The notes beneath the pieces were generated by a model. It ran no database searches and was not told the origin of the DNA. It saw nothing but the letters and a program-made list of their open reading frames with translations. The position numbers were made by a program, and so were the translations under genes. A stretch of 64,000 nt of DNA from Limnoglobus roseus (GTDB lineage: Bacteria > Planctomycetota > Planctomycetia > Gemmatales > Gemmataceae): the NCBI RefSeq assembly GCF_008254045.1, contig NZ_CP042425.1:5642001-5706000 (forward strand). The letters are read 5' to 3'. Of this stretch, positions 1 to 64,000 are shown one piece after another. Positions within the stretch are counted from its first letter, which is position 1; every line of letters starts with the position of its first letter.

Positions 1-1
1 T

Positions 2-859
2 CGCGACATCCAGAAGTGTGCCCTCCTCAGCATCAAGACCGGCGGCTGTCCCGAGGACTGCCGGTATTGCAGCCAGAGCGCCCACTACGATTCGCCGGTC
101 GAGCGGGTGCCGCTGCTGACGGTCGAGGAAGTCCGCGAGAAGGCGGAAGCGGCGAAGGCGGCCGGGGCCACGCGGTTCTGCATGGGAGCGGCTTGGCGAC
201 AGCCGAAGGACGGCCCGGAGTTCGACCGTGTGATCGACATGGTCCGCGTCGTCCGCGGGCTGGACATGGAAGCCTGTGTCACGCTCGGCATGTTGACCGA
301 CGGCCAAGCCGAGCGGCTGAAGGACGCCGGGCTGACCGCGTACAACCACAACATCGACACCTCGCGGCGGTACTACCCCGAGGTTATCTCGACGCGGACG
401 TTCGACGAGCGGATCGAAACGATCAAGGCCGTCAGCCGGGCGGGCATCTCCGTGTGTAGCGGCGGCATCGTCGGCATGGGCGAAACCGAAGACGACCGCC
501 TGATGATGTTGGTGGAACTGGCGAACCTCGAAACGCCGCCGGAGAGCGTGCCGATCAACTGCCTGATGCCGAGCAAGGGCACGCCGTTGCAGATGGCCCC
601 GAAGGTCGATTCCATCGAGATCGTTCGGCTGATCGCCACGGCCCGCATCGCCTTCCCGACCGCCCGCGTACGGCTGAGTGCCGGGCGAGATCAGATGAGC
701 CGCGAGTTGCAAATCCTCTGCTTCCTGGCCGGGGCCGACTCAGTCTTCTTCGGCGAGAAGTTGCTCACCGCCCCGAACCCGGACGCCACCGCCGACGCGC
801 AACTCTTCCAGGCGATGGGCCTGCCGACTGCGACCCCGTGCGAATCGCCATGTCACTGA
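2..859 (+). CDS. bioB: Biotin synthase BioB (5' end outside window)
   Basis: Radical-SAM enzyme that inserts sulfur into dethiobiotin, the last step of biotin synthesis. The open frame runs in from the window edge and already contains the radical-SAM cysteine cluster CPEDCRYC (visible residues 16-23), so only about 35-40 N-terminal residues are missing. Further family features are the YNHNIDTS stretch that follows the first barrel strands, GGIVGMGE, and the C-terminal RLSAGRDQMSRELQ segment. The C-terminus is ordinary for the family. The stop codon lies 10 bases inside the start of bioF, so the genes are translationally coupled. An internal ATG-less start near 107 would remove the iron-sulfur cluster and is not the true start. 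Confidence 0.96.
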   Translation, partial: RDIQKCALLSIKTGGCPEDCRYCSQSAHYDSPVERVPLLTVEEVREKAEAAKAAGATRFCMGAAWRQPKDGPEFDRVIDMVRVVRGLDMEACVTLGMLTDGQAERLKDAGLTAYNHNIDTSRRYYPEVISTRTFDERIETIKAVSRAGISVCSGGIVGMGETEDDRLMMLVELANLETPPESVPINCLMPSKGTPLQMAPKVDSIEIVRLIATARIAFPTARVRLSAGRDQMSRELQILCFLAGADSVFFGEKLLTAPNPDATADAQLFQAMGLPTATPCESPCH

Positions 860-1971
860 GCGAGCGCTGGACGGGCGCGCTGGAAGAACTCCGAGGGCAG
901 GGCCGCTTCCGCTCCTTGAAACTGCCCCGCGGCCTCGACTTCACGTCGAACGACTACCTCGGCTACGGCGCTCGTGTGGCCCCGACCGGCGAGCCTGTGA
1001 TGGCCCGGTCGGGTATCGCTTCGCGGCTCCTTCGCGGCCATCACGCGGTTTGGGACGAGGTCGAATCTTCTCTCGCCGCATGGCACGGGGCCGACGCCGT
1101 GCTGATGATGAACAGCGGCTTCTCGGCCAACGAGGGGCTGATCTCGACCGTCGTCGAACCCGGCGACTGGGTGGCGAGCGACGAACTCAACCACGCCTGC
1201 ATCGTGGAGGGGTTGCGAGTCTGCCGGCCGCGGAAGTTCGTGTTCCGGCACAACGACCTGAACCACCTCGAAGACGGCCTGCGGGCAGAAGCCGCGAAAC
1301 GACCCGCCGGGCGGGAACTGTTCATCGTCACCGAGTCGCTCTTCAGCATGGACGGCGACCGTGCCCCGCTTTGTGAGATCGTCGCACTCGCCGAACGCTA
1401 CGGGGCCGGCGTGATCGTGGACGAAGCCCATTCGACCGGCTGCTTCGGCCCCGGCGGATCGGGCGTCATCGACGAGTTGGGCCTTCGCGACCGCGTTCTG
1501 GCGACTGTCCACACCGGCGGCAAGGCGATCGGCGTGACCGGGGCTTACGTCTGCGGTTCGCGGCTGTTGAAGGATTATCTCGTCAACAAGTGCCGCCACC
1601 TGATCTTCACCACCGCCCTCCCGCCGATCGTCGGAAACTGGTGGCTCGACGCCCTGGACCGCGTGCGAAGCGGAGACGCCGACCGCGAGAAACTTCACGC
1701 GAACGCGGCGGCCGTCCATCGCACGCTGGCCCGGCATTCCGTGCCGACGCTCGGGGATAGCTACATCATCCCCGTCGTCCTCGGCGACGACCCGCTGGCT
1801 GTGCGCGTGGCGACTCGCCTCCAAGAACGCGGCTACGACGTCCGCGCGATTCGTCCGCCGAGTGTGCCGCAGGGGACTGCCCGCCTGCGACTCTCGATCC
1901 ACGCCGACCACGATCCCGCCGTCTTGCAGCGGATGGCAGAACACGTTGCCGAGGCCGTTCGCGATGCGTGA
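850..1971 (+). CDS. bioF: 8-amino-7-oxononanoate synthase BioF
   Basis: PLP-dependent alpha-oxoamine synthase, 373 aa, condensing pimeloyl thioester with L-alanine to give 8-amino-7-oxononanoate. Seen in the sequence: glycine-rich SRLLRGHHAVWDEVE, the PLP-contacting DEAHSTG motif, and HTGGKAIGVTGAY carrying the Schiff-base lysine. A GTG at 838 would add four residues; ATG at 850 (MSLSERW) is preferred because it gives the usual N-terminus. The gene overlaps bioB upstream by 10 bp and the next gene downstream by 8 bp, giving a compact operon. BioC/BioH-type pimelate genes are not in the window. Confidence 0.95.
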   Translation: MSLSERWTGALEELRGQGRFRSLKLPRGLDFTSNDYLGYGARVAPTGEPVMARSGIASRLLRGHHAVWDEVESSLAAWHGADAVLMMNSGFSANEGLISTVVEPGDWVASDELNHACIVEGLRVCRPRKFVFRHNDLNHLEDGLRAEAAKRPAGRELFIVTESLFSMDGDRAPLCEIVALAERYGAGVIVDEAHSTGCFGPGGSGVIDELGLRDRVLATVHTGGKAIGVTGAYVCGSRLLKDYLVNKCRHLIFTTALPPIVGNWWLDALDRVRSGDADREKLHANAAAVHRTLARHSVPTLGDSYIIPVVLGDDPLAVRVATRLQERGYDVRAIRPPSVPQGTARLRLSIHADHDPAVLQRMAEHVAEAVRDA

Positions 1972-3847
1972 CGTGGTCGTGATCGGCACCGACACCGACG
2001 CGGGCAAGACCACGTTCTCGCTGCTGTTTCTGGCGGCCTTCGGGACCGAGTTTGCCTACTGGAAGCCGGTCGAAACCGGGCCGTCCGACACCGAAACTGT
2101 CCGGCGGTTGCTCCCCGACACGACAATCTTCCCACCGCACGCACGATTCGAAACCCCCGTCGCGCCGCCGCTCGCCGCCGCAATCGCAGGCCAACGGATG
2201 CCCCCGCCGCGGGACGTGGCGAGACAGAAACCCGCATCGCCGCAGCCGCTCTTGATCGAGTCGTTCGGCAGCCCGCTCTCGCCGTTCACCGACGAGGAAC
2301 TTCAAACCGAGTTCCTTCGTGAATTGAGGGCACCGCTCTGGCTGATCGGTTCCTCCGCGGTCGGCGCTGTCGGTCGCACGCTGCAAGCGGTGAGGAGCCT
2401 GAAAGCCGAGGGACTATCCGTATCTGCGGTGATTCTGCTCGGCGACTCGGACGAGTACGCGGTCGGTCAAATTCAACGGCACGAACCGCAACTGACGGTG
2501 GTGTCCTTGCCTCGGCCTCGGGAATGGACGGCCGAAGGCATTCGCGAAGCCGCCGGAGGGTGCCGAGAGCAACTCGCCACCCTCCGGGCGTCACGGATCG
2601 AACCGACGCCGTTGGCAGAGAATGAACTCATCGCCCACGACCGGCAGTTCGTCTGGCACCCGTACACGTCGCTGTGCGACCCGCTCGACCCGTTGCCGGT
2701 CGTTTCCGCGGAGCGCGAGTTTTTAAACCTCGCCGACGGCCGCCGGTTGATCGACGCTTCATCGTCGTGGTGGACCATCCTGCACGGCCACCGGCACCCG
2801 CCGCTGATGCACGCCCTGCGGCAGGCGACCCGTTCGCTCGACCATGTCCTCTTCGCCGGGGCCACCCACCCACACGCGGTCGAACTGGCCGGCATGCTGT
2901 TGCGCTCGACGCCGTGGGACGGCGGCCGCGTCTTCTACTCCGACAACGGCAGCACGGCCGTCGAAGTCGCGCTGAAGATGGCCTACCAGTGTTGGTGCCA
3001 CCGCGGCGAAACACAGCGGACGTTGTTCGTCGGCTTCGACGACTGCTACCACGGCGACACCTTCGGCGCGATGGCGGTCAGTCGTGATCCCGTCTTCTTC
3101 GGCCGCTTTGAGCCGCTGTTGTTCCGCACGGCCCGCGTGCCGGTGTCGGCTGAGCGGCTCGACGAGTTCCTGGCGAACCACGCGGCCGAAGTTGCGGCGG
3201 TCATCATCGAGCCGCTCGTGCAAGGCGCAGGCGGCATGAAGTTCTACACGCCGGCGGAACTGTGGGCCATCTGGGAGGTGACGCGACGGCACGGCGTGCT
3301 GTTCATCGTCGACGAAGTGATGACCGCGAATCGGATGGGCACAATCTGGGCGTTCGAACAGGCGGGCGTCTCACCCGATCTGATCTGCGCTGCCAAGACG
3401 CTGACCGGCGGCGTGCTGCCGCTCGCCGCCACGCTCGCGTCGCCGAACGTGGCGCACGCATTCGACACGGCCGACCGCACGCGGACGTTCTTCCACGGCC
3501 ACTCGTTCACGGCGAACCCGCTCGCGTGTGCCGTCGCCGTGGCCAACTGGAAACTGATCGAAGGGGGAACCTGGAAGTGCGATGCGGAGCGAATCAACCG
3601 TTTCTGGCACGCGAAGCTGCCCGGTGCCCGGATCTGCGGCACCATCGCGGCCGTCGATGTGCCGGCTTCAGGCGGCTATCTCGCCGAGGTCGGGCCGAAG
3701 ATTCGCCAACTCGCCATCGAGCACGGCGTCCTGCTCCGGCCGCTCGGCAACGTGGTCTACGCGATGCCGCCACTTTGCACGTCGGACGAATCGCTTGCGC
3801 GAATCGCCGATGTGATGCGGCATGTTGTCACGCCAAGATCTCTTTGA
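1964..3847 (+). CDS. bioDA: Bifunctional dethiobiotin synthetase / DAPA aminotransferase (BioD-BioA fusion)
   Basis: A 627-residue fusion covering two consecutive biotin steps. Residues 1 to about 208 are BioD: P-loop GTDTDAGKTT at 8-17, KPVETG at 34-39, and IESFGSPLSP around 98-107 in place of the usual EGAGG motif. After a short linker, residues from about 218 on are BioA: WHPYTS at 231-236, SSSWWTILHG, DDCYHGDTFGAM, DEVMTANRMG, and the PLP lysine K478 in CAAKTLTGG. The longer frame opening at 1862 lies inside bioF; ATG 1964 (MRDVVVIG) is chosen because it starts BioD exactly and overlaps the bioF stop by 8 bp. DTBS-then-DAPA order matches the fused BIO3-BIO1 protein of plants. The 3' end overlaps the convergent DUF1501 gene by 20 bp. 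Confidence 0.94.
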   Translation: MRDVVVIGTDTDAGKTTFSLLFLAAFGTEFAYWKPVETGPSDTETVRRLLPDTTIFPPHARFETPVAPPLAAAIAGQRMPPPRDVARQKPASPQPLLIESFGSPLSPFTDEELQTEFLRELRAPLWLIGSSAVGAVGRTLQAVRSLKAEGLSVSAVILLGDSDEYAVGQIQRHEPQLTVVSLPRPREWTAEGIREAAGGCREQLATLRASRIEPTPLAENELIAHDRQFVWHPYTSLCDPLDPLPVVSAEREFLNLADGRRLIDASSSWWTILHGHRHPPLMHALRQATRSLDHVLFAGATHPHAVELAGMLLRSTPWDGGRVFYSDNGSTAVEVALKMAYQCWCHRGETQRTLFVGFDDCYHGDTFGAMAVSRDPVFFGRFEPLLFRTARVPVSAERLDEFLANHAAEVAAVIIEPLVQGAGGMKFYTPAELWAIWEVTRRHGVLFIVDEVMTANRMGTIWAFEQAGVSPDLICAAKTLTGGVLPLAATLASPNVAHAFDTADRTRTFFHGHSFTANPLACAVAVANWKLIEGGTWKCDAERINRFWHAKLPGARICGTIAAVDVPASGGYLAEVGPKIRQLAIEHGVLLRPLGNVVYAMPPLCTSDESLARIADVMRHVVTPRSL

Positions 3848-5264
3848 CCACCCGCCCGTGCACGTCCGTCAGGCGGTAGTCGCGACCCTGGAAGCGGTGC
3901 GTCAGTCGCGTGTGGTCGAAGCCGAGGCAGTGCAGGATTGTGGCTTGCAGGTCGTGGACGTGGACCTTGTCCTTCGTCACGCCGAAGCCGAGTTCGTCGG
4001 TCTCGCCGTGCGTGTGGCCGTGCTTGATGCCGCCGCCGCACAGGAACAGCGAGTAACAATCGGGGTAGTGGTCGCGGCCGAGAACCTTGCCGCCCGCAGT
4101 ACGGCCTTCGCGGAACGGCGTCCGGCCGAACTCGCCGCCGCAGACGATCAGCGTTTCGTCGAAGAGGCCGACGCGCTTCAGGTCGCGGATCAGGGCCGCG
4201 ATCGGCTTATCGATGGTCGAACACTTCTTCGTCAGTCCGTCGCGGATGTCCTCGCCGGGGTTGGTGCCGTGGAAGTCCCAGCCCCAGTCGAACAGTTGCA
4301 CGTACCGCACGCCCTTCTCGACCAACCGGCGGGCGAGCAGGCAGTTGTTCGCGAAACTCGCACCGCCGGGCGTGGCCCCGTAGTCGTCGATCGTCTGCTT
4401 CGTCTCCCGCGTGATGTCCATGACCTCCGGCACGCTCGTCTGCATGCGGAAGGCGAGTTCGTACTGTGCGATCCGCGTCGTCGTCTCGGGGTTGCCGAGT
4501 TCCTTCTCTTGCAGTTCGTTCAGGTCGCGGAGGGCGTCGAGGCTCTTGCGGCGCGTGTCGCGGTCCATGCCGGCCGGATCGGAAACGTACAGCACCGGGT
4601 CGCCTTTGCTGCGGCACTGCACGCCTTGGTACACGCTCGGCAGAAATCCGCTGCCCCAACAGCCTTGCCCGCCGCTCGGTTGGACGCCGCTGGAAATCAG
4701 CACGACGAACCCCGGCAGGTTCTCGCTCTCCGAGCCGAGGCCGTAGGTCACCCAGGTGCCCATGCTCGGCCGGCCCTGCCGCGGCGAACCGGTGTAGAGC
4801 AGCAGTTCGGCCGGGGCGTGGTTGAACTGATCGGTGTTCATCGACCGAATCACGGTGATGTCATCGGCGTGCTCGTGCAGCTTCGGGATCGCGTCGGACA
4901 TCCAGACGCCGGACTTACCGCGTTGGGCGAACGTCCGCGGCGTGCCGAGCAACTTCGGCACGCCCGAGGTGAACGCGAACCGCCGGCCCTTCAGGAAGTC
5001 GTCGGGGCAGTTCTGGCCGGTCCGCTTGACGAGTTCCGGCTTGTAGTCGAACAGGTCGAGGTGCGGCGGCGCGCCCGACAGGTGCAGGTAGATGACCCGC
5101 CTGGCCTTCCCCGCGAAGTGCGGCTTCTTCGCGGCGAGCGGGTTCTCCGGGACGGATGCGCCGCCAATCAGTGACGACAGCGCGAGCGAGCCGAGGCCGA
5201 GCGACGAGTCGCGGAGGAAGTGCCGGCGGGTGGCGTGCCGGAGGCGATGGAGTTCGGGGTGCAA
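3828..5264 (-). CDS. DUF1501 family Tat-exported protein
   Basis: A 478-residue member of the DUF1501 family, an alkaline-phosphatase/sulfatase-like fold very abundant in planctomycetes and of unproven substrate. The N-terminus carries a twin-arginine signal (RRHFLRDSSLGLGSLALSSL). Family landmarks: VIYLHLSGAPPHLDLFDYKP near residue 60, FNHAPAELLLYTG, GCWGSGFLPSVYQGVQ, DWGWDFHG, CGGEFGRTPF and GRDHYPDCYSLFLCGGG. It lies 19 bp downstream of the PSD1 cytochrome gene on the same strand, the standard planctomycete pairing, so both are probably co-transcribed. Its last 20 bp overlap the 3' end of bioDA on the other strand. Confidence 0.93.
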   Translation of the reverse strand: MHPELHRLRHATRRHFLRDSSLGLGSLALSSLIGGASVPENPLAAKKPHFAGKARRVIYLHLSGAPPHLDLFDYKPELVKRTGQNCPDDFLKGRRFAFTSGVPKLLGTPRTFAQRGKSGVWMSDAIPKLHEHADDITVIRSMNTDQFNHAPAELLLYTGSPRQGRPSMGTWVTYGLGSESENLPGFVVLISSGVQPSGGQGCWGSGFLPSVYQGVQCRSKGDPVLYVSDPAGMDRDTRRKSLDALRDLNELQEKELGNPETTTRIAQYELAFRMQTSVPEVMDITRETKQTIDDYGATPGGASFANNCLLARRLVEKGVRYVQLFDWGWDFHGTNPGEDIRDGLTKKCSTIDKPIAALIRDLKRVGLFDETLIVCGGEFGRTPFREGRTAGGKVLGRDHYPDCYSLFLCGGGIKHGHTHGETDELGFGVTKDKVHVHDLQATILHCLGFDHTRLTHRFQGRDYRLTDVHGRVVKEILA

Positions 5265-5283
5265 GGCAATTCTCCGGTGGGAG

Positions 5284-7629
5284 TTATCGCTTCATCAGCA
5301 TTTCGTCGAGGTTCAGCAACACGTTCGCGACGACCGTCCACGCGGCTAGTTCAGTCACGTCCGCACCCTTTGGGGCCGGTCCGATTGGGTCGGTGGCCAT
5401 CGTCGCGGCTTTCTTCGCGTCTTTCGCGTAGGTCGCCTTCGTCTCTTCGAATAGCTTCACGACGCGATCGACTTCCTTCTCGCTCGCGGGGCGGGAGGCG
5501 ACCTGCCGGAACGCGAACGCGGCGCGAGCGGACGGTGACGGGCCGCTCCCGACGACCTTGCGGGCCAGGGCTTGCGAGGCTTCGACGTAAACGGGGTCGT
5601 TGAGCGTCACCAGGGCTTGCAGCGGCGTGTTCGTTCGCGGCCGGCGGACACTACACACGTCGCGGTTCGGCGCGTCGAAGGTACTCATCGACGGATAAGG
5701 GTTCGTCCGTCGCCACTCGGTGTAGATGCCGCGGCGGAACTTGTCCTCGCCCGTACTCGTCGTCCAGTCCATCGACCGGCCGAAGGCGGCGTTCAGGCCG
5801 AACGACGGCTGCGGCGGCTTCACCGAGGGGCCGTACATCTTGGAACTGAGCAACCCTGACACCGCCAACGCCTGGTCGCGAACCATCTCGGCCGTCAGTC
5901 GCACGCGCGGCCCACGGGACAGCCAGCGGTTGTCGGCGTCCGCTTCCAGCAGCGCCGGCGTGACCTTCGACGATTGCCGGTAAGCGTCGGACATCACGAG
6001 GAGTTTCAGGAACGCCTTCACGTCCCACTTGGTGCGGTTCAGTTCGGTCGCGAGCCAGTCGAGTAGTTCGGGGTGCGTCGGCAGTTCGCCCTGCGAGCCG
6101 AATTCCTCGCTCGTGCGGACCAGACCGGAGCCGAAGACGTGTTCCCAGAATCGGTTGGCGACCACGCGGGCGGTGAGCGGGTTGTCCTCGGAGACGATCC
6201 ACCGGGCGAGCGTGAGGCGGTTCTTCGGGGCGTCCTTCGGCAGCGGCGGGAGGGCCGCGGGTACGTGCTCCGTCACCTCGTCGCCGAGGTCGAGGTAGTT
6301 GCCGCGGTGTTGCAGTTGCGTCTTGCGGCGCTGCTTGCCCGCCAGTTCTGTCATGACCGGGACGGTGGTATCGGCCTTGATCGTGGCACGGGCCTTCGCG
6401 AGTGCGTCCGCCTGTTGCTTGAGGTAGGGTTGAACCTGTTGGGGGTAGCTCTTCACCACGCGGTCGAGGGCTGATTTCATTGCGTCTACGTCGGCCCGCA
6501 GCTTCTTCCTTTCCTCCGTCATGCCGATTTCGAGGACGGGGCTTTCGTCGGTGCGGTCGGCGTCGGCGGTGTTGTTGAAGAAGGCGTAGAGGCCAAAGAA
6601 CTCGGTCTGCGTGAGCGGGTCGTACTTGTGCGTGTGGCACTGGGCACAGGCGATGGACGTACCCATCCAGGTGGTGAGCGTCGTGTTCACACGGTCCACG
6701 ACGGCCACCGTGCGGAACTCCTCGTCGCTGGTGCCGCCCTCGTTGTTCGTCAGCGTGTTGCGGTGGAAGGCGGTCGCGATCCGCTGTTCCTCTGTTGCGT
6801 TCGGCAACAGGTCGCCAGCGAGTTGCTCGACGGTGAACTGGTCGAACGGCTTGTTCGCGTTGAACGACCGAATGACGTAATCGCGGTAGGCCCAGATGGT
6901 GCGGGCCGGGTCGTCGGCGTAGCCGGCCGAGTCGGCGTAGCGGGCGAGGTCCAGCCACATCCGCGCCCAGTGCTCGCCAAACGCGGGCTTCGCGAGTTGG
7001 CGGTCGACGAACGTCTCGTAGGCGTTCGCAGAGCCGTCCTTGACGAACGCTTCCACCTCGGCCCATGTCGGCGGCAGGCCGGTCAGGTCCAGGGCGACCC
7101 GGCGGGCGAGCGTGTACTTGTCCGCCTCGGGCTGGAACTTCAGGCCGCGTTTCTGCAAGGCGGCTGCCAGAAAAGCGTCCACCGGGTTCGGGAAGGCGAC
7201 GGCATTCGGCGGGGTGATGCGAACAGGCTTCACATAAGACCAGTGGGTGGCGTACTTCGCCCCCTGTTGGACCCACGCGCGGAGGAGTTCGATTTCCTTC
7301 GCCGTCAGCTTCTTGCCGCTCTTGACCGGCGGCATCAGTTCGCCCTTCTCCCGTGTTTCGACGCGGGCGATCAGCGAACTGTCGCCGGGCTTACCCGGCA
7401 CGACGGACACCTCCGTTGCCCCCTCATACGTGTCGAGGCGGAGGTCGCCCTTGCGTTCCTTCTCGTCGGGGCCGTGGCACTGGTAGCAGTTGTTCGAGAG
7501 GATCGGCCGGATGTCGCGGTTATAGTCGATCCGCGGTGGTTCCGCCCCCGAACGGGTCGCCAGGAGGAAAAGGACGACCGGCGACACGAACCAAGAAAAG
7601 GGCCGGGGCACGGACGGCGTGGCCGACAT
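5284..7629 (-). CDS. PSD1 / planctomycete cytochrome c domain protein (DUF1549-DUF1553)
   Basis: A 781-residue secreted protein with a hydrophobic signal segment (about 10-28), then a planctomycete cytochrome c domain with heme motif CYQCH near residue 48, DUF1549 from about 145 (DLTGLPPTWAEVEAFV, HWARMWLDLARYADSAGYADD) and DUF1553 toward the C-terminus (SEDNPLTARVVANRFWEHVFGSG, RRPRTNTPLQALVTLNDP). A second CxxCH (CAQCHTHKYDP) occurs near residue 330, as is usual. Biochemical function of the family is unknown; linkage to polysaccharide degradation and electron transfer has been proposed for planctomycetes. It is the first gene of the PSD1-DUF1501 pair, reading away from the kinase genes. Confidence 0.92.
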   Translation of the reverse strand: MSATPSVPRPFSWFVSPVVLFLLATRSGAEPPRIDYNRDIRPILSNNCYQCHGPDEKERKGDLRLDTYEGATEVSVVPGKPGDSSLIARVETREKGELMPPVKSGKKLTAKEIELLRAWVQQGAKYATHWSYVKPVRITPPNAVAFPNPVDAFLAAALQKRGLKFQPEADKYTLARRVALDLTGLPPTWAEVEAFVKDGSANAYETFVDRQLAKPAFGEHWARMWLDLARYADSAGYADDPARTIWAYRDYVIRSFNANKPFDQFTVEQLAGDLLPNATEEQRIATAFHRNTLTNNEGGTSDEEFRTVAVVDRVNTTLTTWMGTSIACAQCHTHKYDPLTQTEFFGLYAFFNNTADADRTDESPVLEIGMTEERKKLRADVDAMKSALDRVVKSYPQQVQPYLKQQADALAKARATIKADTTVPVMTELAGKQRRKTQLQHRGNYLDLGDEVTEHVPAALPPLPKDAPKNRLTLARWIVSEDNPLTARVVANRFWEHVFGSGLVRTSEEFGSQGELPTHPELLDWLATELNRTKWDVKAFLKLLVMSDAYRQSSKVTPALLEADADNRWLSRGPRVRLTAEMVRDQALAVSGLLSSKMYGPSVKPPQPSFGLNAAFGRSMDWTTSTGEDKFRRGIYTEWRRTNPYPSMSTFDAPNRDVCSVRRPRTNTPLQALVTLNDPVYVEASQALARKVVGSGPSPSARAAFAFRQVASRPASEKEVDRVVKLFEETKATYAKDAKKAATMATDPIGPAPKGADVTELAAWTVVANVLLNLDEMLMKR

Positions 7630-7794
7630 TCGCGGACCTCTCGGAAGGGATTGTCACGGGTGAACGACCGGGGTGGGAGCCAAATCGAATGGCTGTCCGG
7701 CTATCCTCCAGTTTATCCCGACCCGGCCCGACGGCCTACACGATTCTTTGATGACGTGGCCTTCGAATTCCCGGCCCGATGCGCGCTCCACAAA

Positions 7795-7823
7795 TGCAAA
7801 CGCCTCGGGGATGGCCCGAGGCG
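7795..7823 (-). terminator. Intrinsic terminator after the two-component operon
   Basis: Inverted repeat CGCCTCGGG (7801-7809) / CCCGAGGCG (7815-7823) with a 5-nt loop. Read on the minus strand it is followed by TTTGCATTTG, a T-rich tail, and lies about 25 bp past the stop of the response regulator. Confidence 0.75.
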
Positions 7824-7847
7824 TGAGACGATGACTTCGACCCGCGG

Positions 7848-8534
7848 TTAGTGCCGTTGGACGGCCGTGAACAGTTCGCTCATCTTGATGCCCAGCGCGA
7901 GGCAGATGCGGTAGAGCGTTTCGATCGAGGCCGAGTTTTTGCCGAGTTCGATCTGCGAGAGGTAGCCGAGCGACACGCCGGTCCGCTCGCTCATGTTCGA
8001 GAGCGTGAAGCCCAGGCCCTTGCGGCGCTCGCGGATGGCCGCCCCGAGCGACTCGCGGAGGGCTTCTTCTGTCATCCGGAGCAGGCCCTTGCTCTCCAGG
8101 CAGCGGATGACGATTTCCCGTAGTTGATCGACCTGGAACGGCTTCGTCAGGTAGTCGTAGGTTCTGGCCCGGAGGCAGTTGAGGGCGCTGTCCACCGACG
8201 GGTAGCCGGTGACGACCACGATGTTCGCTTCCGGCTGGTACTCCTTCACCCAGTTGAAGACCTGATCCGGGTCGAGGCCCGGGATCACGTAGTCGAGGAT
8301 GATGAGGTGGTAGTGGTTGCTCTTGGTGAGCACCGACTCGATCATCGACGGGTCGGAGACGGTGTCGATGACGAAATCGCGGTTCGCCAGTGCGGCCTGG
8401 ATGACGGAGCAGGTGGCCGTGTCGTCGTCCAGGATCAGGATGTTGATGTCGCCACTGCTCTGCAACTCGCTGATCGGGGCCGGGGTGCGGGCCGGCCGGG
8501 GCGTTTGGCGCAGGCGTTCTTCGATCTCAGTCAT
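7848..8534 (-). CDS. Response regulator with receiver and XRE-type HTH output domain
   Basis: 228 residues. After a 28-residue disordered head, a receiver domain spans about 30-145: acidic pocket DDD 36-38, phospho-acceptor D81 (IILDYVIPG), T109 region and conserved K131 in YLTKPF. Residues about 160-225 form a Cro/C1 (XRE) helix-turn-helix (IRERRKGLGFTLSNMSERTG, SLGYLSQIELGKNSASIETL). Receiver plus XRE output is much rarer than OmpR or NarL outputs. The gene begins 3 bp after the histidine kinase stop, with a GGAG ribosome site inside the kinase's last codons, so the two are translationally coupled cognates. Targets unknown; autoregulation is plausible but not shown. Confidence 0.9.
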   Translation of the reverse strand: MTEIEERLRQTPRPARTPAPISELQSSGDINILILDDDTATCSVIQAALANRDFVIDTVSDPSMIESVLTKSNHYHLIILDYVIPGLDPDQVFNWVKEYQPEANIVVVTGYPSVDSALNCLRARTYDYLTKPFQVDQLREIVIRCLESKGLLRMTEEALRESLGAAIRERRKGLGFTLSNMSERTGVSLGYLSQIELGKNSASIETLYRICLALGIKMSELFTAVQRH

Positions 8535-8537
8535 GAA

Positions 8538-9779
8538 TTAAACTCCAGGAGCCGGGGCTCCCACCGTCGCCGGCGGGGCGACTGCGGGGCGGACCGAAGC
8601 GAGAGGAATGACGACGCGGACAGCGGTCCCGAGTTCTGGGGGAGTGGCCGCGTCGATGCGAATCCCCCCTCGATGAGCAAACAAGACACGAAAAACCGTG
8701 GCCAAACCCAGGCCGCGGTGGCGGATCTTCGTGGTATAAAACGGTTCGGCAAACATTTTCGCCCGGACTTCGGGCTTGATGCCGGAACCGTGGTCCCGAA
8801 TCGTAACTTCCACGAACTGGTTGGCGGACGCCTGGCCCAAATAGCCGCGGGCATCGGCCCCGGTCAGTTCGACCGATCGAGCCGTAACCGCAATCTTTCC
8901 GTTCGCGGCGGACGCCTCAACGGCGTTGTCCACCAGATGGCCAAAGACTGTGTGTAGTGAACCCGCTTCCATCGCCACGGAGGGGAGGTTCGGTGGAACC
9001 TCCACGACCATGGTAGTCCCGTTCGGTAAGGCGGGACGAACCCGGTGTTCTTCTTTTGCAAGCACGGCCGCGACGGAAGCGGGCTGAGGCTTCACCTGGG
9101 CACTTCGACTCAACTGGTGGAGTTGTTGAGTGAAGGTAATCCCCCGCTGCCCCACCTTCGTGATCTCGCCCACGTACTTCGACGGCTGCGAGTTGGCCGC
9201 GAGCAGTGGTTGTGTTAGGTCGGCAAAGCCCATGATCCCGGTCAGGATGTTGTCGAAGTCGTGGGCCATCCGGCCGGCGATCACCGCGGCGTCTTTCAAC
9301 CGCTGTTCCAGGCGAACCGGCTCCAGAACCGGGCCGATCTTGCGGCCGAATTGCGGCGAGCGTTCCAGAAGACGAGCCGCCAAGTGGAAGTAATTCCGAT
9401 CGACCTCTTCCCACGGCTCGCGTGAACTTCGTTCGGCCCAAATGACCCCGGCGGGCGAACCGGCCGGCGTTAGCAGCGAGTACATTCGGCCGGCGGTCCC
9501 AGAAACGGGCCGGATCAAAGTCGTCTGCCCTGCTAGCAGGGACTTTAGCACCTCGTCGAGTTCGGCCGGGCGTTGGGTTAGCGGCTTTGTGTCTTGTGGC
9601 GTTGCGAGCAGTGCGGTGGTTGAGCGTTCGGACAGAGGCCAGATCAAACCGACGGACGACCAGCCCGTTTGGCGAACCCACTCCGATAGAGTGGTCTCCA
9701 GACTTGTTTCCGAGGTTTCGGCCAACCAACCTGTCAGGAAGGCCAAGCCACTCGGAAGTCCACCAGCCAACGTCATCAC
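8538..9779 (-). CDS. Soluble sensor histidine kinase with GAF-like N-terminus
   Basis: 413 residues with no membrane segment, hence cytoplasmic. Residues about 20-145 look like a small GAF-type sensor domain (SSVGLIWPLSE, MYSLLTPAGSPAGVIWAE). The dimerisation/phospho-acceptor helix holds H173 in GRMAHDFDNILTGIMGF, the NtrB-like H-box. The ATPase domain shows N-box HLVDNAVEAS, G1 IRDHGSGIKPE, F-box MFAEPFYTTK and G2 HRGLGLATVFRV. The last 25 residues are proline/alanine-rich. Start is GTG 9779 or ATG 9776; they differ by one residue. It is the first gene of a two-gene operon with the receiver-XRE regulator. The signal is unknown. Confidence 0.9.
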   Translation of the reverse strand: MMTLAGGLPSGLAFLTGWLAETSETSLETTLSEWVRQTGWSSVGLIWPLSERSTTALLATPQDTKPLTQRPAELDEVLKSLLAGQTTLIRPVSGTAGRMYSLLTPAGSPAGVIWAERSSREPWEEVDRNYFHLAARLLERSPQFGRKIGPVLEPVRLEQRLKDAAVIAGRMAHDFDNILTGIMGFADLTQPLLAANSQPSKYVGEITKVGQRGITFTQQLHQLSRSAQVKPQPASVAAVLAKEEHRVRPALPNGTTMVVEVPPNLPSVAMEAGSLHTVFGHLVDNAVEASAANGKIAVTARSVELTGADARGYLGQASANQFVEVTIRDHGSGIKPEVRAKMFAEPFYTTKIRHRGLGLATVFRVLFAHRGGIRIDAATPPELGTAVRVVIPLASVRPAVAPPATVGAPAPGV

Positions 9780-10078
9780 GCACTCCGAGAACCGATTCTG
9801 CTGAGATCAAACACGCCCATTTTGACCAGGGCTGAAATTCGTCATTTCCAAGCATATCTAGAACGGTCAGGGATGAAGTCAACCGATTTTTGCCGTTCCG
9901 CCTGAATGATTGTCTCAGACTTGCGGGCTGCCTGGCAGAGAAAATTCCACTAAAGCCTCAGAAGTCAGGCCATTTATGCTGGCAGAAGGATTTTGGAAAA
10001 TGAGACCAACTGAGGGGGTCATTATTGTCGTCAAGCTATAATTCCCTCCATCCGCACTCACCTTCCCGGACGCGGTCG
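9780..10078 (+). promoter_or_regulatory. Divergent intergenic region with candidate -10 box
   Basis: About 300 bp of lower-GC DNA between the kinase (minus) and the zinc-ribbon membrane protein (plus). It must hold promoters for both. A perfect TATAAT stands at 10037-10042 on the plus strand, about 37 bp before the chosen ATG, but no good -35 box lies 16-18 bp upstream of it, so the call is weak. No structured RNA or repeat was recognised. Confidence 0.35.
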
Positions 10079-11476
10079 ATGTCTCAAGCCCTGAAATGTC
10101 CCAGCCCGAGTTGCCCGTTTTTGTTCGACCCGGCTCAGGTTCCGGCCGGTGCGGTCCTGACTTGTCCCCGCTGCGGGATGCGATTCACACTCGGCCCCTC
10201 GGCTCCAATGAATCCCCCGCCGGACTCGCCATTTGCCCCCGGCGCAGAAACCTTGCCGCCAGCGGAACCCGAACCGGTCAGACCGTCGTATTCGTCCCGC
10301 GGCAAGCAGACCCCCGCGAAAAAAACATCAGCGGCCCCGTCGGCGGGGCGGTCGCCGGTCCTGCCACTGATTGCCGTTTTTCTTGTGGTCGGCACAGCCG
10401 TTGGCGTTGGCCTGATGGTCGCCGGCAAGTTGGGCACGGCCGGTAGTTCGGCAACCGATCTCGTGTTTGAGGAACGAAACGTCTCGTACCGCTACCCGGT
10501 GCCGAACTGGCAGAAGGACGACGAGGCCAAGTCCTTGTTCAACGTCAACTTGCTCGGACTGAAGCGGACCGATTCCAGTGCCCGAATCGCCGTTGAAGCG
10601 CGTGACTACCAAACGCGGAACCCGCAACCGGGCGAACTCCGCGAGGCCATCACCGAGCGCCTCCGCCCCCTGTTCGACGACCTGGATTTGAAAGACGACA
10701 CCGGCGGGACGCTCGCCGGGCAGCCGGCTCTGAAGTTCACATTTCGCGGCAACGCCTCCGCCAAACTCGGCACCCGCGTCTACCTCGGCGAAGCCTACGG
10801 CCTGGCGTACAAGGGCATCGGCTACCTGTTCTTCGCCGCCGCCCCGGAAGCGGAAGTGAGCCTGTTGGCGGCCGACCTCGACGACCTCCGCGATCGGATG
10901 ACGTTGCTCGACCGGCGAGACAAGTGGCAGGAAACGACGACGCCCACCAAACTCCTCATCGGCCAGGACGCCGACTACCGCCTGACCGACGGCGACGGCT
11001 GGTGGAAGAAACTGCCCGATCCGACGATCGAAGACCCGAAGGCCGACACGGTCTACGATGCGGATTTCAAGTCGAAGGCCAAGAAGTGGGACGTTCCGCC
11101 CCGTGCCCGTGTCGCGGTGCTCCTACTCGACCCGGCAGGCGATGATCCTGTCGCGACCCTTCGCACGTACCTCGCCGAACAGTACGACAAACTCTACGAG
11201 ATGAAGAACTGGACCGAGATCAAAGACCCGCCGCTCGGCGACAGCCCGAACGCGGGAGAGCAACGCGGCATCGACGTGGTGCGGTACAAGGTGTCCGGCC
11301 CCGACGCGAAGACGACGAAACTCGTGGTGCTCTCGGCGATCAAGATGAACGCCCAGAACGCCGGCGGGACGAAACCCGTCGTCGTCGGCGTTCACGCCGC
11401 GTGCCCGATGGACTACCAGATTTATTGGGAGAAGCGACTGCTGCAACTCGCGTCGTCGCTGCGGAGCGGCGGCTAG
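10079..11476 (+). CDS. Zinc-ribbon, single-pass membrane protein of unknown function
   Basis: 465 residues. The N-terminus has two paired-cysteine knuckles, CPSPSC (about 7-12) and CPRCG (about 29-33), a planctomycete MJ0042-like zinc ribbon predicted to face the cytoplasm. A Pro/Ser/Lys-rich linker follows, then one transmembrane helix (about 93-118, LIAVFLVVGTAVGVGLMVAG). The remaining ~345 residues should be exported; they include FEERNVSYRYPVPNW and resemble a PsbP/lipoprotein-like soluble domain without a clear assignment. A TTG at 10025 would extend the frame by 18 residues; ATG 10079 is preferred because it places the zinc ribbon at the start. The 3' end overlaps the opposite lipoprotein gene by 4 bp. 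Confidence 0.8.
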   Translation: MSQALKCPSPSCPFLFDPAQVPAGAVLTCPRCGMRFTLGPSAPMNPPPDSPFAPGAETLPPAEPEPVRPSYSSRGKQTPAKKTSAAPSAGRSPVLPLIAVFLVVGTAVGVGLMVAGKLGTAGSSATDLVFEERNVSYRYPVPNWQKDDEAKSLFNVNLLGLKRTDSSARIAVEARDYQTRNPQPGELREAITERLRPLFDDLDLKDDTGGTLAGQPALKFTFRGNASAKLGTRVYLGEAYGLAYKGIGYLFFAAAPEAEVSLLAADLDDLRDRMTLLDRRDKWQETTTPTKLLIGQDADYRLTDGDGWWKKLPDPTIEDPKADTVYDADFKSKAKKWDVPPRARVAVLLLDPAGDDPVATLRTYLAEQYDKLYEMKNWTEIKDPPLGDSPNAGEQRGIDVVRYKVSGPDAKTTKLVVLSAIKMNAQNAGGTKPVVVGVHAACPMDYQIYWEKRLLQLASSLRSGG

Positions 11477-11943
11477 CGGGGTAGTAACGGGTCGCGTTTC
11501 GGCTGTTCCGCTTCCGGGTACTTCGGCGGCGGGAGGTTGTGGCCCTGTTCCCGCAACCGCTCGGCGGCGTCCAGCAATTCGTCCGTCCGCACCAGTTCCG
11601 CCGGCCGCAGTTCCAGCGATATCCGGCGGACGTCTTCGATGTGGAACGGGTAGACCGCCTCGAAGAAGAAGTCCAGCCCTGGGTACTCGTACCACTTCGG
11701 CCGAATCTTGATCCGCTCGACCAGCGGTTCATACCCTTGGGCGACGGCACGGAACTCGTACACGCCGGTGTAGTCCCACCGCACGTCGGCCGGGCTGGGG
11801 CCGGCGGCCTGATTGTTGACGTACACTTGCGCCCCCGGTGCATTCGTCTGGACGACGAACCGCCGCTCGACGCACCCGCCGCCGGCCGCCAACAGCGTGA
11901 CGACCGACAACACGATCGCGGACTTTCGACCCCACGGCATCAT
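11473..11943 (-). CDS. PEGA-domain lipoprotein
   Basis: About 156 residues. A hydrophobic signal (SAIVLSVVTLLAAGGGC) ends in a lipobox-like cysteine, so the mature protein is probably lipid-anchored. Directly after it comes a PEGA-type beta domain (FVVQTNAPGAQVYVNNQAAG ... YEFRAVAQGYEPL), usually seen in surface or periplasmic proteins as a small beta-sandwich. The C-terminal third is Pro- and charge-rich. The frame stays open to 11985, but ATG at 11943 (or 11940) follows a GGGAG ribosome site, so that start is chosen. It ends tail-to-tail with the zinc-ribbon membrane protein gene. Confidence 0.78.
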   Translation of the reverse strand: MMPWGRKSAIVLSVVTLLAAGGGCVERRFVVQTNAPGAQVYVNNQAAGPSPADVRWDYTGVYEFRAVAQGYEPLVERIKIRPKWYEYPGLDFFFEAVYPFHIEDVRRISLELRPAELVRTDELLDAAERLREQGHNLPPPKYPEAEQPKRDPLLPR

Positions 11944-12194
11944 TCGCGGCTCCCGCCACCCGATCCCTACGAGCAAGCGGGGCACGGATAGCCGGGCCGA
12001 GTTCCCGGGTCAACCCCGCCTCGTGTTGGAGTGTGCTGCCGACGGTGCTGACCGACTCAAGGCCGGAATCCACCGGCACACCCTGTCGTGTCGTTTAGAC
12101 TAGTTCGGACAGATTCGGGACTTGTGACGAGAAAAATCGATTCGATGGAGTAGAATCAGGCAGAAGATTTTGATCCTCTCCAGGGAAACACACG

Positions 12195-13517
12195 GTGTCG
12201 TCTGCCAAGGTCCGCTATGCCGCCCTCACCGACGTGGGGGCCAAGCGGAGTCACAACCAAGATGCGTGTGCCGTGCAATTGGCGGCCGATGAGCAAGTGT
12301 ACCAAACGCAGGGGCACATCTTCATTGTCGCCGACGGCATGGGCGGTCACGCGGTCGGCGAGAAGGCCAGCGCCAAGGCGATCCGCGACATTCCGCTGAC
12401 GTACGCCAAGCACGTCCCGCAGGAAGGCGTCGTCCCGGCTATCCGCCGGTCGTTCACCGAGGCGAACAGCGACATCTTCGACATCGGCGTCAAGAACCCG
12501 GAATTCAAGGGCCTCGGCACGACCGGCACGGCCCTCTTCCTGCGGGCCGAGGGGGCGTGGGTCGGGCACGTCGGCGACAGCCGCGCGTATCGCATTCGGT
12601 CCGGCCGCGTTGAGCAACTCACCTTCGATCACTCGTGGGTGTGGGAAATCGCCCGGCGGCAGGGGATCGACCCGGATCAACTCGGCGACTTCAAGAAGAA
12701 CGTCATCGTCCGCTCGCTCGGCCCCGACGAGCAAGTGGAAGTGGACATCGAAGGCCCGCACCCGACGCAGCCGGGCGACATCTTCTTGCTGTGCAGCGAC
12801 GGACTGAGCAACGAAGTGACGCCCGACGAAATCGGGGCCGTCGCGATGTCGTTCCCGCCGGAAGAAGCGGCGAAATTCCTCATCTCGCTGGCAAACATCC
12901 GCGGCGGTCGGGACAACATCACGTGCATCATCGTTCAGGTTCCCGGTTCGAGTTCGACCTTCACGCCCAAGGTGACCGGGGCCGTGCCCGGCGTTTTGCA
13001 GCGGTTCTTGAAACTCTGCGACCGGGTGATGCCCTGGCCGTACTTGTTCTTGGCGGCCGGCTCGTTGTTCGCGATCGTCTCCCTCGTGCTGCAAATCCAG
13101 AGCGTTTCCGGGGCATTGCCATTGTTCGGGCTGGCGGCCGCAATCATCGTCGCCGGCGTGGGGGGGATGGTTTTGCACCTCCAGCGCGCGAGCCAAGAGG
13201 CCGGCGACGGGGCGGAGGCGGTCCACGAACTGCACGTCTACAAGACCTACCCGTTCGAAATCGCGCAATCGCTGTTCGACCGCTTCGCCCAGAAGGACGA
13301 TGAGTTGAAGGACGTGCTGAAGGATCACGCCAGCATCGACTGGGCGACCCACTCGCGGTTGAACGAGGAGGCACAAACCAAAGGCCAGCAAGGGGACTGG
13401 CCCACGGCGTTCCGTGCGAAGTGCCACGCCCTGCAAATGTTGGCCATCGTCTTCAACCAAGACCGCGGCAAGGGCGAAGAGTTCCGCCCGAACTGGGACA
13501 ACCCGAAACACCGTTGA
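12195..13517 (+). CDS. PP2C-family Ser/Thr protein phosphatase with C-terminal membrane anchor
   Basis: 440 residues. The first ~250 form a PPM/PP2C phosphatase: GAKRSHNQDA, metal-binding VADGMGGHAVG, LGTTGTALFL, HVGDSRAYRIR, LLCSDGLSNEV and GGRDNITCIIV are all present. Two hydrophobic segments follow (about 282-302 and 305-328), then a ~110-residue cytoplasmic-looking tail rich in charged residues (HELHVYKTYPFEIAQSL). The dual helices suggest a hairpin anchoring the catalytic domain at the inner membrane. The start is GTG 12195, preceded by CAGGGA; a TAGAAT box at 12151-12156 is a possible -10. No partner kinase lies next to it. Confidence 0.92.
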   Translation: MSSAKVRYAALTDVGAKRSHNQDACAVQLAADEQVYQTQGHIFIVADGMGGHAVGEKASAKAIRDIPLTYAKHVPQEGVVPAIRRSFTEANSDIFDIGVKNPEFKGLGTTGTALFLRAEGAWVGHVGDSRAYRIRSGRVEQLTFDHSWVWEIARRQGIDPDQLGDFKKNVIVRSLGPDEQVEVDIEGPHPTQPGDIFLLCSDGLSNEVTPDEIGAVAMSFPPEEAAKFLISLANIRGGRDNITCIIVQVPGSSSTFTPKVTGAVPGVLQRFLKLCDRVMPWPYLFLAAGSLFAIVSLVLQIQSVSGALPLFGLAAAIIVAGVGGMVLHLQRASQEAGDGAEAVHELHVYKTYPFEIAQSLFDRFAQKDDELKDVLKDHASIDWATHSRLNEEAQTKGQQGDWPTAFRAKCHALQMLAIVFNQDRGKGEEFRPNWDNPKHR

Positions 13518-13529
13518 ACGTGCCTGTCG

Positions 13530-15008
13530 CTACTCGGGCAGCGGTTTTCCCTTCGTCTCCGGCGCGATCACGATCAGCATCAAACCCAGAACGTACACCC
13601 CGGCGACGAGCGCACAGGCCTGCCCGTAGTCATTTTTGAACGCCGCCAGCAGGTTCGGCATTTGCAGACTGCCGACCGCCGCGATGACCCGCCCGCAGTT
13701 GAAGCCGAAGCCTTGCCCCGTCGCCCGCACGGCCGTCGGGAACAGTTCCGGCAGGTACAGCGGCAGCCACCCGTAGAACGACGCCGTGACGAGGCCGAGC
13801 AACCCGGACGATAGCAAGAAGACGGTGCCGTACTCCGTGTTGAGGCGGTAGAAGCCGACGACGGTGACGGCCGACAGCACGCACATCACGGCGTAGACCG
13901 GCCGACGGCCGAACCGCCCGCCGAGCACGGCCGCGATTACGCACCCGGCGGCCGCCCCGAGCGACGAGATGATCTGCATGTACGCCACCGCTTCCGGCAC
14001 CTTCCCGCCGGGCAACGCTGACACCCACAAGTACATCCACATCAGCCCCGCCCACGTCCCGAGCAGGGCCACGCCGCTCAACCCCGCGGCGAGGAGCATC
14101 CGCCCGATCGTCCGCCGTTGTTCTTCCGGGGACACACCGGCCCGCGAGACGTACTTGCGCACCGGGTAGAGGAAGCCGCCCGCCACCACGACGAAGCCGA
14201 CTAGCGTCCCCAAGAGGCGGAGGCTGTTCGGAATGTCCACGACCGACAGGCCGATTGTCACCGCCCCCGCCGTCGCGCCGACAAGGACGCCGACGAGGTC
14301 GCGGCCGGACCAGTGGGATGTTTTGCCCTCGGCCTTGCCTTCCTCCCACCGCTCCGATTCCGGCACGAAAATGCGGATCAGGAACGTCAGCAGGGAGGGG
14401 ACCGCGCCGAAGAGCATCAGCAGCCGCCAGTTGTTGTGGGCCGTCAGGTAGTCCACCGAGTCGGTCGGCAGGCCGAGCGATGCCAACGACGGGGCCAGGT
14501 TCCCGCCGACCTCAATCAGCACGAGCTTGAACGAGCCGACGAGGGTATAGCCGAGGTTGCCGAACGCCCCGATCCACCCGGCCAACCACGCCCGCGACTT
14601 GTTCGGCCAAATTTCCATCACGAGCGCGACGCCGAGCGCCCACTCCCCGCCCATGCCGAGCGCCCCGGCGAACCGCAGGACGGCGAGTTGCCACGCCTCT
14701 TGCGCGAACGCGGACCCGCCGCTGCACAGCGAGTACAGCATCACGCTGACGGTCATCGCCCGCACCCGGCCGATCTTGTCGCCGAGCCAGCCGAACAGGA
14801 CGCCGCCGGTCGCGGCTCCCACCAAAAAGCCAGCGATGATGACGCCGTACCAGCGGTCGATCTCTTGCTGCGCGTTGCTCTGAAGTAGGTCACGGAGGGC
14901 GTCCTTCCCGACGAGCGGGAAGAGGCCCATTTCCATGCCGTCGAACATCCAGCCGAGAAGGGCCGCGGTGAGGGCGAGCCAACGGCCGCGGGGGGCGTGT
15001 GTGTGCAT
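13530..15008 (-). CDS. MFS transporter, sugar/organic-acid porter type
   Basis: 492 residues with about 12 hydrophobic helices. The loop between helices 2 and 3 has GWLGDKIGRVRAM, the major facilitator signature, and the equivalent second-half loop has GGRFGRRPVYAV. LGMGGEWALGVALVMEIWP in helix 4-5 and a GFNCGRVIAA stretch near the end resemble the AAHS/sialate and metabolite:H+ symporter families. Substrate cannot be read from the sequence. It converges on the PP2C gene with a 12-bp gap and lies downstream of the AIM24 gene on the same strand (45-bp gap). Confidence 0.88.
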   Translation of the reverse strand: MHTHAPRGRWLALTAALLGWMFDGMEMGLFPLVGKDALRDLLQSNAQQEIDRWYGVIIAGFLVGAATGGVLFGWLGDKIGRVRAMTVSVMLYSLCSGGSAFAQEAWQLAVLRFAGALGMGGEWALGVALVMEIWPNKSRAWLAGWIGAFGNLGYTLVGSFKLVLIEVGGNLAPSLASLGLPTDSVDYLTAHNNWRLLMLFGAVPSLLTFLIRIFVPESERWEEGKAEGKTSHWSGRDLVGVLVGATAGAVTIGLSVVDIPNSLRLLGTLVGFVVVAGGFLYPVRKYVSRAGVSPEEQRRTIGRMLLAAGLSGVALLGTWAGLMWMYLWVSALPGGKVPEAVAYMQIISSLGAAAGCVIAAVLGGRFGRRPVYAVMCVLSAVTVVGFYRLNTEYGTVFLLSSGLLGLVTASFYGWLPLYLPELFPTAVRATGQGFGFNCGRVIAAVGSLQMPNLLAAFKNDYGQACALVAGVYVLGLMLIVIAPETKGKPLPE

Positions 15009-15053
15009 GATGGGAAGGTCGAACTTTCGCCGGCGGGTAGAGCAGGGGGGAGG

Positions 15054-15845
15054 TTAGTCGCCGCCGAACAGTCGGCCGACGCCGCCGAGGATCGAGCCTT
15101 CGCCCTTGGAACTGCCGCCGGCGGACGGGGCGCTTGCGATGATGCGGTCGCACAGGCGGGAGAACGGCAGCGTCTGAATCCAGACCTTGCCCGGCCCTTC
15201 GAGCGTGGCGAGGAACATCCCTTCGCCGCCGAAGAACATCGACTTCAGGCTGCCCGCCCGCTCGATGTTGTACTCCACGTCCTGTTCCATCGCGACGAGG
15301 CAGCCGGTGTCGAGGCGGAGGATTTCGCCGTCCCGCAGTTCGCGCTCGATGATCGTGCCGCCGGAGTGCAGGAACGCCAGCCCGTCGCCTTCGAGCTTTT
15401 GCAGGATGAACCCCTCGCCGCCGAACAGGCCGACGCCGAGTTTCTTACGGAAGTGGATGCCAATCTCGGTGCCGAACGCGGCGCAGAGGAACGCCCCCTT
15501 CTCGCAAATGATCTTCTCGTCGTGCTCGGACAGGTCGAGCGGGATGATGCGGCCGGGGTACGGGGCGGCAAACCCGACCTTGCGGCGGCCCTTGCCCTCG
15601 TTCGTGAAGTGGGTCATGAACAGCGATTCGCCGGTGAGGACCCGCTTGCCGACGGCCCCGAGCTTGCTGAAGAAGCCCTGCTGGGGCTTCGACCCGTCGC
15701 CCATCTTGGCCTGGAAGGTGATGCCGTCTTCCATGTAGTTCATGACGCCCGCCTCGGCGATGACCGTCTCGTCGGGGTCGAGCGTGATTTCCACCAGCTG
15801 AATGTCGTCGCCCAGGATTTCGTAGTCGATCTCGTCGCAGCGCAT
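15054..15845 (-). CDS. AIM24 / TIGR00266 family protein
   Basis: 263 residues of the AIM24 beta-helix-like family: [28 protein letters not shown] at the N-terminus, [59 protein letters not shown] and [15 protein letters not shown]. The family binds no known cofactor and its role in bacteria is undetermined. A short Gly/Ser tail ends the protein. The frame is open to 15917 but ATG 15845 ([11 protein letters not shown]) gives the family's normal start; ATG 15872 is a less likely alternative. Same orientation as the MFS gene downstream. Confidence 0.85.
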
Positions 15846-16058
15846 GGGAGGCGGCCCTCGGTGAAAGTTCATCCCGCGAATGGGTAGTATTGTGTGCGGC
15901 CCACCGCTGCAGGTCAACGACCGATCTGTTCAAAGAAGTGACAAGGAGGGTGGCCGGTGATGGTGGCAACTGCGTAACTCCCCGGCGTGCGAAGCCACGC
16001 CCCTCCGGATCGAGTACAATTCTAGCAGCCCATCTCTCCTCACCCACAGGGGCTGACC

Positions 16059-17567
16059 ATGACCACCTCTTCCCACCGCCGCTCGTTCCTGCAATCGGCG
16101 TCCGCCGGCCTCGGAGGCCTGGCGTTCCTGAACGCCCTGCCGAGCGTGGCCGCTGGTGACGCGAAGGTCGACCCGAACCACGTCCGGTTCAACGCGGGCC
16201 TCGATTCCCTGGTGAAGCTCGTCGAAGAAACCCCCCGCGAAAAACTGTTGGAAGAGGTCGCCGCCCGCGTCAAGAAGGGCACGCCCTACCGCGACGTCCT
16301 CGCCGCCCTCCAACTCGCCGGGGTGCGGAACATCCAACCCCGGCCGAACGTCGGGTTCAAGTTCCACGCCGTCATGGTCGTCAACTCGGCCCACCAGGCG
16401 TCGCTCGCGGGGCCGGACCGGGACCGGTGGCTGCCGATCTTCTGGGCGCTGGACAACTTCAAGAGTGCCCAGGCGCAGAACGTCAAGGAAAGCGGATGGC
16501 GGATGAACCCGGTGGAGCAATCCCGCGTGCCGTCGGCCCGAACGGTGCGCGAGGAATTTACCGCGGCGATGACGGCGTGGGACGAGGGGAAGGCGGACCT
16601 CGCCGCGGCCGGTTTGGCCCGCCACGCGACGGCGAACGAGGCCTTCGACCTGTTCGCGCGGTTCGGCTGCCGCGACTTCCGTGACATCGGCCACAAGGCG
16701 ATCTTCGTGGCGAACGCCTTCCGAACGCTCCAGGTCATCGGGTGGCATCACGCCGAACCCGTGCTGCGGTCGCTCGCTTTCGCGCTGCTCAAGCACGACG
16801 CGAAGGGTCGGCCGGACGGTGAACTGCCGGCGGACAAGGTCGGCATTCGGAACGCCGAACTCGTGCGAAAACTGGGACCGAGTTGGCGGGACGGCACGGC
16901 ACAGCCCGATGCGGTGCCCGACCTCCTCGCCGCGATTCGCGGATCGTCTGAAAGTGAAGTGAGCGAACGGGTGGTTGCGCTCATCAACGGCGGCCTCTCA
17001 CCGCGGTCGGTGTGGGACGCCGTGTTCCTGGGCGGCGGGGAACTGTTGATGCGCCAGCCCGGCATCGTCGGCCTGCACACGCTCACCACGGCGAACGCCC
17101 TGCACTATGCGTTTATCACGACGGGGGACGAGGAGACGCGGAAGTTGCTGCTCCTCCAGGCGGCCGCGTTCCTGCCGATGTTCCGGAAGTCCATGACCGA
17201 GCGCGGGAAGGTGGCCGACGTGAAAGTCGAATCCCTGGAAGCCGCCGACGCCGACCGCGACGGGGGTGTCGAGGCGATCTTCGCAACGCTCTCGACCGAC
17301 AAGGCGAAGGCCGCCCGGATGGCCCTCGGGTACGCGAACCGGAACGAGGGCGGTGCCCAGGAGTTGATCGACGCGGGCCGCTCGCTGGTGTTCCTGAAGG
17401 GGACGGACGCGCACGATTACAAGTTCAGTTCGGCGGTGATGGAAGACTACTCGCACCTCGCGCCGCGGTGGCGGAACCGTTTCCTAGCGGCCAGTTTGTT
17501 CTGGCTCAAAGGTTCGGCCGCCGCCGACTCCAAACTCGTCGCCCGGACGCGACAGGCACTGGCATAA
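16059..17567 (+). CDS. Tat-exported planctomycete protein of unknown function
   Basis: 502 residues with a twin-arginine signal (HRRSFLQSASAGLGGLAFL) and probable cleavage after VAAG near residue 33. The mature part is mainly helical with no recognised catalytic motif; conserved-looking pieces include FKFHAVMVVNSAHQASL, WLPIFWALDNFK, IGHKAIFVANAFRTLQVIGW and ANALHYAFITTGDEETR. Alternating His-rich helices (IGWHHAEP, LHTLTTANALHYAF) could bind metal or heme but this is only a guess. ATG 16059 is used; TACAAT at 16015-16020 is a possible -10. Followed after 51 bp by glutathione peroxidase on the same strand. Confidence 0.75.
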   Translation: MTTSSHRRSFLQSASAGLGGLAFLNALPSVAAGDAKVDPNHVRFNAGLDSLVKLVEETPREKLLEEVAARVKKGTPYRDVLAALQLAGVRNIQPRPNVGFKFHAVMVVNSAHQASLAGPDRDRWLPIFWALDNFKSAQAQNVKESGWRMNPVEQSRVPSARTVREEFTAAMTAWDEGKADLAAAGLARHATANEAFDLFARFGCRDFRDIGHKAIFVANAFRTLQVIGWHHAEPVLRSLAFALLKHDAKGRPDGELPADKVGIRNAELVRKLGPSWRDGTAQPDAVPDLLAAIRGSSESEVSERVVALINGGLSPRSVWDAVFLGGGELLMRQPGIVGLHTLTTANALHYAFITTGDEETRKLLLLQAAAFLPMFRKSMTERGKVADVKVESLEAADADRDGGVEAIFATLSTDKAKAARMALGYANRNEGGAQELIDAGRSLVFLKGTDAHDYKFSSAVMEDYSHLAPRWRNRFLAASLFWLKGSAAADSKLVARTRQALA

Positions 17568-17618
17568 GTCATGCACCAAGCACTCCTTCTTTAACCTCCC
17601 GCGTCTGGAGCCAGCAGA

Positions 17619-18110
17619 ATGGGCAGCCCCGTGACCATCTACGACATTCCCATTACCTACCTCGGCGGTAAGGCCGGCACGCTCGGCGAGTACCGCGGGA
17701 AGGTGCTGGTGATCGTGAACGTCGCCAGCAAGTGCGGGTTTACGCCGCAGTACGCGGGCCTCGAAGAGTTGTACCAAACGTACAAGGACCGCGGGTTGGT
17801 CGTCCTCGGGTTCCCGTGCAATCAGTTCATGGGCCAGGAACCCGGGTCGGTCGAGGACATCAAGACCACCTGCGGCGTGAAGTACGGGGTGACATTCCCG
17901 ATCCTGGCGAAAGGCGACGTGAACGGCTCGAACGCCCACCCACTTTACAAGCACCTCACGGCCGCCCGTCGGGGGTTCCTCTGGACGCGGGCCGTGAAGT
18001 GGAACTTCACCAAGTTTCTGGTCGGCCGGGATGGGAGTGTGGCTGGCCGGTACAGTGCCTTCACCAAGCCGCAGAGGCTCGCGGCGAAGATTGAGAAATT
18101 GCTGGGGTAA
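17619..18110 (+). CDS. Glutathione peroxidase family (thioredoxin-fold peroxidase)
   Basis: 163 residues, the usual size for bacterial GPx. The peroxidatic cysteine is C39 in VNVASKCGFTPQY; the catalytic glutamine and tryptophan regions are GFPCNQFMGQEPG and VKWNFTKFLVGRDG. The resolving-cysteine region is CGVKYGVTFPI. Reduces hydroperoxides, probably with thioredoxin as donor, as in most Cys-type bacterial members. A GGAG lies about 12 bases before ATG 17619. The C-terminus ends 13 bp from the convergent transglutaminase gene. Confidence 0.94.
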   Translation: MGSPVTIYDIPITYLGGKAGTLGEYRGKVLVIVNVASKCGFTPQYAGLEELYQTYKDRGLVVLGFPCNQFMGQEPGSVEDIKTTCGVKYGVTFPILAKGDVNGSNAHPLYKHLTAARRGFLWTRAVKWNFTKFLVGRDGSVAGRYSAFTKPQRLAAKIEKLLG

Positions 18111-18123
18111 CGGCCGCGCGGGT

Positions 18124-18984
18124 TCAGCACGGTTCCGCGTCGACGGACACTTCGACCTTGTGCTGACCGCCGCCGAGGATGACGCCCTTGACCGGGCTGA
18201 CGTCGTCGTAGTCGCGGCCCCAGGCGATCTGAATGTGCCGGTCGCCGGCGACCTGATCGTTCGTCGGGTCCAGATCGACCCACCCGGCCTCGCCGCAGAA
18301 GATCGACAGCCAGGCGTGCGAGGCGTCGGCCCCCACGAGCCGCGGGCGGCCGGGTGGCGGCGTCGTCGAGAGGTAGCCGCTTACGTACCGGGCGGGGAGG
18401 CCGATCGACCGAAGGCAGGCGATCTGCAAGTGGGCGAAGTCTTGGCACACGCCGCGGCGGTTCGCGAACACCTCTAACACCGGCGTCGATACGGTCGTCG
18501 ACTGCGGGTCGTACTGGAAGTCCTCGAAGATGCGGTGCGTCAGTTCGAGGGCGGCGTCCAGGATCGGCCGGCGGGGCGTGAACGACTCCATCGCGTACCG
18601 GCCCAACTCCTCGGCGGCGATGACGTAGCACGACGGGTGAAGGAATTGGACCGCGTGGAGCCATTCCGGGACGCGGTCGCGAATGTCTTCCCACGGTGGC
18701 GTCTGGGCGGCGTTCGGCCGCAGGCGGGCCAGCACGCCGATCCGGTGGACCGCGGTGATCGTCAACTCTCGGTGCGGTTCCTGCACCGCGAAGTGCGTGG
18801 CCATGTTCCCGAAGCAGTCGGTCCGCGTATCCAGCACGGCCGGCGGAGGGGTCACGTCCAGTTGGCTCTGCTCGCAGAACTGCCAGGGGCACTCGCGCGG
18901 GATCAGGTGCGCCATGTTGTGGCACAGCGACACCGGCTCGGTGTACGTGAACCGCGTGCGGTGGAGGATGCGGTAGCGAATCAT
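18124..18984 (-). CDS. Transglutaminase-like protease, short form
   Basis: 286 residues. N-terminal beta domain (MIRYRILHRTRFTYTEPVS) of the bacterial transglutaminase-like family, then the papain-like core with catalytic C180 (RGVCQDFAHL), H223 (DASHAWLSIF) and D238 (WVDLDPTND). Such proteins sit beside circularly permuted ATP-grasp and alpha-E genes and are predicted to make or cleave amide bonds in a peptide-like product. The start ATG 18984 overlaps the stop of the upstream ATP-grasp/alpha-E gene by 4 bp (ATGA), so coupling is direct. Longer open reading upstream lies inside that gene and is rejected. Last gene of the run. Confidence 0.92.
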   Translation of the reverse strand: MIRYRILHRTRFTYTEPVSLCHNMAHLIPRECPWQFCEQSQLDVTPPPAVLDTRTDCFGNMATHFAVQEPHRELTITAVHRIGVLARLRPNAAQTPPWEDIRDRVPEWLHAVQFLHPSCYVIAAEELGRYAMESFTPRRPILDAALELTHRIFEDFQYDPQSTTVSTPVLEVFANRRGVCQDFAHLQIACLRSIGLPARYVSGYLSTTPPPGRPRLVGADASHAWLSIFCGEAGWVDLDPTNDQVAGDRHIQIAWGRDYDDVSPVKGVILGGGQHKVEVSVDAEPC

Positions 18985-21539
18985 GGGAAGACCGACGGGG
19001 GCGGGGCGAAGGTGGCCGTCATGGCGTTCGACAGGTGCCGCGATTTTTGCAGGTGACTGAGGTATTGTTGCGTGAGCGCGTTCGACAACTGCGGCAGCCA
19101 CTCGCCCAACTTGTGGAGCAAGTCGATCAGTTCCAGGCGGCGGCCGCCCGTGACGGTCGCGAGTTTCTCGACCTCCGTCGTTTGCAACGCCGCGAGGGCG
19201 GCGAGCGAGAGCCGTTGGTCCGGCCCGCGGGCGGCCGTTGTAACCCGTGGCAGATTGTTCACGTCGTCGGCGATGGTTGCCAACTGCGACGCGAGCGACC
19301 GCGGGTTCGACTCGTCGAACATCACGAGGTCGAGGACCGGCTCGAACCGCAGGGTGCCGAGGTACCGGCGGCGGTAGGTCATCCGCGAATCGCAAACCTC
19401 GATCACGGCGTCGAGGATTGCGTTTTCGGCCGGTTGCGGGACCGCGAGCGTGTCGTGGATGAGGTGCCGAAGGTGCATCGCCCGTTCGATCTTGCGGCCG
19501 AGGTCGAGGAACCGCCAGCCGTCGGTGCGGGTCATGCTCTCGACGACCATCCCGGTGAACGCCGCTAGCCGAAGGATCGTCACGTCGATGTCGTCGAGCG
19601 CGTCGGCGTAGGTCGGTCGCTCGTCCCGGTGGGTTTCTCGGGCGGCCCGGTTGACGACCCGCCACATGTCGAGGGAAATCCGGTCGCGGACCAGCCCCGC
19701 CGCCCCGTGCAAGTCATGGAGGGTGGTGGTGAGGCTGTTCGGGTCGTCTCGGTTGTAAAGGGCCGGCAGGACATCGGCCTCGCCCTTCGGCTTGCCGTCG
19801 GTCTGGGCCGACAGGGTGCGCAGCAGAGCGGGGAGTTCCGGGCTTTCGGCCGCGCTGCTCCGCTCGGACAGCCGCGACAGAATGCACCGCAGCAACCGGG
19901 CGAGACTCTCCGCCCGCTCGGCGTACCGGCCAAGCCAGAACAGGTTGTCGGCCGCCCGGCTCGGCACGTCGCCACCGCCGCGGGTCAGTTCGATCGGCGT
20001 GTCCTTCGCCGGCAGCAAGCTGAACGGGTTGACCTCGCCGTCGGTCAGCACCCAGGTGTCCTTGCTGCCGCCGCCGGCTTGCATCAGCACCAGTTCCGAA
20101 TCCGCCGACGGGCCGAAACGGCACAGGCCGCCGGGCATCATGTCGAACGAGTCCCCGTGCGCGGCGAGGTAGAGCCGCAGGACCGTCTTCCGTGGTTGCA
20201 CGCCATCGGCGGTCAGCGTGGGCGACATCGACATGGGCAGCCGCTCTTGCGCGACGAAGGCGTGCGGCATTGCGCGGATGCGGTCGGCGGTAGTCGCGGT
20301 GTCCAGGCAGTCCATCGCCGGGATGGTGTGATTGCGGAGCGGGAAGGCCGGTTTCACGACGAGGTCGGCGAGGTTGTCGAGAACATACCGCAGGGACTCC
20401 GGGTCGCCGCACCACCAAGTTCGGGCGGACGCGAGCCGGAGTTCCTCGCCGAGTAGCCGCCGGCAAAGTTGCGGCAGGAACGCCATCATCGCCGGGGATT
20501 CGACCAGGCCGCTGCCGATGGCGTTCGCGACGGCGACGTTGCCGGTGCGGACCGCGTGCATCAGCCCCGGCACGCCGAGGAACGAGTCCGGCCGCAGTTC
20601 GAGCGGGTCGCAATAGTCGTCGTCGAGGCGGCGGAAGATCACGTCTACCGGTTGCAGGTCGCCGAGAACCTTCAGGTAAACGCGGTTGTCGCGGACCGTC
20701 AGGTCGCCCCCCTCGGCCAGCGTGTAGCCGAGGTACCGGGCGAGGTAGGAGTGTTCGAAGTAGGTCTCGTTGTACGGGCCGGGGGTGAGCAGTACGACGC
20801 GAGGGTTGTCCTTGTTCCGCGGGGCGATCGCCCGCAACGCCGTGATGAGCGTCTGGAAGAACGTCGCGAGCCGCTGCACGCGACAGGCGGAGAACGCCTC
20901 GGGGAGGGTGCGGGCCACGACGATGCGGTTCTCGAGTGCGTACCCGGCCCCCGACGGGGCTTGCGTGCGGTCGCTGATGACCCGCCAACTGCCGTCGCCC
21001 GCCCGGGCGAGGTTGGCCGCGTACAGGTGCAGGTACTGGCCGAGCGGCGGGCGGATGCCCTGGCACGGGCGGAGGAATCGAGGGTTGCGGTAGACGAGGC
21101 TGGTCGGGATCAACCCCTCGCGGAGCAACCGCTGTTCGCCGTAGAGGTCTGCCAGGATGCGTTCGAACAGTCGGCCGCGTTGAACCAGCCCGGCTTCCAG
21201 GTCGGCGGATTCTCGCGGCGTGAGGAGGAACGGGATCGGGTCGAGTTGCCACGGCCGGGTCATGCCGTGCGGGTCGCCGTAGACGTTGTAGGTGACGCCG
21301 TTCTCGCGGATGACCCGCTGACCGTCCCGCCAGCGGCGTGTGAATTCGGGGCCGCTCAGGTCGGGCGCGTGGCGGTAGAAAGGCTGCCAGTGAGCGCGGG
21401 TCATCCCGTGCGGGTCGCGGACTTCGTCGTAGCCGAAAAAGTGTGGCCCGGCGGGACCGCCGTTACCGTTGGGAAACGCACCGCCGGCCCCATGAGGGCC
21501 GGCGAGCACGAGGGAAGAGGTCTCGGTGTCCGCGTTCAC
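18981..21539 (-). CDS. Circularly permuted type-2 ATP-grasp protein fused to alpha-E domain
   Basis: 852 residues. After a Gly-rich head, residues about 45-520 are a CP_ATPgrasp_2 domain: GVTYNVYGDPHGMTRPW, LLREGLIPTSLVYRNP, ISDRTQAPSGAGYALENR, LLTPGPYNETYFEHSYLARYLGY, DVIFRRLDDDYCDPLEL and [32 protein letters not shown] closes it. Residues about 535-845 are an alpha-E helical domain beginning RAADNLFWLGRYAERAESLARLL. The same two domains occur as separate genes upstream (26124-27626 and 25074-26072), so this is a fused paralogue of that pair. Amidoligase activity is predicted for the ATP-grasp family (Iyer and colleagues' amidoligase survey); substrate unknown. Confidence 0.92.
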   Translation of the reverse strand: MNADTETSSLVLAGPHGAGGAFPNGNGGPAGPHFFGYDEVRDPHGMTRAHWQPFYRHAPDLSGPEFTRRWRDGQRVIRENGVTYNVYGDPHGMTRPWQLDPIPFLLTPRESADLEAGLVQRGRLFERILADLYGEQRLLREGLIPTSLVYRNPRFLRPCQGIRPPLGQYLHLYAANLARAGDGSWRVISDRTQAPSGAGYALENRIVVARTLPEAFSACRVQRLATFFQTLITALRAIAPRNKDNPRVVLLTPGPYNETYFEHSYLARYLGYTLAEGGDLTVRDNRVYLKVLGDLQPVDVIFRRLDDDYCDPLELRPDSFLGVPGLMHAVRTGNVAVANAIGSGLVESPAMMAFLPQLCRRLLGEELRLASARTWWCGDPESLRYVLDNLADLVVKPAFPLRNHTIPAMDCLDTATTADRIRAMPHAFVAQERLPMSMSPTLTADGVQPRKTVLRLYLAAHGDSFDMMPGGLCRFGPSADSELVLMQAGGGSKDTWVLTDGEVNPFSLLPAKDTPIELTRGGGDVPSRAADNLFWLGRYAERAESLARLLRCILSRLSERSSAAESPELPALLRTLSAQTDGKPKGEADVLPALYNRDDPNSLTTTLHDLHGAAGLVRDRISLDMWRVVNRAARETHRDERPTYADALDDIDVTILRLAAFTGMVVESMTRTDGWRFLDLGRKIERAMHLRHLIHDTLAVPQPAENAILDAVIEVCDSRMTYRRRYLGTLRFEPVLDLVMFDESNPRSLASQLATIADDVNNLPRVTTAARGPDQRLSLAALAALQTTEVEKLATVTGGRRLELIDLLHKLGEWLPQLSNALTQQYLSHLQKSRHLSNAMTATFAPPPSVFP

Positions 21540-21592
21540 GGCCGCTGGTTCTCCCGGATTCGAGCCGTCAATTCTAACGGCCTCGATCCATC

Positions 21593-24500
21593 TTAGCTCC
21601 TGATTGTCTCAGGCAGGGGAGCAACCGTCGGTCGAGAAACCGCGGGAGGAGCATAAATCGCCGGTTCCTTCCGCCGCAAGTCCAGTGTAAACGGAAAATC
21701 TTCGTTCGGCTCGAACGGCGGAACCCGTACCGCCCCCGGCGTGTGGCCGAAGGCGAAGAACCGGCTGATTCGCCGCCCCTCCGCTTCGAGGGCGTTGACC
21801 GGGAACGTGTCGTGCGACCGGCCGCCGGGGTGCGAGACGCTGTACCGGCAGCCGCCGATGCTCCGGTCGTTCCACGTGTCGAGGATGTCGAACACCAACG
21901 GCGAGTGCGACGGAATCGTTGGGTGCAGGCACGACGGCGGCTGCCACGCCCGGTACCGCACGCCAGCCACGTACTCGCCGTTCGTCCCGGTCGGGTGCAG
22001 CGGCAACCGCCGGCCGTTGCAGGTTACGACGTGGCGGGCGTCCGTCAGGCCGCTAACCTTCACCTGAAGCCGCTCGACGGACGAGTCCACGTAGCGGGCC
22101 GTCCCGGTGCTGCTCCCCTCTTCGCCGAGGACCGGCCACGGCTCGACGGCCGTCCGGAGGTCGAGTTGCACGCCGCGGTTGGTCGTGCTGCCGATTACCG
22201 GGAAGCGGAACTCGACGTGCGGGATGAACCACGCCGGGTCGAAGGCGTAGCCGTTCTGCTTTATCTCATCGAGCGCGTCGCCGAGGTCTTGTTCGACGAA
22301 ATGCGGCAGCAGGAAGCGGTCGTGCAACTCCGTGCCCCACCGCACGAGCTTGTGCGTGTACGGCTTCCGCCAGAACCACGACACCAGCGACCGCAGCAAG
22401 AGTTGCTGCACCAGGCTCATGCGGGGGTGCGGCGGCATCTCGAACGACCGCAGTTCGACCAACCCCAACCGGCCGGTCGCGGAGTCCGGGCTGTAGAGTT
22501 TGTCGATGCAGAACTCGGTCCGGTGCGTGTTGCCAGTTACGTCCACAAGGAAGTTGCGGAAGGAGCGGTCCACCAGCCACAGCGGCGGCACGCGGCCGTC
22601 CTGCGGCAGTTGACTGCACGCGATTTCCAGTTCGTAGAGCGCGTCGTGCCGGGCCTCGTCCACCCGCGGGTGTTGGCTCGTCGGGCCAACGAACAGGCCA
22701 CTGAACAGGTACGACAGCGACGGGTGGTTGTTCCAGAACGTCACCATGCTCTTCAGCAGGTCCGGCCGTCGCAGGAACGGGCTGTCGTTCGGCGTCGCGC
22801 CGCCGAGGACCATGTGGTTACCGCCGCCGGTGCCGGTGTGGCGGCCGTCAACCATGAACTTCTCGGTGCCCAGGTGCGCCACGCGGGCTTCTTCGTAGAG
22901 GCTCGTCGTGAGGTCCGTGAGTTCACCCCAGTTGTTCGCCGGGTGGACGTTCACCTCGATCACGCCAGGGTCGGGCGTAACGCTGAAGTTGTTCAGCCGC
23001 GGGTCGTGCGGCGGCTTGTACCCCTCGATCAGCACCGGCAGCTGAAGTTCGGCGGCCGTGGCCTCGATGGCCGCGACGAGGTCCAGGTAGTCCTCGGCGA
23101 AGCGGCACGGCGGCATGAAGACGTAGAGCTTGCCGTTCCGCGGTTCCACGCAGAGGGCCGACCGCACGACCTGCGGCGGGAGCGGGACGCCGTTCGGCCC
23201 CGCGTGACTGCCCAGGCGGTTCGCCCGGTACCCCTCGTTGGCGTGACCGGATTCGATCACCTGCCCGTTACGGGGAAACTCCGTCGGCCGGCGGCGCTCC
23301 CGTGTCGCCGTGCGAATGAGGGTCGGGAAGGCGTCCCGCGGGGCGAACGGGTCGCGCTCGCTGAGGAACTGCCGGTTGCCCGGGTCTTCCCACGGCAGGG
23401 AGTCGAGCGGCAGCCGCAACCCCATCGGCGAATCGCCGGGGATCAGGAACATGTGTTCTTTGCGGAGGAACCACGGCCCCGTTTCCCACCGCCCCTCGCC
23501 GGATTCGGCCCGGCGGATCGGGAGCACGTAGCCGACGGTGCTGCCGAGCTTCTGCTCGAACACTTTGGCCAGTCGGGCACGCTCTTCAGGGTCGTCGAGT
23601 TTGCTCTTCAGCGGATCGACGTTCGTCGGCAGTCGCCGTTCCTTCCACATGTAGTACCAGGCGTCCTCGTAGCCCGGCAGGACGTGCTGCGGGTCGAGGT
23701 TCAGCGTCTCGGCCAGAGTCGTGATGAACCGCTGGGCGTGGTTCGCTTCGAAGCCGTACGGGATCTGCTCGTCACCAATGAGGCTCGGGTCGTTCCAGAC
23801 CGGCACGCCGTCCTTTCGCCACCAGCACCCGAACGCCCACCGGGGCAGCGATTCGCCGGGATACCACTTCCCCTCGCCGAAATGTAAGAGGCCGCCTTGC
23901 GCCCAGCGATCGCGGAGTCGCTTGAGTAGGATCAGTCCCTGCCGCCGCTTCTGCGGGCCGAGGGCGGCCGTGTTCCATTCGTCCGCCTCGCGATCGTCCA
24001 TGCTCACGAAGGTCGGCTCGCCGCCCATCGTCAGGCGCACGTCCCACTCGCGCAACTCGGCGTCGATGCGGTGGCCGAAGGCGTCGATCGTGGCCCACTG
24101 TTCCTCGGTGTACGGCTTCGTCACCCGCGGCGCTTCGCGCATCCGCGTGACGCTCATCTCGAAGTGGAAGTCTTCCTTGAGTTCGTCGTCCTCTTCGCCC
24201 GGCTTCTTGGCCCAGCCGAACGTCCCGCTAATCGGCGCGGCCGACTGCGGGTCGGCGGTGCAGGCCAGCGGGATGTGCCCCTCGGCCGTGAGCAAGCCAG
24301 ACGTCGGATCGAGGCCGACCCACCCGGCCCCCGGCAAATAGACTTCCGTCCAGGCATGGAGGTCGGTGAAGTCCGAGGTCGGCCCAGCCGGCCCGCCGTC
24401 GAGCGGCTTCTCGTCGGCCGTCAGTTGGATGAGGTAGCCGGAGCAGAACCGGGCCGCGAGGCCGAGGTTCCGGCAGAGCTGCACCAGCAGCCACGCCGAG

Positions 24501-25045
24501 TCGCGGCAAGAACCGCACCCGAGGTCCAGCGTCTCTTCCGGGGCTTGCACGCCCGGTTCCAGGCGGATGAGGTACTTCACCCGTCGGTAAATCGCCTGGT
24601 TCAACTCGACGACAAAGTCCAGCGTCCGCCCGGTGTGGGGCTTCAACTCGTCAACGATCTCCTGCAACTTCGGCCCGACCGGCAACTTCTCCAGGTACGG
24701 GGCCAACTCCCGGGACGTTGCCGCGTCGTACGCGAACGGGTACTCCTCGGCGCTCTTCTCCACGAAGAAGTCGAACGGGTTGATCGGGACCATCTCGGCG
24801 AGCACATCAACGGTGACACTGAACTCGGTCGACGGCTCCAGGAACACGAGCCGGGCGGCGTAGTTGCTGTAGGCGTCCTGTTGCCAGTTGAGGAAGTGCT
24901 TGCCCGGTTCGATGGTTAGCGAGTAGCTCACGATCGGCGTGCGTGCGTGCGGCGCGGGCCGTAGGCGGATGACGTGCGGTTCGAACGTCACGGGCCGGTC
25001 GTAGGTGTACTTGGTGACGTGCCGGAGGGCGACACGGATGCCCAT
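21593..25045 (-). CDS. Large transglutaminase-like protein with DUF2126
   Basis: 1150 residues. Residues about 1-310 are a transglutaminase-like domain: N-terminal beta part (IRVALRHVTKYTYDRPV), catalytic cysteine in DLGCGSCRDSAWLLV, histidine in FTDLHAWTEVYL and aspartate in GWVGLDPTSG. From about 330 to 1110 it is DUF2126, with LTMGGEPTFVSMDD, WYPGESLPRWAFGCWWR, NVHPANNWGEL, DGRHTGTGGGNHMVLGG and PQHPRVDEARHDALYELE-type blocks. DUF2126 resembles a carboxylate-amine-ligase-like enzyme and usually accompanies ATP-grasp/alpha-E genes. The frame is open from 25057 (TTG), but ATG 25045 follows a TTGAGGTT ribosome site and starts MGIRVALRH. Third gene of the run, 53 bp before the fused gene. Confidence 0.92.
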   Translation of the reverse strand: MGIRVALRHVTKYTYDRPVTFEPHVIRLRPAPHARTPIVSYSLTIEPGKHFLNWQQDAYSNYAARLVFLEPSTEFSVTVDVLAEMVPINPFDFFVEKSAEEYPFAYDAATSRELAPYLEKLPVGPKLQEIVDELKPHTGRTLDFVVELNQAIYRRVKYLIRLEPGVQAPEETLDLGCGSCRDSAWLLVQLCRNLGLAARFCSGYLIQLTADEKPLDGGPAGPTSDFTDLHAWTEVYLPGAGWVGLDPTSGLLTAEGHIPLACTADPQSAAPISGTFGWAKKPGEEDDELKEDFHFEMSVTRMREAPRVTKPYTEEQWATIDAFGHRIDAELREWDVRLTMGGEPTFVSMDDREADEWNTAALGPQKRRQGLILLKRLRDRWAQGGLLHFGEGKWYPGESLPRWAFGCWWRKDGVPVWNDPSLIGDEQIPYGFEANHAQRFITTLAETLNLDPQHVLPGYEDAWYYMWKERRLPTNVDPLKSKLDDPEERARLAKVFEQKLGSTVGYVLPIRRAESGEGRWETGPWFLRKEHMFLIPGDSPMGLRLPLDSLPWEDPGNRQFLSERDPFAPRDAFPTLIRTATRERRRPTEFPRNGQVIESGHANEGYRANRLGSHAGPNGVPLPPQVVRSALCVEPRNGKLYVFMPPCRFAEDYLDLVAAIEATAAELQLPVLIEGYKPPHDPRLNNFSVTPDPGVIEVNVHPANNWGELTDLTTSLYEEARVAHLGTEKFMVDGRHTGTGGGNHMVLGGATPNDSPFLRRPDLLKSMVTFWNNHPSLSYLFSGLFVGPTSQHPRVDEARHDALYELEIACSQLPQDGRVPPLWLVDRSFRNFLVDVTGNTHRTEFCIDKLYSPDSATGRLGLVELRSFEMPPHPRMSLVQQLLLRSLVSWFWRKPYTHKLVRWGTELHDRFLLPHFVEQDLGDALDEIKQNGYAFDPAWFIPHVEFRFPVIGSTTNRGVQLDLRTAVEPWPVLGEEGSSTGTARYVDSSVERLQVKVSGLTDARHVVTCNGRRLPLHPTGTNGEYVAGVRYRAWQPPSCLHPTIPSHSPLVFDILDTWNDRSIGGCRYSVSHPGGRSHDTFPVNALEAEGRRISRFFAFGHTPGAVRVPPFEPNEDFPFTLDLRRKEPAIYAPPAVSRPTVAPLPETIRS

Positions 25046-25073
25046 GGTGAACCTCAAGGAGGAGTGATCGTCG

Positions 25074-26072
25074 TTACTGAGTTTGTGACTGCGTCTGCGT
25101 TAGTTTCTTGGCCGGCGACTCGGGCAGCCGAATTTCCGGGGCGAAGTACGTACTCTGTATCGCTTCACCGATTGTGTGGGTGCTGTCCACCACGTGCGTG
25201 AGCGTCTGGTGGAGGCCGAACGAGATCACGTCCTTGATGTCGCGGGCGTCGAGCCAGTGGACCAACTCTGAGATTTTCCGGTCGGCTGGTGTGTGGGCTT
25301 CGCCGTTCGGCGTCCCGGCGATGTCGGCCAAGCACCGCCGGCACTCGGTCAGACAGTGGTGGATCGACCGCGGGAAATCGTCGTCGAAAATCAGGAACTC
25401 GGCGACCGCACTGCCGGGGTCGGACGGGTCGGCCATCGGCTTCTTGTGGAACGGCTCGTACCCGGAACAACTCATCAGGATTGCGATCCAGTGAGCGTTG
25501 TCGACGGCCGTGCCCACGTCGTCCAACTTCGGCAGCAGGATGTGGTACTTCACGTCCAGCGTCCGGGCGGTCTGGCAAGCCCGCTCCAGGTGGCGGCCCA
25601 ATCGCAAGAACTCCCACGCTTCGCCGTGGGCCATCGTCGAATCGCAGATGCCGGTGAGCAACTGGTTGATCCGGCGAATCTGGGCGTAGAACTCGCCCCG
25701 ATTGTTGTGGTACAACTCGCGGACGGCGGGGCTGTTCAACCACAGGTGGTAGTAGTTCATCCGCTCCCACATCTCGGCGGAGATCACCTCCCGGATGATG
25801 CGGGCGTTTTCCCGCGCCCAGGCGAGCGACGAGACGATGCTGAACGGGTTTTCCTCGTCCCAGGTCATGTACCCCTGGACGCTCTCACCGCCCGTGTCGC
25901 CCTCGTAGTCGTGGATGCCGCTGATAATGAGCACCGGCTTCCACTGCTGCTCCACGGGCACGTGGAAGTCGAGCAGGAGCGTCTGGTTCACTTCCAGCAC
26001 GCGGGCGGTGTTCTCCGCCCGTTCGAGGTAGCGGGCCATCCAGAAGCAGTGTTCGGCAACGCGAGAGATCAT
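25074..26072 (-). CDS. Alpha-E domain protein
   Basis: 332 residues, an all-helical alpha-E (DUF403) protein. It opens with MISRVAEHCFWMARYLERAENTARVL, the family's start, and has NYYHLWLNSPAVRELYHNNR, FLRLGRHLERACQTARTLDVKYHILL and DDDFPRSIHHCLTECRR blocks. Alpha-E proteins occur almost only with circularly permuted ATP-grasp and transglutaminase-like genes and probably act as scaffold or helper of the ligase. It lies 51 bp after the ATP-grasp gene and 28 bp before the DUF2126 gene. The tail (QTQSQTQ) is low-complexity. Confidence 0.93.
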   Translation of the reverse strand: MISRVAEHCFWMARYLERAENTARVLEVNQTLLLDFHVPVEQQWKPVLIISGIHDYEGDTGGESVQGYMTWDEENPFSIVSSLAWARENARIIREVISAEMWERMNYYHLWLNSPAVRELYHNNRGEFYAQIRRINQLLTGICDSTMAHGEAWEFLRLGRHLERACQTARTLDVKYHILLPKLDDVGTAVDNAHWIAILMSCSGYEPFHKKPMADPSDPGSAVAEFLIFDDDFPRSIHHCLTECRRCLADIAGTPNGEAHTPADRKISELVHWLDARDIKDVISFGLHQTLTHVVDSTHTIGEAIQSTYFAPEIRLPESPAKKLTQTQSQTQ

Positions 26073-26123
26073 GGGAGGTTCACAGTCCCGCTAGGGCAAG
26101 GGGGAAGGGGAAGGACGATTCCG

Positions 26124-27626
26124 TCAACTCCCGTTCTCGATGACCCAGGTGTCCTTGCTCCCCCCGCCTTGACTACTGTTGACGACCAGTGAACCCTTCA
26201 CCAGAGCCGTTCGCGTTAAACCGCCGGGCAGAACCCACGTCGTTCTGCCCGTGACGATGTACGGCCGCAAATCCACGTGCCGAGGCGCCACCCCTTCGTC
26301 GGTCCACGTCGGACTCGTCGAAAGTGTGACCACCGGCTGTGCGATATAGTTGCGCGGGTTCTCCAGGATTTTCGCCCGGAACTCGTTGCGTTGAGTTTGT
26401 GTGCTGCTCGGTCCCATCAGCATACCGTACCCACCCGATTCATTCACCGCCTTCACTACCAATTCGCCCAGATGGTCCAGTGTGTACTTCATGTCGTCCG
26501 GCTTGGCGCAAATGTACGTCGGGACGTTCCGAAGGATCGGCTCCTCCGAGAGGTAGAACCGGATCATGTCTTCGACGTAAGGGTACACCGCCTTATCGTC
26601 CGCCACGCCGGTGCCGACCGCGTTGGCGAGGGTCACGTTACCGGCCCGATACGCCCCGAACACGCCGGGGACGCCGAGCAGACTGTCCTCGCGGAACGCC
26701 TTCGGGTCGAGGAAGTCGTCGTCGAGCCGGCGGTAGATCACGTCCACCTTCTGCGGCCCGCGAGTGGTCTTCAGGTACACGACGTCGTCGTGGACGAACA
26801 AGTCCTGCCCGATGACCAACTCGACGCCCATGTGCCGGGCGAGGAAACTGTGTTCGAAGTAGGCCGAGTTGTACGGCCCTGGCGAGAGCAGCACGACAGT
26901 CGGCGGACTTGCCGCGCCAGCCGGGGCGACCGACCGCAGCGCGTCGCGCAAGCGGTGCGGGTAGTCCTCGACGCGCTTCACCTTGCAGTCCTGGAAGAGG
27001 TGAGGGAACACCTTCTTCATGATCGCCCGATTTTCCAGGACGTAACTCACGCCCGACGGCGTGCGGCCGTTGTCTTCGAGGACCAGGAATTCGCCGTGCT
27101 GGTCGCGGATCAGGTCGGTGCCGCAGATGTGGATGTAAACCCCGCCCGGCGGCGTGAACCCGACCATCTCCTTGCGGAAGCCCTTCGACCCGAGGGCCAG
27201 GTCGGCCGGGACGATTCCCTCCTTGATGATCCGCTGGTCGTGGTAAATGTCGTTCAAGAACAAGTTCAGCGCCTTGAGTCGCTGCACGAGGCCGGTTTCC
27301 ATTCGCGGCCACTCGCCCCCCGGCACGACACGCGGGACGATGTCGAACGGGAAGATTTTCTCGGTGCCACGGCGGTCGGAGTAGACCGTGAATGTGATCC
27401 CCTGGTTGACGAACGCCAGGTCGGCCCCCGCCCGCCGGGTGTGGAACTCCGAGATGGCAAGTCGGCCGAGTTTCTCGACCAGCGTTCGGCAGTGGTCGTG
27501 CGGCGAACCATCGGGTTCGAAGAGTTCGTCGAAGGCTGTCGGGTGCGGGGAATAGCCGTCGAACAGTCGCGGAGCGACTTTGGCCACACGGGTTTCTTGG
27601 CCTTCAGAACGGGTCGCTGTGGTCAT
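26124..27626 (-). CDS. Circularly permuted type-2 ATP-grasp protein
   Basis: 500 residues, standalone CP_ATPgrasp_2. Blocks in order: [142 protein letters not shown], and C-terminal [15 protein letters not shown]. The acidic and Asn residues match the nucleotide/Mg sites expected of the fold. First gene of the five-gene minus-strand run and paralogous to the N-terminal half of the fused gene at 18981-21539. Predicted to ligate amino groups to carboxylates; product unknown. About 160 bp upstream separates it from DUF790 and should carry the promoter. Confidence 0.93.
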
Positions 27627-27787
27627 AGCTCACTTCTTGGGCAGAGGTTGCCGCGTGTCGCGGCATGGGAGCACGAATTGTCAGCGTTTCCAGTCGTTTC
27701 GATAAAGGATGCAGTTTCTGTTCCGCAAGAGGGGAATGATCTGCTGACTTCGCTTGCACGGATAAGCCAGACCCCTCCGACTCCGAT

Positions 27788-29014
27788 TCATTCTGCTTCA
27801 ACCAATCGCGTGGCTGCCTTGCGAATCTCCTCGGCGGAGGGCGTTCGCTTGTACCGAACGACTTCCGGTCCGAAGGTCGCGTCGTCGATCTCGTCCGTTC
27901 GCATCGCCTCCGAGACGATGAGCAGGAACTGCCCCGGTAGGTGCTTCTTCAACTTGCGGTAGTGGCCTTCGATGTCCCCCTTTCGCCAGAAGCCGAAGAG
28001 TTCGAGGTAGACCTCCCGCCCGGTCTTCGTGTGCGTCAGGCGGAAGTCGGGAACCCACACGCCCTCGCTGCCACTGCCGAGCGGGATCGGGTTCGGCTCG
28101 TCGGTCAGCAGCCAATCCTCGGCGGCCGTCCGGAAGTTCTCGGCGAAGATCGCGAACTCCGGCGGCGTGTACGTGCCGAAGTCCGGGTAGTGAGACCGCA
28201 GCCCGTCGGTGCCGCCGATCGTGAAGAGTTTCTCCTTCTTCTGCGTTCCCCACCGCACCTCGGCTTGCAGGTCGAATGCCTTGCAGTGTAACAGCGCCGG
28301 CAGGAAGAGTGCGAGTTGCAATCCGTACTTCTGCGTGGACGAGAACAGCGACAGTGGGCCGTCGAGTTTGATCGCGTAACTGTTGTTCGGCATCGACCGA
28401 ATGGTGCAGATGAGCCGGTGGAACTTGATCGCGCGGAACAACTGCCGGAAGCGAGCCGGCGTCTCGCCCCAGACTCGGACCTCCATGCCGGTCGAGCGAA
28501 TCAGCACCGCCTGGGCGAGCGCCACGTTGTACCGGTGCAGCAGCAACTCGGCCGTCAGATCATCGAACTTCAGCACGCGCTGCTCGTCGGCCAAGTCCGC
28601 GAACAAGGCCAACTCGACCTGCTCGACCGACTGATTTAATTCGGCGGCTACCTGCGAGATCACCGTCGGCCGGTCGAACGTCACGCCGGTCGTCGCCGCC
28701 AACTGCCGGTGGACGGCCGACAGGCGGAACGCCGACTCGCGGACTTCCATCGGCGGAAGCTCCGACGTGACTTCGAACTCGCAGCGGTCGGCGAGCAACT
28801 TCGCAAGCCCCTGGTGGACGAGTTGCGTTGGCCCGGTGCTGACGAAGTTCGAAAGCTCCTCGTCGATCTCGCCGCGGGTGTGACCGACGGCGTCGCGGTA
28901 GACGAACAGCAGTTGCTCGGCAACCGCTTGCCAGTTCTCGTCGTGCGGGTTGAGGTACATCGGCACGAGCTTGTTGCGGGCGTGCCGGACGCGGACCATT
29001 TTGCCGGTGAGCAT
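27788..29014 (-). CDS. DUF790 family protein (Bax1-like nuclease)
   Basis: 408 residues. The start MLTGKMVRVRHARNKLVPMYL and the GLAKLLADRCEFE block are typical of DUF790, the family of archaeal Bax1, a nuclease that partners XPB helicase in DNA repair. A C-terminal nuclease-like core is visible in VWVPDFRLTHTKTGREVYLELFGFWRKG (Asp ... Glu ... Phe-Trp), followed by KKHLPGQFLLIVSE. In many bacteria an XPB-like helicase gene stands next door; none does here. It precedes the ATP-grasp run on the same strand but with a ~160-bp gap, so membership in that operon is not supported. Confidence 0.85.
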   Translation of the reverse strand: MLTGKMVRVRHARNKLVPMYLNPHDENWQAVAEQLLFVYRDAVGHTRGEIDEELSNFVSTGPTQLVHQGLAKLLADRCEFEVTSELPPMEVRESAFRLSAVHRQLAATTGVTFDRPTVISQVAAELNQSVEQVELALFADLADEQRVLKFDDLTAELLLHRYNVALAQAVLIRSTGMEVRVWGETPARFRQLFRAIKFHRLICTIRSMPNNSYAIKLDGPLSLFSSTQKYGLQLALFLPALLHCKAFDLQAEVRWGTQKKEKLFTIGGTDGLRSHYPDFGTYTPPEFAIFAENFRTAAEDWLLTDEPNPIPLGSGSEGVWVPDFRLTHTKTGREVYLELFGFWRKGDIEGHYRKLKKHLPGQFLLIVSEAMRTDEIDDATFGPEVVRYKRTPSAEEIRKAATRLVEAE

Positions 29015-29041
29015 GGGGCTATGGTATCACCGCCGGCCGCC

Positions 29042-29794
29042 TCAACCGTACTTCTTGTGGCACGCCTCGGAAGTCATCTTCGCGGCCTTCACCAGCCCGC
29101 CGCTCAACTTCTCGCCGTCCGGGTCGAGGTACATCCGGCCCGAGTTGCCCTTGATCGTCGGGTCGTAGCCGATGACGTGGACGTTGAAGATGTACGCGCT
29201 CTCGGTGGCCGCCTTGAACCAGTGGACGTTGTCCTTGTGGTCGGAGATGGTCGACAACTCGCCGGGCTTGAAGGTCTGGTCGATGGTCGGCTTGATGACG
29301 TAATGATCCTTGAGCGTTTCGACGCGGTCGTAGTGCCGGCCGTGCCACTCGCCCTTCAGAACGATGAAACCGGTACACATGTTAAGGTGGCCGTGCGGAA
29401 CGATCGACCGGTCCTTCTTGCAGCCGAAAAGTTGCTTGCCGAAGGTTACCTCGCTCGGCAGGCCCTCCATTTTCTTGAAGTCGATCCCGGCACTAAGTGC
29501 CCCGCTGTCCGGCAGCTTCGATTTCTTCTCGATCTCGTCGAGTTTCACGAGGCCGACGAGGGCTTGCAGGTCCACCCGCTTGTAAAGTTCCTCCATCTTC
29601 ATCTGGAATTGGAGGTCGGTCAACTTCTGGCCGCGGAGGTCGTTGGTCATGGCCACCAAGTCCTTCAGCCAGTCGGTGATAGTCGGCTTGATCGACGCGG
29701 CGAACAGGTCGCGGCTCCAGAGCATTTCGATGAAGCCGAACGCCACGAGGGAACCGAGGGCTTGGTGGGAGAATTGACGCCGGTCGGGGTTCAT
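29042..29794 (-). CDS. Cupin-like Tat-signal protein
   Basis: 250 residues. The N-terminus has a twin-arginine signal (DRRQFSHQALGSLVAFGF). The second half looks like a cupin: VPHGHLNMCTGFIVLKGEWHG supplies two histidines and a glutamate in metal-binding positions, and ISDHKDNVHWFKA a later histidine pair, an arrangement reminiscent of cysteine/cysteamine dioxygenase-like cupins. That relation is inference. The long upstream open frame (to 30430) is the shadow of the opposite gene; ATG 29794 (MNPDRRQF) is the natural start because it begins the Tat signal. Unknown substrate. Confidence 0.72.
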   Translation of the reverse strand: MNPDRRQFSHQALGSLVAFGFIEMLWSRDLFAASIKPTITDWLKDLVAMTNDLRGQKLTDLQFQMKMEELYKRVDLQALVGLVKLDEIEKKSKLPDSGALSAGIDFKKMEGLPSEVTFGKQLFGCKKDRSIVPHGHLNMCTGFIVLKGEWHGRHYDRVETLKDHYVIKPTIDQTFKPGELSTISDHKDNVHWFKAATESAYIFNVHVIGYDPTIKGNSGRMYLDPDGEKLSGGLVKAAKMTSEACHKKYG

Positions 29795-29971
29795 GAGGCG
29801 TGCTCCGGGAGAGGGTGGGAACGATTCGAGCGTACCCGGGTCGGAACGGGGCGAGAAGGAGAATCTCCGAATTCCCTCGGCCGAACGTCGATTATCTCGC
29901 GGGTGATGGCACATCAATTGCCAGTTACAGACCGTGGCAACGAGGTTTTCGAAACACCCTGGAGCACAGTC

Positions 29972-30526
29972 ATGAGCGACAAACCTCAACACTTTGACGG
30001 CGTTACGCGCAAAGACCCGGAGAAGAGTGCGGACCTGCCCCCGTACGGCAGCCGTAATCCCGATCCGTTGACTGATACACCCGGGGCACACCCGATCGAG
30101 ACAGGCCTGGGGGCCGTACTCGGTGGTGTGGCCAGTGGGCTGGCCGTGGGTACCTTGACGGCCGGGCCAGTGGGGGCCGTTGTCGGCGCAATCGCCGGCG
30201 GTGCCGTGGCCGGCGGGTATGCCGGGAAGGGCGTCGGCGAACTGATCGATCCGACGACAGAAGACAACTGGATTCGCGAATATCTCGCGAAGAACCAAAC
30301 CAAGAATACCGCCAGCGATCTGTTCCGTGGCGAGGCGTACCGCTTCGGCGTGCGGTCCGAAGCCCGTTACCCGACCAGTCAGTTCGATTTCGTGATTCCG
30401 CAACTGCGGGCCGACTGGGAACAAATGCACGCGGACGATGATCGTAATGCGGACTGGGACAATGTGGAAAGCGTCGTCCGCGACGGCTTCAACCGCTCCC
30501 GTGACCTACGGAACGAGTTCAAATAA
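29972..30526 (+). CDS. Glycine-zipper protein
   Basis: 184 residues. A polar head (MSDKPQHFDGVTRKDPEKS) is followed by an alternating Gly/Ala/Val hydrophobic hairpin (residues about 45-85, GLGAVLGGVASGLAVGTL ... AGPVGAVVGAIAGGAVAGG), a classic glycine zipper able to pack two helices in a membrane. The C-terminal 95 residues are soluble and charged, ending in DRNADWDNVESVVRDGF. Such proteins are often stress-linked in bacteria. GGAG at 29961-29964 lies 7 bases before the ATG. A strong hairpin terminator follows 16 bp after the stop. A much longer frame in the same phase is antisense to two other genes and is not used. Confidence 0.82.
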   Translation: MSDKPQHFDGVTRKDPEKSADLPPYGSRNPDPLTDTPGAHPIETGLGAVLGGVASGLAVGTLTAGPVGAVVGAIAGGAVAGGYAGKGVGELIDPTTEDNWIREYLAKNQTKNTASDLFRGEAYRFGVRSEARYPTSQFDFVIPQLRADWEQMHADDDRNADWDNVESVVRDGFNRSRDLRNEFK

Positions 30527-30542
30527 CTCGACTGTTCGAATC

Positions 30543-30584
30543 AACGAAACGGCCCCGGCATCTGCCGGGGCCGTTTCGTTTCTG
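30543..30584. terminator. Strong hairpin terminator shared by convergent genes
   Basis: Perfect 18-bp inverted repeat (30543-30560 with 30563-30580), GC-rich centre with AACGAAA / TTTCGTT ends, so a T-rich tail exists on both strands. It lies between the glycine-zipper gene (plus) and DUF4058 gene (minus) and should stop transcription in both directions. Confidence 0.9.
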
Positions 30585-30593
30585 ACCAATGCC

Positions 30594-31298
30594 TCACAAC
30601 CGGCTGCGCTCGCGGGCGTCTTCGTAAGTCGCTTCCAGGTTCACCATGACGTGGCCGAGACCGCCGAGGGCCAACAGGAGTTCGGGCAACGCTTCGCCGA
30701 CCACCAACGAGCGGATGCGCAACTCGAGGGAGTCGGCTCCGTTCACCCGCACCGGTCGGTACGAAACAGCCGTGAGCGGGTTTGTGTGCGGTAGAGCCTG
30801 ACCCGGATAGACGAGGGCCAACAATTCGTCGAACGGCCGGGAGTTCCGACTCGTGACGATATCGACGACGATCAGCCCAATCGCCCGCTGAATGTACGTG
30901 GCGCACTTCGCGGCGAAGGCCCGCCTCGTCTCATCCCGATCCTTATTCCCGGGGGACACGAGTTCTACCGCGGCCACAAGCGTCGGCCCGCTGCCCGTCT
31001 CGTACACGTTCACGCCGAACTCGGGCGGAAAGGTCGCGGGCATCGTCAGGTCTGCGGCCGTCAGTTGCGGGACAACCTGGGGCAGCGTGGCCACCCCGCC
31101 ACCAACAGCAGCAGACTCCCCGAATGTCGCGACATCGACTTCAATTCGAGGCCAGGCATGGACCTGAGCCTCGGCGAAGTAATCTTCGGGCAGACTTTGA
31201 TTCAGCGCGCTCGCAATCGCCGAGGCCCACTGAGCGTGGAACGACTCCCAGTGGCGACGACCGGCGAGCGGCGGGTGAAAGTGATCGAGTAACGGCAT
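30594..31298 (-). CDS. DUF4058 family protein
   Basis: 234 residues, close to the family's usual 230-260. MPLLDHFHPPLAGRRHWESFH opens it, exactly as in DUF4058 proteins, and PEDYFAEAQVHAWPRIEVDVATF follows. VELVSPGNKDRDETRRAFAAKCATYIQRAIGLIVVDIV contains a Glu-x-Leu-Ser and a Lys in a PD-(D/E)XK-like spacing, but no activity has been shown for the family. Start ATG 31298 has AAGGAG 7 bases ahead. It comes 24 bp after the deoxyhypusine-synthase-like gene on the same strand and probably shares its transcript. Confidence 0.88.
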   Translation of the reverse strand: MPLLDHFHPPLAGRRHWESFHAQWASAIASALNQSLPEDYFAEAQVHAWPRIEVDVATFGESAAVGGGVATLPQVVPQLTAADLTMPATFPPEFGVNVYETGSGPTLVAAVELVSPGNKDRDETRRAFAAKCATYIQRAIGLIVVDIVTSRNSRPFDELLALVYPGQALPHTNPLTAVSYRPVRVNGADSLELRIRSLVVGEALPELLLALGGLGHVMVNLEATYEDARERSRL

Positions 31299-31322
31299 CG
31301 CGAAACTCCTTCACCCCAATTA

Positions 31323-32384
31323 TCACGACCCGACCGGCACCTGATCCAGCAGTTTGTTCCACTGCCGAGCCGGTTTGTTCTTCCACGCGCCCTTGTGGTA
31401 GGCGTAGCCGGCGATCAACGGCACCGCGAGCGTCGCCTCGCTGTAGACCATTTGCTCGTAGGCGAGGTCGACCTTGCCCCAACTCGACGCTTCCTTCAGC
31501 GTGCTGCCGGAGAGCGCGCCGTCGCGGGTGTCGGCCACCGTCACCTGCACCGCGTACTGGTGCATCGGCACTTCCTCGCCCAGAATGTCCGCAGCCACGA
31601 CCACGTCTTGTGCGAAGTTCTTGGGCACGCCGCCACCGATCATGAACAGGCCCGTCACCGGGTTCGCGATCTTCAACTGCGTCAGTTCGTAGAAGTCCTT
31701 GCCGCTGTCGATCGACATGCGCGACCCGGCCGGCTTGCTGTGGATGTGCGCCACCAGCCCGAACCCGGCGGAACAGTCGCTGAACGCCGGGCAGAAGATC
31801 GGCACTTCGTGCTTGTAGGCTTCGAACACGATGCTGTCGGGCGTCTTGCAGCCGTTCTGTTGGAGGTAGGCTCCCATCGCGCGGATGAACTCCCGCGACG
31901 AGTGCGGACGCGGTTCCAGATCGTCGCAAATCTGCTTCGTCGTGTCGTCGCAGATCCGCAGTTCGTCTTCGTCGATGAGCGTGTCGTAGATGCGGTCGAT
32001 GTGCAGGTCGCGCAACTCGGCGTCGAACATGCCGCTGCGGAGCTTCTCTTCGCCGACGTAGTGCCGGAAGCCGAGGGCTTCGAAGAAATCCTGGTCCACA
32101 ATGTTCGCCCCGGTGGAGACGATGGCGTCCACCATGTTGCTGCGAATCATATCGACGAAGACCTTCTTCAACCCCGCGCTGATGAGCGACCCGGCGAGGC
32201 AGAGGATCACGCCGCAGTCCTTGTCTTCCATCATGCGGTTGGTGATGTCGGCCGCCCGCGCGAGGTCACGGGCGGTGAAGGCGGTATTCGCCATCGCGTC
32301 AACGAGCGGGACGGGGTTGAACTTCGTGATGTCGATGTGCTCGACCGGCGTGCCCAGGTAATCGGCTTTCGTCGGCTTGGTCAT
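31323..32384 (-). CDS. Deoxyhypusine-synthase-like enzyme (possibly polyamine synthase)
   Basis: 353 residues, deoxyhypusine synthase (DHS) fold with NAD site. Landmarks: LAGSLISAGLKKVFVDMI near residue 60, IVSTGANIVDQDFFEALGF, KHEVPIFCPAFSDCSAGFG, MIGGGVPKNFAQD and SSWGKVDLAYEQMVYSEATLAVPLIA, where the lysine in SWGK matches the catalytic Lys of eukaryotic DHS. Bacteria lack the eIF5A substrate, so another amine acceptor is expected; some bacterial homologues (named speY) are assigned to homospermidine/guanidino-polyamine synthesis. That assignment is from memory and unproven here. The frame is open to 32498; ATG 32384 is chosen as the family's start. Confidence 0.88.
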   Translation of the reverse strand: MTKPTKADYLGTPVEHIDITKFNPVPLVDAMANTAFTARDLARAADITNRMMEDKDCGVILCLAGSLISAGLKKVFVDMIRSNMVDAIVSTGANIVDQDFFEALGFRHYVGEEKLRSGMFDAELRDLHIDRIYDTLIDEDELRICDDTTKQICDDLEPRPHSSREFIRAMGAYLQQNGCKTPDSIVFEAYKHEVPIFCPAFSDCSAGFGLVAHIHSKPAGSRMSIDSGKDFYELTQLKIANPVTGLFMIGGGVPKNFAQDVVVAADILGEEVPMHQYAVQVTVADTRDGALSGSTLKEASSWGKVDLAYEQMVYSEATLAVPLIAGYAYHKGAWKNKPARQWNKLLDQVPVGS

Positions 32385-32521
32385 GGGATCGCTCCGCGCG
32401 GGGTGATAGAAACGCCAAAAGCCACCACAACCCGCTACGGTGTGGTTGCCGAGGGCAACACACCCGCCATTGCAGGTTGAGGTGGCTAATCGCTGCAATC
32501 ATATACTCGCCGCGGTGAGAA

Positions 32522-33271
32522 TCAATGGGGAATCGTGGCTTGCCACAGACGCCACGCATTCGCGACCACTTCCCTCGCGTGAACACCCGCCGGCACGCAC
32601 AGCGCGTTCCCTTCGCGGCGGACCAGCACTCGTTCGACGGCCACCGCCCTCAGCAGCCACACGGCGGCCGCTTCGTCCGGGCACTCCACGCGGTGCCAGC
32701 CCGCGTCCCCCGGTTCGGCGAGCAGTTCGCCGGCGGTCAGTTCCTTCTGCCCGGCAGTCAGGTGGCCGTCCCAGTAGTGGTAACTTTTCGCGAGCGCGAC
32801 CACGACGTTCTTCACTTCTTTCTCGATACGAAAACTCGCCGCCACGGGCAGGAGCAGCACGCTTCCTCGCCGCCGAGCTGTGACGTTCTCGGCCACAACC
32901 GCGACCTGCAACCACGCGGCCGCCGCCTCGGATTCGCACGCCACGCCGACCCATCCGGGGCTGTCGCTCTCAACGGGCAGCAACGTCGTCAGTCGAATCG
33001 CCCGGCACAATTCCGCCTCAACTTCGCGATACCGCGGCGAGTCTTCGGGAAGCACAGGGTCGAGCAGAGTGCCCCGGTGCGGCGGGCCGCCAGCGAGTGC
33101 CAAGTCGCAGAACGTCGTCCAGATGCGGTCCCACTCCACGCGACCGTCGGCGTCGTACTTCAAACTCGCCGATCCCATCGAGGACGCCGACACCGAACCG
33201 TAACAGTGCTGGTACCGCGGCGGTAGCAGGGCGTTGATCTTCGCGTCGAGGGCGGCCAGTTCGTCCGTCAT
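32522..33271 (-). CDS. Conserved protein of unknown function
   Basis: 249 residues. No family was recognised. The N-terminus (MTDELAALDAKINALLPPRYQHCY) is helical and short; then come two similar halves containing an aromatic/aliphatic block: SPGWVGVACESEAAAAWLQVAVVAENVTARRRGSVLLLPV (about 105-145) and DAGWHRVECPDEAAAVWLLRAVAVERVLVRREGNALCVPA (about 190-230). The likeness of these blocks suggests an internal duplication. No signal peptide. It stands about 137 bp upstream of the DHS-like gene on the same strand and diverges from the metallophosphoesterase gene. A role in the neighbouring pathway is only conjecture. Confidence 0.65.
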   Translation of the reverse strand: MTDELAALDAKINALLPPRYQHCYGSVSASSMGSASLKYDADGRVEWDRIWTTFCDLALAGGPPHRGTLLDPVLPEDSPRYREVEAELCRAIRLTTLLPVESDSPGWVGVACESEAAAAWLQVAVVAENVTARRRGSVLLLPVAASFRIEKEVKNVVVALAKSYHYWDGHLTAGQKELTAGELLAEPGDAGWHRVECPDEAAAVWLLRAVAVERVLVRREGNALCVPAGVHAREVVANAWRLWQATIPH

Positions 33272-33376
33272 GAAGTTTCCGAGAACGAGGACTGCGGACG
33301 GTTGTGAACGCCGAGCGGGGCGGGTACACTTTCACCAGCCCGCCTTATTGTAATCCCCTCTCCGTCGGAGTTTTTC

Positions 33377-34468
33377 ATGTCCTTGTTCACCCGCCGGTCC
33401 GTGATCCAACACGGCGCGGCTTGCCTGGGCTTGCCCCTCGGGTTTTCCGCGCTCGCCGACGATCCCAAACCGACCGTCGTGCCGAAGGTCGATCCTTACG
33501 CCGACGCGAAGTTCGTGGACGGCCCGCCGCCGAAGATCGCTTCGGGCAGCTTCACCGTCGTCGTGCTGCCGGACACGCAGAACTACTGTGCGAGCCATCC
33601 CGACCAGTACATGGCGCAGACGAAGTGGATCGTCGATCAGAAGGCCGAGCGGAACATCGCGTGCGTCCTGCACCTCGGCGACATCACGAACAACAACAAC
33701 GCCAAGCAGTGGGAAGTCGCGGTCAAGGCGATGAAGCAACTCGACGGCCACGTCCCGTACTTCCTCTCGCTCGGCAACCACGACTACGGCACGAACGGCG
33801 GCTGCCAGACGCGGGCGACGATGTTCAACGACTACTTCCACGTGAAGGACTACCGCAGCCTGCCGACGTTTGGCGGCACATACGACAAGGAACCGGAACG
33901 GCTGGAGAACAGCTTCCACCGATTCGAGGCCGGCGGGCGGAAGTTCCTCGTGATCTGCCTGGAATTCGGCCCGCGAACCGACGTGCTGCGGTGGGCGAAC
34001 AAGGTTGCGGAGGAGAACGCCGACCGCGAGGCGATTTTGGTGACGCACGTGTACATGTACAACGACGACACGCGGTACAACTGGGCGGCGAAGGCCACGA
34101 AGCAGACTTGGAACCCGCACAGCTACGGCGTCGCGAAGGCGACGGCCGACGACATCAACGACGGCGAAGAACTCTGGAAGAAGCTCGTCTCGAAGCACGG
34201 CAACTTTATCATGACGCTGAACGGCCACGTCCTCGGCGACGGCCTCGGTAAGCTCGTGAGTCAGACGCCGGACAAGCGGGACGTGGCCCAGATGCTCGTG
34301 AACTTTCAGATGAAGCCGAAGGGCGGCGACGGCTGGTTGCGGCTATTGGAATTCAAGGCCGACGGCCGGGCGGTGGAAGTGTCCGATTACTCGCCGACGC
34401 GCAATCAGCAGAACGTGTCGGTGCAAAATCACTTCACGGTCGCGCCGTCGAAGGTGGCGAAGGCGTGA
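33377..34468 (+). CDS. Tat-exported calcineurin-like metallophosphoesterase
   Basis: 363 residues. Tat signal FTRRSVIQHGAACLGLPLGF at the N-terminus. Metal-binding motifs of the calcineurin-like phosphoesterase superfamily appear in order: VVVLPDTQNY (about 57-66), HLGDITNNNN, LSLGNHDYGTNGG, ILVTHVYMYN and LNGHVLGDG. The final portion (PTRNQQNVSVQNHFTV) is beta-rich. Probably acts outside the cytoplasm on an unknown phosphoester. It converges on the DUF3500 gene with a hairpin between them. Confidence 0.92.
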   Translation: MSLFTRRSVIQHGAACLGLPLGFSALADDPKPTVVPKVDPYADAKFVDGPPPKIASGSFTVVVLPDTQNYCASHPDQYMAQTKWIVDQKAERNIACVLHLGDITNNNNAKQWEVAVKAMKQLDGHVPYFLSLGNHDYGTNGGCQTRATMFNDYFHVKDYRSLPTFGGTYDKEPERLENSFHRFEAGGRKFLVICLEFGPRTDVLRWANKVAEENADREAILVTHVYMYNDDTRYNWAAKATKQTWNPHSYGVAKATADDINDGEELWKKLVSKHGNFIMTLNGHVLGDGLGKLVSQTPDKRDVAQMLVNFQMKPKGGDGWLRLLEFKADGRAVEVSDYSPTRNQQNVSVQNHFTVAPSKVAKA

Positions 34469-34507
34469 GCCGCTGTAGGGGATAACGGGAGAGATTGCAA
34501 ACGCAAC

Positions 34508-34567
34508 GGCGAGCGGCCCGTGTCTTGGTAGCTCCAGACACGGCCCGCTTACGCCGGGCCGCTCGCC
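34508..34567. terminator. Hairpin between convergent genes
   Basis: 13-bp outer stem (34508-34520 with 34555-34567, perfect) and a competing inner 8-bp stem (34518-34525 with 34536-34543). It fills most of the gap between the metallophosphoesterase and DUF3500 genes, which suits a bidirectional terminator. No strong T-run follows on either strand. Confidence 0.6.
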
Positions 34568-34577
34568 TTCAAACCAA

Positions 34578-35633
34578 TCACGCCTTCGGCGTTACCCCGC
34601 CGAAATCGTTCTTCAGACTGCGGTAGATGCTGTGGATGTGGTTGGCCGGGTTCTTGTGACAGTCGTTCTGCTCGTTCAGGTAGTGGACGAGGAAGGTCGG
34701 CCCCTGCACGGCGTAGGTGTGCCGCTTGCCCGGTTCGGGTTCGCCGGTGTAGACGAAGCTGATGCGGTCGATCCCCGCGGCCGTCAGCCGATCCGTCTCG
34801 GTCTTCGCCAGACCGGCCGGCATCCGCCCCATGTAGTGGGCGAGTAAGGCCACGAGGTTTTTCTGCTGGGCGGCGGTCATCTTGCTCGCCGACAGCCCTT
34901 TCGGCAGGTCCTCCGGCGCGTGGGCGGTGCGGCCCGCCACTTCCGGCAGGTGCTTGGCTAACAACGCGACCTTCTGCTGATCCGGGTCTAGGGACTTGAA
35001 CAGCGCCCGCCCCAAGTCTTCGCACGGCGTGATGACGTTCCGCTCGCCCTTCTTCGCCCCTTGCATGATCGTGACAGGGTTCAACCCCATGAAGAACGGC
35101 GTCGTCGAAACGACCTCGCCGTCAACGACCGTGTAGCTCACAGCCAAATGGTGCCCTTCCACCCGCCAACCCCACCGGCCGGTCGCGGCAGGCTTGCCGT
35201 AGACGGTGAAGAAATACCAACCCGGCTTCCGGTACCAGGCGTTCATCGGCTCGAATTCGGCCAAAATGTTCTCCCGCTGCCGGATCGCCTCGGCCCACTT
35301 GAAGCCTTCTTCGCTCATCCCAGCCCGCATCATGTCGAGCGCGGCCGTCTGTGCTTCCTTGCTCATGTCTTCCAGCGGCACCCCCTCGCGGGTGGAGGAC
35401 TTCGTGGCCACATCGTTGAGGGGGACGAAGTGCCAGTTGAACCGCTCTTCGTTGTCAAAGGCGAACATCGCCTTGCCCTTCTGGGCGGCCGGCATCGCTT
35501 CGAGGAACCGCTGGGCGGCGGTCGTCATCGTCTGGCCGACCGGGGCGGCGGCCTTGTCGCGGGCCATGGCCATGCGCCCGGCAAAGGCGGCGGCTACGGT
35601 CGCACCGACCCACTCGCGTCGCGTCATCAACAT
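34578..35633 (-). CDS. DUF3500 domain protein
   Basis: 351 residues with a Tat-like N-terminus (TRREWVGATVAAAFAG). The rest is DUF3500: AAQRFLEAMPAAQKGKAMFAF, WHFVPL, EGHHLAVSYTVVDGEVVSTTPFFMGLNP, GLDPDQQKVAL-like SLDPDQQKVALLAKHLP, and a conserved C-terminal HYLNEQNDCHKNPANHIHSIYRSLKNDFGG. The histidine-rich ends could hold a metal. Function is unknown; the family is common in planctomycetes and verrucomicrobia. Separated by 87 bp from the next upstream gene on the same strand. Confidence 0.88.
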   Translation of the reverse strand: MLMTRREWVGATVAAAFAGRMAMARDKAAAPVGQTMTTAAQRFLEAMPAAQKGKAMFAFDNEERFNWHFVPLNDVATKSSTREGVPLEDMSKEAQTAALDMMRAGMSEEGFKWAEAIRQRENILAEFEPMNAWYRKPGWYFFTVYGKPAATGRWGWRVEGHHLAVSYTVVDGEVVSTTPFFMGLNPVTIMQGAKKGERNVITPCEDLGRALFKSLDPDQQKVALLAKHLPEVAGRTAHAPEDLPKGLSASKMTAAQQKNLVALLAHYMGRMPAGLAKTETDRLTAAGIDRISFVYTGEPEPGKRHTYAVQGPTFLVHYLNEQNDCHKNPANHIHSIYRSLKNDFGGVTPKA

Positions 35634-35720
35634 GGGAGAAGCTCCTACGGAAAAGGAAATCAGGCGGGAGGAATCATTCGCGTGCTGTGCTGCCAGTATC
35701 GGACAGAACCGCCATCGGGT

Positions 35721-36824
35721 CTAGTGCGAAGTTGTCAATGCGTGGGAGAGGTTGTGAATAAAAGCCGCGTTGTCGCACTGGAGGTAGTGCATCGCGCCAC
35801 CCATGCGCGAGTAGCTCTTGCAGAAGCGAAGGTAGTAGGCCGGGTTCGACTTCGGCGGCTCGCCCTTCGACCAGTCCCAACCGCCGCCGTCTTGCAGATC
35901 GACGACGAAGATCGAGTGATCCTTCACCGCGTCACGGCCGTCGTTCAGGCGGATGTTGTTCACACAACTGATGCTCTTCTCGAAGACCTGCGGCCCCATG
36001 ATGGCCGAGCCGACCGAGAGCACCACGCCGCCGTCGAGATCGTCCACCGACCCGCCGAAGAGCTTGAAATCCCACTCCGCGGCCCGCCCGATGGCCGCGC
36101 CGTTGAAGACCGAGTGGTTCGAAATGATGTCGTAGCCGATGCCGGGGTGGACGGTCAGCGGCACACCGTGCCGGTAGGCGGAACCGAGGATGGAAGCGTG
36201 CGGCCAGCGGTGTTCGATGGTCACGCGGCCCGGCGGCCAGTGCTGTTCGCGAATCGCACGGAGCAAGTCAGCTCGCGCGGCCGTCAGCGGGTGGACGGGG
36301 TCGGCCGCGATCTGTTCCATCAAACTTTCGGCCGTAGGAACGGTCGCGCCGTTCTCGGCGATCAACCGCCCGAGCGCCCGACCGTAGCCGAGGCCGTCGA
36401 GCGCGCCGGTCATCAGCGCGAGGTGGATCGTGTTGGCGGTTTCGTGCCACGTGCCGAACTTGCCGCCGGCCACCCCCATCTCGACGCTCTCGGTGCTGGC
36501 CCCGTACCAGGCGTACTCCCAATCGTGGATCGTGCCGGCCCCGTTCGTCGCGAGGTGCGTGAGCCAGCCGTTCGCCATCATGCGGTCGAGGATGCGGGCA
36601 GTGCCGTTGCGGAGGAGGTGCGCCCCGTAGATGAGCATGACCGCCGCGCCGCGAGCCTTCGCCGCCGAAATGCGCTCGGCGCACTCGCGGATCAGGCTGG
36701 TGTTCGCTTCAGAGCAGGCCTTCGGCGGCGCGTCGGGGTCGATCAGGATGTCGTCGGCCCGCGTCAGGCTCGTGCGCTCCGCGAGTGGGAAGACTTTCAG
36801 CCGGGCGAGGTCGAGCGATTTCAT
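35721..36824 (-). CDS. Conserved protein, possibly deoxyhypusine-synthase-like Rossmann fold
   Basis: 367 residues, no signal peptide. Highly ordered sequence with AVMLIYGAHLLRNGTARILDRMM, GWLTHLATNGAGTIHDWEYAWYGASTES, GALDGLGYGRALGRLI, VPLTVHPGIGYDIISNH, GGSVDDLDGGVVLSVGSAIMGPQVFEKSISC and a terminal aromatic stretch (PAYYLRFCKSYSRMGGAMHYLQCDN). The GAGT/GGGVV glycine motifs and VEKSIS-like segment resemble NAD-binding DHS-fold enzymes, but this is inference and no catalytic lysine could be placed with confidence. It starts 10 bp downstream of the lhgO-like stop, so the two form an operon. Confidence 0.6.
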   Translation of the reverse strand: MKSLDLARLKVFPLAERTSLTRADDILIDPDAPPKACSEANTSLIRECAERISAAKARGAAVMLIYGAHLLRNGTARILDRMMANGWLTHLATNGAGTIHDWEYAWYGASTESVEMGVAGGKFGTWHETANTIHLALMTGALDGLGYGRALGRLIAENGATVPTAESLMEQIAADPVHPLTAARADLLRAIREQHWPPGRVTIEHRWPHASILGSAYRHGVPLTVHPGIGYDIISNHSVFNGAAIGRAAEWDFKLFGGSVDDLDGGVVLSVGSAIMGPQVFEKSISCVNNIRLNDGRDAVKDHSIFVVDLQDGGGWDWSKGEPPKSNPAYYLRFCKSYSRMGGAMHYLQCDNAAFIHNLSHALTTSH

Positions 36825-36834
36825 GGGCGTCAGT

Positions 36835-38052
36835 TTACGAGAACCGCGGGGCGAGGCGGTCCACGACCGTTTCGCCGATTTGGAGGGACGCGGTCGCGGC
36901 CGGTGACGGGGCGTTGCAGACGTTCACCACGCGGTCGGATTCTTGAATCAGGAAATCATCGACTAGCGCCCCGTCTGGGGCCACCGCCTGTGCCCGAATG
37001 CCGGCCGGGGCCGGCTCAAGGTCGCCCGCCTGGATGGCCGGCACGAGGCGTTGCAGTGCCCGCACGAACGCCGCCTTGCTGAGCGACCGCCGCATTTCAC
37101 CGAAGCCCATTCTCCAGTGCTTGCCGGCCATGCGGAGGAAGCCGCGGTACGTCAGCGTTTCGATCAGGTCGCGGGGGTTCACTTGTAAGAACGAGTACGC
37201 CTCGCGACCGAAGGCGAGCACCGCGTTCGGGCCGCACTCGATGGAGCCGTCGGTCATCCGGGTGAAGTGAACGCCGAGGAACGGGAACTGCGGGTCGGGC
37301 GTGGGATAGATCAGGTTCTTGCACAGCTTCCAGGCGTGCGGCTTCAGCGCGAAGTATTCGCCGCGGAACGGCACGATCTGGGCACCGGGGTTCTGGCCGG
37401 TGAGTTTCGCGACACGGTCGGAGTGCAAGCCGGCACAGTTCACGAGCTGCTTTGCGGTCGTCTCGCCGTGGGTGCTGACGACCGTGATGCCGTCCGTGCG
37501 GGTGTGGACGGCCGTGACCTTCGAGTTGAAGACGACCTCGCCGCCGCGCTCGCGGACCTTCTCGGCGAGCCGCTCGCAGACCTCCCGGTAGTTGACGATA
37601 CCGGTTTCCGGAACGTGAATCGCCTTCACGCCGGCGGCGTAGGGCTCCAGTTCCGCGAGCCGGGTCTTGTCGATCAACTGACAGTCGATGCCGTTGGCCT
37701 GGCCTCGCTCGTGAATGCGGTGCAGGGCGGGCAGGTCGGCGTCGGTCACAGCGACGATGACCTTGCCGCAGATTTCGTGGGCGATCCCCTCGGCGGCACA
37801 GAACGCTTCCATCGTCTTCTTGCCCGCCCGGCAGTTGACCGCCTTAAGCGACCCCGGCTTATAGTAAATGCCCGAGTGCAGCACGCCAGAGTTGCGGCCG
37901 GTCTGGTGCTCGGCCACCCGCGATTCCTTCTCGAACACGACGACCCGACGACTGGGGTAAAGTTGCACAAAGCGGTAAGCCGTGGCAAGGCCGACAATGC
38001 CGCCACCGACGACGACCAGATCCGCGACCGTTGATATCCGTTCGGGTGCCAC
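36835..38052 (-). CDS. lhgO: L-2-hydroxyglutarate oxidase-type FAD enzyme
   Basis: 405 residues. N-terminal FAD Rossmann motif VVVGGGIVGLATAYRF, followed by VVVFEKESRVAEHQTGRNSGVLHSGIYYKPGSLK, the hallmark of the L-2-hydroxyglutarate oxidase (LhgO/YgaF) subgroup; CNGAGLHSD-like LVNCAGLHSDRVAK and FRGEYFALKP also fit. Oxidises L-2-hydroxyglutarate to 2-oxoglutarate in characterised members. The frame stays open to 38238, but GTG 38052 gives the family's length with the FAD motif near residue 13; the longer N-terminus has no likeness to the family. Co-transcribed with the next gene downstream (10-bp gap). Confidence 0.87.
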   Translation of the reverse strand: MAPERISTVADLVVVGGGIVGLATAYRFVQLYPSRRVVVFEKESRVAEHQTGRNSGVLHSGIYYKPGSLKAVNCRAGKKTMEAFCAAEGIAHEICGKVIVAVTDADLPALHRIHERGQANGIDCQLIDKTRLAELEPYAAGVKAIHVPETGIVNYREVCERLAEKVRERGGEVVFNSKVTAVHTRTDGITVVSTHGETTAKQLVNCAGLHSDRVAKLTGQNPGAQIVPFRGEYFALKPHAWKLCKNLIYPTPDPQFPFLGVHFTRMTDGSIECGPNAVLAFGREAYSFLQVNPRDLIETLTYRGFLRMAGKHWRMGFGEMRRSLSKAAFVRALQRLVPAIQAGDLEPAPAGIRAQAVAPDGALVDDFLIQESDRVVNVCNAPSPAATASLQIGETVVDRLAPRFS

Positions 38053-38536
38053 CCGGATCGGTTTATGACAACCGATCCGCGATTCTACGGAGGGCGCGAC
38101 CCCTCGCGATGTCACGCGAACGTACCCACGTGCTCGTCCCGAGGCGGCCGATTCTTGAGCAATTTCGACTGGGGTCAGAACGAATGTCGAGACGGTGAGA
38201 GAGAGAATCCTTCGAGGCTTGCGGCCGCGAACATCCAAACCGCTCCTGATAATCCTGGTAAAACAGGTAAAAGGAATAACCCTACACTTTGCGGGAGGAC
38301 ACTCGAAAATGTTCTCGTTTCAGGTTGCTCATATTCTCCGCAGTCGAGTAATTTTACCAAAATATCCAACAGGTAGCAAACTGTGAGAGGTCTGAGTGCG
38401 TCGTAGGTTGTGAATCCTTGCGCACAATTACGCTTCGACCACAAACATTTACTGGCGAATTGTTTGAGTATTGGCTCGGCTTAGTTCGTTTGCGACTGAC
38501 CGGAACCCTCGAACGACACAATCCTGGAGACCGTGA
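38053..38536. other. Divergent intergenic region, lower GC
   Basis: About 480 bp between the lhgO-like gene (minus) and the giant surface-protein gene (plus). GC is visibly lower than in neighbours, especially 38220-38520. No gene, tRNA or known riboswitch was recognised. A GGAGA ribosome site at 38526-38530 precedes the plus-strand ATG. A long untranslated leader for the giant gene is possible; no convincing -35/-10 pair was found. Confidence 0.5.
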
Positions 38537-41500
38537 ATGCCTCCCCGCAACCTGATGACCTCCCTTCGCAAATGGGCGTTCAGTCCGAATCACCTCGGTC
38601 GCAAGTCGTTGAACACGTCGTTGCTCTTCGAGACGATCGAAGACCGAATTGCCCCGGCGACTTTGCCCACCCCCACGGTCATTGCCCCAACTGCGACGAC
38701 GGCGTCAATTGCGTTGGCGCAGCAAGTCCCAGCGGCGGCAAACAACAACACCACGATCGATTACATCAATCCGCAGGTGGTGGCCGATCCGCAGAACGCG
38801 CTCCATCAAGTGCTAGTGGCCACACGCTACACCAGCAACGCGAACGGCACCGCTTTGACCGCCGTGACCGCCACGACGATTGACGGTGGGTTGTCGTGGA
38901 CCGCAATAACTGCGTTGGCCCGACCGCGCGACCCCAATCTCGTGACAACAGCGAATCCGAACCTCTACACCGATGCCTCTTCCCCGGCTGTGGCGTTCGG
39001 GCGAGACGGGATGATCTATTACGTTTACCTTGCTCACAATACCGGCAAAACCAGTGGGGCGGTGCTGTTTAACAAGGCGGCTTTTGGCACGGCACCGGCT
39101 GCGACCCCAACAGTTCTGTATCGGTGGTTAAACGCGGATCAGGCGCTCAACCCGGCCATTGCGGTGGATAACAACGTTCAGACGTTCGTCGACCCGACCA
39201 CGGGGGTGACCTTTACCGACACGTTGGCGAATCGGACGGCCATGCCAGGCCGGGCGGCGGTGTATGTTGCCTGGAACGCGAACTCGAGTGCTAACCCTCG
39301 CGACATCACGTCCCCGGGCGGTGTTCTCAACTTCAACCCCAACCCCATTCAGACGGCGGTTTCCGGCGACGACGGCGTGACTTGGAGCAACCCGGTCCCG
39401 GTGAACGATGGTGGGTATCTGACCTCCCCGGATAACAGCCGCGGGGTGGCCCCGCAGATCGCGATTAGTCCGGGCAACTCGGACACCCCAGGGTCGCTGG
39501 TTTTCGTTTGGCCGCAGCAGGTTCGCGGACAGAACTACGCCCAGATTGCCTACGAGAACACCCAGCCCGATGGCGGAAGCCTGACCAATCTCGTCCCGCA
39601 GACCTTCACGTTCACGGGCACGTTCGATAATGCCACTGGGAAAGTGAACGACGCTGGGGCAGCCGTTTCGCCGGCCACGGTCGATACTCAGAGTTCCAAG
39701 ACATTCGACTTGATGATTCCAGCGGGTACAATCACCGATCCGAACTTTACCCTTCAAGACCTCTCGATCAACCTCGGCGTTGTAGCTCCGTTTCTGAATC
39801 ATTTGCGAATTGAACTGATCGCCCCCGACAACACGACCACTCTAACTCTGCTCAATAACCGCACTCAAGGGGATAATTCAAACCCCAACACCCCGAACGG
39901 ACAGCCGTTCCCGATCGGGATTTCGGGTACCCTCCCGGGATTCACTCCGGCGAACCCGAACCCTCCTTCGGCCGGCCTCGGGATCATTAACGGTGCCAAC
40001 AGCACGTACACCGTCTTCAGCGACACCGCCGCCCGGCGAATCAACGATCCGAACTCGGCGTTCCCGTATATCGGGGCGTTTCGGCCGGAAGGCAGTTCCG
40101 GTTATCAGAGTCAACTGGTTCCAATCTCGCTGATCTCGGGCTTCCTGGCCACGGCCGGCCTGACGAACGCGACAGCCGCGACTTTGAACGGTTCGACCTG
40201 GCACCTGCGGATCACGGACTTCCGCAACGACCGGCTGACGCTCAACGGCGGCGGGTACACCGCCCCGGAATTCCTGCAGACGTTCGGGCTGGCGTTCTCT
40301 TCGGTGCCCAACGGACTCGGCACGGACCAGGTGATCGCCGGTGCTCAAGCCGCCCCGATCGGGGTGGACTTCAACAACGCCCCGCTTGTCGGATCGGCAA
40401 CTTACCCGGCGACCTCGCCCACCGCGGGCGTTCCCTCAACCGTGTCGGTGGCCTTCGATAACAGCCTCGGGTCGTTCACCCCGTTCGGCGGGAACTTTTA
40501 CGTCGCCTATACGGGCGTAACGTTGAACACCGCCAACCCGGCTCAGGTAACCGACACGAACATTATGCTCAGCCGGGGGACCATTGGGGGTGGCCTCGGC
40601 ACCCCGGTCCAGGTGAACGATGACACCCCGAATGACAACTTTACCGAAGGGAATCGCCCTCAGTTTATCCCGGCGGTGACGGTTGATTCGACCACCGGCA
40701 CGGCGGTTGTGACTTGGTACGACACCCGCCTAGATGCGAACCAGACGCGGGCGGCGACGTTTATCGCGACGAGCATCGACGGCGGGGCGACTTTTAGCAA
40801 TCAGACGGTAACCGTGACCCAGAGTGTCGATGGCACGCAGCCGTTCCTCAACCAACCAAAGAAGGCCATCGACGTCATCACGGGCAACTCGTACACGCTT
40901 CAGCCCGTGCCGTCGAACGTTCCGTTGTCGAACGCACTCGGGCTTGGCATTCGGCAGTCGGTGATCGCGTCCGGCGGGAAGATCTACGCCTACTGGTCTG
41001 GGAACGCGAACGCCGCGGGCATCAGCGTGCAGTCGGCCCGCGCCGTCACGGCTACCGGGCCGCGGGTGATCAGCGGAGACTTGGGTCCCGTTCTCACCGC
41101 GTCAACATCCGGTGCGGGCTCGTACAACACCACGCTCGCTGCCGACGGAACCCGGCGGTTGGACGGGATCCTCATTACGTTCGACCGCACGGTGGAAGTC
41201 GCCGACGCGATCCTGACGTCGAATTACACCGTTCGGTACCACAACCCGTACAACCCCGTCGGGGCTGATACGATGATCCCCGTGACACTGGTCACACCGG
41301 TCGACCCGGACGGACGGGGGGGCGCGACTCAATTCCTGATCCGGTTCGCGGCCCAGTCGGCGATCGGCACGTACAGCTACTCCGTTTCCCCGACCATCCG
41401 CGACCGGGTTCGGTCGGGGGTCATGACCGTCGTCCCCTCTGGCGGGCCAGTTCAGTCCAACAACAACACCCCGGTCGTCGTCCCGGACGGCAGCCCAACT

Positions 41501-44500
41501 GGGGCGACTTCGACTGTCGCCGTCAACCTGCCGCCGGGGTTGGTTGTGAGTAACGTCACGGTTCGGATCAACGTCTCGACGACGTTCGATGGTGACCTTC
41601 GCATCTTCCTCCGCAGCCCCTCGGGCACTCGGGTGCCGTTAGTTCTCAACCGCGGCGGAGGCGGTGATAACTTTTCCGACACGACGTTTGACGACTCGGC
41701 CACTACCTCCATCGGGGCCGGGACTGCTCCATTCACCGGTAGCTTTAGGCCGGAAAGTCCGCTCTCCGTCCTTTCCGGCGAGCCTGGGACTGGTACCTGG
41801 ACGCTGGAACTGTTCGATGACGCCACTCCCGACATTGCGACGCTGAATAATTGGACCTTGAACGTCACGGGTGGGGTCGTGACCGTGGTGGTGACGAAGA
41901 CCGGTAACTTTATGGACCAAGACGCGGACTCGAACCCCGCTGAGGTGAATGTCGATGCTTTCGCCATGCCGAAACCGACCAGCGGCGTGCCGTTTACCGC
42001 TCCTTACGACGTGACCACTCAACCGCTCATCATTCCCGGGCCGCACATGATCGGCTCGTCTGTGGTGAACGGCGGGAGTGCTACGGACCCGGACCTCGTG
42101 CTCACCGGGGTGGCGTCGGCGGTCGACATTACGTTCGACCGGGATTTGAACACCGTTTTGGCCAACGGGCCGGTGTTCACCAAGGCCAACATCGTCCGAC
42201 TGACCGGGCCGGCGGGGGTCATCTACGACCGCAATACCGCGACCACAAATCCGCTGACCGTCGTGTCAATGAATGCGCGGACGTGGCGCGTCGGATTCCC
42301 GGGACAAGTCCTGAGTGGAACGTACACGATCGAGATCGACCCGCAGTTTTCGGGTGCGGTCAACCTCGGTGCGAATCAGCCCGCCTTGATCGACACGAAT
42401 CTCAACGCCGGCCTCGACGTTCTCCGGGGCGGATCGCCGACCAACGGCGTCACGGTGGACAACAATTACCCGGCGACGTTCTCCGGTGCGGCCGCGACCA
42501 TTGCGCCGGCCGTGGGGGGCATCGCTTCGACGACGGAATTCCCGCTCAGTATCCCGGATTCGTTCATTATCGCGCAGTCGGTCGGGCACCAGATTCAGGT
42601 CGTCCTGAACGTGAGCAGTGCCACGCTCAATAGCCAAAATGTTGTCGATCTGATCGGCGAACTGGTCGCCCCGGACGGGACGACCATCCGCCTATTCACG
42701 AAGGCGGGCAATGCGACCCGGCCGCCGGGGAACGTTTGGTTTTCGAGTACCGCCCTCACGGATAGTGCGAACACGCCGATCCAGTCCGGATTCCAGCCGT
42801 TCTCGGCCGGTCCGTACAACCCGCAGTTCCCACTGGGCGATCTTAACAACGTGGCGTCGCTGGGCACGTGGAAGCTGCGGATCATCAACACCGGCACCCA
42901 GACGCCGAACTTGACCTCGTGGTCCCTCCGACTGCCGCAGGTGAAATCGGGAACCGGCCTGGGCGAAACCAACGCCGACCGATTGTCCGTATCGTTCCGA
43001 GTGTTCAACCAGGACCCGACGGACTCCCTCACCCAGAAGGTTTGGACGCCCGTCGGCCCGGCCTCTGAGAACGGCGGGGCGAACTCGTCGCGGACGAACG
43101 GCCTGGCGGTCGATCCGTCCGACCCGTCGGGGAACACGGTCTACCTCGGGGCGGCAAGCGGCGGGCTCTGGAAGACGACGAACTTCCTGACCCAGGACGC
43201 GGCCGGGCCGAGTTGGATTCCGCTCATCGACAATGGGCCGACGTACGCCCTGAACGTCGTCTCCATCGCCGTGTTCCCGCGGAACAACGACCCGCACCAG
43301 TCGATCATCTTCGTCCTCACCGGCGAAGGCGATACCGGCTCCCCGGGCGTGGGCGTACTCCGCTCGATGGACGGTGGGGCGAACTGGGTCGTCCTCGACA
43401 GCTTGAATAACGTCGTACCGGGTACCGAAACCGCCCCGAACTTCGGCGGGACGATTGCGTCGATCGACACGGCCAGCCGGGACCGGACGTTCTTCGGCAA
43501 GACGGCGTTCAAGATCATCATCGACCCGACGGCGGTGAACGACACCGACAAGAACCTGATCGTTTACGCCGCCTTCGGCGGCAGCGGTGGGGTTTACCGT
43601 AGCAATGATACCGGTCGGCACTGGTCACTGATCCAGGCGGGTGACGCCACGGACATCGTGCTCGCCGCCGGTAGTGCGGCCACCGGTACGGGTAACCTCC
43701 AAATCCTGTACGCGGCGTTCCGGGGTCAGGGTGTCTACATCGCGAACCCGGCTTTCAACGCGAGCGGGATGACCCTGCTGACGGGCACGCCGCCAGGGAA
43801 CGGGAACTTCATCGACGCGGACGTGCTTACCCAACCGCGGGTGCCAATCGCCTCGCCGAGCGCGACCCCGAACGGGGCTAAGGGGCGCATCCTCCTCGCT
43901 ACCCCGTTCCTGACGAACAACAAAGTGCTCGACTTGAACTACCAGGGGTGGCTGTACGCCCTGGTCATCAAGGCCGACAACTCCCTCGACGGTCTTTACT
44001 TGACGAAAGACTTCGGCGGGAACTGGACCAAGGTCAGTCTCGCCGAGTACTTGCAGGGGAACCCGCCGGCGGCCGGGTTCGGGACCAACAACTACACCCG
44101 GAACGATCACGACAACTTCGCGGCCCCGCCCGGGACGTCCAACCCGCTCCCGGGGCAGGGCAATTACGACGTCGGGTTTGCGATCGACCCGCTCAATCCG
44201 AACGTCGTGTACATCGGGGGAACGAACGACAACGCGATCGGGCCAAGCGGCCCCGGGACGGGTGGGTTCATCCGTGTCGACACCACCGGCATCATGGACG
44301 CCCTTGCTTTCGTCGCCTACGACAACGGATCCACGGTCGGCGGCAATAGCGTGCAGTTCACGGCCAACACCGGCAACTTGGTGACCAAGGGCGCGGGGAC
44401 GAAATCCCAGCTCACGAACGCCAACCTCGGGCCAGGCCAAACCTACGGTTTCTCGGGCCAGTTTGGAACTCCCACGGCGGGGCTCTCGGGCGTAAATACC

Positions 44501-47500
44501 GGCTTCTTGAACGTGTATCGAAATCCGAATGATCCGTTCGCGGCGACCTCGTCGCTGTACTTCACGAACGTGGCGAGCATTCGAAACACCGGGACGGGGG
44601 CTCGGTATCAGGCGATCTTCCCGGAAGCCCAGACCGACGTCCACCGGGTCATCACGTTCGTGGACCCGGTTACCGGGCAGACGCGACTGATCGTCGGCGA
44701 CGACCAGGGCGTGGCCAGCGCCGTTTATGACGGCGACGGCAACCTCGTCACGGGACTCGGGTCCAGTTCCCAGGCCATCACCCTGCCGACGAAAATTCGG
44801 AACGGGAATCTTCAGACGGTGCAGTTCTACTCGTCCACGGTTCACCCCAGCCAACTGGCGGCGGAAATCGCCGGAGCCTTGTACTACGGTGTGGCCCAGG
44901 ACAACGGGTTCCCAAGGTCCAACACCGACATTCTCCAGACGGGTGTTGGGACGTCCCCAGCTATGCTCAGTTGGGCTGGGGCGGCGGGCGACGGTTCCTG
45001 GGCCCTCACCGATCAGACCGGGTCCGGCACCAACTATCAGTACCACTGGCCGTGCTGTAACAACGACGTTGGTGACCCGAACCAGTTCTTCCTCGTGAAC
45101 TCCGTCGGCAAAACGCAGGGGCTTATTCAACCCGGCGATAACCCCGTAACTGGCGCGGGCAACTGGGCCATGCTCGGGGGACCGAAGTTCGCAGTCAATC
45201 CTACCGACGCGAGTGGGCTGGCCATCAGTTCTCTGATCACGGGCAAGTTCTTCCGGTCGGTCAACCAAGGCGTCCAGTGGTTCCAGGTGACCGGCGCCGG
45301 TACACCGACCGATTACTCGCAGGCCATCGCCTTCGGGTCGCCCGACATCGGCGCGACCAACGCCAACCAGTCCAACAACTTTATCTATGCCGGTCACGGG
45401 TCGCTGATCGCCGTGACCTTCAACGGCGGCACCAGTTGGACCGACATTTCGAACGGCCTGGGCGGCGGCACCGTGCAGCAAATTGTTCCTGACACAACTC
45501 GGGGATCGAAGGCTGCGTACGCGGTCACGAACGGGGGCGTGTTCTTCAATCCCGATTCGAGTGCCGCGGGAAGTACCTGGGTCAACATCACGGGGAACAT
45601 TTTCTCGCTCTCCGACCCGATCTTTAATGACGCGAACCCCGCCCCGCAGAACGGTGAAACGGCCTCGTTGCGGAACCTGACTTCGCTGGCCATCGACTGG
45701 CGGTACGCCATCCCCGACGCGAGCGCGACGGCCCCGAGTGCGACCTTCCCGGTACTCTACGCGGGCGGGTACGGCGGTGTGTTCCGGTCGCTCGACCGCG
45801 GCCAGACGTGGGAAATTTACCCGAAGGCCTCGTCCTACTCGTACACCGACCCGTCGACCGGATTGCCGGCCTCGATCGCGATTCCGGATGCCGGCTACTT
45901 CCCGTCCACGCTGGTGACGCAACTGACCCTGTCGCAGGGCAACATCGACCCGGCGTCGGGTCAGCCGATCCAGCAGACCGGCGGTTTGAACATGCTGACC
46001 GCCGCCACTTACGGTCGCGGCACGTGGTCCATCCGCCTCGGCACGCCCGAGAACGATCCGGCCATCGCGGCTATTGCGCAGTTCCAGGTCGTCAAGCAAT
46101 CGGGGCCGCAGGTCATCGGGGTGGATGTTACGACCCAGCCGACCTCGCCTTCGAACTCGGGTCGGGTGGTGGTCTCGTTCAACTCCCCGGTTCTGGCGAG
46201 TACGTTCACGACCGGCCGTATCCAGATCAAGGACGCGAACGGTCAAGTCCTCACCATCACGAGCGTCAGCCCGATTTCGAACACGTCCGCACCGGCGAAC
46301 TTCCCGCTCATCCCCGGGAATCCGTCCGACTTCCACAACCTTTACGCGGTGACGTTCACCGCGGCGACTCCGGTCGCCACCGGCTTCGCACAGGTCACCA
46401 TTTCCCCGACTGTGACCGACTACGCGGGCTTCGGTCTGAACGAAGACGACGACTTCACCAACGGTGAAACAACCGCGGACCCGAACAACGGTGGCGCGCC
46501 GGCCGATGCGTACAACGGCTCCCTCATGTTGTTCGGGGCCACAGCTGCGACGACCTTGGCCGACTTCAGCGATGGTGCCGGCGGGTTGAGCCTCGACGGC
46601 TTCACTGCGACGGGGCTTTGGCACGCGACAGCCACGGCCACCGGTGCAACTACGACCCCTGGGCACTCGGCACCGGAGATCGCGTACTACGGCATCGACG
46701 CCAGTGGAAACTATAACACCGGAGCGAGAAACTTCGGGACGCTGGATTCCCCACCGATCGCCGTGCCTGCGGGCATGTCGACTCAGTTGAGCTTCAACTA
46801 CCGGCTCCAAAGTGAGAGTGGTGTATCATTCGATGTTGCGAGCGTTCAAGTCTCGACAAACGGTGGGGCGACGTTTACGACAATCGCGTCGAACGGTGCT
46901 GGCTCGATTCCTCAGACCCTAACGTGGTCGCCGCTTTCTGTGAACTTGACCCCCTTCGCGGGGCAGACGATCATAGTTCGGTTCAGTTTTGACACCGTTG
47001 ATGGTTTCGCCAACAGTACTCTGGGCTGGCAGATTGACGATGTCTCGGTGTCGAGTTCGCCACTGAACGCGAAGCCGGGCAACTTGCACATCGACCAACC
47101 GGTCACGACGGTGGCCGGGGCGCCGACGCGGGTGGTGGTTTCCAGCCTCGACCCGACGACCGGCCTGCCGGACCCGAGTTACACCGGCACGATCAGCTTG
47201 ACGGCCACCATCAACGGGCAACCCGTCGTCCTCACCCCGCAACCCGTTGTCGAGATTCTGAACGTCTCGGAAGTGGGCAATACCGTCACCGTCCGGACGG
47301 TCGGGCCGGTGGCATTCGTCGCCGGTCAACAGGTGCGGATCGCGGGCGTGACCACGGCCGGGTACAACGGCGATTTCGTCGTCGCCTCAGTGACTGCGAA
47401 CGGGTTCACGTACACCAATCCCACGGCGGGGCTGGCCGCGGACGCCTCGGGCGGTTCCGTGACCGGTCCTGAAGTGCCGGCGGCCGCACTGGCCGGTTCG

Positions 47501-50500
47501 CCGGCCCCGGTTCCGTCCGGAGCGTTGCCGACTACGTACCAGTTCACGGCTGCCGACGCCGGCAGTCACGTCTTCACGCTCTACTATCTGGCGGGCAGCA
47601 ACCCGACGACGGGGCAAACCCTGTTATCCGTCACCGACCTGACGACCCCGGCCGCGACGAAGCCGAACCCGGCTCGGTCGCTGCTCACTGTGACCTCGGG
47701 GACGGCCGACCACTTCGTCCTCACCGGGCTGAACGGACCGGTCCTCGCCGGCGACCAGCGCAGCCTCACCGTGATGGCCGTCGACTCGTTCGGCAACGTC
47801 GATCCGACGTACACCGGAACGGTATCGTTTACGACCACGGACACGAATTCCGCGGCCGCGGTGCCCACGACGTACACGTTCACGGCGGGCGACGCCGGGG
47901 TGCACACGTTCACCAACGGGGTGGTCCTCGCGACCGCCACCAACCTGACGAACTCGTTCCAGACGGTCACCGCGAGTGACTCGACGAACCCCCTCGTCAC
48001 GCTGACCGGGTCGCAGAAGGTCCTGGTTCTTCCCGGACCGACGAACCTCCTCACTGTGGACGGCTTTACCAGCCCGGTGGTGGCGGGGACGGCGGGTTCG
48101 TTCACTGTGAATGCGTTCGATGCGTTTGGGAACGTGGCATCGGGGTACACGGGGACGGTGACGTTCTCGTCGAACGACGGCCAGGCGACGTTCGCCCCCA
48201 CGACGTACACCTTCACGGCCGCGGACAACGGGTCGAAGACGTTCACCAACGGGGCGACCCTCCGGACGTCCGGCAGTCGCACGATCACCGCGACCGACAC
48301 GGTTACGCCCCTCTTGGCGGGGACGCAATCCGGGATTCTGGTGACGCCGGCGGCGACGTCTCAGCTGTTGGTCGCACAGTTCCCCACGTCGGCCACCGCT
48401 GGCGTGGCCTACGATTATCGGGTTGCGGCAGCCGACCAATTCGGGAACGTCACGCCGGCCTATCGAGGCACGGTCACGTTCTCGACGGACGACGCTCAAG
48501 GCTCGTTCGTTCCGGCGGCCTACACCTTCACCTCGGCCGACAGTGGGGCGAGGACGTTCACCGGTGGAGCGACGCTGCGGACGGCCGGAACGCATACGAT
48601 CACGGCGACCGACTCCGTCACGGCGAGCATCGCCGGGGCGCAGACGGGCATTGTTGTAGTACCGGCCGCGGCGGCGGTGCTGACGGTGGGCGGGTTCACG
48701 AGTCCGGTGGTGGCGGGTACGGCGGGCTCGTTCATGGTGAACGCTTTCGATGCGTTCGGGAATGCGGCCACGGGTTACACGGGGACGGTGGCGTTCTCGT
48801 CGAACGACGGCCAGGCGACGTTCGCGCCGGCGACGTACGCTTTCACGGCGGCGGACAGTGGGTCGAAGACGTTCACCGCCGGGGCGACCCTGCGGACGGC
48901 CGGCAGTCGGACAATCACCGCGACCGACACGGCCACGGCGAGCGTGACCGGGACCCAGTCGGGTATCGTCGTCACACCCGCGGCAACGTCCCAGTTCCTT
49001 GTCAACAGCTTCCCCGCGTCGATTACCGCCGGGGTGAGTGGTTCCTTCATCGTTTCGGCCGCCGACGCCTTCGGGAACGTCACCCCGACCTACACCGGGA
49101 CCGCGGTGTTCTCGACGGACGACGCCCAGGGGACGTTTGCCCCGACGGGGTACACGTTCACCGCGGGTGACAACGGTTCGAAGACGTTCACCGGCGGGGC
49201 GACCCTGCGGACGGCGGGCACCCACACGATCACGGCGACCGACCCGGCGACAAACTTTACCGGGACGCAATCCAACATCCTCGTCACTCCGGCCGCGGCG
49301 TCGTCGCTGACGTTGGGTGGGTTCACGAGTCCGGTGGTGGCGGGTACGTCGGGTTCGTTCACGGTGAATGCGTTTGATGCGTTCGGGAACGCGGCGACGG
49401 GGTACACGGGGACTGTGGCATTCTCGTCGGACGATGGCCAGGCGACGTTCGCGCCGGCGACGTACGCTTTCACGGCGGCGGACAGTGGGTCGAAGACGTT
49501 CACCGCCGGGGCGACCCTGCGGACGGCCGGCAGTCGGACGATCACCGCGACCGACGCGGCCAACTCGACGCTCACCGCGTCCCAGACCGGCATCCAGGTA
49601 ACGCCCAATGTCACGAGTAAGTTTGCCCTGACCGGACTGCCGTCGCCGATCGCTCCGGGTGCGGCAGCCGCGCTGACGATCACCGCCCTCGACGTGTTCG
49701 GGAACGTCACCCCGGCTTACACCGGTACGTTGACCCTGACCACTTCGGATAACGGAGCGACGTTGAACCCGACGACGGTTACGTTCGGCCCGGCCGACGG
49801 TGGAACGCGAACCCTTCCCGGTGCCGTCTCGTTCCGGCACGCCGGGACGCAGACCGTCACCGCAAGTGACTCTGCCAACGGGTTGCAGGGCTCGATCACA
49901 GCGTCGGTTTCGGTTCCGACCGCGGTCGGGTTCCGTATCGTTGGTGTGCCGGCGTCCTTCGTTTCCGGCTCGACCCTCCAGTTGTCGATCACCGCGATTG
50001 ACGTGTTCGGCGATCGGGTTCCGGGATACACCGGAACCGTGAACGTGACGAGTTCCGATCCGACGGCAGTCATTACCTCGCCGGTCACCTTCACCCCTTC
50101 GGACGCCGGCACGAAGTTGATCAGCGTCAAATTGAACTCGCTCGGTGCGAACACGTTGTCGGTGACGGATTCGACCATCAGTCAAGTCGCCACGACCGTG
50201 CCCGTACAAGTCGTGCCGCAGGGGCTTGTTGCGTCCCGGTTCTTGGTGACCGTGTCGCCCTCCTCGGCGGCCATCGGGCTTGATCGGACCGTGACCGTCC
50301 GTGCGGTTGACGACGCCGGCACCCTTGTGCCGGGGTACTCCGGGACGGTTGCGATTACGACGACCGATCCGTCGGCCATACTGCCCCCGAACGCCACCCT
50401 CACGAACGGCGTCGGGACGTTCAACGTCATCCTCCGGACGATCGGCTCGCACACCATCACCGCGACCGACACGGTCAACGCCAACTTGACCGGCTCCCAA

Positions 50501-51502
50501 ACCTCGGCGGTGAAGGGGAACGTCACGCCCTCCACCACAGTGGCCGTCGGGGCCGGGGCGACCGGGACGGTGGCCATTTACGACAACGTGGGGAACCGGA
50601 AGTTCGAGTTCACCCCGTTCCCGGGAACGCCCGGCGGCACGCGGGTGACGACTGGGGACGTGACCGGCGACGGCGTGGACGATTACATCGCCGGCACCGG
50701 CCCGGGGACGAGTACCCAGGTCGTCGTGTACGACGGGGTGACGGGCAACCAGGTGTTCTCGTTCCTCCCGTTCGAATCCACCTTCACCGGCGGCGTGTTC
50801 GTCACGGCTGGGGACGTGAACAACGACGGCATCGCCGACATTGCGATTACCCCCGACCAGGGGGGCGGCCCGCGGGTCATCCTCCTGAACGGGAAGGATT
50901 TCGTCAAACTCGCCGACTACTTCGGGATCGACGACGTCAACTTCCGCGGCGGTGCCCGGGCGGCGATCGGCGACATGAACGGCGACGGGTTCGGCGACGT
51001 GGCGGTCGGGGCTGGGTTCCTCGGCGGCCCCCGGGTTTCGGTCGCCGACGGGAAGTTGTTGCTGACCGGGCAGGTCAAGACCCTCTTCAACGACTTCTTC
51101 ATCTTCAACGGCCCGGACATCGACACCCTCCGGAACGGTGTGTTCCTGGCTGTCGGGGACATCAACGGGGACGGCTTCGGCGATCTGATCGCCGGCGGCG
51201 GACCGAACGGTGGCCCCCGCGTCTTGGCCGTGGACGGGAAGAACCTCATCACCAATAACTCGGGCAGCCCGGTCAACATCGTGAACGCCTTCGTCCGCAA
51301 CAACGGCGACCGCGGCGGGATTCGGATTGCCACCAAGAACCTGGACGGCGACCGGTTCGCCGACCTAGTCGTTGGCGACGGCGAGGATCTCGGCTCGACA
51401 ATCACGGCCTACAAGGGGAGCACACTCGTGTCGGGCGCGTTCAACGCCCTCTACGAGACCGAGGTGTTCCCGGGCGTGAACGGCGGGGTGTTCGTGGGGT
51501 GA
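38537..51502 (+). CDS. Giant LEPR-XLL-type surface protein: P-domain-like, BNR, Ig-like and FG-GAP regions
   Basis: 4321 residues. Residues 1-40 are basic and end in FETIEDRIAPAT, the planctomycete LEPR-XLL-type export motif. Then: BNR/sialidase-like stretches with P-domain-like modules at about 355-585, 970-1115 and 1315-1470 (for example GEPGTGTWTLELFDD); a large BNR/sortilin-like propeller region at about 1500-2505 (VYLGAASGGLWKTTN, RSMDGGANW); a Big-like segment (2500-2650); a jelly-roll-like segment near 2670-2843; about ten Ig/filamin-like modules of ~104 residues (2845-3990), each with a YTGTV-like strand; and five FG-GAP/VCBS repeats with calcium loops such as DMNGDGFGD and DINGDGFGD (about 4000-4321). 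Likely a cell-surface adhesin or envelope protein. Very long antisense frames over it are shadows. Confidence 0.9.
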   Translation: MPPRNLMTSLRKWAFSPNHLGRKSLNTSLLFETIEDRIAPATLPTPTVIAPTATTASIALAQQVPAAANNNTTIDYINPQVVADPQNALHQVLVATRYTSNANGTALTAVTATTIDGGLSWTAITALARPRDPNLVTTANPNLYTDASSPAVAFGRDGMIYYVYLAHNTGKTSGAVLFNKAAFGTAPAATPTVLYRWLNADQALNPAIAVDNNVQTFVDPTTGVTFTDTLANRTAMPGRAAVYVAWNANSSANPRDITSPGGVLNFNPNPIQTAVSGDDGVTWSNPVPVNDGGYLTSPDNSRGVAPQIAISPGNSDTPGSLVFVWPQQVRGQNYAQIAYENTQPDGGSLTNLVPQTFTFTGTFDNATGKVNDAGAAVSPATVDTQSSKTFDLMIPAGTITDPNFTLQDLSINLGVVAPFLNHLRIELIAPDNTTTLTLLNNRTQGDNSNPNTPNGQPFPIGISGTLPGFTPANPNPPSAGLGIINGANSTYTVFSDTAARRINDPNSAFPYIGAFRPEGSSGYQSQLVPISLISGFLATAGLTNATAATLNGSTWHLRITDFRNDRLTLNGGGYTAPEFLQTFGLAFSSVPNGLGTDQVIAGAQAAPIGVDFNNAPLVGSATYPATSPTAGVPSTVSVAFDNSLGSFTPFGGNFYVAYTGVTLNTANPAQVTDTNIMLSRGTIGGGLGTPVQVNDDTPNDNFTEGNRPQFIPAVTVDSTTGTAVVTWYDTRLDANQTRAATFIATSIDGGATFSNQTVTVTQSVDGTQPFLNQPKKAIDVITGNSYTLQPVPSNVPLSNALGLGIRQSVIASGGKIYAYWSGNANAAGISVQSARAVTATGPRVISGDLGPVLTASTSGAGSYNTTLAADGTRRLDGILITFDRTVEVADAILTSNYTVRYHNPYNPVGADTMIPVTLVTPVDPDGRGGATQFLIRFAAQSAIGTYSYSVSPTIRDRVRSGVMTVVPSGGPVQSNNNTPVVVPDGSPTGATSTVAVNLPPGLVVSNVTVRINVSTTFDGDLRIFLRSPSGTRVPLVLNRGGGGDNFSDTTFDDSATTSIGAGTAPFTGSFRPESPLSVLSGEPGTGTWTLELFDDATPDIATLNNWTLNVTGGVVTVVVTKTGNFMDQDADSNPAEVNVDAFAMPKPTSGVPFTAPYDVTTQPLIIPGPHMIGSSVVNGGSATDPDLVLTGVASAVDITFDRDLNTVLANGPVFTKANIVRLTGPAGVIYDRNTATTNPLTVVSMNARTWRVGFPGQVLSGTYTIEIDPQFSGAVNLGANQPALIDTNLNAGLDVLRGGSPTNGVTVDNNYPATFSGAAATIAPAVGGIASTTEFPLSIPDSFIIAQSVGHQIQVVLNVSSATLNSQNVVDLIGELVAPDGTTIRLFTKAGNATRPPGNVWFSSTALTDSANTPIQSGFQPFSAGPYNPQFPLGDLNNVASLGTWKLRIINTGTQTPNLTSWSLRLPQVKSGTGLGETNADRLSVSFRVFNQDPTDSLTQKVWTPVGPASENGGANSSRTNGLAVDPSDPSGNTVYLGAASGGLWKTTNFLTQDAAGPSWIPLIDNGPTYALNVVSIAVFPRNNDPHQSIIFVLTGEGDTGSPGVGVLRSMDGGANWVVLDSLNNVVPGTETAPNFGGTIASIDTASRDRTFFGKTAFKIIIDPTAVNDTDKNLIVYAAFGGSGGVYRSNDTGRHWSLIQAGDATDIVLAAGSAATGTGNLQILYAAFRGQGVYIANPAFNASGMTLLTGTPPGNGNFIDADVLTQPRVPIASPSATPNGAKGRILLATPFLTNNKVLDLNYQGWLYALVIKADNSLDGLYLTKDFGGNWTKVSLAEYLQGNPPAAGFGTNNYTRNDHDNFAAPPGTSNPLPGQGNYDVGFAIDPLNPNVVYIGGTNDNAIGPSGPGTGGFIRVDTTGIMDALAFVAYDNGSTVGGNSVQFTANTGNLVTKGAGTKSQLTNANLGPGQTYGFSGQFGTPTAGLSGVNTGFLNVYRNPNDPFAATSSLYFTNVASIRNTGTGARYQAIFPEAQTDVHRVITFVDPVTGQTRLIVGDDQGVASAVYDGDGNLVTGLGSSSQAITLPTKIRNGNLQTVQFYSSTVHPSQLAAEIAGALYYGVAQDNGFPRSNTDILQTGVGTSPAMLSWAGAAGDGSWALTDQTGSGTNYQYHWPCCNNDVGDPNQFFLVNSVGKTQGLIQPGDNPVTGAGNWAMLGGPKFAVNPTDASGLAISSLITGKFFRSVNQGVQWFQVTGAGTPTDYSQAIAFGSPDIGATNANQSNNFIYAGHGSLIAVTFNGGTSWTDISNGLGGGTVQQIVPDTTRGSKAAYAVTNGGVFFNPDSSAAGSTWVNITGNIFSLSDPIFNDANPAPQNGETASLRNLTSLAIDWRYAIPDASATAPSATFPVLYAGGYGGVFRSLDRGQTWEIYPKASSYSYTDPSTGLPASIAIPDAGYFPSTLVTQLTLSQGNIDPASGQPIQQTGGLNMLTAATYGRGTWSIRLGTPENDPAIAAIAQFQVVKQSGPQVIGVDVTTQPTSPSNSGRVVVSFNSPVLASTFTTGRIQIKDANGQVLTITSVSPISNTSAPANFPLIPGNPSDFHNLYAVTFTAATPVATGFAQVTISPTVTDYAGFGLNEDDDFTNGETTADPNNGGAPADAYNGSLMLFGATAATTLADFSDGAGGLSLDGFTATGLWHATATATGATTTPGHSAPEIAYYGIDASGNYNTGARNFGTLDSPPIAVPAGMSTQLSFNYRLQSESGVSFDVASVQVSTNGGATFTTIASNGAGSIPQTLTWSPLSVNLTPFAGQTIIVRFSFDTVDGFANSTLGWQIDDVSVSSSPLNAKPGNLHIDQPVTTVAGAPTRVVVSSLDPTTGLPDPSYTGTISLTATINGQPVVLTPQPVVEILNVSEVGNTVTVRTVGPVAFVAGQQVRIAGVTTAGYNGDFVVASVTANGFTYTNPTAGLAADASGGSVTGPEVPAAALAGSPAPVPSGALPTTYQFTAADAGSHVFTLYYLAGSNPTTGQTLLSVTDLTTPAATKPNPARSLLTVTSGTADHFVLTGLNGPVLAGDQRSLTVMAVDSFGNVDPTYTGTVSFTTTDTNSAAAVPTTYTFTAGDAGVHTFTNGVVLATATNLTNSFQTVTASDSTNPLVTLTGSQKVLVLPGPTNLLTVDGFTSPVVAGTAGSFTVNAFDAFGNVASGYTGTVTFSSNDGQATFAPTTYTFTAADNGSKTFTNGATLRTSGSRTITATDTVTPLLAGTQSGILVTPAATSQLLVAQFPTSATAGVAYDYRVAAADQFGNVTPAYRGTVTFSTDDAQGSFVPAAYTFTSADSGARTFTGGATLRTAGTHTITATDSVTASIAGAQTGIVVVPAAAAVLTVGGFTSPVVAGTAGSFMVNAFDAFGNAATGYTGTVAFSSNDGQATFAPATYAFTAADSGSKTFTAGATLRTAGSRTITATDTATASVTGTQSGIVVTPAATSQFLVNSFPASITAGVSGSFIVSAADAFGNVTPTYTGTAVFSTDDAQGTFAPTGYTFTAGDNGSKTFTGGATLRTAGTHTITATDPATNFTGTQSNILVTPAAASSLTLGGFTSPVVAGTSGSFTVNAFDAFGNAATGYTGTVAFSSDDGQATFAPATYAFTAADSGSKTFTAGATLRTAGSRTITATDAANSTLTASQTGIQVTPNVTSKFALTGLPSPIAPGAAAALTITALDVFGNVTPAYTGTLTLTTSDNGATLNPTTVTFGPADGGTRTLPGAVSFRHAGTQTVTASDSANGLQGSITASVSVPTAVGFRIVGVPASFVSGSTLQLSITAIDVFGDRVPGYTGTVNVTSSDPTAVITSPVTFTPSDAGTKLISVKLNSLGANTLSVTDSTISQVATTVPVQVVPQGLVASRFLVTVSPSSAAIGLDRTVTVRAVDDAGTLVPGYSGTVAITTTDPSAILPPNATLTNGVGTFNVILRTIGSHTITATDTVNANLTGSQTSAVKGNVTPSTTVAVGAGATGTVAIYDNVGNRKFEFTPFPGTPGGTRVTTGDVTGDGVDDYIAGTGPGTSTQVVVYDGVTGNQVFSFLPFESTFTGGVFVTAGDVNNDGIADIAITPDQGGGPRVILLNGKDFVKLADYFGIDDVNFRGGARAAIGDMNGDGFGDVAVGAGFLGGPRVSVADGKLLLTGQVKTLFNDFFIFNGPDIDTLRNGVFLAVGDINGDGFGDLIAGGGPNGGPRVLAVDGKNLITNNSGSPVNIVNAFVRNNGDRGGIRIATKNLDGDRFADLVVGDGEDLGSTITAYKGSTLVSGAFNALYETEVFPGVNGGVFVG
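48040..49610 (+). repeat. Two-domain higher-order tandem repeat (about 627-630 bp) inside the giant gene
   Basis: Ig-like modules alternate in two types. Type A (FTSPVVAGTAGSF ... FSSNDGQATFAP) lies near 48060, 48690 and 49320; type B (FSTDDAQG) near 48370 and 49000. A-to-A offsets read 630 and 627 bp; B-to-B offset 630 bp. Between the second and third A copies, 104 bases are identical (48809-48912 and 49436-49539), showing recent duplication or gene conversion. Confidence 0.88.
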
Positions 51503-51536
51503 TCGACCCTCGGTGGTGACGATATCCTTTCTTTCA

Positions 51537-51570
51537 GGGGAACGGCCGCGGACTGTCCGGGTCGTTCCCC
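51537..51570 (+). terminator. Hairpin after the giant gene
   Basis: Stem GGGGAACG (51537-51544) / CGTTCCCC (51563-51570) with an inner CGGAC/GTCCG pairing. It lies 35 bp past the stop, but no T-run follows, so it may be only partly effective as a terminator. Confidence 0.5.
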
Positions 51571-51590
51571 GATCCATTTGAGGGCGACCG

Positions 51591-52730
51591 ATGCGCGTGA
51601 GCGTCTGCCTGGTGACGCGAAACCATGCCCCGTCGCTGGGCCGGGCGATCCAGTCGGTGGCCCGCTTCGCCGCCGAAGTCATCGTGGCCGACACTGGGTC
51701 CACCGACGGTACGCTTCAGGTCGCCGCGGACGCCAACTGCCGAATCGTGCCGACCGAATGGGCGGATGACTTCTCGGCCGTCTGCAACGCGGCCCTGGAC
51801 GCGGCCACCGGCGAGTGGGTTCTCTGGCTCAACCCCGACGAAGAATTGGAACCGGCCTCCGTGCCGCTGGTCACCTTGGCGGCTGCCGACTCGGGCGTCT
51901 TCGCGTGGCACCTTTCGGTCCGCGAGGAGCTTCGCGCGGACCGGCCGGGGCAGGGTATTTCCACGCCGCAGATTCGACTCTTCCAACGGGACGCGGCGGT
52001 CCGGTACCGCGGCCGCTTGCACCCGTGGTTCGTTCAACCCCTCGAACAAATCGCCGCCGCCCGCGGTATGATCGTCGCGAACACGAACGCCGTGATCCGC
52101 CGGCACGCCTACCTGTCGAAGTCTACTCCGGACAAGATTCGGTGGGTGGTCCGGTTGCTGGAGGCCGAACTACGGGACCGGCCCGGCCAACTCGGGTTCA
52201 CGATCGAACTCGGCCGAAACTTGCTCTGGCTCAACGACCCGCGGGGGCACGACGTTTTGGACGCGGCCGCCGATGAGGTCCGGAACTCGGGTGACGCTCC
52301 GGCCCCGCCCTCGCCGTGGGTCGGCTCGCTGATCGAGTACCTGCTCACGGTGTCGTCGGAACAACGCCGGTCTTCCGTCGGCCGGGACGAGGCACGGGCG
52401 TGGGCCGCCCGGTGGTTCCCCCGGACGCCGCCGGTGGTGTGGGCCGTCGCCGGGGAGCGGTTCGCCGCGGCCGACTACGCCACGGCGGCCGACCACCTCC
52501 GCCGCCTCGTCGAGATGGGCCGAACCGGGCGGTACGACCCCGCCGGGTTCGATCCGATCATCTTCGGGACGTCGGCCGTTTTGAACCTCGGCCTCTGTTG
52601 CCTGCACCTCTCTCAATGGGATGAGGCCAAGGCGTGCTTCGCCGAAGCCCGGAACGACCCCCAACACCGGGCGGCCGCCCTCCAGGGCTACCGACTCGCG
52701 GAGACCCAACAACGCCCCGTGAGTGAATAA
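51591..52730 (+). CDS. GT2-type glycosyltransferase with C-terminal TPR-like region
   Basis: 379 residues. N-terminal GT-A fold: SVCLVTRNHAPSLGRAIQSV, then EVIVADTGSTDGTLQVA, a metal-binding LWLNPDEELEPA segment in the DxD position, and LFQRDAAVRYRGRLHPWF. From about 225 to the end are helical repeats (YATAADHLRRLVEMGR, LNLGLCCLHLSQWDEAKACFAEARND) of TPR type. The SunS-like group of GT2 enzymes with TPR tails includes peptide S-glycosyltransferases, so a protein acceptor is possible but unproven. It starts 89 bp downstream of the giant surface-protein gene on the same strand. No clear ribosome site is seen. Confidence 0.87.
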   Translation: MRVSVCLVTRNHAPSLGRAIQSVARFAAEVIVADTGSTDGTLQVAADANCRIVPTEWADDFSAVCNAALDAATGEWVLWLNPDEELEPASVPLVTLAAADSGVFAWHLSVREELRADRPGQGISTPQIRLFQRDAAVRYRGRLHPWFVQPLEQIAAARGMIVANTNAVIRRHAYLSKSTPDKIRWVVRLLEAELRDRPGQLGFTIELGRNLLWLNDPRGHDVLDAAADEVRNSGDAPAPPSPWVGSLIEYLLTVSSEQRRSSVGRDEARAWAARWFPRTPPVVWAVAGERFAAADYATAADHLRRLVEMGRTGRYDPAGFDPIIFGTSAVLNLGLCCLHLSQWDEAKACFAEARNDPQHRAAALQGYRLAETQQRPVSE

Positions 52731-52882
52731 CACCACTCACGGCCGGCGTACACGTTCGCTCGGAAGGTCGTACTCTTCATCAGGGAGGGGAACACGTTCA
52801 CCGGATCGCCCGTCCGGGTTCCCTACCATACCCGCCTCCGCGCCACGGCGAAGGCGAATGCATCTGACATCGAGGGCACGTC

Positions 52883-53830
52883 ATGAAGCGGCGCACGTTG
52901 GGAAGTTCTGGCATCGAAGTCGGCCCGCTCGCGCTGGGCGGCAACGTGTTCGGCTGGACGGCCGACGAGGCGACCTCGTTCCGCGTTCTCGACGCTTTCG
53001 TCGCCGCCGGCCAGAACCTGATCGACACCGCCGACGTGTACTCGCGGTGGGCGCCCGGCAACGGCGGCGGCGAATCGGAAACGATAATCGGCCGGTGGCT
53101 GAAGCAGAGCGGCCAGCGGGCGAACGTCGTGATCGCCACGAAGGTCGGCATGGTGATGGGGCCGGGCGAAAAGGGGCTGTCGCGGGCGTACATCCTGCGC
53201 GCGGTCGAGCGGTCGCTGAACCGATTGCAGGTGGACACGATCGACCTGTACCAGTCCCACCAAGATGACGAAGCGACGCCGCAAGAAGAAACACTCGGAG
53301 CCTTCGGCGAACTGGTCGCGAAGGGAAAGGTCCGGGCGATCGGGGCGTCGAACTTCACGGCCGAGCGGCTCGCCACCGCCCTCTGCATCAGCAAAGAGTC
53401 GAAGCTCCCCGGCTACGTCTGCCTTCAGCCGGGCTACAACCTGTACGACCGGGCCGGATACGAGTCGGGAGTGGAAATGCTCTGCCTGCGGGAGGCGCTC
53501 GCCGTCATCCCGTACTACTCGCTCGGGGCCGGCTTTCTGACGGGCAAGTATCGCTCGGCGGCGGACCTGGCGAAAGGCCCGCGCGGGGCGAAGGTCAAGA
53601 ACTACCTGAACGACCGCGGCTTCCGCATCCTAGCGGCCCTCGATCAAGTGGCGGCCCGCTACCAAACGACGCCTGGGAAGGTCGCCATCGCGTGGCTGTT
53701 GGCCCGACCGAGCATCACCGCCCCCATCGCGAGTGCCACCAGCGTTGAGCAACTCCAAGATTTGATCGACGCGACCCGGCTGACGCTGGACGCGGACGCC
53801 GTAAAGTCCCTCAACGAAGCCAGCGCATGA
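52883..53830 (+). CDS. Aldo/keto reductase
   Basis: 315 residues, TIM-barrel AKR. Catalytic tetrad D48, Y53 (LIDTADVY), K87 (VVIATKVG) and the histidine of YQSHQDD are all present; cofactor-binding regions GASNF and the PIASATSVEQLQDLI segment indicate NADP use. Substrate unknown. Its stop codon overlaps the start of the next gene by 4 bp (ATGA at 53827), so the pair is translationally coupled. About 150 bp upstream (52731-52882) holds no other gene. Confidence 0.93.
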   Translation: MKRRTLGSSGIEVGPLALGGNVFGWTADEATSFRVLDAFVAAGQNLIDTADVYSRWAPGNGGGESETIIGRWLKQSGQRANVVIATKVGMVMGPGEKGLSRAYILRAVERSLNRLQVDTIDLYQSHQDDEATPQEETLGAFGELVAKGKVRAIGASNFTAERLATALCISKESKLPGYVCLQPGYNLYDRAGYESGVEMLCLREALAVIPYYSLGAGFLTGKYRSAADLAKGPRGAKVKNYLNDRGFRILAALDQVAARYQTTPGKVAIAWLLARPSITAPIASATSVEQLQDLIDATRLTLDADAVKSLNEASA

Positions 53831-55053
53831 GCGGCTCAACTTTGCACACCCGCTGTTGCATCGTCGGCGGCGGGCCGGCGGGGATGATGCTCGGGTTTCT
53901 GCTCGCCCGGGCCGGCGTTGAAGTCTTGGTCCTCGAAAAGCACGGTGACTTCCTTCGCGACTTCCGCGGCGACACGGTGCACCCCTCAACGCTGGAGGTG
54001 ATGCACGAGTTGGGTCTGCTCGACGAGTTCCTCAAACTCCCCCATCAGGAAGCGCGACATCTCACGGGCTACGTTGCCGGGCAGCCGGTGACGATCGCGG
54101 ACTTCTCCCACGTCCCGACGCGGTGCAAGTTTATCGCCCTCGTCCCGCAGTGGGACTTCCTGAACTTCCTGGCCGACCGTGCGAAACAGTTCCCGTCGTT
54201 CCGCTTGCTCATGCGGACCGAAGTGACGGACCTCGTCTTCGAGGGCGGCCGAACCGTCGGCGTCCGGGCAATAACGGCGGACGGGCCGCTCGACGTGCGA
54301 GCCGATCTCGTCGTCGGGGCCGACGGTCGGGGGTCGGTCATGCGGGCGTCGGCGGGGCTTGCGATCCACGACCTCGGCGCGGCGATCGACGTTCTCTGGA
54401 TGCGCCTCTCGAAGATGGCCGGCGACCCCGATCAGCCGCTCGGCCGGTTCGAGAGCGGGCACATCCTGGTGATGATCGACCGCGGCGACTACTGGCAGTG
54501 CGCCTACGTCATTCACAAGGGCGGGTTCGAAGGCGTGCGACGGGCGGGCATCGAGTCGTTCCGCGCCGCCGTGGCACGGGTCGCCCCGTTCGTCGCTGAC
54601 CGGGTCGGTGAACTCCGCGACTGGGACGACGTGAGGGTGCTGACCGTCCGCCTCGATCGGCTCCGCCGGTGGTGCCGGCCGGGCCTCCTGTGCATCGGCG
54701 ACGCGGCCCACGCGATGTCGCCCATCGGCGGCGTGGGCATCAACCTCGCCGTCCAAGACGCTGTGGCGACGGCAAACATCCTGTCCGATCCCCTCCGGGC
54801 CGGCCCGGTTGCCGAGCGCGTTCTGCGGAAGGTGCAACAGCGGAGGGAATTCCCGACCCGCGTGACGCAGTGGCTTCAAATGATGGTGCAGAATCGCGTC
54901 ATCGGCCGGGTGCTCGCGAGCCGGACTTCCCTGACGCAACCGTGGCCGGTCCGCTTGCTTCGCCGCTTCCCAATCCTGCGGCGAATCCCGGCCCGATTGG
55001 TCGGGGTCGGTGTTCGGCCCGAACACGTTCACACGAAGGAGTACCGGCCGTGA
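53827..55053 (+). CDS. FAD-dependent monooxygenase, PHBH/UbiH-like
   Basis: 408 residues. FAD-binding CCIVGGGPAGMMLGFLLARAGVEVLVLEKHGDFLRD at the N-terminus, DLVVGADGRGSVMR (the DG motif), and CIGDAAHAMSPIGGVGINLAVQDA (GD motif) define the p-hydroxybenzoate hydroxylase-type flavoprotein monooxygenases, here with the usual order and spacing. Aromatic ring hydroxylation or similar is expected; the substrate cannot be inferred. It overlaps the reductase upstream and the next gene downstream, each by 4 bp. Confidence 0.92.
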   Translation: MSGSTLHTRCCIVGGGPAGMMLGFLLARAGVEVLVLEKHGDFLRDFRGDTVHPSTLEVMHELGLLDEFLKLPHQEARHLTGYVAGQPVTIADFSHVPTRCKFIALVPQWDFLNFLADRAKQFPSFRLLMRTEVTDLVFEGGRTVGVRAITADGPLDVRADLVVGADGRGSVMRASAGLAIHDLGAAIDVLWMRLSKMAGDPDQPLGRFESGHILVMIDRGDYWQCAYVIHKGGFEGVRRAGIESFRAAVARVAPFVADRVGELRDWDDVRVLTVRLDRLRRWCRPGLLCIGDAAHAMSPIGGVGINLAVQDAVATANILSDPLRAGPVAERVLRKVQQRREFPTRVTQWLQMMVQNRVIGRVLASRTSLTQPWPVRLLRRFPILRRIPARLVGVGVRPEHVHTKEYRP

Positions 55054-56006
55054 ACCGATTCCTGCTCGCCGTCTTGCTCGCCACCGCTTCGACCGCATCG
55101 GCCGACGACGGTGTTTTTGTCGGCGTCGGGTACGGCGGCCGGCGAATCGTCTCGACCGACGGCAAGGCGTGGTCGATCACCGCCGAGTGGGCGGAGAAGG
55201 GGGGCGACGACAGCGACAATCTGCTCAGTGTCGTCTTCGCACAGGGGAAGTTCGTCGCGGTCGGCGGCGGCACGCCGAAGCGCGACAAGGCCGTCGGCGG
55301 GCACATCCTCACCTCGAAGGACGGCCGCGAGTGGAAGGAAGTTCACACGGCGAAGTTCCGCGTCCACCCGGTCCTGTACGGTAACGACCGCTTCGTCGCT
55401 GGCGGACCGAACCGCAATTTCCTCCACTCGGCCGACGGCGAGACCTGGAAGGACGGGGCGAAGCTGACCGAGGGCAAGGCGAGCCACTTTCGGCACGGGG
55501 CGTTCGGCAACGGCGTCTTCGTGTTCATCGGCAACGCCGGCGGCAACAGCCCGACGACGTGGGTGGCCGTCACGAAGGACGGCGAGAAACTCGATCACAT
55601 CGCGATCGACCTGCCCGTGGTCCGCGACCTGACGTTCGCCAACGGCCGGTTCGTCGCGGTCGGCCCGGACGGGTTGCGGATGACTTCCGCCGACGGGGTC
55701 AAGTGGGAGCACACCGTCAAGCAGGACGGCTTGGAGTTGAACTCGGTCGTCTGGACGGGCGAGCAGTTTCTGGCGTCCGGCGGGAAGACACCGTTCACCT
55801 CGAAGGACGGTGTGACCTGGGCAGCCCACCCGAAAGCGATTCCGTGCCACGTCCTCTCCGTGGAGAAGGGCGCCTTCGTCGGCACGAGTTGGCCGGGCCA
55901 GATGTGGCATTCCGCCGACGGCCTCGACTGGAAGAAGTGTGCCACCACGACGCCGAACGGCATCAACAAGGTCGTCTACGGCGTGCCGGGCACAGTCCGG
56001 AAATAA
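55050..56006 (+). CDS. Secreted beta-propeller-like protein
   Basis: 318 residues with a signal peptide (FLLAVLLATASTASA, cleavage near residue 19). The mature part is a run of short repeats with Tyr/Trp and SxDGxxW motifs (ILTSKDGREWKEV, LHSADGETWKDG, MTSADGVKWEHT, FTSKDGVTWAAH, WHSADGLDWKKC), the BNR/Asp-box signature of a beta propeller. Start is GTG 55050 (overlap GTGA with the stop of the monooxygenase); AAGGAG at 55036-55041 lies 8 bases before it. Third member of the coupled operon; function unknown. Confidence 0.85.
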   Translation: MNRFLLAVLLATASTASADDGVFVGVGYGGRRIVSTDGKAWSITAEWAEKGGDDSDNLLSVVFAQGKFVAVGGGTPKRDKAVGGHILTSKDGREWKEVHTAKFRVHPVLYGNDRFVAGGPNRNFLHSADGETWKDGAKLTEGKASHFRHGAFGNGVFVFIGNAGGNSPTTWVAVTKDGEKLDHIAIDLPVVRDLTFANGRFVAVGPDGLRMTSADGVKWEHTVKQDGLELNSVVWTGEQFLASGGKTPFTSKDGVTWAAHPKAIPCHVLSVEKGAFVGTSWPGQMWHSADGLDWKKCATTTPNGINKVVYGVPGTVRK

Positions 56007-56082
56007 CGTCCCTCGGGCAAAATGCCTGAATCGGGCGGCAACTTGACAAATCCCGGTCGGTCGCGTATCGAATAAGGTAGTA

Positions 56083-56216
56083 GAAGCCGAGTTCCCGGAT
56101 CACCATCGGGAAACGGGGGACCCAATTGGGTCGGGCGCAAGGCCGACCTGGGGGCGAACGCGGGCAACCGCGAGGGTACGTTCAAGCCCTAGCCCGTCAG
56201 CTAACCTCGTAGGCGA
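56083..56216 (+). ncRNA. c-di-AMP riboswitch aptamer (ydaO/yuaA type)
   Basis: The sequence carries the conserved hallmarks of the ydaO-yuaA class: 5' GCCGAG, GGGAAACGGGGGACCCA (56108-56124), a purine-rich GGGCGCAAG loop, and the 3' block CCCGTCAGCTAACCTCGTAG (56193-56212). The 5' GCC (56086-56088) and 3' GGC (56212-56214) can close the P1 helix. The motif order and spacing agree with the aptamer pattern I recall for Rfam RF00379. It is on the plus strand, about 257 nt before the small 70-residue membrane protein, with nothing else between. Confidence 0.88.
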
Positions 56217-56237
56217 GCCGCGGCATGGTGCCGCGGC
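56217..56237 (+). promoter_or_regulatory. Candidate expression-platform hairpin directly after the aptamer
   Basis: Perfect 9-bp GC stem (56217-56225 with 56229-56237), 3-nt loop, starting in the base after the aptamer. An overlapping CTCG/CGAG hairpin (56205-56216) could compete with P1. Only a short T-rich stretch follows. Confidence 0.5.
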
Positions 56238-56379
56238 GGATTTGAACGGGCAATCCCGTCCCCGCGCCGACGCGCACTTGCCCGCACTCTTTTCCCGTTA
56301 ACCCCATGATCGCCGCACGAATTCCGTGTGCGTTTCCTTCCGATCGTCGATTCTTCCGGCCGCCTTCCTCCGTTCTGTC

Positions 56380-56400
56380 ACCGCCGTAGCGGTTTTGTCT
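56380..56400 (+). terminator. Candidate leader terminator
   Basis: Hairpin ACCGC/GCGGT (56380-56384 with 56389-56393) followed by TTTTGTCTT. It lies in the leader between the c-di-AMP aptamer and the 70-residue gene and could be the ligand-controlled terminator. The stem is only 5 bp. Confidence 0.4.
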
Positions 56401-56472
56401 TCTGCATACCGTTACGCCGCCCCCGCCGTTGTGAGGGCGCCGCGGGAACCCACGCCCTGAGGGAGAATTCCG

Positions 56473-56685
56473 ATGAGCTTGCGCCACGTTATGAGTGCCG
56501 TGTTGCTCTTTGCGGCGTCCGCCGGGTGGGCATTCGCCCCGCTGCCCACGGGGTCTTCTGACCGCCCCGCAGTTCTGCGACAACTGACCGACCGCCTCGG
56601 CGTGCTCCCGCCCGTTTGTGTCTTGCTCGGCGTCGCCGCATTGCTCGCCGGAATGCACAGCCGCCCCGACGGGGAAGCCTCTTGA
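56473..56685 (+). CDS. 70-residue secreted or membrane protein under a c-di-AMP riboswitch
   Basis: 70 residues, no recognised family. The N-terminal 22 residues look like a signal peptide (HVMSAVLLFAASAGWAFA), then a short polar part, and a second hydrophobic stretch (about 47-61, VCVLLGVAALLAG) near the C-terminus. It could be a two-helix membrane protein or a small exported one with a C-terminal anchor. GGGAGAA at 56461-56467 precedes the ATG. The leader, which contains a ydaO-type riboswitch, argues that its expression follows c-di-AMP level, a signal usually tied to osmotic balance and cell-wall state. Confidence 0.72.
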   Translation: MSLRHVMSAVLLFAASAGWAFAPLPTGSSDRPAVLRQLTDRLGVLPPVCVLLGVAALLAGMHSRPDGEAS

Positions 56686-56770
56686 ACGCGAACACCATCC
56701 CTGGTGGAAAGAGCCGGCCGACGAACAGCATCTTGACGCCGCTGGGGGATTGTGTATGAAAGAGGGAGAA

Positions 56771-56844
56771 GGGCGCTTAGCTCAGTTGGCTAGAGTACTA
56801 CATTGACATTGTAGGGGTCACTGGTTCAAATCCAGTAGCGCCCA
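56771..56844 (+). tRNA. tRNA-Val (anticodon GAC)
   Basis: 74-nt cloverleaf: acceptor GGGCGCT/AGCGCCC, D-arm GCTC, anticodon stem CTACA/TGTAG with loop TTGACAT (anticodon GAC), T-arm ACTGG-TTCAAAT-CCAGT, discriminator A. No encoded CCA. Its 3' end is the boundary of a broken integrase, which is consistent with former use as an attachment site. Confidence 0.95.
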
Positions 56845-56897
56845 TTCCTTCTAATTGACCCCGGTTGACACGAGTCACCGGGGTTTGTCTTTTCCTC

Positions 56898-57397
56898 TCA
56901 GTTCCAAGCGATTCCACAACTTTTGTCAAATCCTGTATTATCGGCTTCTGTCTCCGTCGGCTTTTGCACCAAATCTTCACAGCCGTTCGCGGCCTTGTCG
57001 AAATCTCGGTCCACCGTCTGAAGGTAATGATCGAGGGCGACCTTCGGCGTGTGACCGATCCACGATACGACAACGTGAAGCGGGAAGTCTTGAGCCAGGT
57101 CCGATTCGCAGGACGCCCGCATGTTGTGGAACAACCGCGGCCACAACTTCCGCCCGGCCCGACGTATGACCTTCAGGAACTGCGTGCGGAGGTTGGCGTT
57201 GGCCGACCCCTAGGGCGTGTTCGCGGCCGCCCGATAGCCGGTCCCCGTGGCCCGCCCACGACGTACTCTTCGCCCCGGCCTGTCAGCCGGAAGGCTTCCT
57301 CAAGGTATGGCCGCAGTTCCTTGAAGATGGGAATGACCCGGAACGCTTTCCCTTCGAGGTGTTCCGTTTTGGGCGAGGGGACGGCCATGCGGTTCAC
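56898..57397 (-). pseudogene. Broken tyrosine integrase next to tRNA-Val
   Basis: Remnant of a site-specific tyrosine recombinase read in two frames. First part (57397 downward): [29 protein letters not shown] and [14 protein letters not shown] one-base deletion near 57243-57247 shifts the frame; the second part continues [10 protein letters not shown], hits TAG at 57212-57210, then runs [16 protein letters not shown] and LFHNMRASCESDLAQDFPLHVVVSWIGHTPKVALDHYLQ, the C-terminal catalytic region (Arg and His kept). The N-terminal half is missing: a stop codon lies just upstream of 57397. A minus-strand frame reaching into the tRNA (to 56798) ends in the ATGFEPVT-like tail often created by antisense tRNA sequence. 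Confidence 0.88.
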
Positions 57398-57936
57398 TCT
57401 GCGCTACCACGCAGAACTCCCCGCCCGCGTTCGTTTTGTTGCGATCGGCCTCGGCGTCGGCGACGTGGCGTTCGTCCGTTGCACGGTCGAAACCGTCCGT
57501 GTTGCGGCCGGACCGGAAAACCGTTTCGACACGCCGAAGGAGTCGGACCCGCATCCCGGTGCAATTCCTGCTCGCAAAGAAGGACGGGACGCGAGACCGA
57601 GTTGACGAATCGATTCCCCTCGCACTTCATCGACCCCAGTTTGTTAAGTCGCCCGAGCCCACTCTGTCAAATGACGGCCACTCATACGTCCGGCAATTCC
57701 AGACCCACAAGTTGCGATTCTTCACGTCTTTAGCTCTAAAAACGGCAGGGACGAATCGGAACGTCGGATGTCGGATGTGACCAAGTAGCATCGCTCAAGG
57801 GTTACCACGCCTTGCGTTAGATCACATTGTTTGTCATCTTGGTAATCGTGTTGCCGATCTTGAGTCTCAAGGTGGTGACATCCGGGTCGTGTGTCGACCT
57901 GCCGGTCCGGAACTTTTGGTCACAGGAAAGGGAGAG
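57398..57936. other. Degenerate stretch after the integrase remnant
   Basis: About 540 bp with no convincing gene. A plus-strand ATG at 57388 opens 72 codons ([19 protein letters not shown]) of normal codon bias but without a recognised family; it may be a fragment of a lost gene. The nearby minus-strand frames show no integrase likeness. Probably decayed cargo of the old integrated element. Confidence 0.45.
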
Positions 57937-58368
57937 ATGAGGATCCGATTCTTCTACGCCGTGGCCGGCGTCGTGGCGCTCCTCGGTGCCGGCTGTACCC
58001 GGACCGAACCACCGGCGTACCCGGTCGAGTTCGAGGTGCAGGTGCTCGGCAAGCCGGCCGCGGGCGCGACGGTCGTGCTGCACCCGGTCGGCAAGGCCGA
58101 TCCGAAGGTCCCCCTGCCGACCGGGCGGGTGGACGCCGCGGGCACGGTCAAACTGAGCACGTTCGCCCACGAGGACGGCGCCCCGCCGGGCGAGTACGCC
58201 GTCACCATCGAGTGGCGGCCCGAAGTCGTCGTCACCGTCGGGTCGGACAAGATCACCGAGTTCGCCGCCGACAAGTTGAAGGGCAAGTACGGCAAGCCGA
58301 CCGCCCCCGCCGCCCCCCGCGTCACCGTGAAGAAGGAACCCAACAAACTGCCCCCGCTGCAACTCTAA
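57937..58368 (+). CDS. Lipoprotein with transthyretin-like/carboxypeptidase-regulatory-like domain
   Basis: 143 residues. The signal ends in LLGAGC, a good lipobox, so the protein should be lipid-anchored. The mature part is a small beta sandwich of the type often paired with DUF1559 proteins in planctomycetes: FEVQVLGKPAAGATVVLHPVG, GTVKLSTFAHEDGAPPGEYAVTIEW. A Lys/Pro-rich tail (KKEPNKLPPLQL) ends it. ATG 57937 is preferred to the GTG at 57889 because AAAGGGAGAG (57927-57936) stands directly upstream. The DUF1559 gene follows 28 bp later. Confidence 0.82.
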   Translation: MRIRFFYAVAGVVALLGAGCTRTEPPAYPVEFEVQVLGKPAAGATVVLHPVGKADPKVPLPTGRVDAAGTVKLSTFAHEDGAPPGEYAVTIEWRPEVVVTVGSDKITEFAADKLKGKYGKPTAPAAPRVTVKKEPNKLPPLQL

Positions 58369-58395
58369 CCCCGACCCCGTTCCGAAAGGACTGTC

Positions 58396-59367
58396 ATGAA
58401 TCGCAACCGCCGCGCCTTTACGCTGATCGAACTCCTGGTCGTCATCGCCATCATCGCGATCCTGATCGGCCTGCTCCTGCCGGCCGTCCAGAAAGTTCGC
58501 GAGGCCGCCTCCCGGATCAAGTGCACGAACAACCTCAAGCAGCTCGGCCTGGCGTTCCACAACTACGAGAACACGAACGGCAACTTCCACTCGTCGGTCA
58601 ACCGGCAGATCAACACCGGCGACCCGACGCCGACGCAGTTGTCGTACATGTGCTGGCTGCTGCCGTACATCGAGCAGGGGAACGTGCACGTCAACCTGAA
58701 CTACTTCAGCGGGTGGAACAACGACCCGGTCAACACGCCCCTCGGGGCGATCCCGATCAAGATCGACATCTGCCCGTCGACCAGCCCGGAGGTCCGCGTC
58801 GGCCTGTACAACAACGGCGGGAGTAACGTGTTCGCGTACGGGGATTACGTCCCGGTCGAGCGGGTGGACGCGACCGCGCCGGGGGCCGAGGTCACGTTCG
58901 TGGCCGGGTCGAAGTCGCAGGGGTACGGCATCCTGTCGAACATCAACCGGTCGGCGGCCGGGGCGACGGTGTACACCGAGGGCATCTACACCCGGAAGGT
59001 GACCGACGTCACCGACGGCACGGCCAACACGATCCTCCTGGTCGAGGACACCGGCCGGCCGCAGTGGTACAAGGCCGGCAAGGCGTTCAGCAACCCGGAC
59101 ACGAACCCGACCGGCGGCGGGGCGTGGATCCGGCCGAGCGCCAGCGAGATCGCGAGTTTCACCGGCATCTCCTACGACGGCGAGACGGTCCCGGGGCCGT
59201 GCGCCGTGAACTGCTCGAACAACCAGCAGCCGTACTCGCTCCACACCGGCGGGCTGAACCTGCTGTTCGCCGACGGCTCGGTCAAGTTCGTCAACAGCAC
59301 CATTACCGTTCGGACGTTCGCCGCCCTCGTCACGTTCGGCGGCGGCGAAATCTTGGCCGACTACTGA
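58396..59367 (+). CDS. DUF1559 prepilin-like protein
   Basis: 323 residues. Type IV-pilin/pseudopilin N-terminus [34 protein letters not shown] (cleavage motif before FTLIELL) followed by DUF1559, the planctomycete family: [17 protein letters not shown], a variable beta-rich middle and the C-terminal [21 protein letters not shown] stretch. These proteins are exported in a pseudopilin-like way and occur in tens of copies per genome. ATG 58396 is supported by GAAAGGA upstream. A perfect terminator hairpin follows the stop. Confidence 0.95.
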
Positions 59368-59375
59368 GGGATGTG

Positions 59376-59410
59376 CCCCGCCGCGGGGCCGTTCCGGCCC
59401 CGCGGCGGGG
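59376..59410 (+). terminator. Strong hairpin terminator after DUF1559 gene
   Basis: Perfect 15-bp inverted repeat (59376-59390 with 59396-59410), 5-nt loop, starting 9 bp past the stop, followed by TTCGTGTG. Very stable GC stem. Confidence 0.88.
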
Positions 59411-59456
59411 TTCGTGTGAACCCGATCCCGCCCGACCCTTCGTTGAGAATCCCGTC

Positions 59457-59996
59457 GTGACCCGCATCCGCAACGCCCGCGTGCTGTCGGCCGCCCTCCC
59501 GATCACCGTCCTGATCTTGGCCGGCACGGCTTACGCCGACCCGGTACTGGCCGAGTCGCTGGGCCTGGACGTGTGGGAGGTCGGCCGGCTGGAGAACGAC
59601 CTGAGGGCCGCCGAGGCGTGCGGCGACCGCTTGGAGGCCGAATTCCAGAGCCTCCAGGAGTTGATGGCCGTCAACGACGTCATCCTGGCCGACGTGGCCG
59701 CCGGTCGGTTGGAGTTGTCCGCCGCGGCGAGGCGGAAGTGGGAGTTGAACCGGCACCGACCGACGATTCGGGATCACCTCAACCGGCACTGCCGGGGCCG
59801 GACGGGCGAGGAGAAGGTGGCCCACGACTTGTGCCGCCGGATCGGTCAGGAGTACCGGGCCGCCCCGGACTTCGACGCCCTCGTGCAGCGATTACACGCC
59901 GAGTACGAGACGGCGTACCACGCCCCGCTGCCTGGGGTGAACGCCGTCATGGGCGAAGGGACGACGGGACGCCTTTTCGGAAGACGCGGGCGTTGA
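59457..59996 (+). CDS. Secreted helical protein of unknown function
   Basis: 179 residues. Signal peptide (SAALPITVLILAGTAYA) with probable cleavage near residue 27. The mature part is almost all amphipathic helix (VWEVGRLENDLRAAEACGDRLEAEFQSLQELMAVND, RRKWELNRHRPTIRDHLNRH), possibly coiled coil, with two cysteine-containing stretches (EACGD, DLCRR). Start GTG 59457 gives a clean signal peptide; TTGAGA nearby is a weak ribosome site. The last 50 bp overlap the convergent oxygenase gene. No family assigned. Confidence 0.7.
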   Translation: MTRIRNARVLSAALPITVLILAGTAYADPVLAESLGLDVWEVGRLENDLRAAEACGDRLEAEFQSLQELMAVNDVILADVAAGRLELSAAARRKWELNRHRPTIRDHLNRHCRGRTGEEKVAHDLCRRIGQEYRAAPDFDALVQRLHAEYETAYHAPLPGVNAVMGEGTTGRLFGRRGR

Positions 59997-60636
59997 ACGC
60001 GATGACGACGCGGTCGCGAGTGCCCTCGTACGGTAGGCCACTGTGGCGGAGGTGGGACGGGAACAGGACGAGCATCCCGTCCTCGATCGGGGCATCGAGT
60101 TCTTCGAACAAATAGGCATTCCCGGCATCTCGGTAGCCCAGGGTTAGTGGCGTGTAGAATCGCGTGCCGCCGTTCGGGGCTCCGCCGCCGTGGGCGGGGC
60201 CGCTATCGCCCACCTGGAGGTAGTAAATCCCGCACCACGAGCAATTCGGGTGCAGGTGGGCGTCGTGAAACCCGCCGCGGTTCGTGATGTGGAACCAACT
60301 CTCCACGACAGCCAAGTCCAGCTCCTGCGGTTGGACGCGGCCGCCTTCGACATGGCAGACGGCGGCGGCCAGACTCTGACTGATGAACCCGAGCAACTTC
60401 GCCAAGCCGGGGTTGGGCTTGGTGAAGAGGTCGAAGTTGCTCTCGTAGATGCCGGCGGGTGACTTGGCCCGCACGGCCACCCCGCTCGCGATGTTCGTCG
60501 GCTGGGCGGCCCGTTGTTCGCAGAGGAAGGCCAGTAATCTGGGGGCTTCGAGCGGGTGCTCGGCCCACCGGCGGTGAAAGAACACCGTTGGCCAGCACAT
60601 CTCGGCCGTCAGGTCGAACGGCGAAGTCGTAGACAT
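59947..60636 (-). CDS. 2OG-Fe(II) oxygenase-like protein (TIGR02466-type)
   Basis: 229 residues. The C-terminal half has the double-stranded beta-helix core: ESWFHITNRGGFHDAHLHPN with metal-binding His/Asp positions, CGIYYLQVGDSG, and LVLFPSHLRHSGLPYEGTRDRVVIAFN with the second His and the Arg that binds 2-oxoglutarate. This matches putative 2-oxoglutarate-dependent oxygenases. The frame is open to 60900; ATG 60636 (MSTTSPFDL) follows GGGAGTTT and is chosen. The 3' end overlaps the secreted helical protein gene by 50 bp. Confidence 0.85.
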   Translation of the reverse strand: MSTTSPFDLTAEMCWPTVFFHRRWAEHPLEAPRLLAFLCEQRAAQPTNIASGVAVRAKSPAGIYESNFDLFTKPNPGLAKLLGFISQSLAAAVCHVEGGRVQPQELDLAVVESWFHITNRGGFHDAHLHPNCSWCGIYYLQVGDSGPAHGGGAPNGGTRFYTPLTLGYRDAGNAYLFEELDAPIEDGMLVLFPSHLRHSGLPYEGTRDRVVIAFNARVFRKGVPSSLRP

Positions 60637-61327
60637 CGGCGGAAACTCCCTGACACGAGTGACTGTGCGGCCGGTCGGCCCGTTCGCACCCACGTCGAGA
60701 CTAGCGATCACACCCCGATTCACAAGTTCGGGCCATGAAACACAGGCCCCGCGAACGGTGGAAGTGGGTTCGGTGATGTTTTGGTGAACCCTCTTCCCGG
60801 GGCCGCGATGGCAAGTATTTTTACGCCTGCGGCCGCGGACTCGGACCGGGGTTCGCGTTTGCCCGCGAACTTCTCTGCTCCGGAAAGTTGACTGGGCCAT
60901 CTTGTCGATTCGTCGCCGCGGGCTCGCAGATGCCTACGGCTGTTCAGGTGGTTCACCGCTATCGAGACAAGTTTGTGCTGACCCTGAAAGCTCTCCGAGC
61001 CGCCGTTTGCTCTGAAGCTCGCCTGTCATCAACCGCGTGTCGTTCGTGGTAGGGCCGGCTGGACAGGGATCAAGAAGCTTAGGCCGATCGATGTCCGCTT
61101 TCGCTTTCGAGCGTCTGCACTCATTTCAGGCATTCCGGACGCTTGAGCACGATCAACGCCTCAATTGATACACCTGCCACAAAAATCATCACACAACTTG
61201 CCAGATCTCTTCACCGACCCTTCGCGGGTTCTTCTTGTTCGATTTGATAATGACCCCCACGACCAGGTGACTCGCCGCCAAAGAGTTGCCGGAAAGTGCC
61301 TTGCGCCCCACCCGGAGACTCTCGCCC
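60637..61327. other. Intergenic region before the second giant gene
   Basis: About 690 bp without a supported gene. A plus-strand ATG at 60930 opens a 40-codon frame of no recognised kind. No riboswitch, tRNA or strong terminator was seen. It probably holds the promoter and leader of the giant gene at 61328 and the promoter of the oxygenase gene on the other strand. Confidence 0.5.
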
Positions 61328-64000
61328 ATGCGACCATTTTGGCTGCGATCTATTTTCGACAACAAGTCCACCCGCCGCCCCCTCGCACGCAAGAGTCTCC
61401 CACAACTTCGGATCGAGAACCTCGAACCGCGTGACGTGCCGGCCGTCATCGATCTGACCGGCGGCGTGCTCACGTATACGGCCGGTGCGGGCGTCAACAA
61501 CAGCGCCTCGGTGTCTATCTCCGGCGGGAACTTCGTCGTCACCGACGCGGGCGAAACGATCGACCCGTCGGGTGTCTCGGGAGCTACGGTCAACAACCCG
61601 AACTCCATCAACGTCCCCACGGCCGGCGTGACCTCCGTCGTGCTGAACCTCGGCGACGGGACGGACGCCATCGCCACGGCTGGGGCGGTCGTCGCCGACC
61701 AAACCCTGACGATCAGCAACACGGGCACCTCCCTGTCGATTGGCGGGCCGGTCCGAACGGCCCCACCGGCGACCAACCCCGCGAGCACCGGCAACATTGT
61801 TATCACCGGCACCAACCAGGTGTCGCTGACGAACGGTGCCCAAATCGGCGGGACGGTGACTTCGGCAGGCAACGTCGCTCCGACGTCGACTTACACCATT
61901 GCCAACCAGACGACCGGCACCGTCAGCATTAGTGCGAACACGGACGGCACGGGGACGGAAGGGTTCAATCAGGGCGGCGGGTGGATCATTACGAACAACA
62001 CGACGGCCGCCGCCGCCGCCGTGACGGTTGGCGGGACCGGCGACGCGACGATAGGCCTCGCCGCGGTCGGGTCTACGACGGCTTCGTCCGCGAAGTACAC
62101 GGTGACGGCCAACGGCGGGAACATTCTGTGGAGTTCGGACTCCGCCCTTGGCGGGTCGTTCGCCACCAACAATTCTTACCGGGGGTTGGCAAACGGCGGG
62201 ACGGCCATTACCGCCGCTATCAAGGCAAACGCCCTCGTACTGACTACGTCCGGCGGCGGCAGCGTCGGTTCCGACACGCGACCGATTCAGACGGTCGCCC
62301 CGGTTTCCGGGTCGACGGCGAACCTGACGGCCGGTGGCGGCGGTGCCTACCTCGTCGACTGGGGCACCCCGTTGACGCTCAGCGGCGCGACCGCGACGGG
62401 CTCCGGCGACATCCGGGTCGTGACCGCGAACGTCGGCGGGCACAACTTGATCGTCGCCGGCAACGTCAAGACCGCGACCGGGAACATCTACCTGGCCTCG
62501 GACGACAACCTGGCCGTCAACGCCGGGGTCACGATCGGCGGGTCCGGGTTCAGCGGCACGGTCTGGATGCAGGCCAACCGCGACCAGGGCACGGCCGGTC
62601 AGACGTTCACGATGAACACTACGGCGGCGATCGTCACGAGTAACACGACGAACACGGTCACGGCTAACCGCACGCCGGCGACGCAGGCCGTGTACCTGGA
62701 CATCTCCGGCGACACCGGCACGCCGTCGGCCCTGACCGTCGGCAACATCACGGTCGGCAACGGCGGGCGAATCGTCATCGACGCCATCCCAAACGGCGTC
62801 GTTAACGAGGCCGGCAAGATCGTCATGGCCGCGGCGACCAACGTCCTGAGTGCCGGCACTACGGGGACGATCGACCTGAATGCGGCTATCACCGCGGCGA
62901 CGGTGGCCGATGTCATTGGCACGTCGGCCATTCCGGTCAAGGTGGCTGGCGGCAATGTGGTCGTCGGTGCGAACTTCGGCAATGCCTACGTTACCGGGAC
63001 GGCCGCCACGGGCTTTGCCGCGACCGGAACGGCCACGGTCACGCAGACGACCACCGGCGGATCGCTCAACTTCTCCACGACCGCCGGTGTGCTCACCGTC
63101 AGCGGGCCGATCACTAACGCCGTCAGCGGCGTGGTGAACCTGACCAGCACGGCGGCCGGTGGCGGTGTGAACATTGCCGCCCTGGTCGGCAGTGCGACGA
63201 CTGGGCTGGTCACCATCAACGCCGGCACCAACCCGGCCACGCTGGCCTCGACCCTGACGCTGTTCCCCACCTCGAAGATCGCCGTCACTGCGGCGGGAGG
63301 CGGACTGGTCGTTGGCGCGAACGGCGTGGTCGTCGGGTCTGGTGTCACAACGAACGCCCTGCCGCTCACGGTCCAGTCGGGCGGCGTCGTCAGCCCGGCC
63401 GACGTGAGTGTGACGGGTACACTGACGATCGGTAACCTTGCGGTCGGCACCGGCGGGATTCTGCGGATCGACCTGAACACCCCCGCCTCCTTCGACGTGG
63501 CGAATGTCAACGGCACGGTGAACGTAACCGGCGGCACGCTGCAGATGTTCGCCAACGGGACGCTGAGCGTCAACGACTCGTTCGTGATCGTCAACAACGA
63601 CGGCACGGGCGACGCCGTAACCGGCCAGTTCGTCGGCGGCACGACGGTGTCGGCCGTGAACGACCCCCGGTACGTGTTCACGATCAACTACGCCGGCGGC
63701 GACGGCAACGACATCGTCGCCACCGTGTCGTCGATCGTCACCACGTCCCTGTTGGACGTGACTTCCGGCGGCGTAGCCTTGTTCGCGTCGGGCAACGGGC
63801 TAGACAACAACCTCGCCGTCACGCAGTCTGGCGGCACGTACAGCGTTACCGACACGTCGGGGCCGATCGCCTTGTCGGCTGCCGCCGTGGCGGCCGGGTG
63901 GAGCGGCAACAACACGACGACCGTGAGTGGCCCGACCGCCGGCATCACCGGCCTGACGTTCAGCCTGAACTCCGGAGCCGACACGCTCAACGCCGTGGAC
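61328..64000 (+). CDS. Second giant LEPR-XLL surface protein (3' end outside window)
   Basis: 891 residues visible and open to the window edge. The basic N-terminus ends in IENLEPRDVPAVIDL, the canonical LEPR-XLL motif. The rest is low-complexity Gly/Thr/Asn/Ala-rich beta-repeat sequence resembling autotransporter or hemagglutinin-like beta helices (for example LTVGNITVGNGGRIVIDAI, LTIGNLAVGTGGILRIDLN, then SVNDSFVIVNND with a GGDGNDIVAT motif near residue 795). Expected to be exported and sit at the cell surface. ATG 61328 is chosen because it starts the basic leader; the frame stays open without a stop from there. Confidence 0.86.
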   Translation, partial: MRPFWLRSIFDNKSTRRPLARKSLPQLRIENLEPRDVPAVIDLTGGVLTYTAGAGVNNSASVSISGGNFVVTDAGETIDPSGVSGATVNNPNSINVPTAGVTSVVLNLGDGTDAIATAGAVVADQTLTISNTGTSLSIGGPVRTAPPATNPASTGNIVITGTNQVSLTNGAQIGGTVTSAGNVAPTSTYTIANQTTGTVSISANTDGTGTEGFNQGGGWIITNNTTAAAAAVTVGGTGDATIGLAAVGSTTASSAKYTVTANGGNILWSSDSALGGSFATNNSYRGLANGGTAITAAIKANALVLTTSGGGSVGSDTRPIQTVAPVSGSTANLTAGGGGAYLVDWGTPLTLSGATATGSGDIRVVTANVGGHNLIVAGNVKTATGNIYLASDDNLAVNAGVTIGGSGFSGTVWMQANRDQGTAGQTFTMNTTAAIVTSNTTNTVTANRTPATQAVYLDISGDTGTPSALTVGNITVGNGGRIVIDAIPNGVVNEAGKIVMAAATNVLSAGTTGTIDLNAAITAATVADVIGTSAIPVKVAGGNVVVGANFGNAYVTGTAATGFAATGTATVTQTTTGGSLNFSTTAGVLTVSGPITNAVSGVVNLTSTAAGGGVNIAALVGSATTGLVTINAGTNPATLASTLTLFPTSKIAVTAAGGGLVVGANGVVVGSGVTTNALPLTVQSGGVVSPADVSVTGTLTIGNLAVGTGGILRIDLNTPASFDVANVNGTVNVTGGTLQMFANGTLSVNDSFVIVNNDGTGDAVTGQFVGGTTVSAVNDPRYVFTINYAGGDGNDIVATVSSIVTTSLLDVTSGGVALFASGNGLDNNLAVTQSGGTYSVTDTSGPIALSAAAVAAGWSGNNTTTVSGPTAGITGLTFSLNSGADTLNAVD

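Follow-up and report, generated by a model that had tools for sequence, protein, structure and literature searches.

The locus described here lies within a 64,000-nucleotide stretch of the Limnoglobus roseus genome (the window) and consists of an RNA leader followed by a small gene, both on the + strand. A cmscan search of the whole window gives a match to the c-di-AMP (ydaO/yuaA) riboswitch aptamer, RF00379, at positions 56075-56230 (+), which covers the model at full length (1-134) and scores 63.3 bits (E 2.5e-12) against a gathering score of 38 bits. This is the Infernal check that an earlier note on this DNA had proposed, and it bears out the ydaO/yuaA-type aptamer recognized there by eye: both conserved blocks quoted at the time, GGGGGACCCA and CCCGTCAGCTAACCTCGTAG, are in place. 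Elsewhere in the family, RF00379 hits score from about 48 to 71 bits, and since the score of the window aptamer falls among them, the aptamer shows no decay. No second copy occurs in the 9,378,099-base (9.38 Mb) genome. The nearest gene downstream on the + strand is a 70-aa open reading frame at 56473-56685 (+), which starts with ATG and is preceded, at a distance of 7 nt, by a Shine-Dalgarno-like AGGGAG (56460-56465, +). A tRNA-Val gene follows at 56771-56844 (+), 85 nt after the small ORF, and neither a transporter gene nor an SPFH gene is found downstream of the aptamer. The aptamer thus stands alone before a tiny gene, as had been noted, and the usual, though not defining, downstream gene for a K+/osmolyte transporter or a cell-wall protein is absent.

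The 70-aa ORF has no significant match in Pfam or NCBIfam, in keeping with its earlier assignment to an unknown family. It is the sole gene immediately downstream of the aptamer and encodes a putative small membrane protein, as proposed before, with two hydrophobic segments (Kyte-Doolittle 17-residue means of 1.85 and 2.45); a single-sequence AlphaFold model gives three helices at low confidence (pLDDT 69). A homologue of 75 aa that shares its N-terminus with the window ORF is encoded by G443 and G444, two of the three genus mates (42% over residues 5-64, E 2e-6). Because the homologues of these two genomes differ from each other at synonymous codons only (five synonymous versus no non-synonymous differences), the 70-aa ORF is very likely a real gene, judged by this codon comparison. 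The search for distant homologues returned weak matches, mostly fragments of long ORFs or broken frames. In G443 and G444 the aptamer is absent upstream of the small-gene homologue, and none of the three genus-mate genomes contains an RF00379 match, even with the threshold relaxed to E <= 1. Control of the small gene by the aptamer is therefore not conserved, since the genus mates have the gene without the aptamer.

The host genome encodes one diadenylate-cyclase (DAC) domain (PF02457, 77.8 bits), within a 314-aa ORF, which makes synthesis of c-di-AMP by the host plausible and supports, as regards synthesis potential, the earlier suggestion of c-di-AMP signalling in this lineage. A DAC domain is likewise present in each of the three genus mates. 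The DAC-domain protein of the host (L002:1018-1962) contains the DGA motif and reads RHL where RHR is the usual DAC motif.

The architecture of the RNA is supported by comparison with other planctomycete loci. A hairpin loop of the aptamer carries the 5' strand of a pseudoknot, CGTTCAA (56179-56185, +), which is complementary to 56242-56248; the 3' strand, TTGAAC (56242-56247, +), is thus extended by one base in the complementarity with the loop (TTGAACG). In a 14-sequence alignment, 95.2% of the cells of this helix are paired and two pairs are changed on both sides. The two strands co-vary across planctomycetes (CTTTCAA/TTGAAAG, CTTCCAA/TTGGAAG, CCTGAA/TTCAGG), and a pseudoknot complementarity score of at least 7 is reached by 69% of planctomycete loci versus 21% of shuffles. 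The crystallized ydaO sequence is printed in a paper that also mentions a pseudoknot (PMC5393176), and since the pseudoknot position of the window can be read in that sequence as well, the pseudoknot is a known part of the ydaO class. A further hairpin of about 21 nt (56217-56237, +), with two-sided changes in four of five pairs in alignment A5, lies as an insertion between P1 and the 3' strand of the pseudoknot. Most loci in the host's family carry such an insertion, versus a much shorter linker in most other planctomycete loci. For the structure as a whole, 97.1% of the cells in the 14-sequence alignment are paired, compared with 33-52% for slid structures, and 30 cells are changed on both sides. 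Unconstrained folding of the leader gives a structure no stabler than shuffles (z -0.66), which is the expected outcome for a pseudoknotted RNA and makes global folding uninformative here. Compared with the ydaO/yuaA (kimA) switch, the window shares the core blocks, P1, the pseudoknot, the full model length and a score above the cut-off; it differs in the inserted hairpin and in its downstream gene, a small ORF of unknown family. By its sequence, the leader at 56075-56283 is a genuine c-di-AMP riboswitch of the ydaO class, and we infer that it binds this ligand. The class is a known one, of which this is a typical representative carrying a lineage-specific insertion; its target is unusual and lineage-limited.

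Upstream of the aptamer, a candidate promoter can be read by eye (TTGACA, a 17-nt spacer and TATCGA; 56043-56071, +); a stricter pattern scan did not pick it up, and hexamers resembling TATAAT/TAGAAT stand at the corresponding place in several relatives. Directly 3' of the pseudoknot lies an expression-platform hairpin (56248-56283, +; GGGC..CGTC..GACG..GCCC), in which GGGCAA pairs with TTGCCC and GCACTCTTTT follows; it is a candidate terminator and recurs in some form in most relatives. In the 14-sequence alignment, its outer pairs are 100% formed and invariant, and its inner pairs are 92.9% formed. Covariation is silent on the outer pairs because they never vary, and what supports them is their conserved sequence and position. 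The T-run (GCACTCTTTT) is weak, several relatives have little T at this place, and the hairpin is not among the sites returned by a terminator scan. The earlier note had suggested that two leader hairpins could be the switch; a single one, the conserved hairpin at 56248-56283, fits better. Two hairpins with T after them, at 56314 and 56380, are at chance level (three sites found versus 1.2 +/- 1.1 expected) and were rejected. A linker of about 190 nt separates the platform hairpin from the ATG of the 70-aa ORF. Judged by eye, GCGGGCAA (56160-56167) might pair with TTGCCCGC (56278-56285) and could then be an antiterminator. A further possible antiterminator occurs in the leaders of three related loci (L084, L085 and L088), where the aptamer segment GGGCACTTTC has about 10 bases of complementarity with a GAAAGTGCCC-type stretch that lies downstream.

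Matches to RF00379 were found in 46 of 392 genomes sampled from the phylum, and in 27 of the 102 genomes of the order. The 34 other aptamer loci of the order (L062-L093, with L079 included) were oriented and their downstream genes classified, and representatives were identified by Pfam. SPFH/Band_7 proteins are the targets at 20 of the 34 loci and APC/KUP/KimA-type transporters at the remaining 14, where a permease lies downstream, in some cases with a Usp domain. The SPFH targets take two forms: at 14 loci the aptamer precedes a large SPFH/Band_7 protein (about 710-780 aa), and at six it is followed by a ~90-aa ORF with two transmembrane segments (TM) and then by a ~380-408-aa SPFH protein. 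In the rest of the phylum, APC/KUP-like, TrkH-like and KimA-like transporters predominate, next to two large SPFH proteins. The labels KUP-, KimA- and TrkH-like are a reading of the sequences; for the two permeases tested, the assignment that Pfam supports is AA_permease_2. The window is the sole locus in the order with neither an SPFH nor a transporter target. Profiles of the small and large SPFH types have no match in its genome, and the genus mates likewise lack both types. The idea that an SPFH gene had moved or been displaced elsewhere in the genome was rejected, as neither type was found there. The proposal that the small gene is the conserved target of the aptamer is, as worded, not supported in view of the usual targets of the order and of the genus mates without an aptamer. 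The earlier note had also said that it would be refuted if homologous sites pointed to another, larger gene as the target: larger targets are indeed found family-wide, but this locus has none. Its detection of the riboswitch was right, and its claim of novelty is too strong. In the literature searched, which leaves many journals outside its coverage, we found no mention of an association of c-di-AMP switches with SPFH proteins and no paper on c-di-AMP riboswitches in planctomycetes.

We consider it fairly probable that the leader at 56075-56283 is a ydaO-class riboswitch that controls the 70-aa gene, acting as an OFF switch by transcription termination. Binding of c-di-AMP would stabilize P1 and the pseudoknot between the loop and the 3' strand (CGTTCAA with TTGAACG); the platform hairpin, which starts at the next base and is followed by the short T-rich stretch, would then form, and transcription would stop. 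High c-di-AMP would thus keep the small gene off and falling c-di-AMP would turn it on, which by analogy might occur under K+ limitation. Both the direction of control and the terminator action are inferred. Known ydaO switches turn expression off, usually through termination, as in B. subtilis and B. thuringiensis (PMC6488665; PMC9960051), and termination is favoured here by the position of the platform hairpin, which abuts the pseudoknot and excludes the Shine-Dalgarno sequence (56460). The main doubt over termination is the weak T-run, which would also suit a switch that works on translation or RNA stability instead, and the ydaO-type switch of C. glutamicum nlpC apparently acts on translation (PMC9960051). 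However, the Shine-Dalgarno sequence of the small ORF lies about 175 nt past the conserved hairpin and not within it, and we regard such a mode of action as somewhat unlikely. That the true target is the tRNA-Val gene, reached by read-through transcription, is highly improbable: the gene shares its strand with the aptamer, but it has a promoter-like TTGACG..TATGAA of its own before it (read by eye), and a scan of 18 relative loci with an aptamer found a tRNA at a single one, kilobases distant and on the other strand.

Two further explanations concern the origin of the arrangement. The aptamer could be an orphaned leader, whose original SPFH or transporter gene was lost in this lineage and behind which the small gene lies by circumstance, with weak or no physiological effect. 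The targets at all 34 other loci of the order, the lack of both SPFH types in the host and its genus mates, and the fact that these mates keep the small gene and have no aptamer whatever all fit this account. An unused leader would, however, be expected to decay, whereas the aptamer here is intact, as are its pseudoknot and the platform hairpin, with scores like those of relatives that have the usual targets, and the small ORF retains its own Shine-Dalgarno sequence; we consider orphaning unlikely. Alternatively, the 70-aa protein might belong, in diverged form, with the ~90-aa two-TM proteins, and the window would then retain the first half of an ancestral operon under c-di-AMP control. This ~90-aa family, with a conserved RQF, occurs in exactly six genomes of the order from three genera, in all six between the aptamer and the SPFH gene and nowhere else in the order (L066, L074, L077, L084, L085, L088), that is, only behind aptamers. 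The window ORF occupies the same place as the first ORF past the aptamer, is of similar size, has two hydrophobic segments as well, and shows 35% gapped identity to the member in G433, with MSL..LL.AA.AGWA and LRQ common to both. Against common descent, the profile of the ~90-aa family scores the window ORF at 1.4 bits, below its shuffled versions (up to 7), and a profile-profile comparison (hhalign) gives a probability of 1.6%. Homology to the SPFH-partner family is accordingly not significant, and we take divergence from it to be improbable.

Returning to the reading of an OFF switch before the 70-aa gene, the role of the small protein might, judging from the targets in relatives, lie in K+/osmotic or membrane-stress adaptation, and the undescribed small envelope effector of the earlier note is a conjecture about it. 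KdpF is a small membrane protein to which the 70-aa protein can be likened by size, position and putative membrane nature, with no relatedness implied. The kdpFABC switch of B. thuringiensis (PMC6488665) is of the ydaO class and has a platform hairpin after the aptamer, as does the leader here, and its first gene, kdpF, compares with the small putative membrane protein encoded next to the aptamer; the present locus differs in having no kdpABC and a weak T-run. With the sister-genera loci of aptamer, ~90-aa two-TM ORF and SPFH gene, the present locus has the aptamer type and a short ORF with two hydrophobic segments in common, but its genome lacks the SPFH gene and the small proteins are not detectably homologous. 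A c-di-AMP regulon of the family might comprise K+-type transporters, an SPFH scaffold and small two-TM proteins, and it might have shrunk in the window lineage to a lone small membrane protein that carries out the c-di-AMP-controlled envelope or ion response unaided, a picture that we regard as rather doubtful.

Signalling by c-di-AMP has been studied chiefly in Firmicutes and Actinobacteria. The more general point here is the recurrent position of the switch ahead of SPFH proteins in this family, which offers a testable link from a second messenger to membrane organization in bacteria with unusual membranes, and the window locus provides a test case of one gene and 70 residues. In the surroundings of the locus, a DUF1559/N-methylation protein, in line with a planctomycete, is encoded at 58396-59364, and tRNA-Val(GAC) is followed, within 56771-57397, by - strand fragments of a tyrosine-integrase-like protein (e.g. 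LFHNMRASCES..VSWIGHTPKVALDHYLQ, by eye), which suggests an old element integrated at the tRNA gene.
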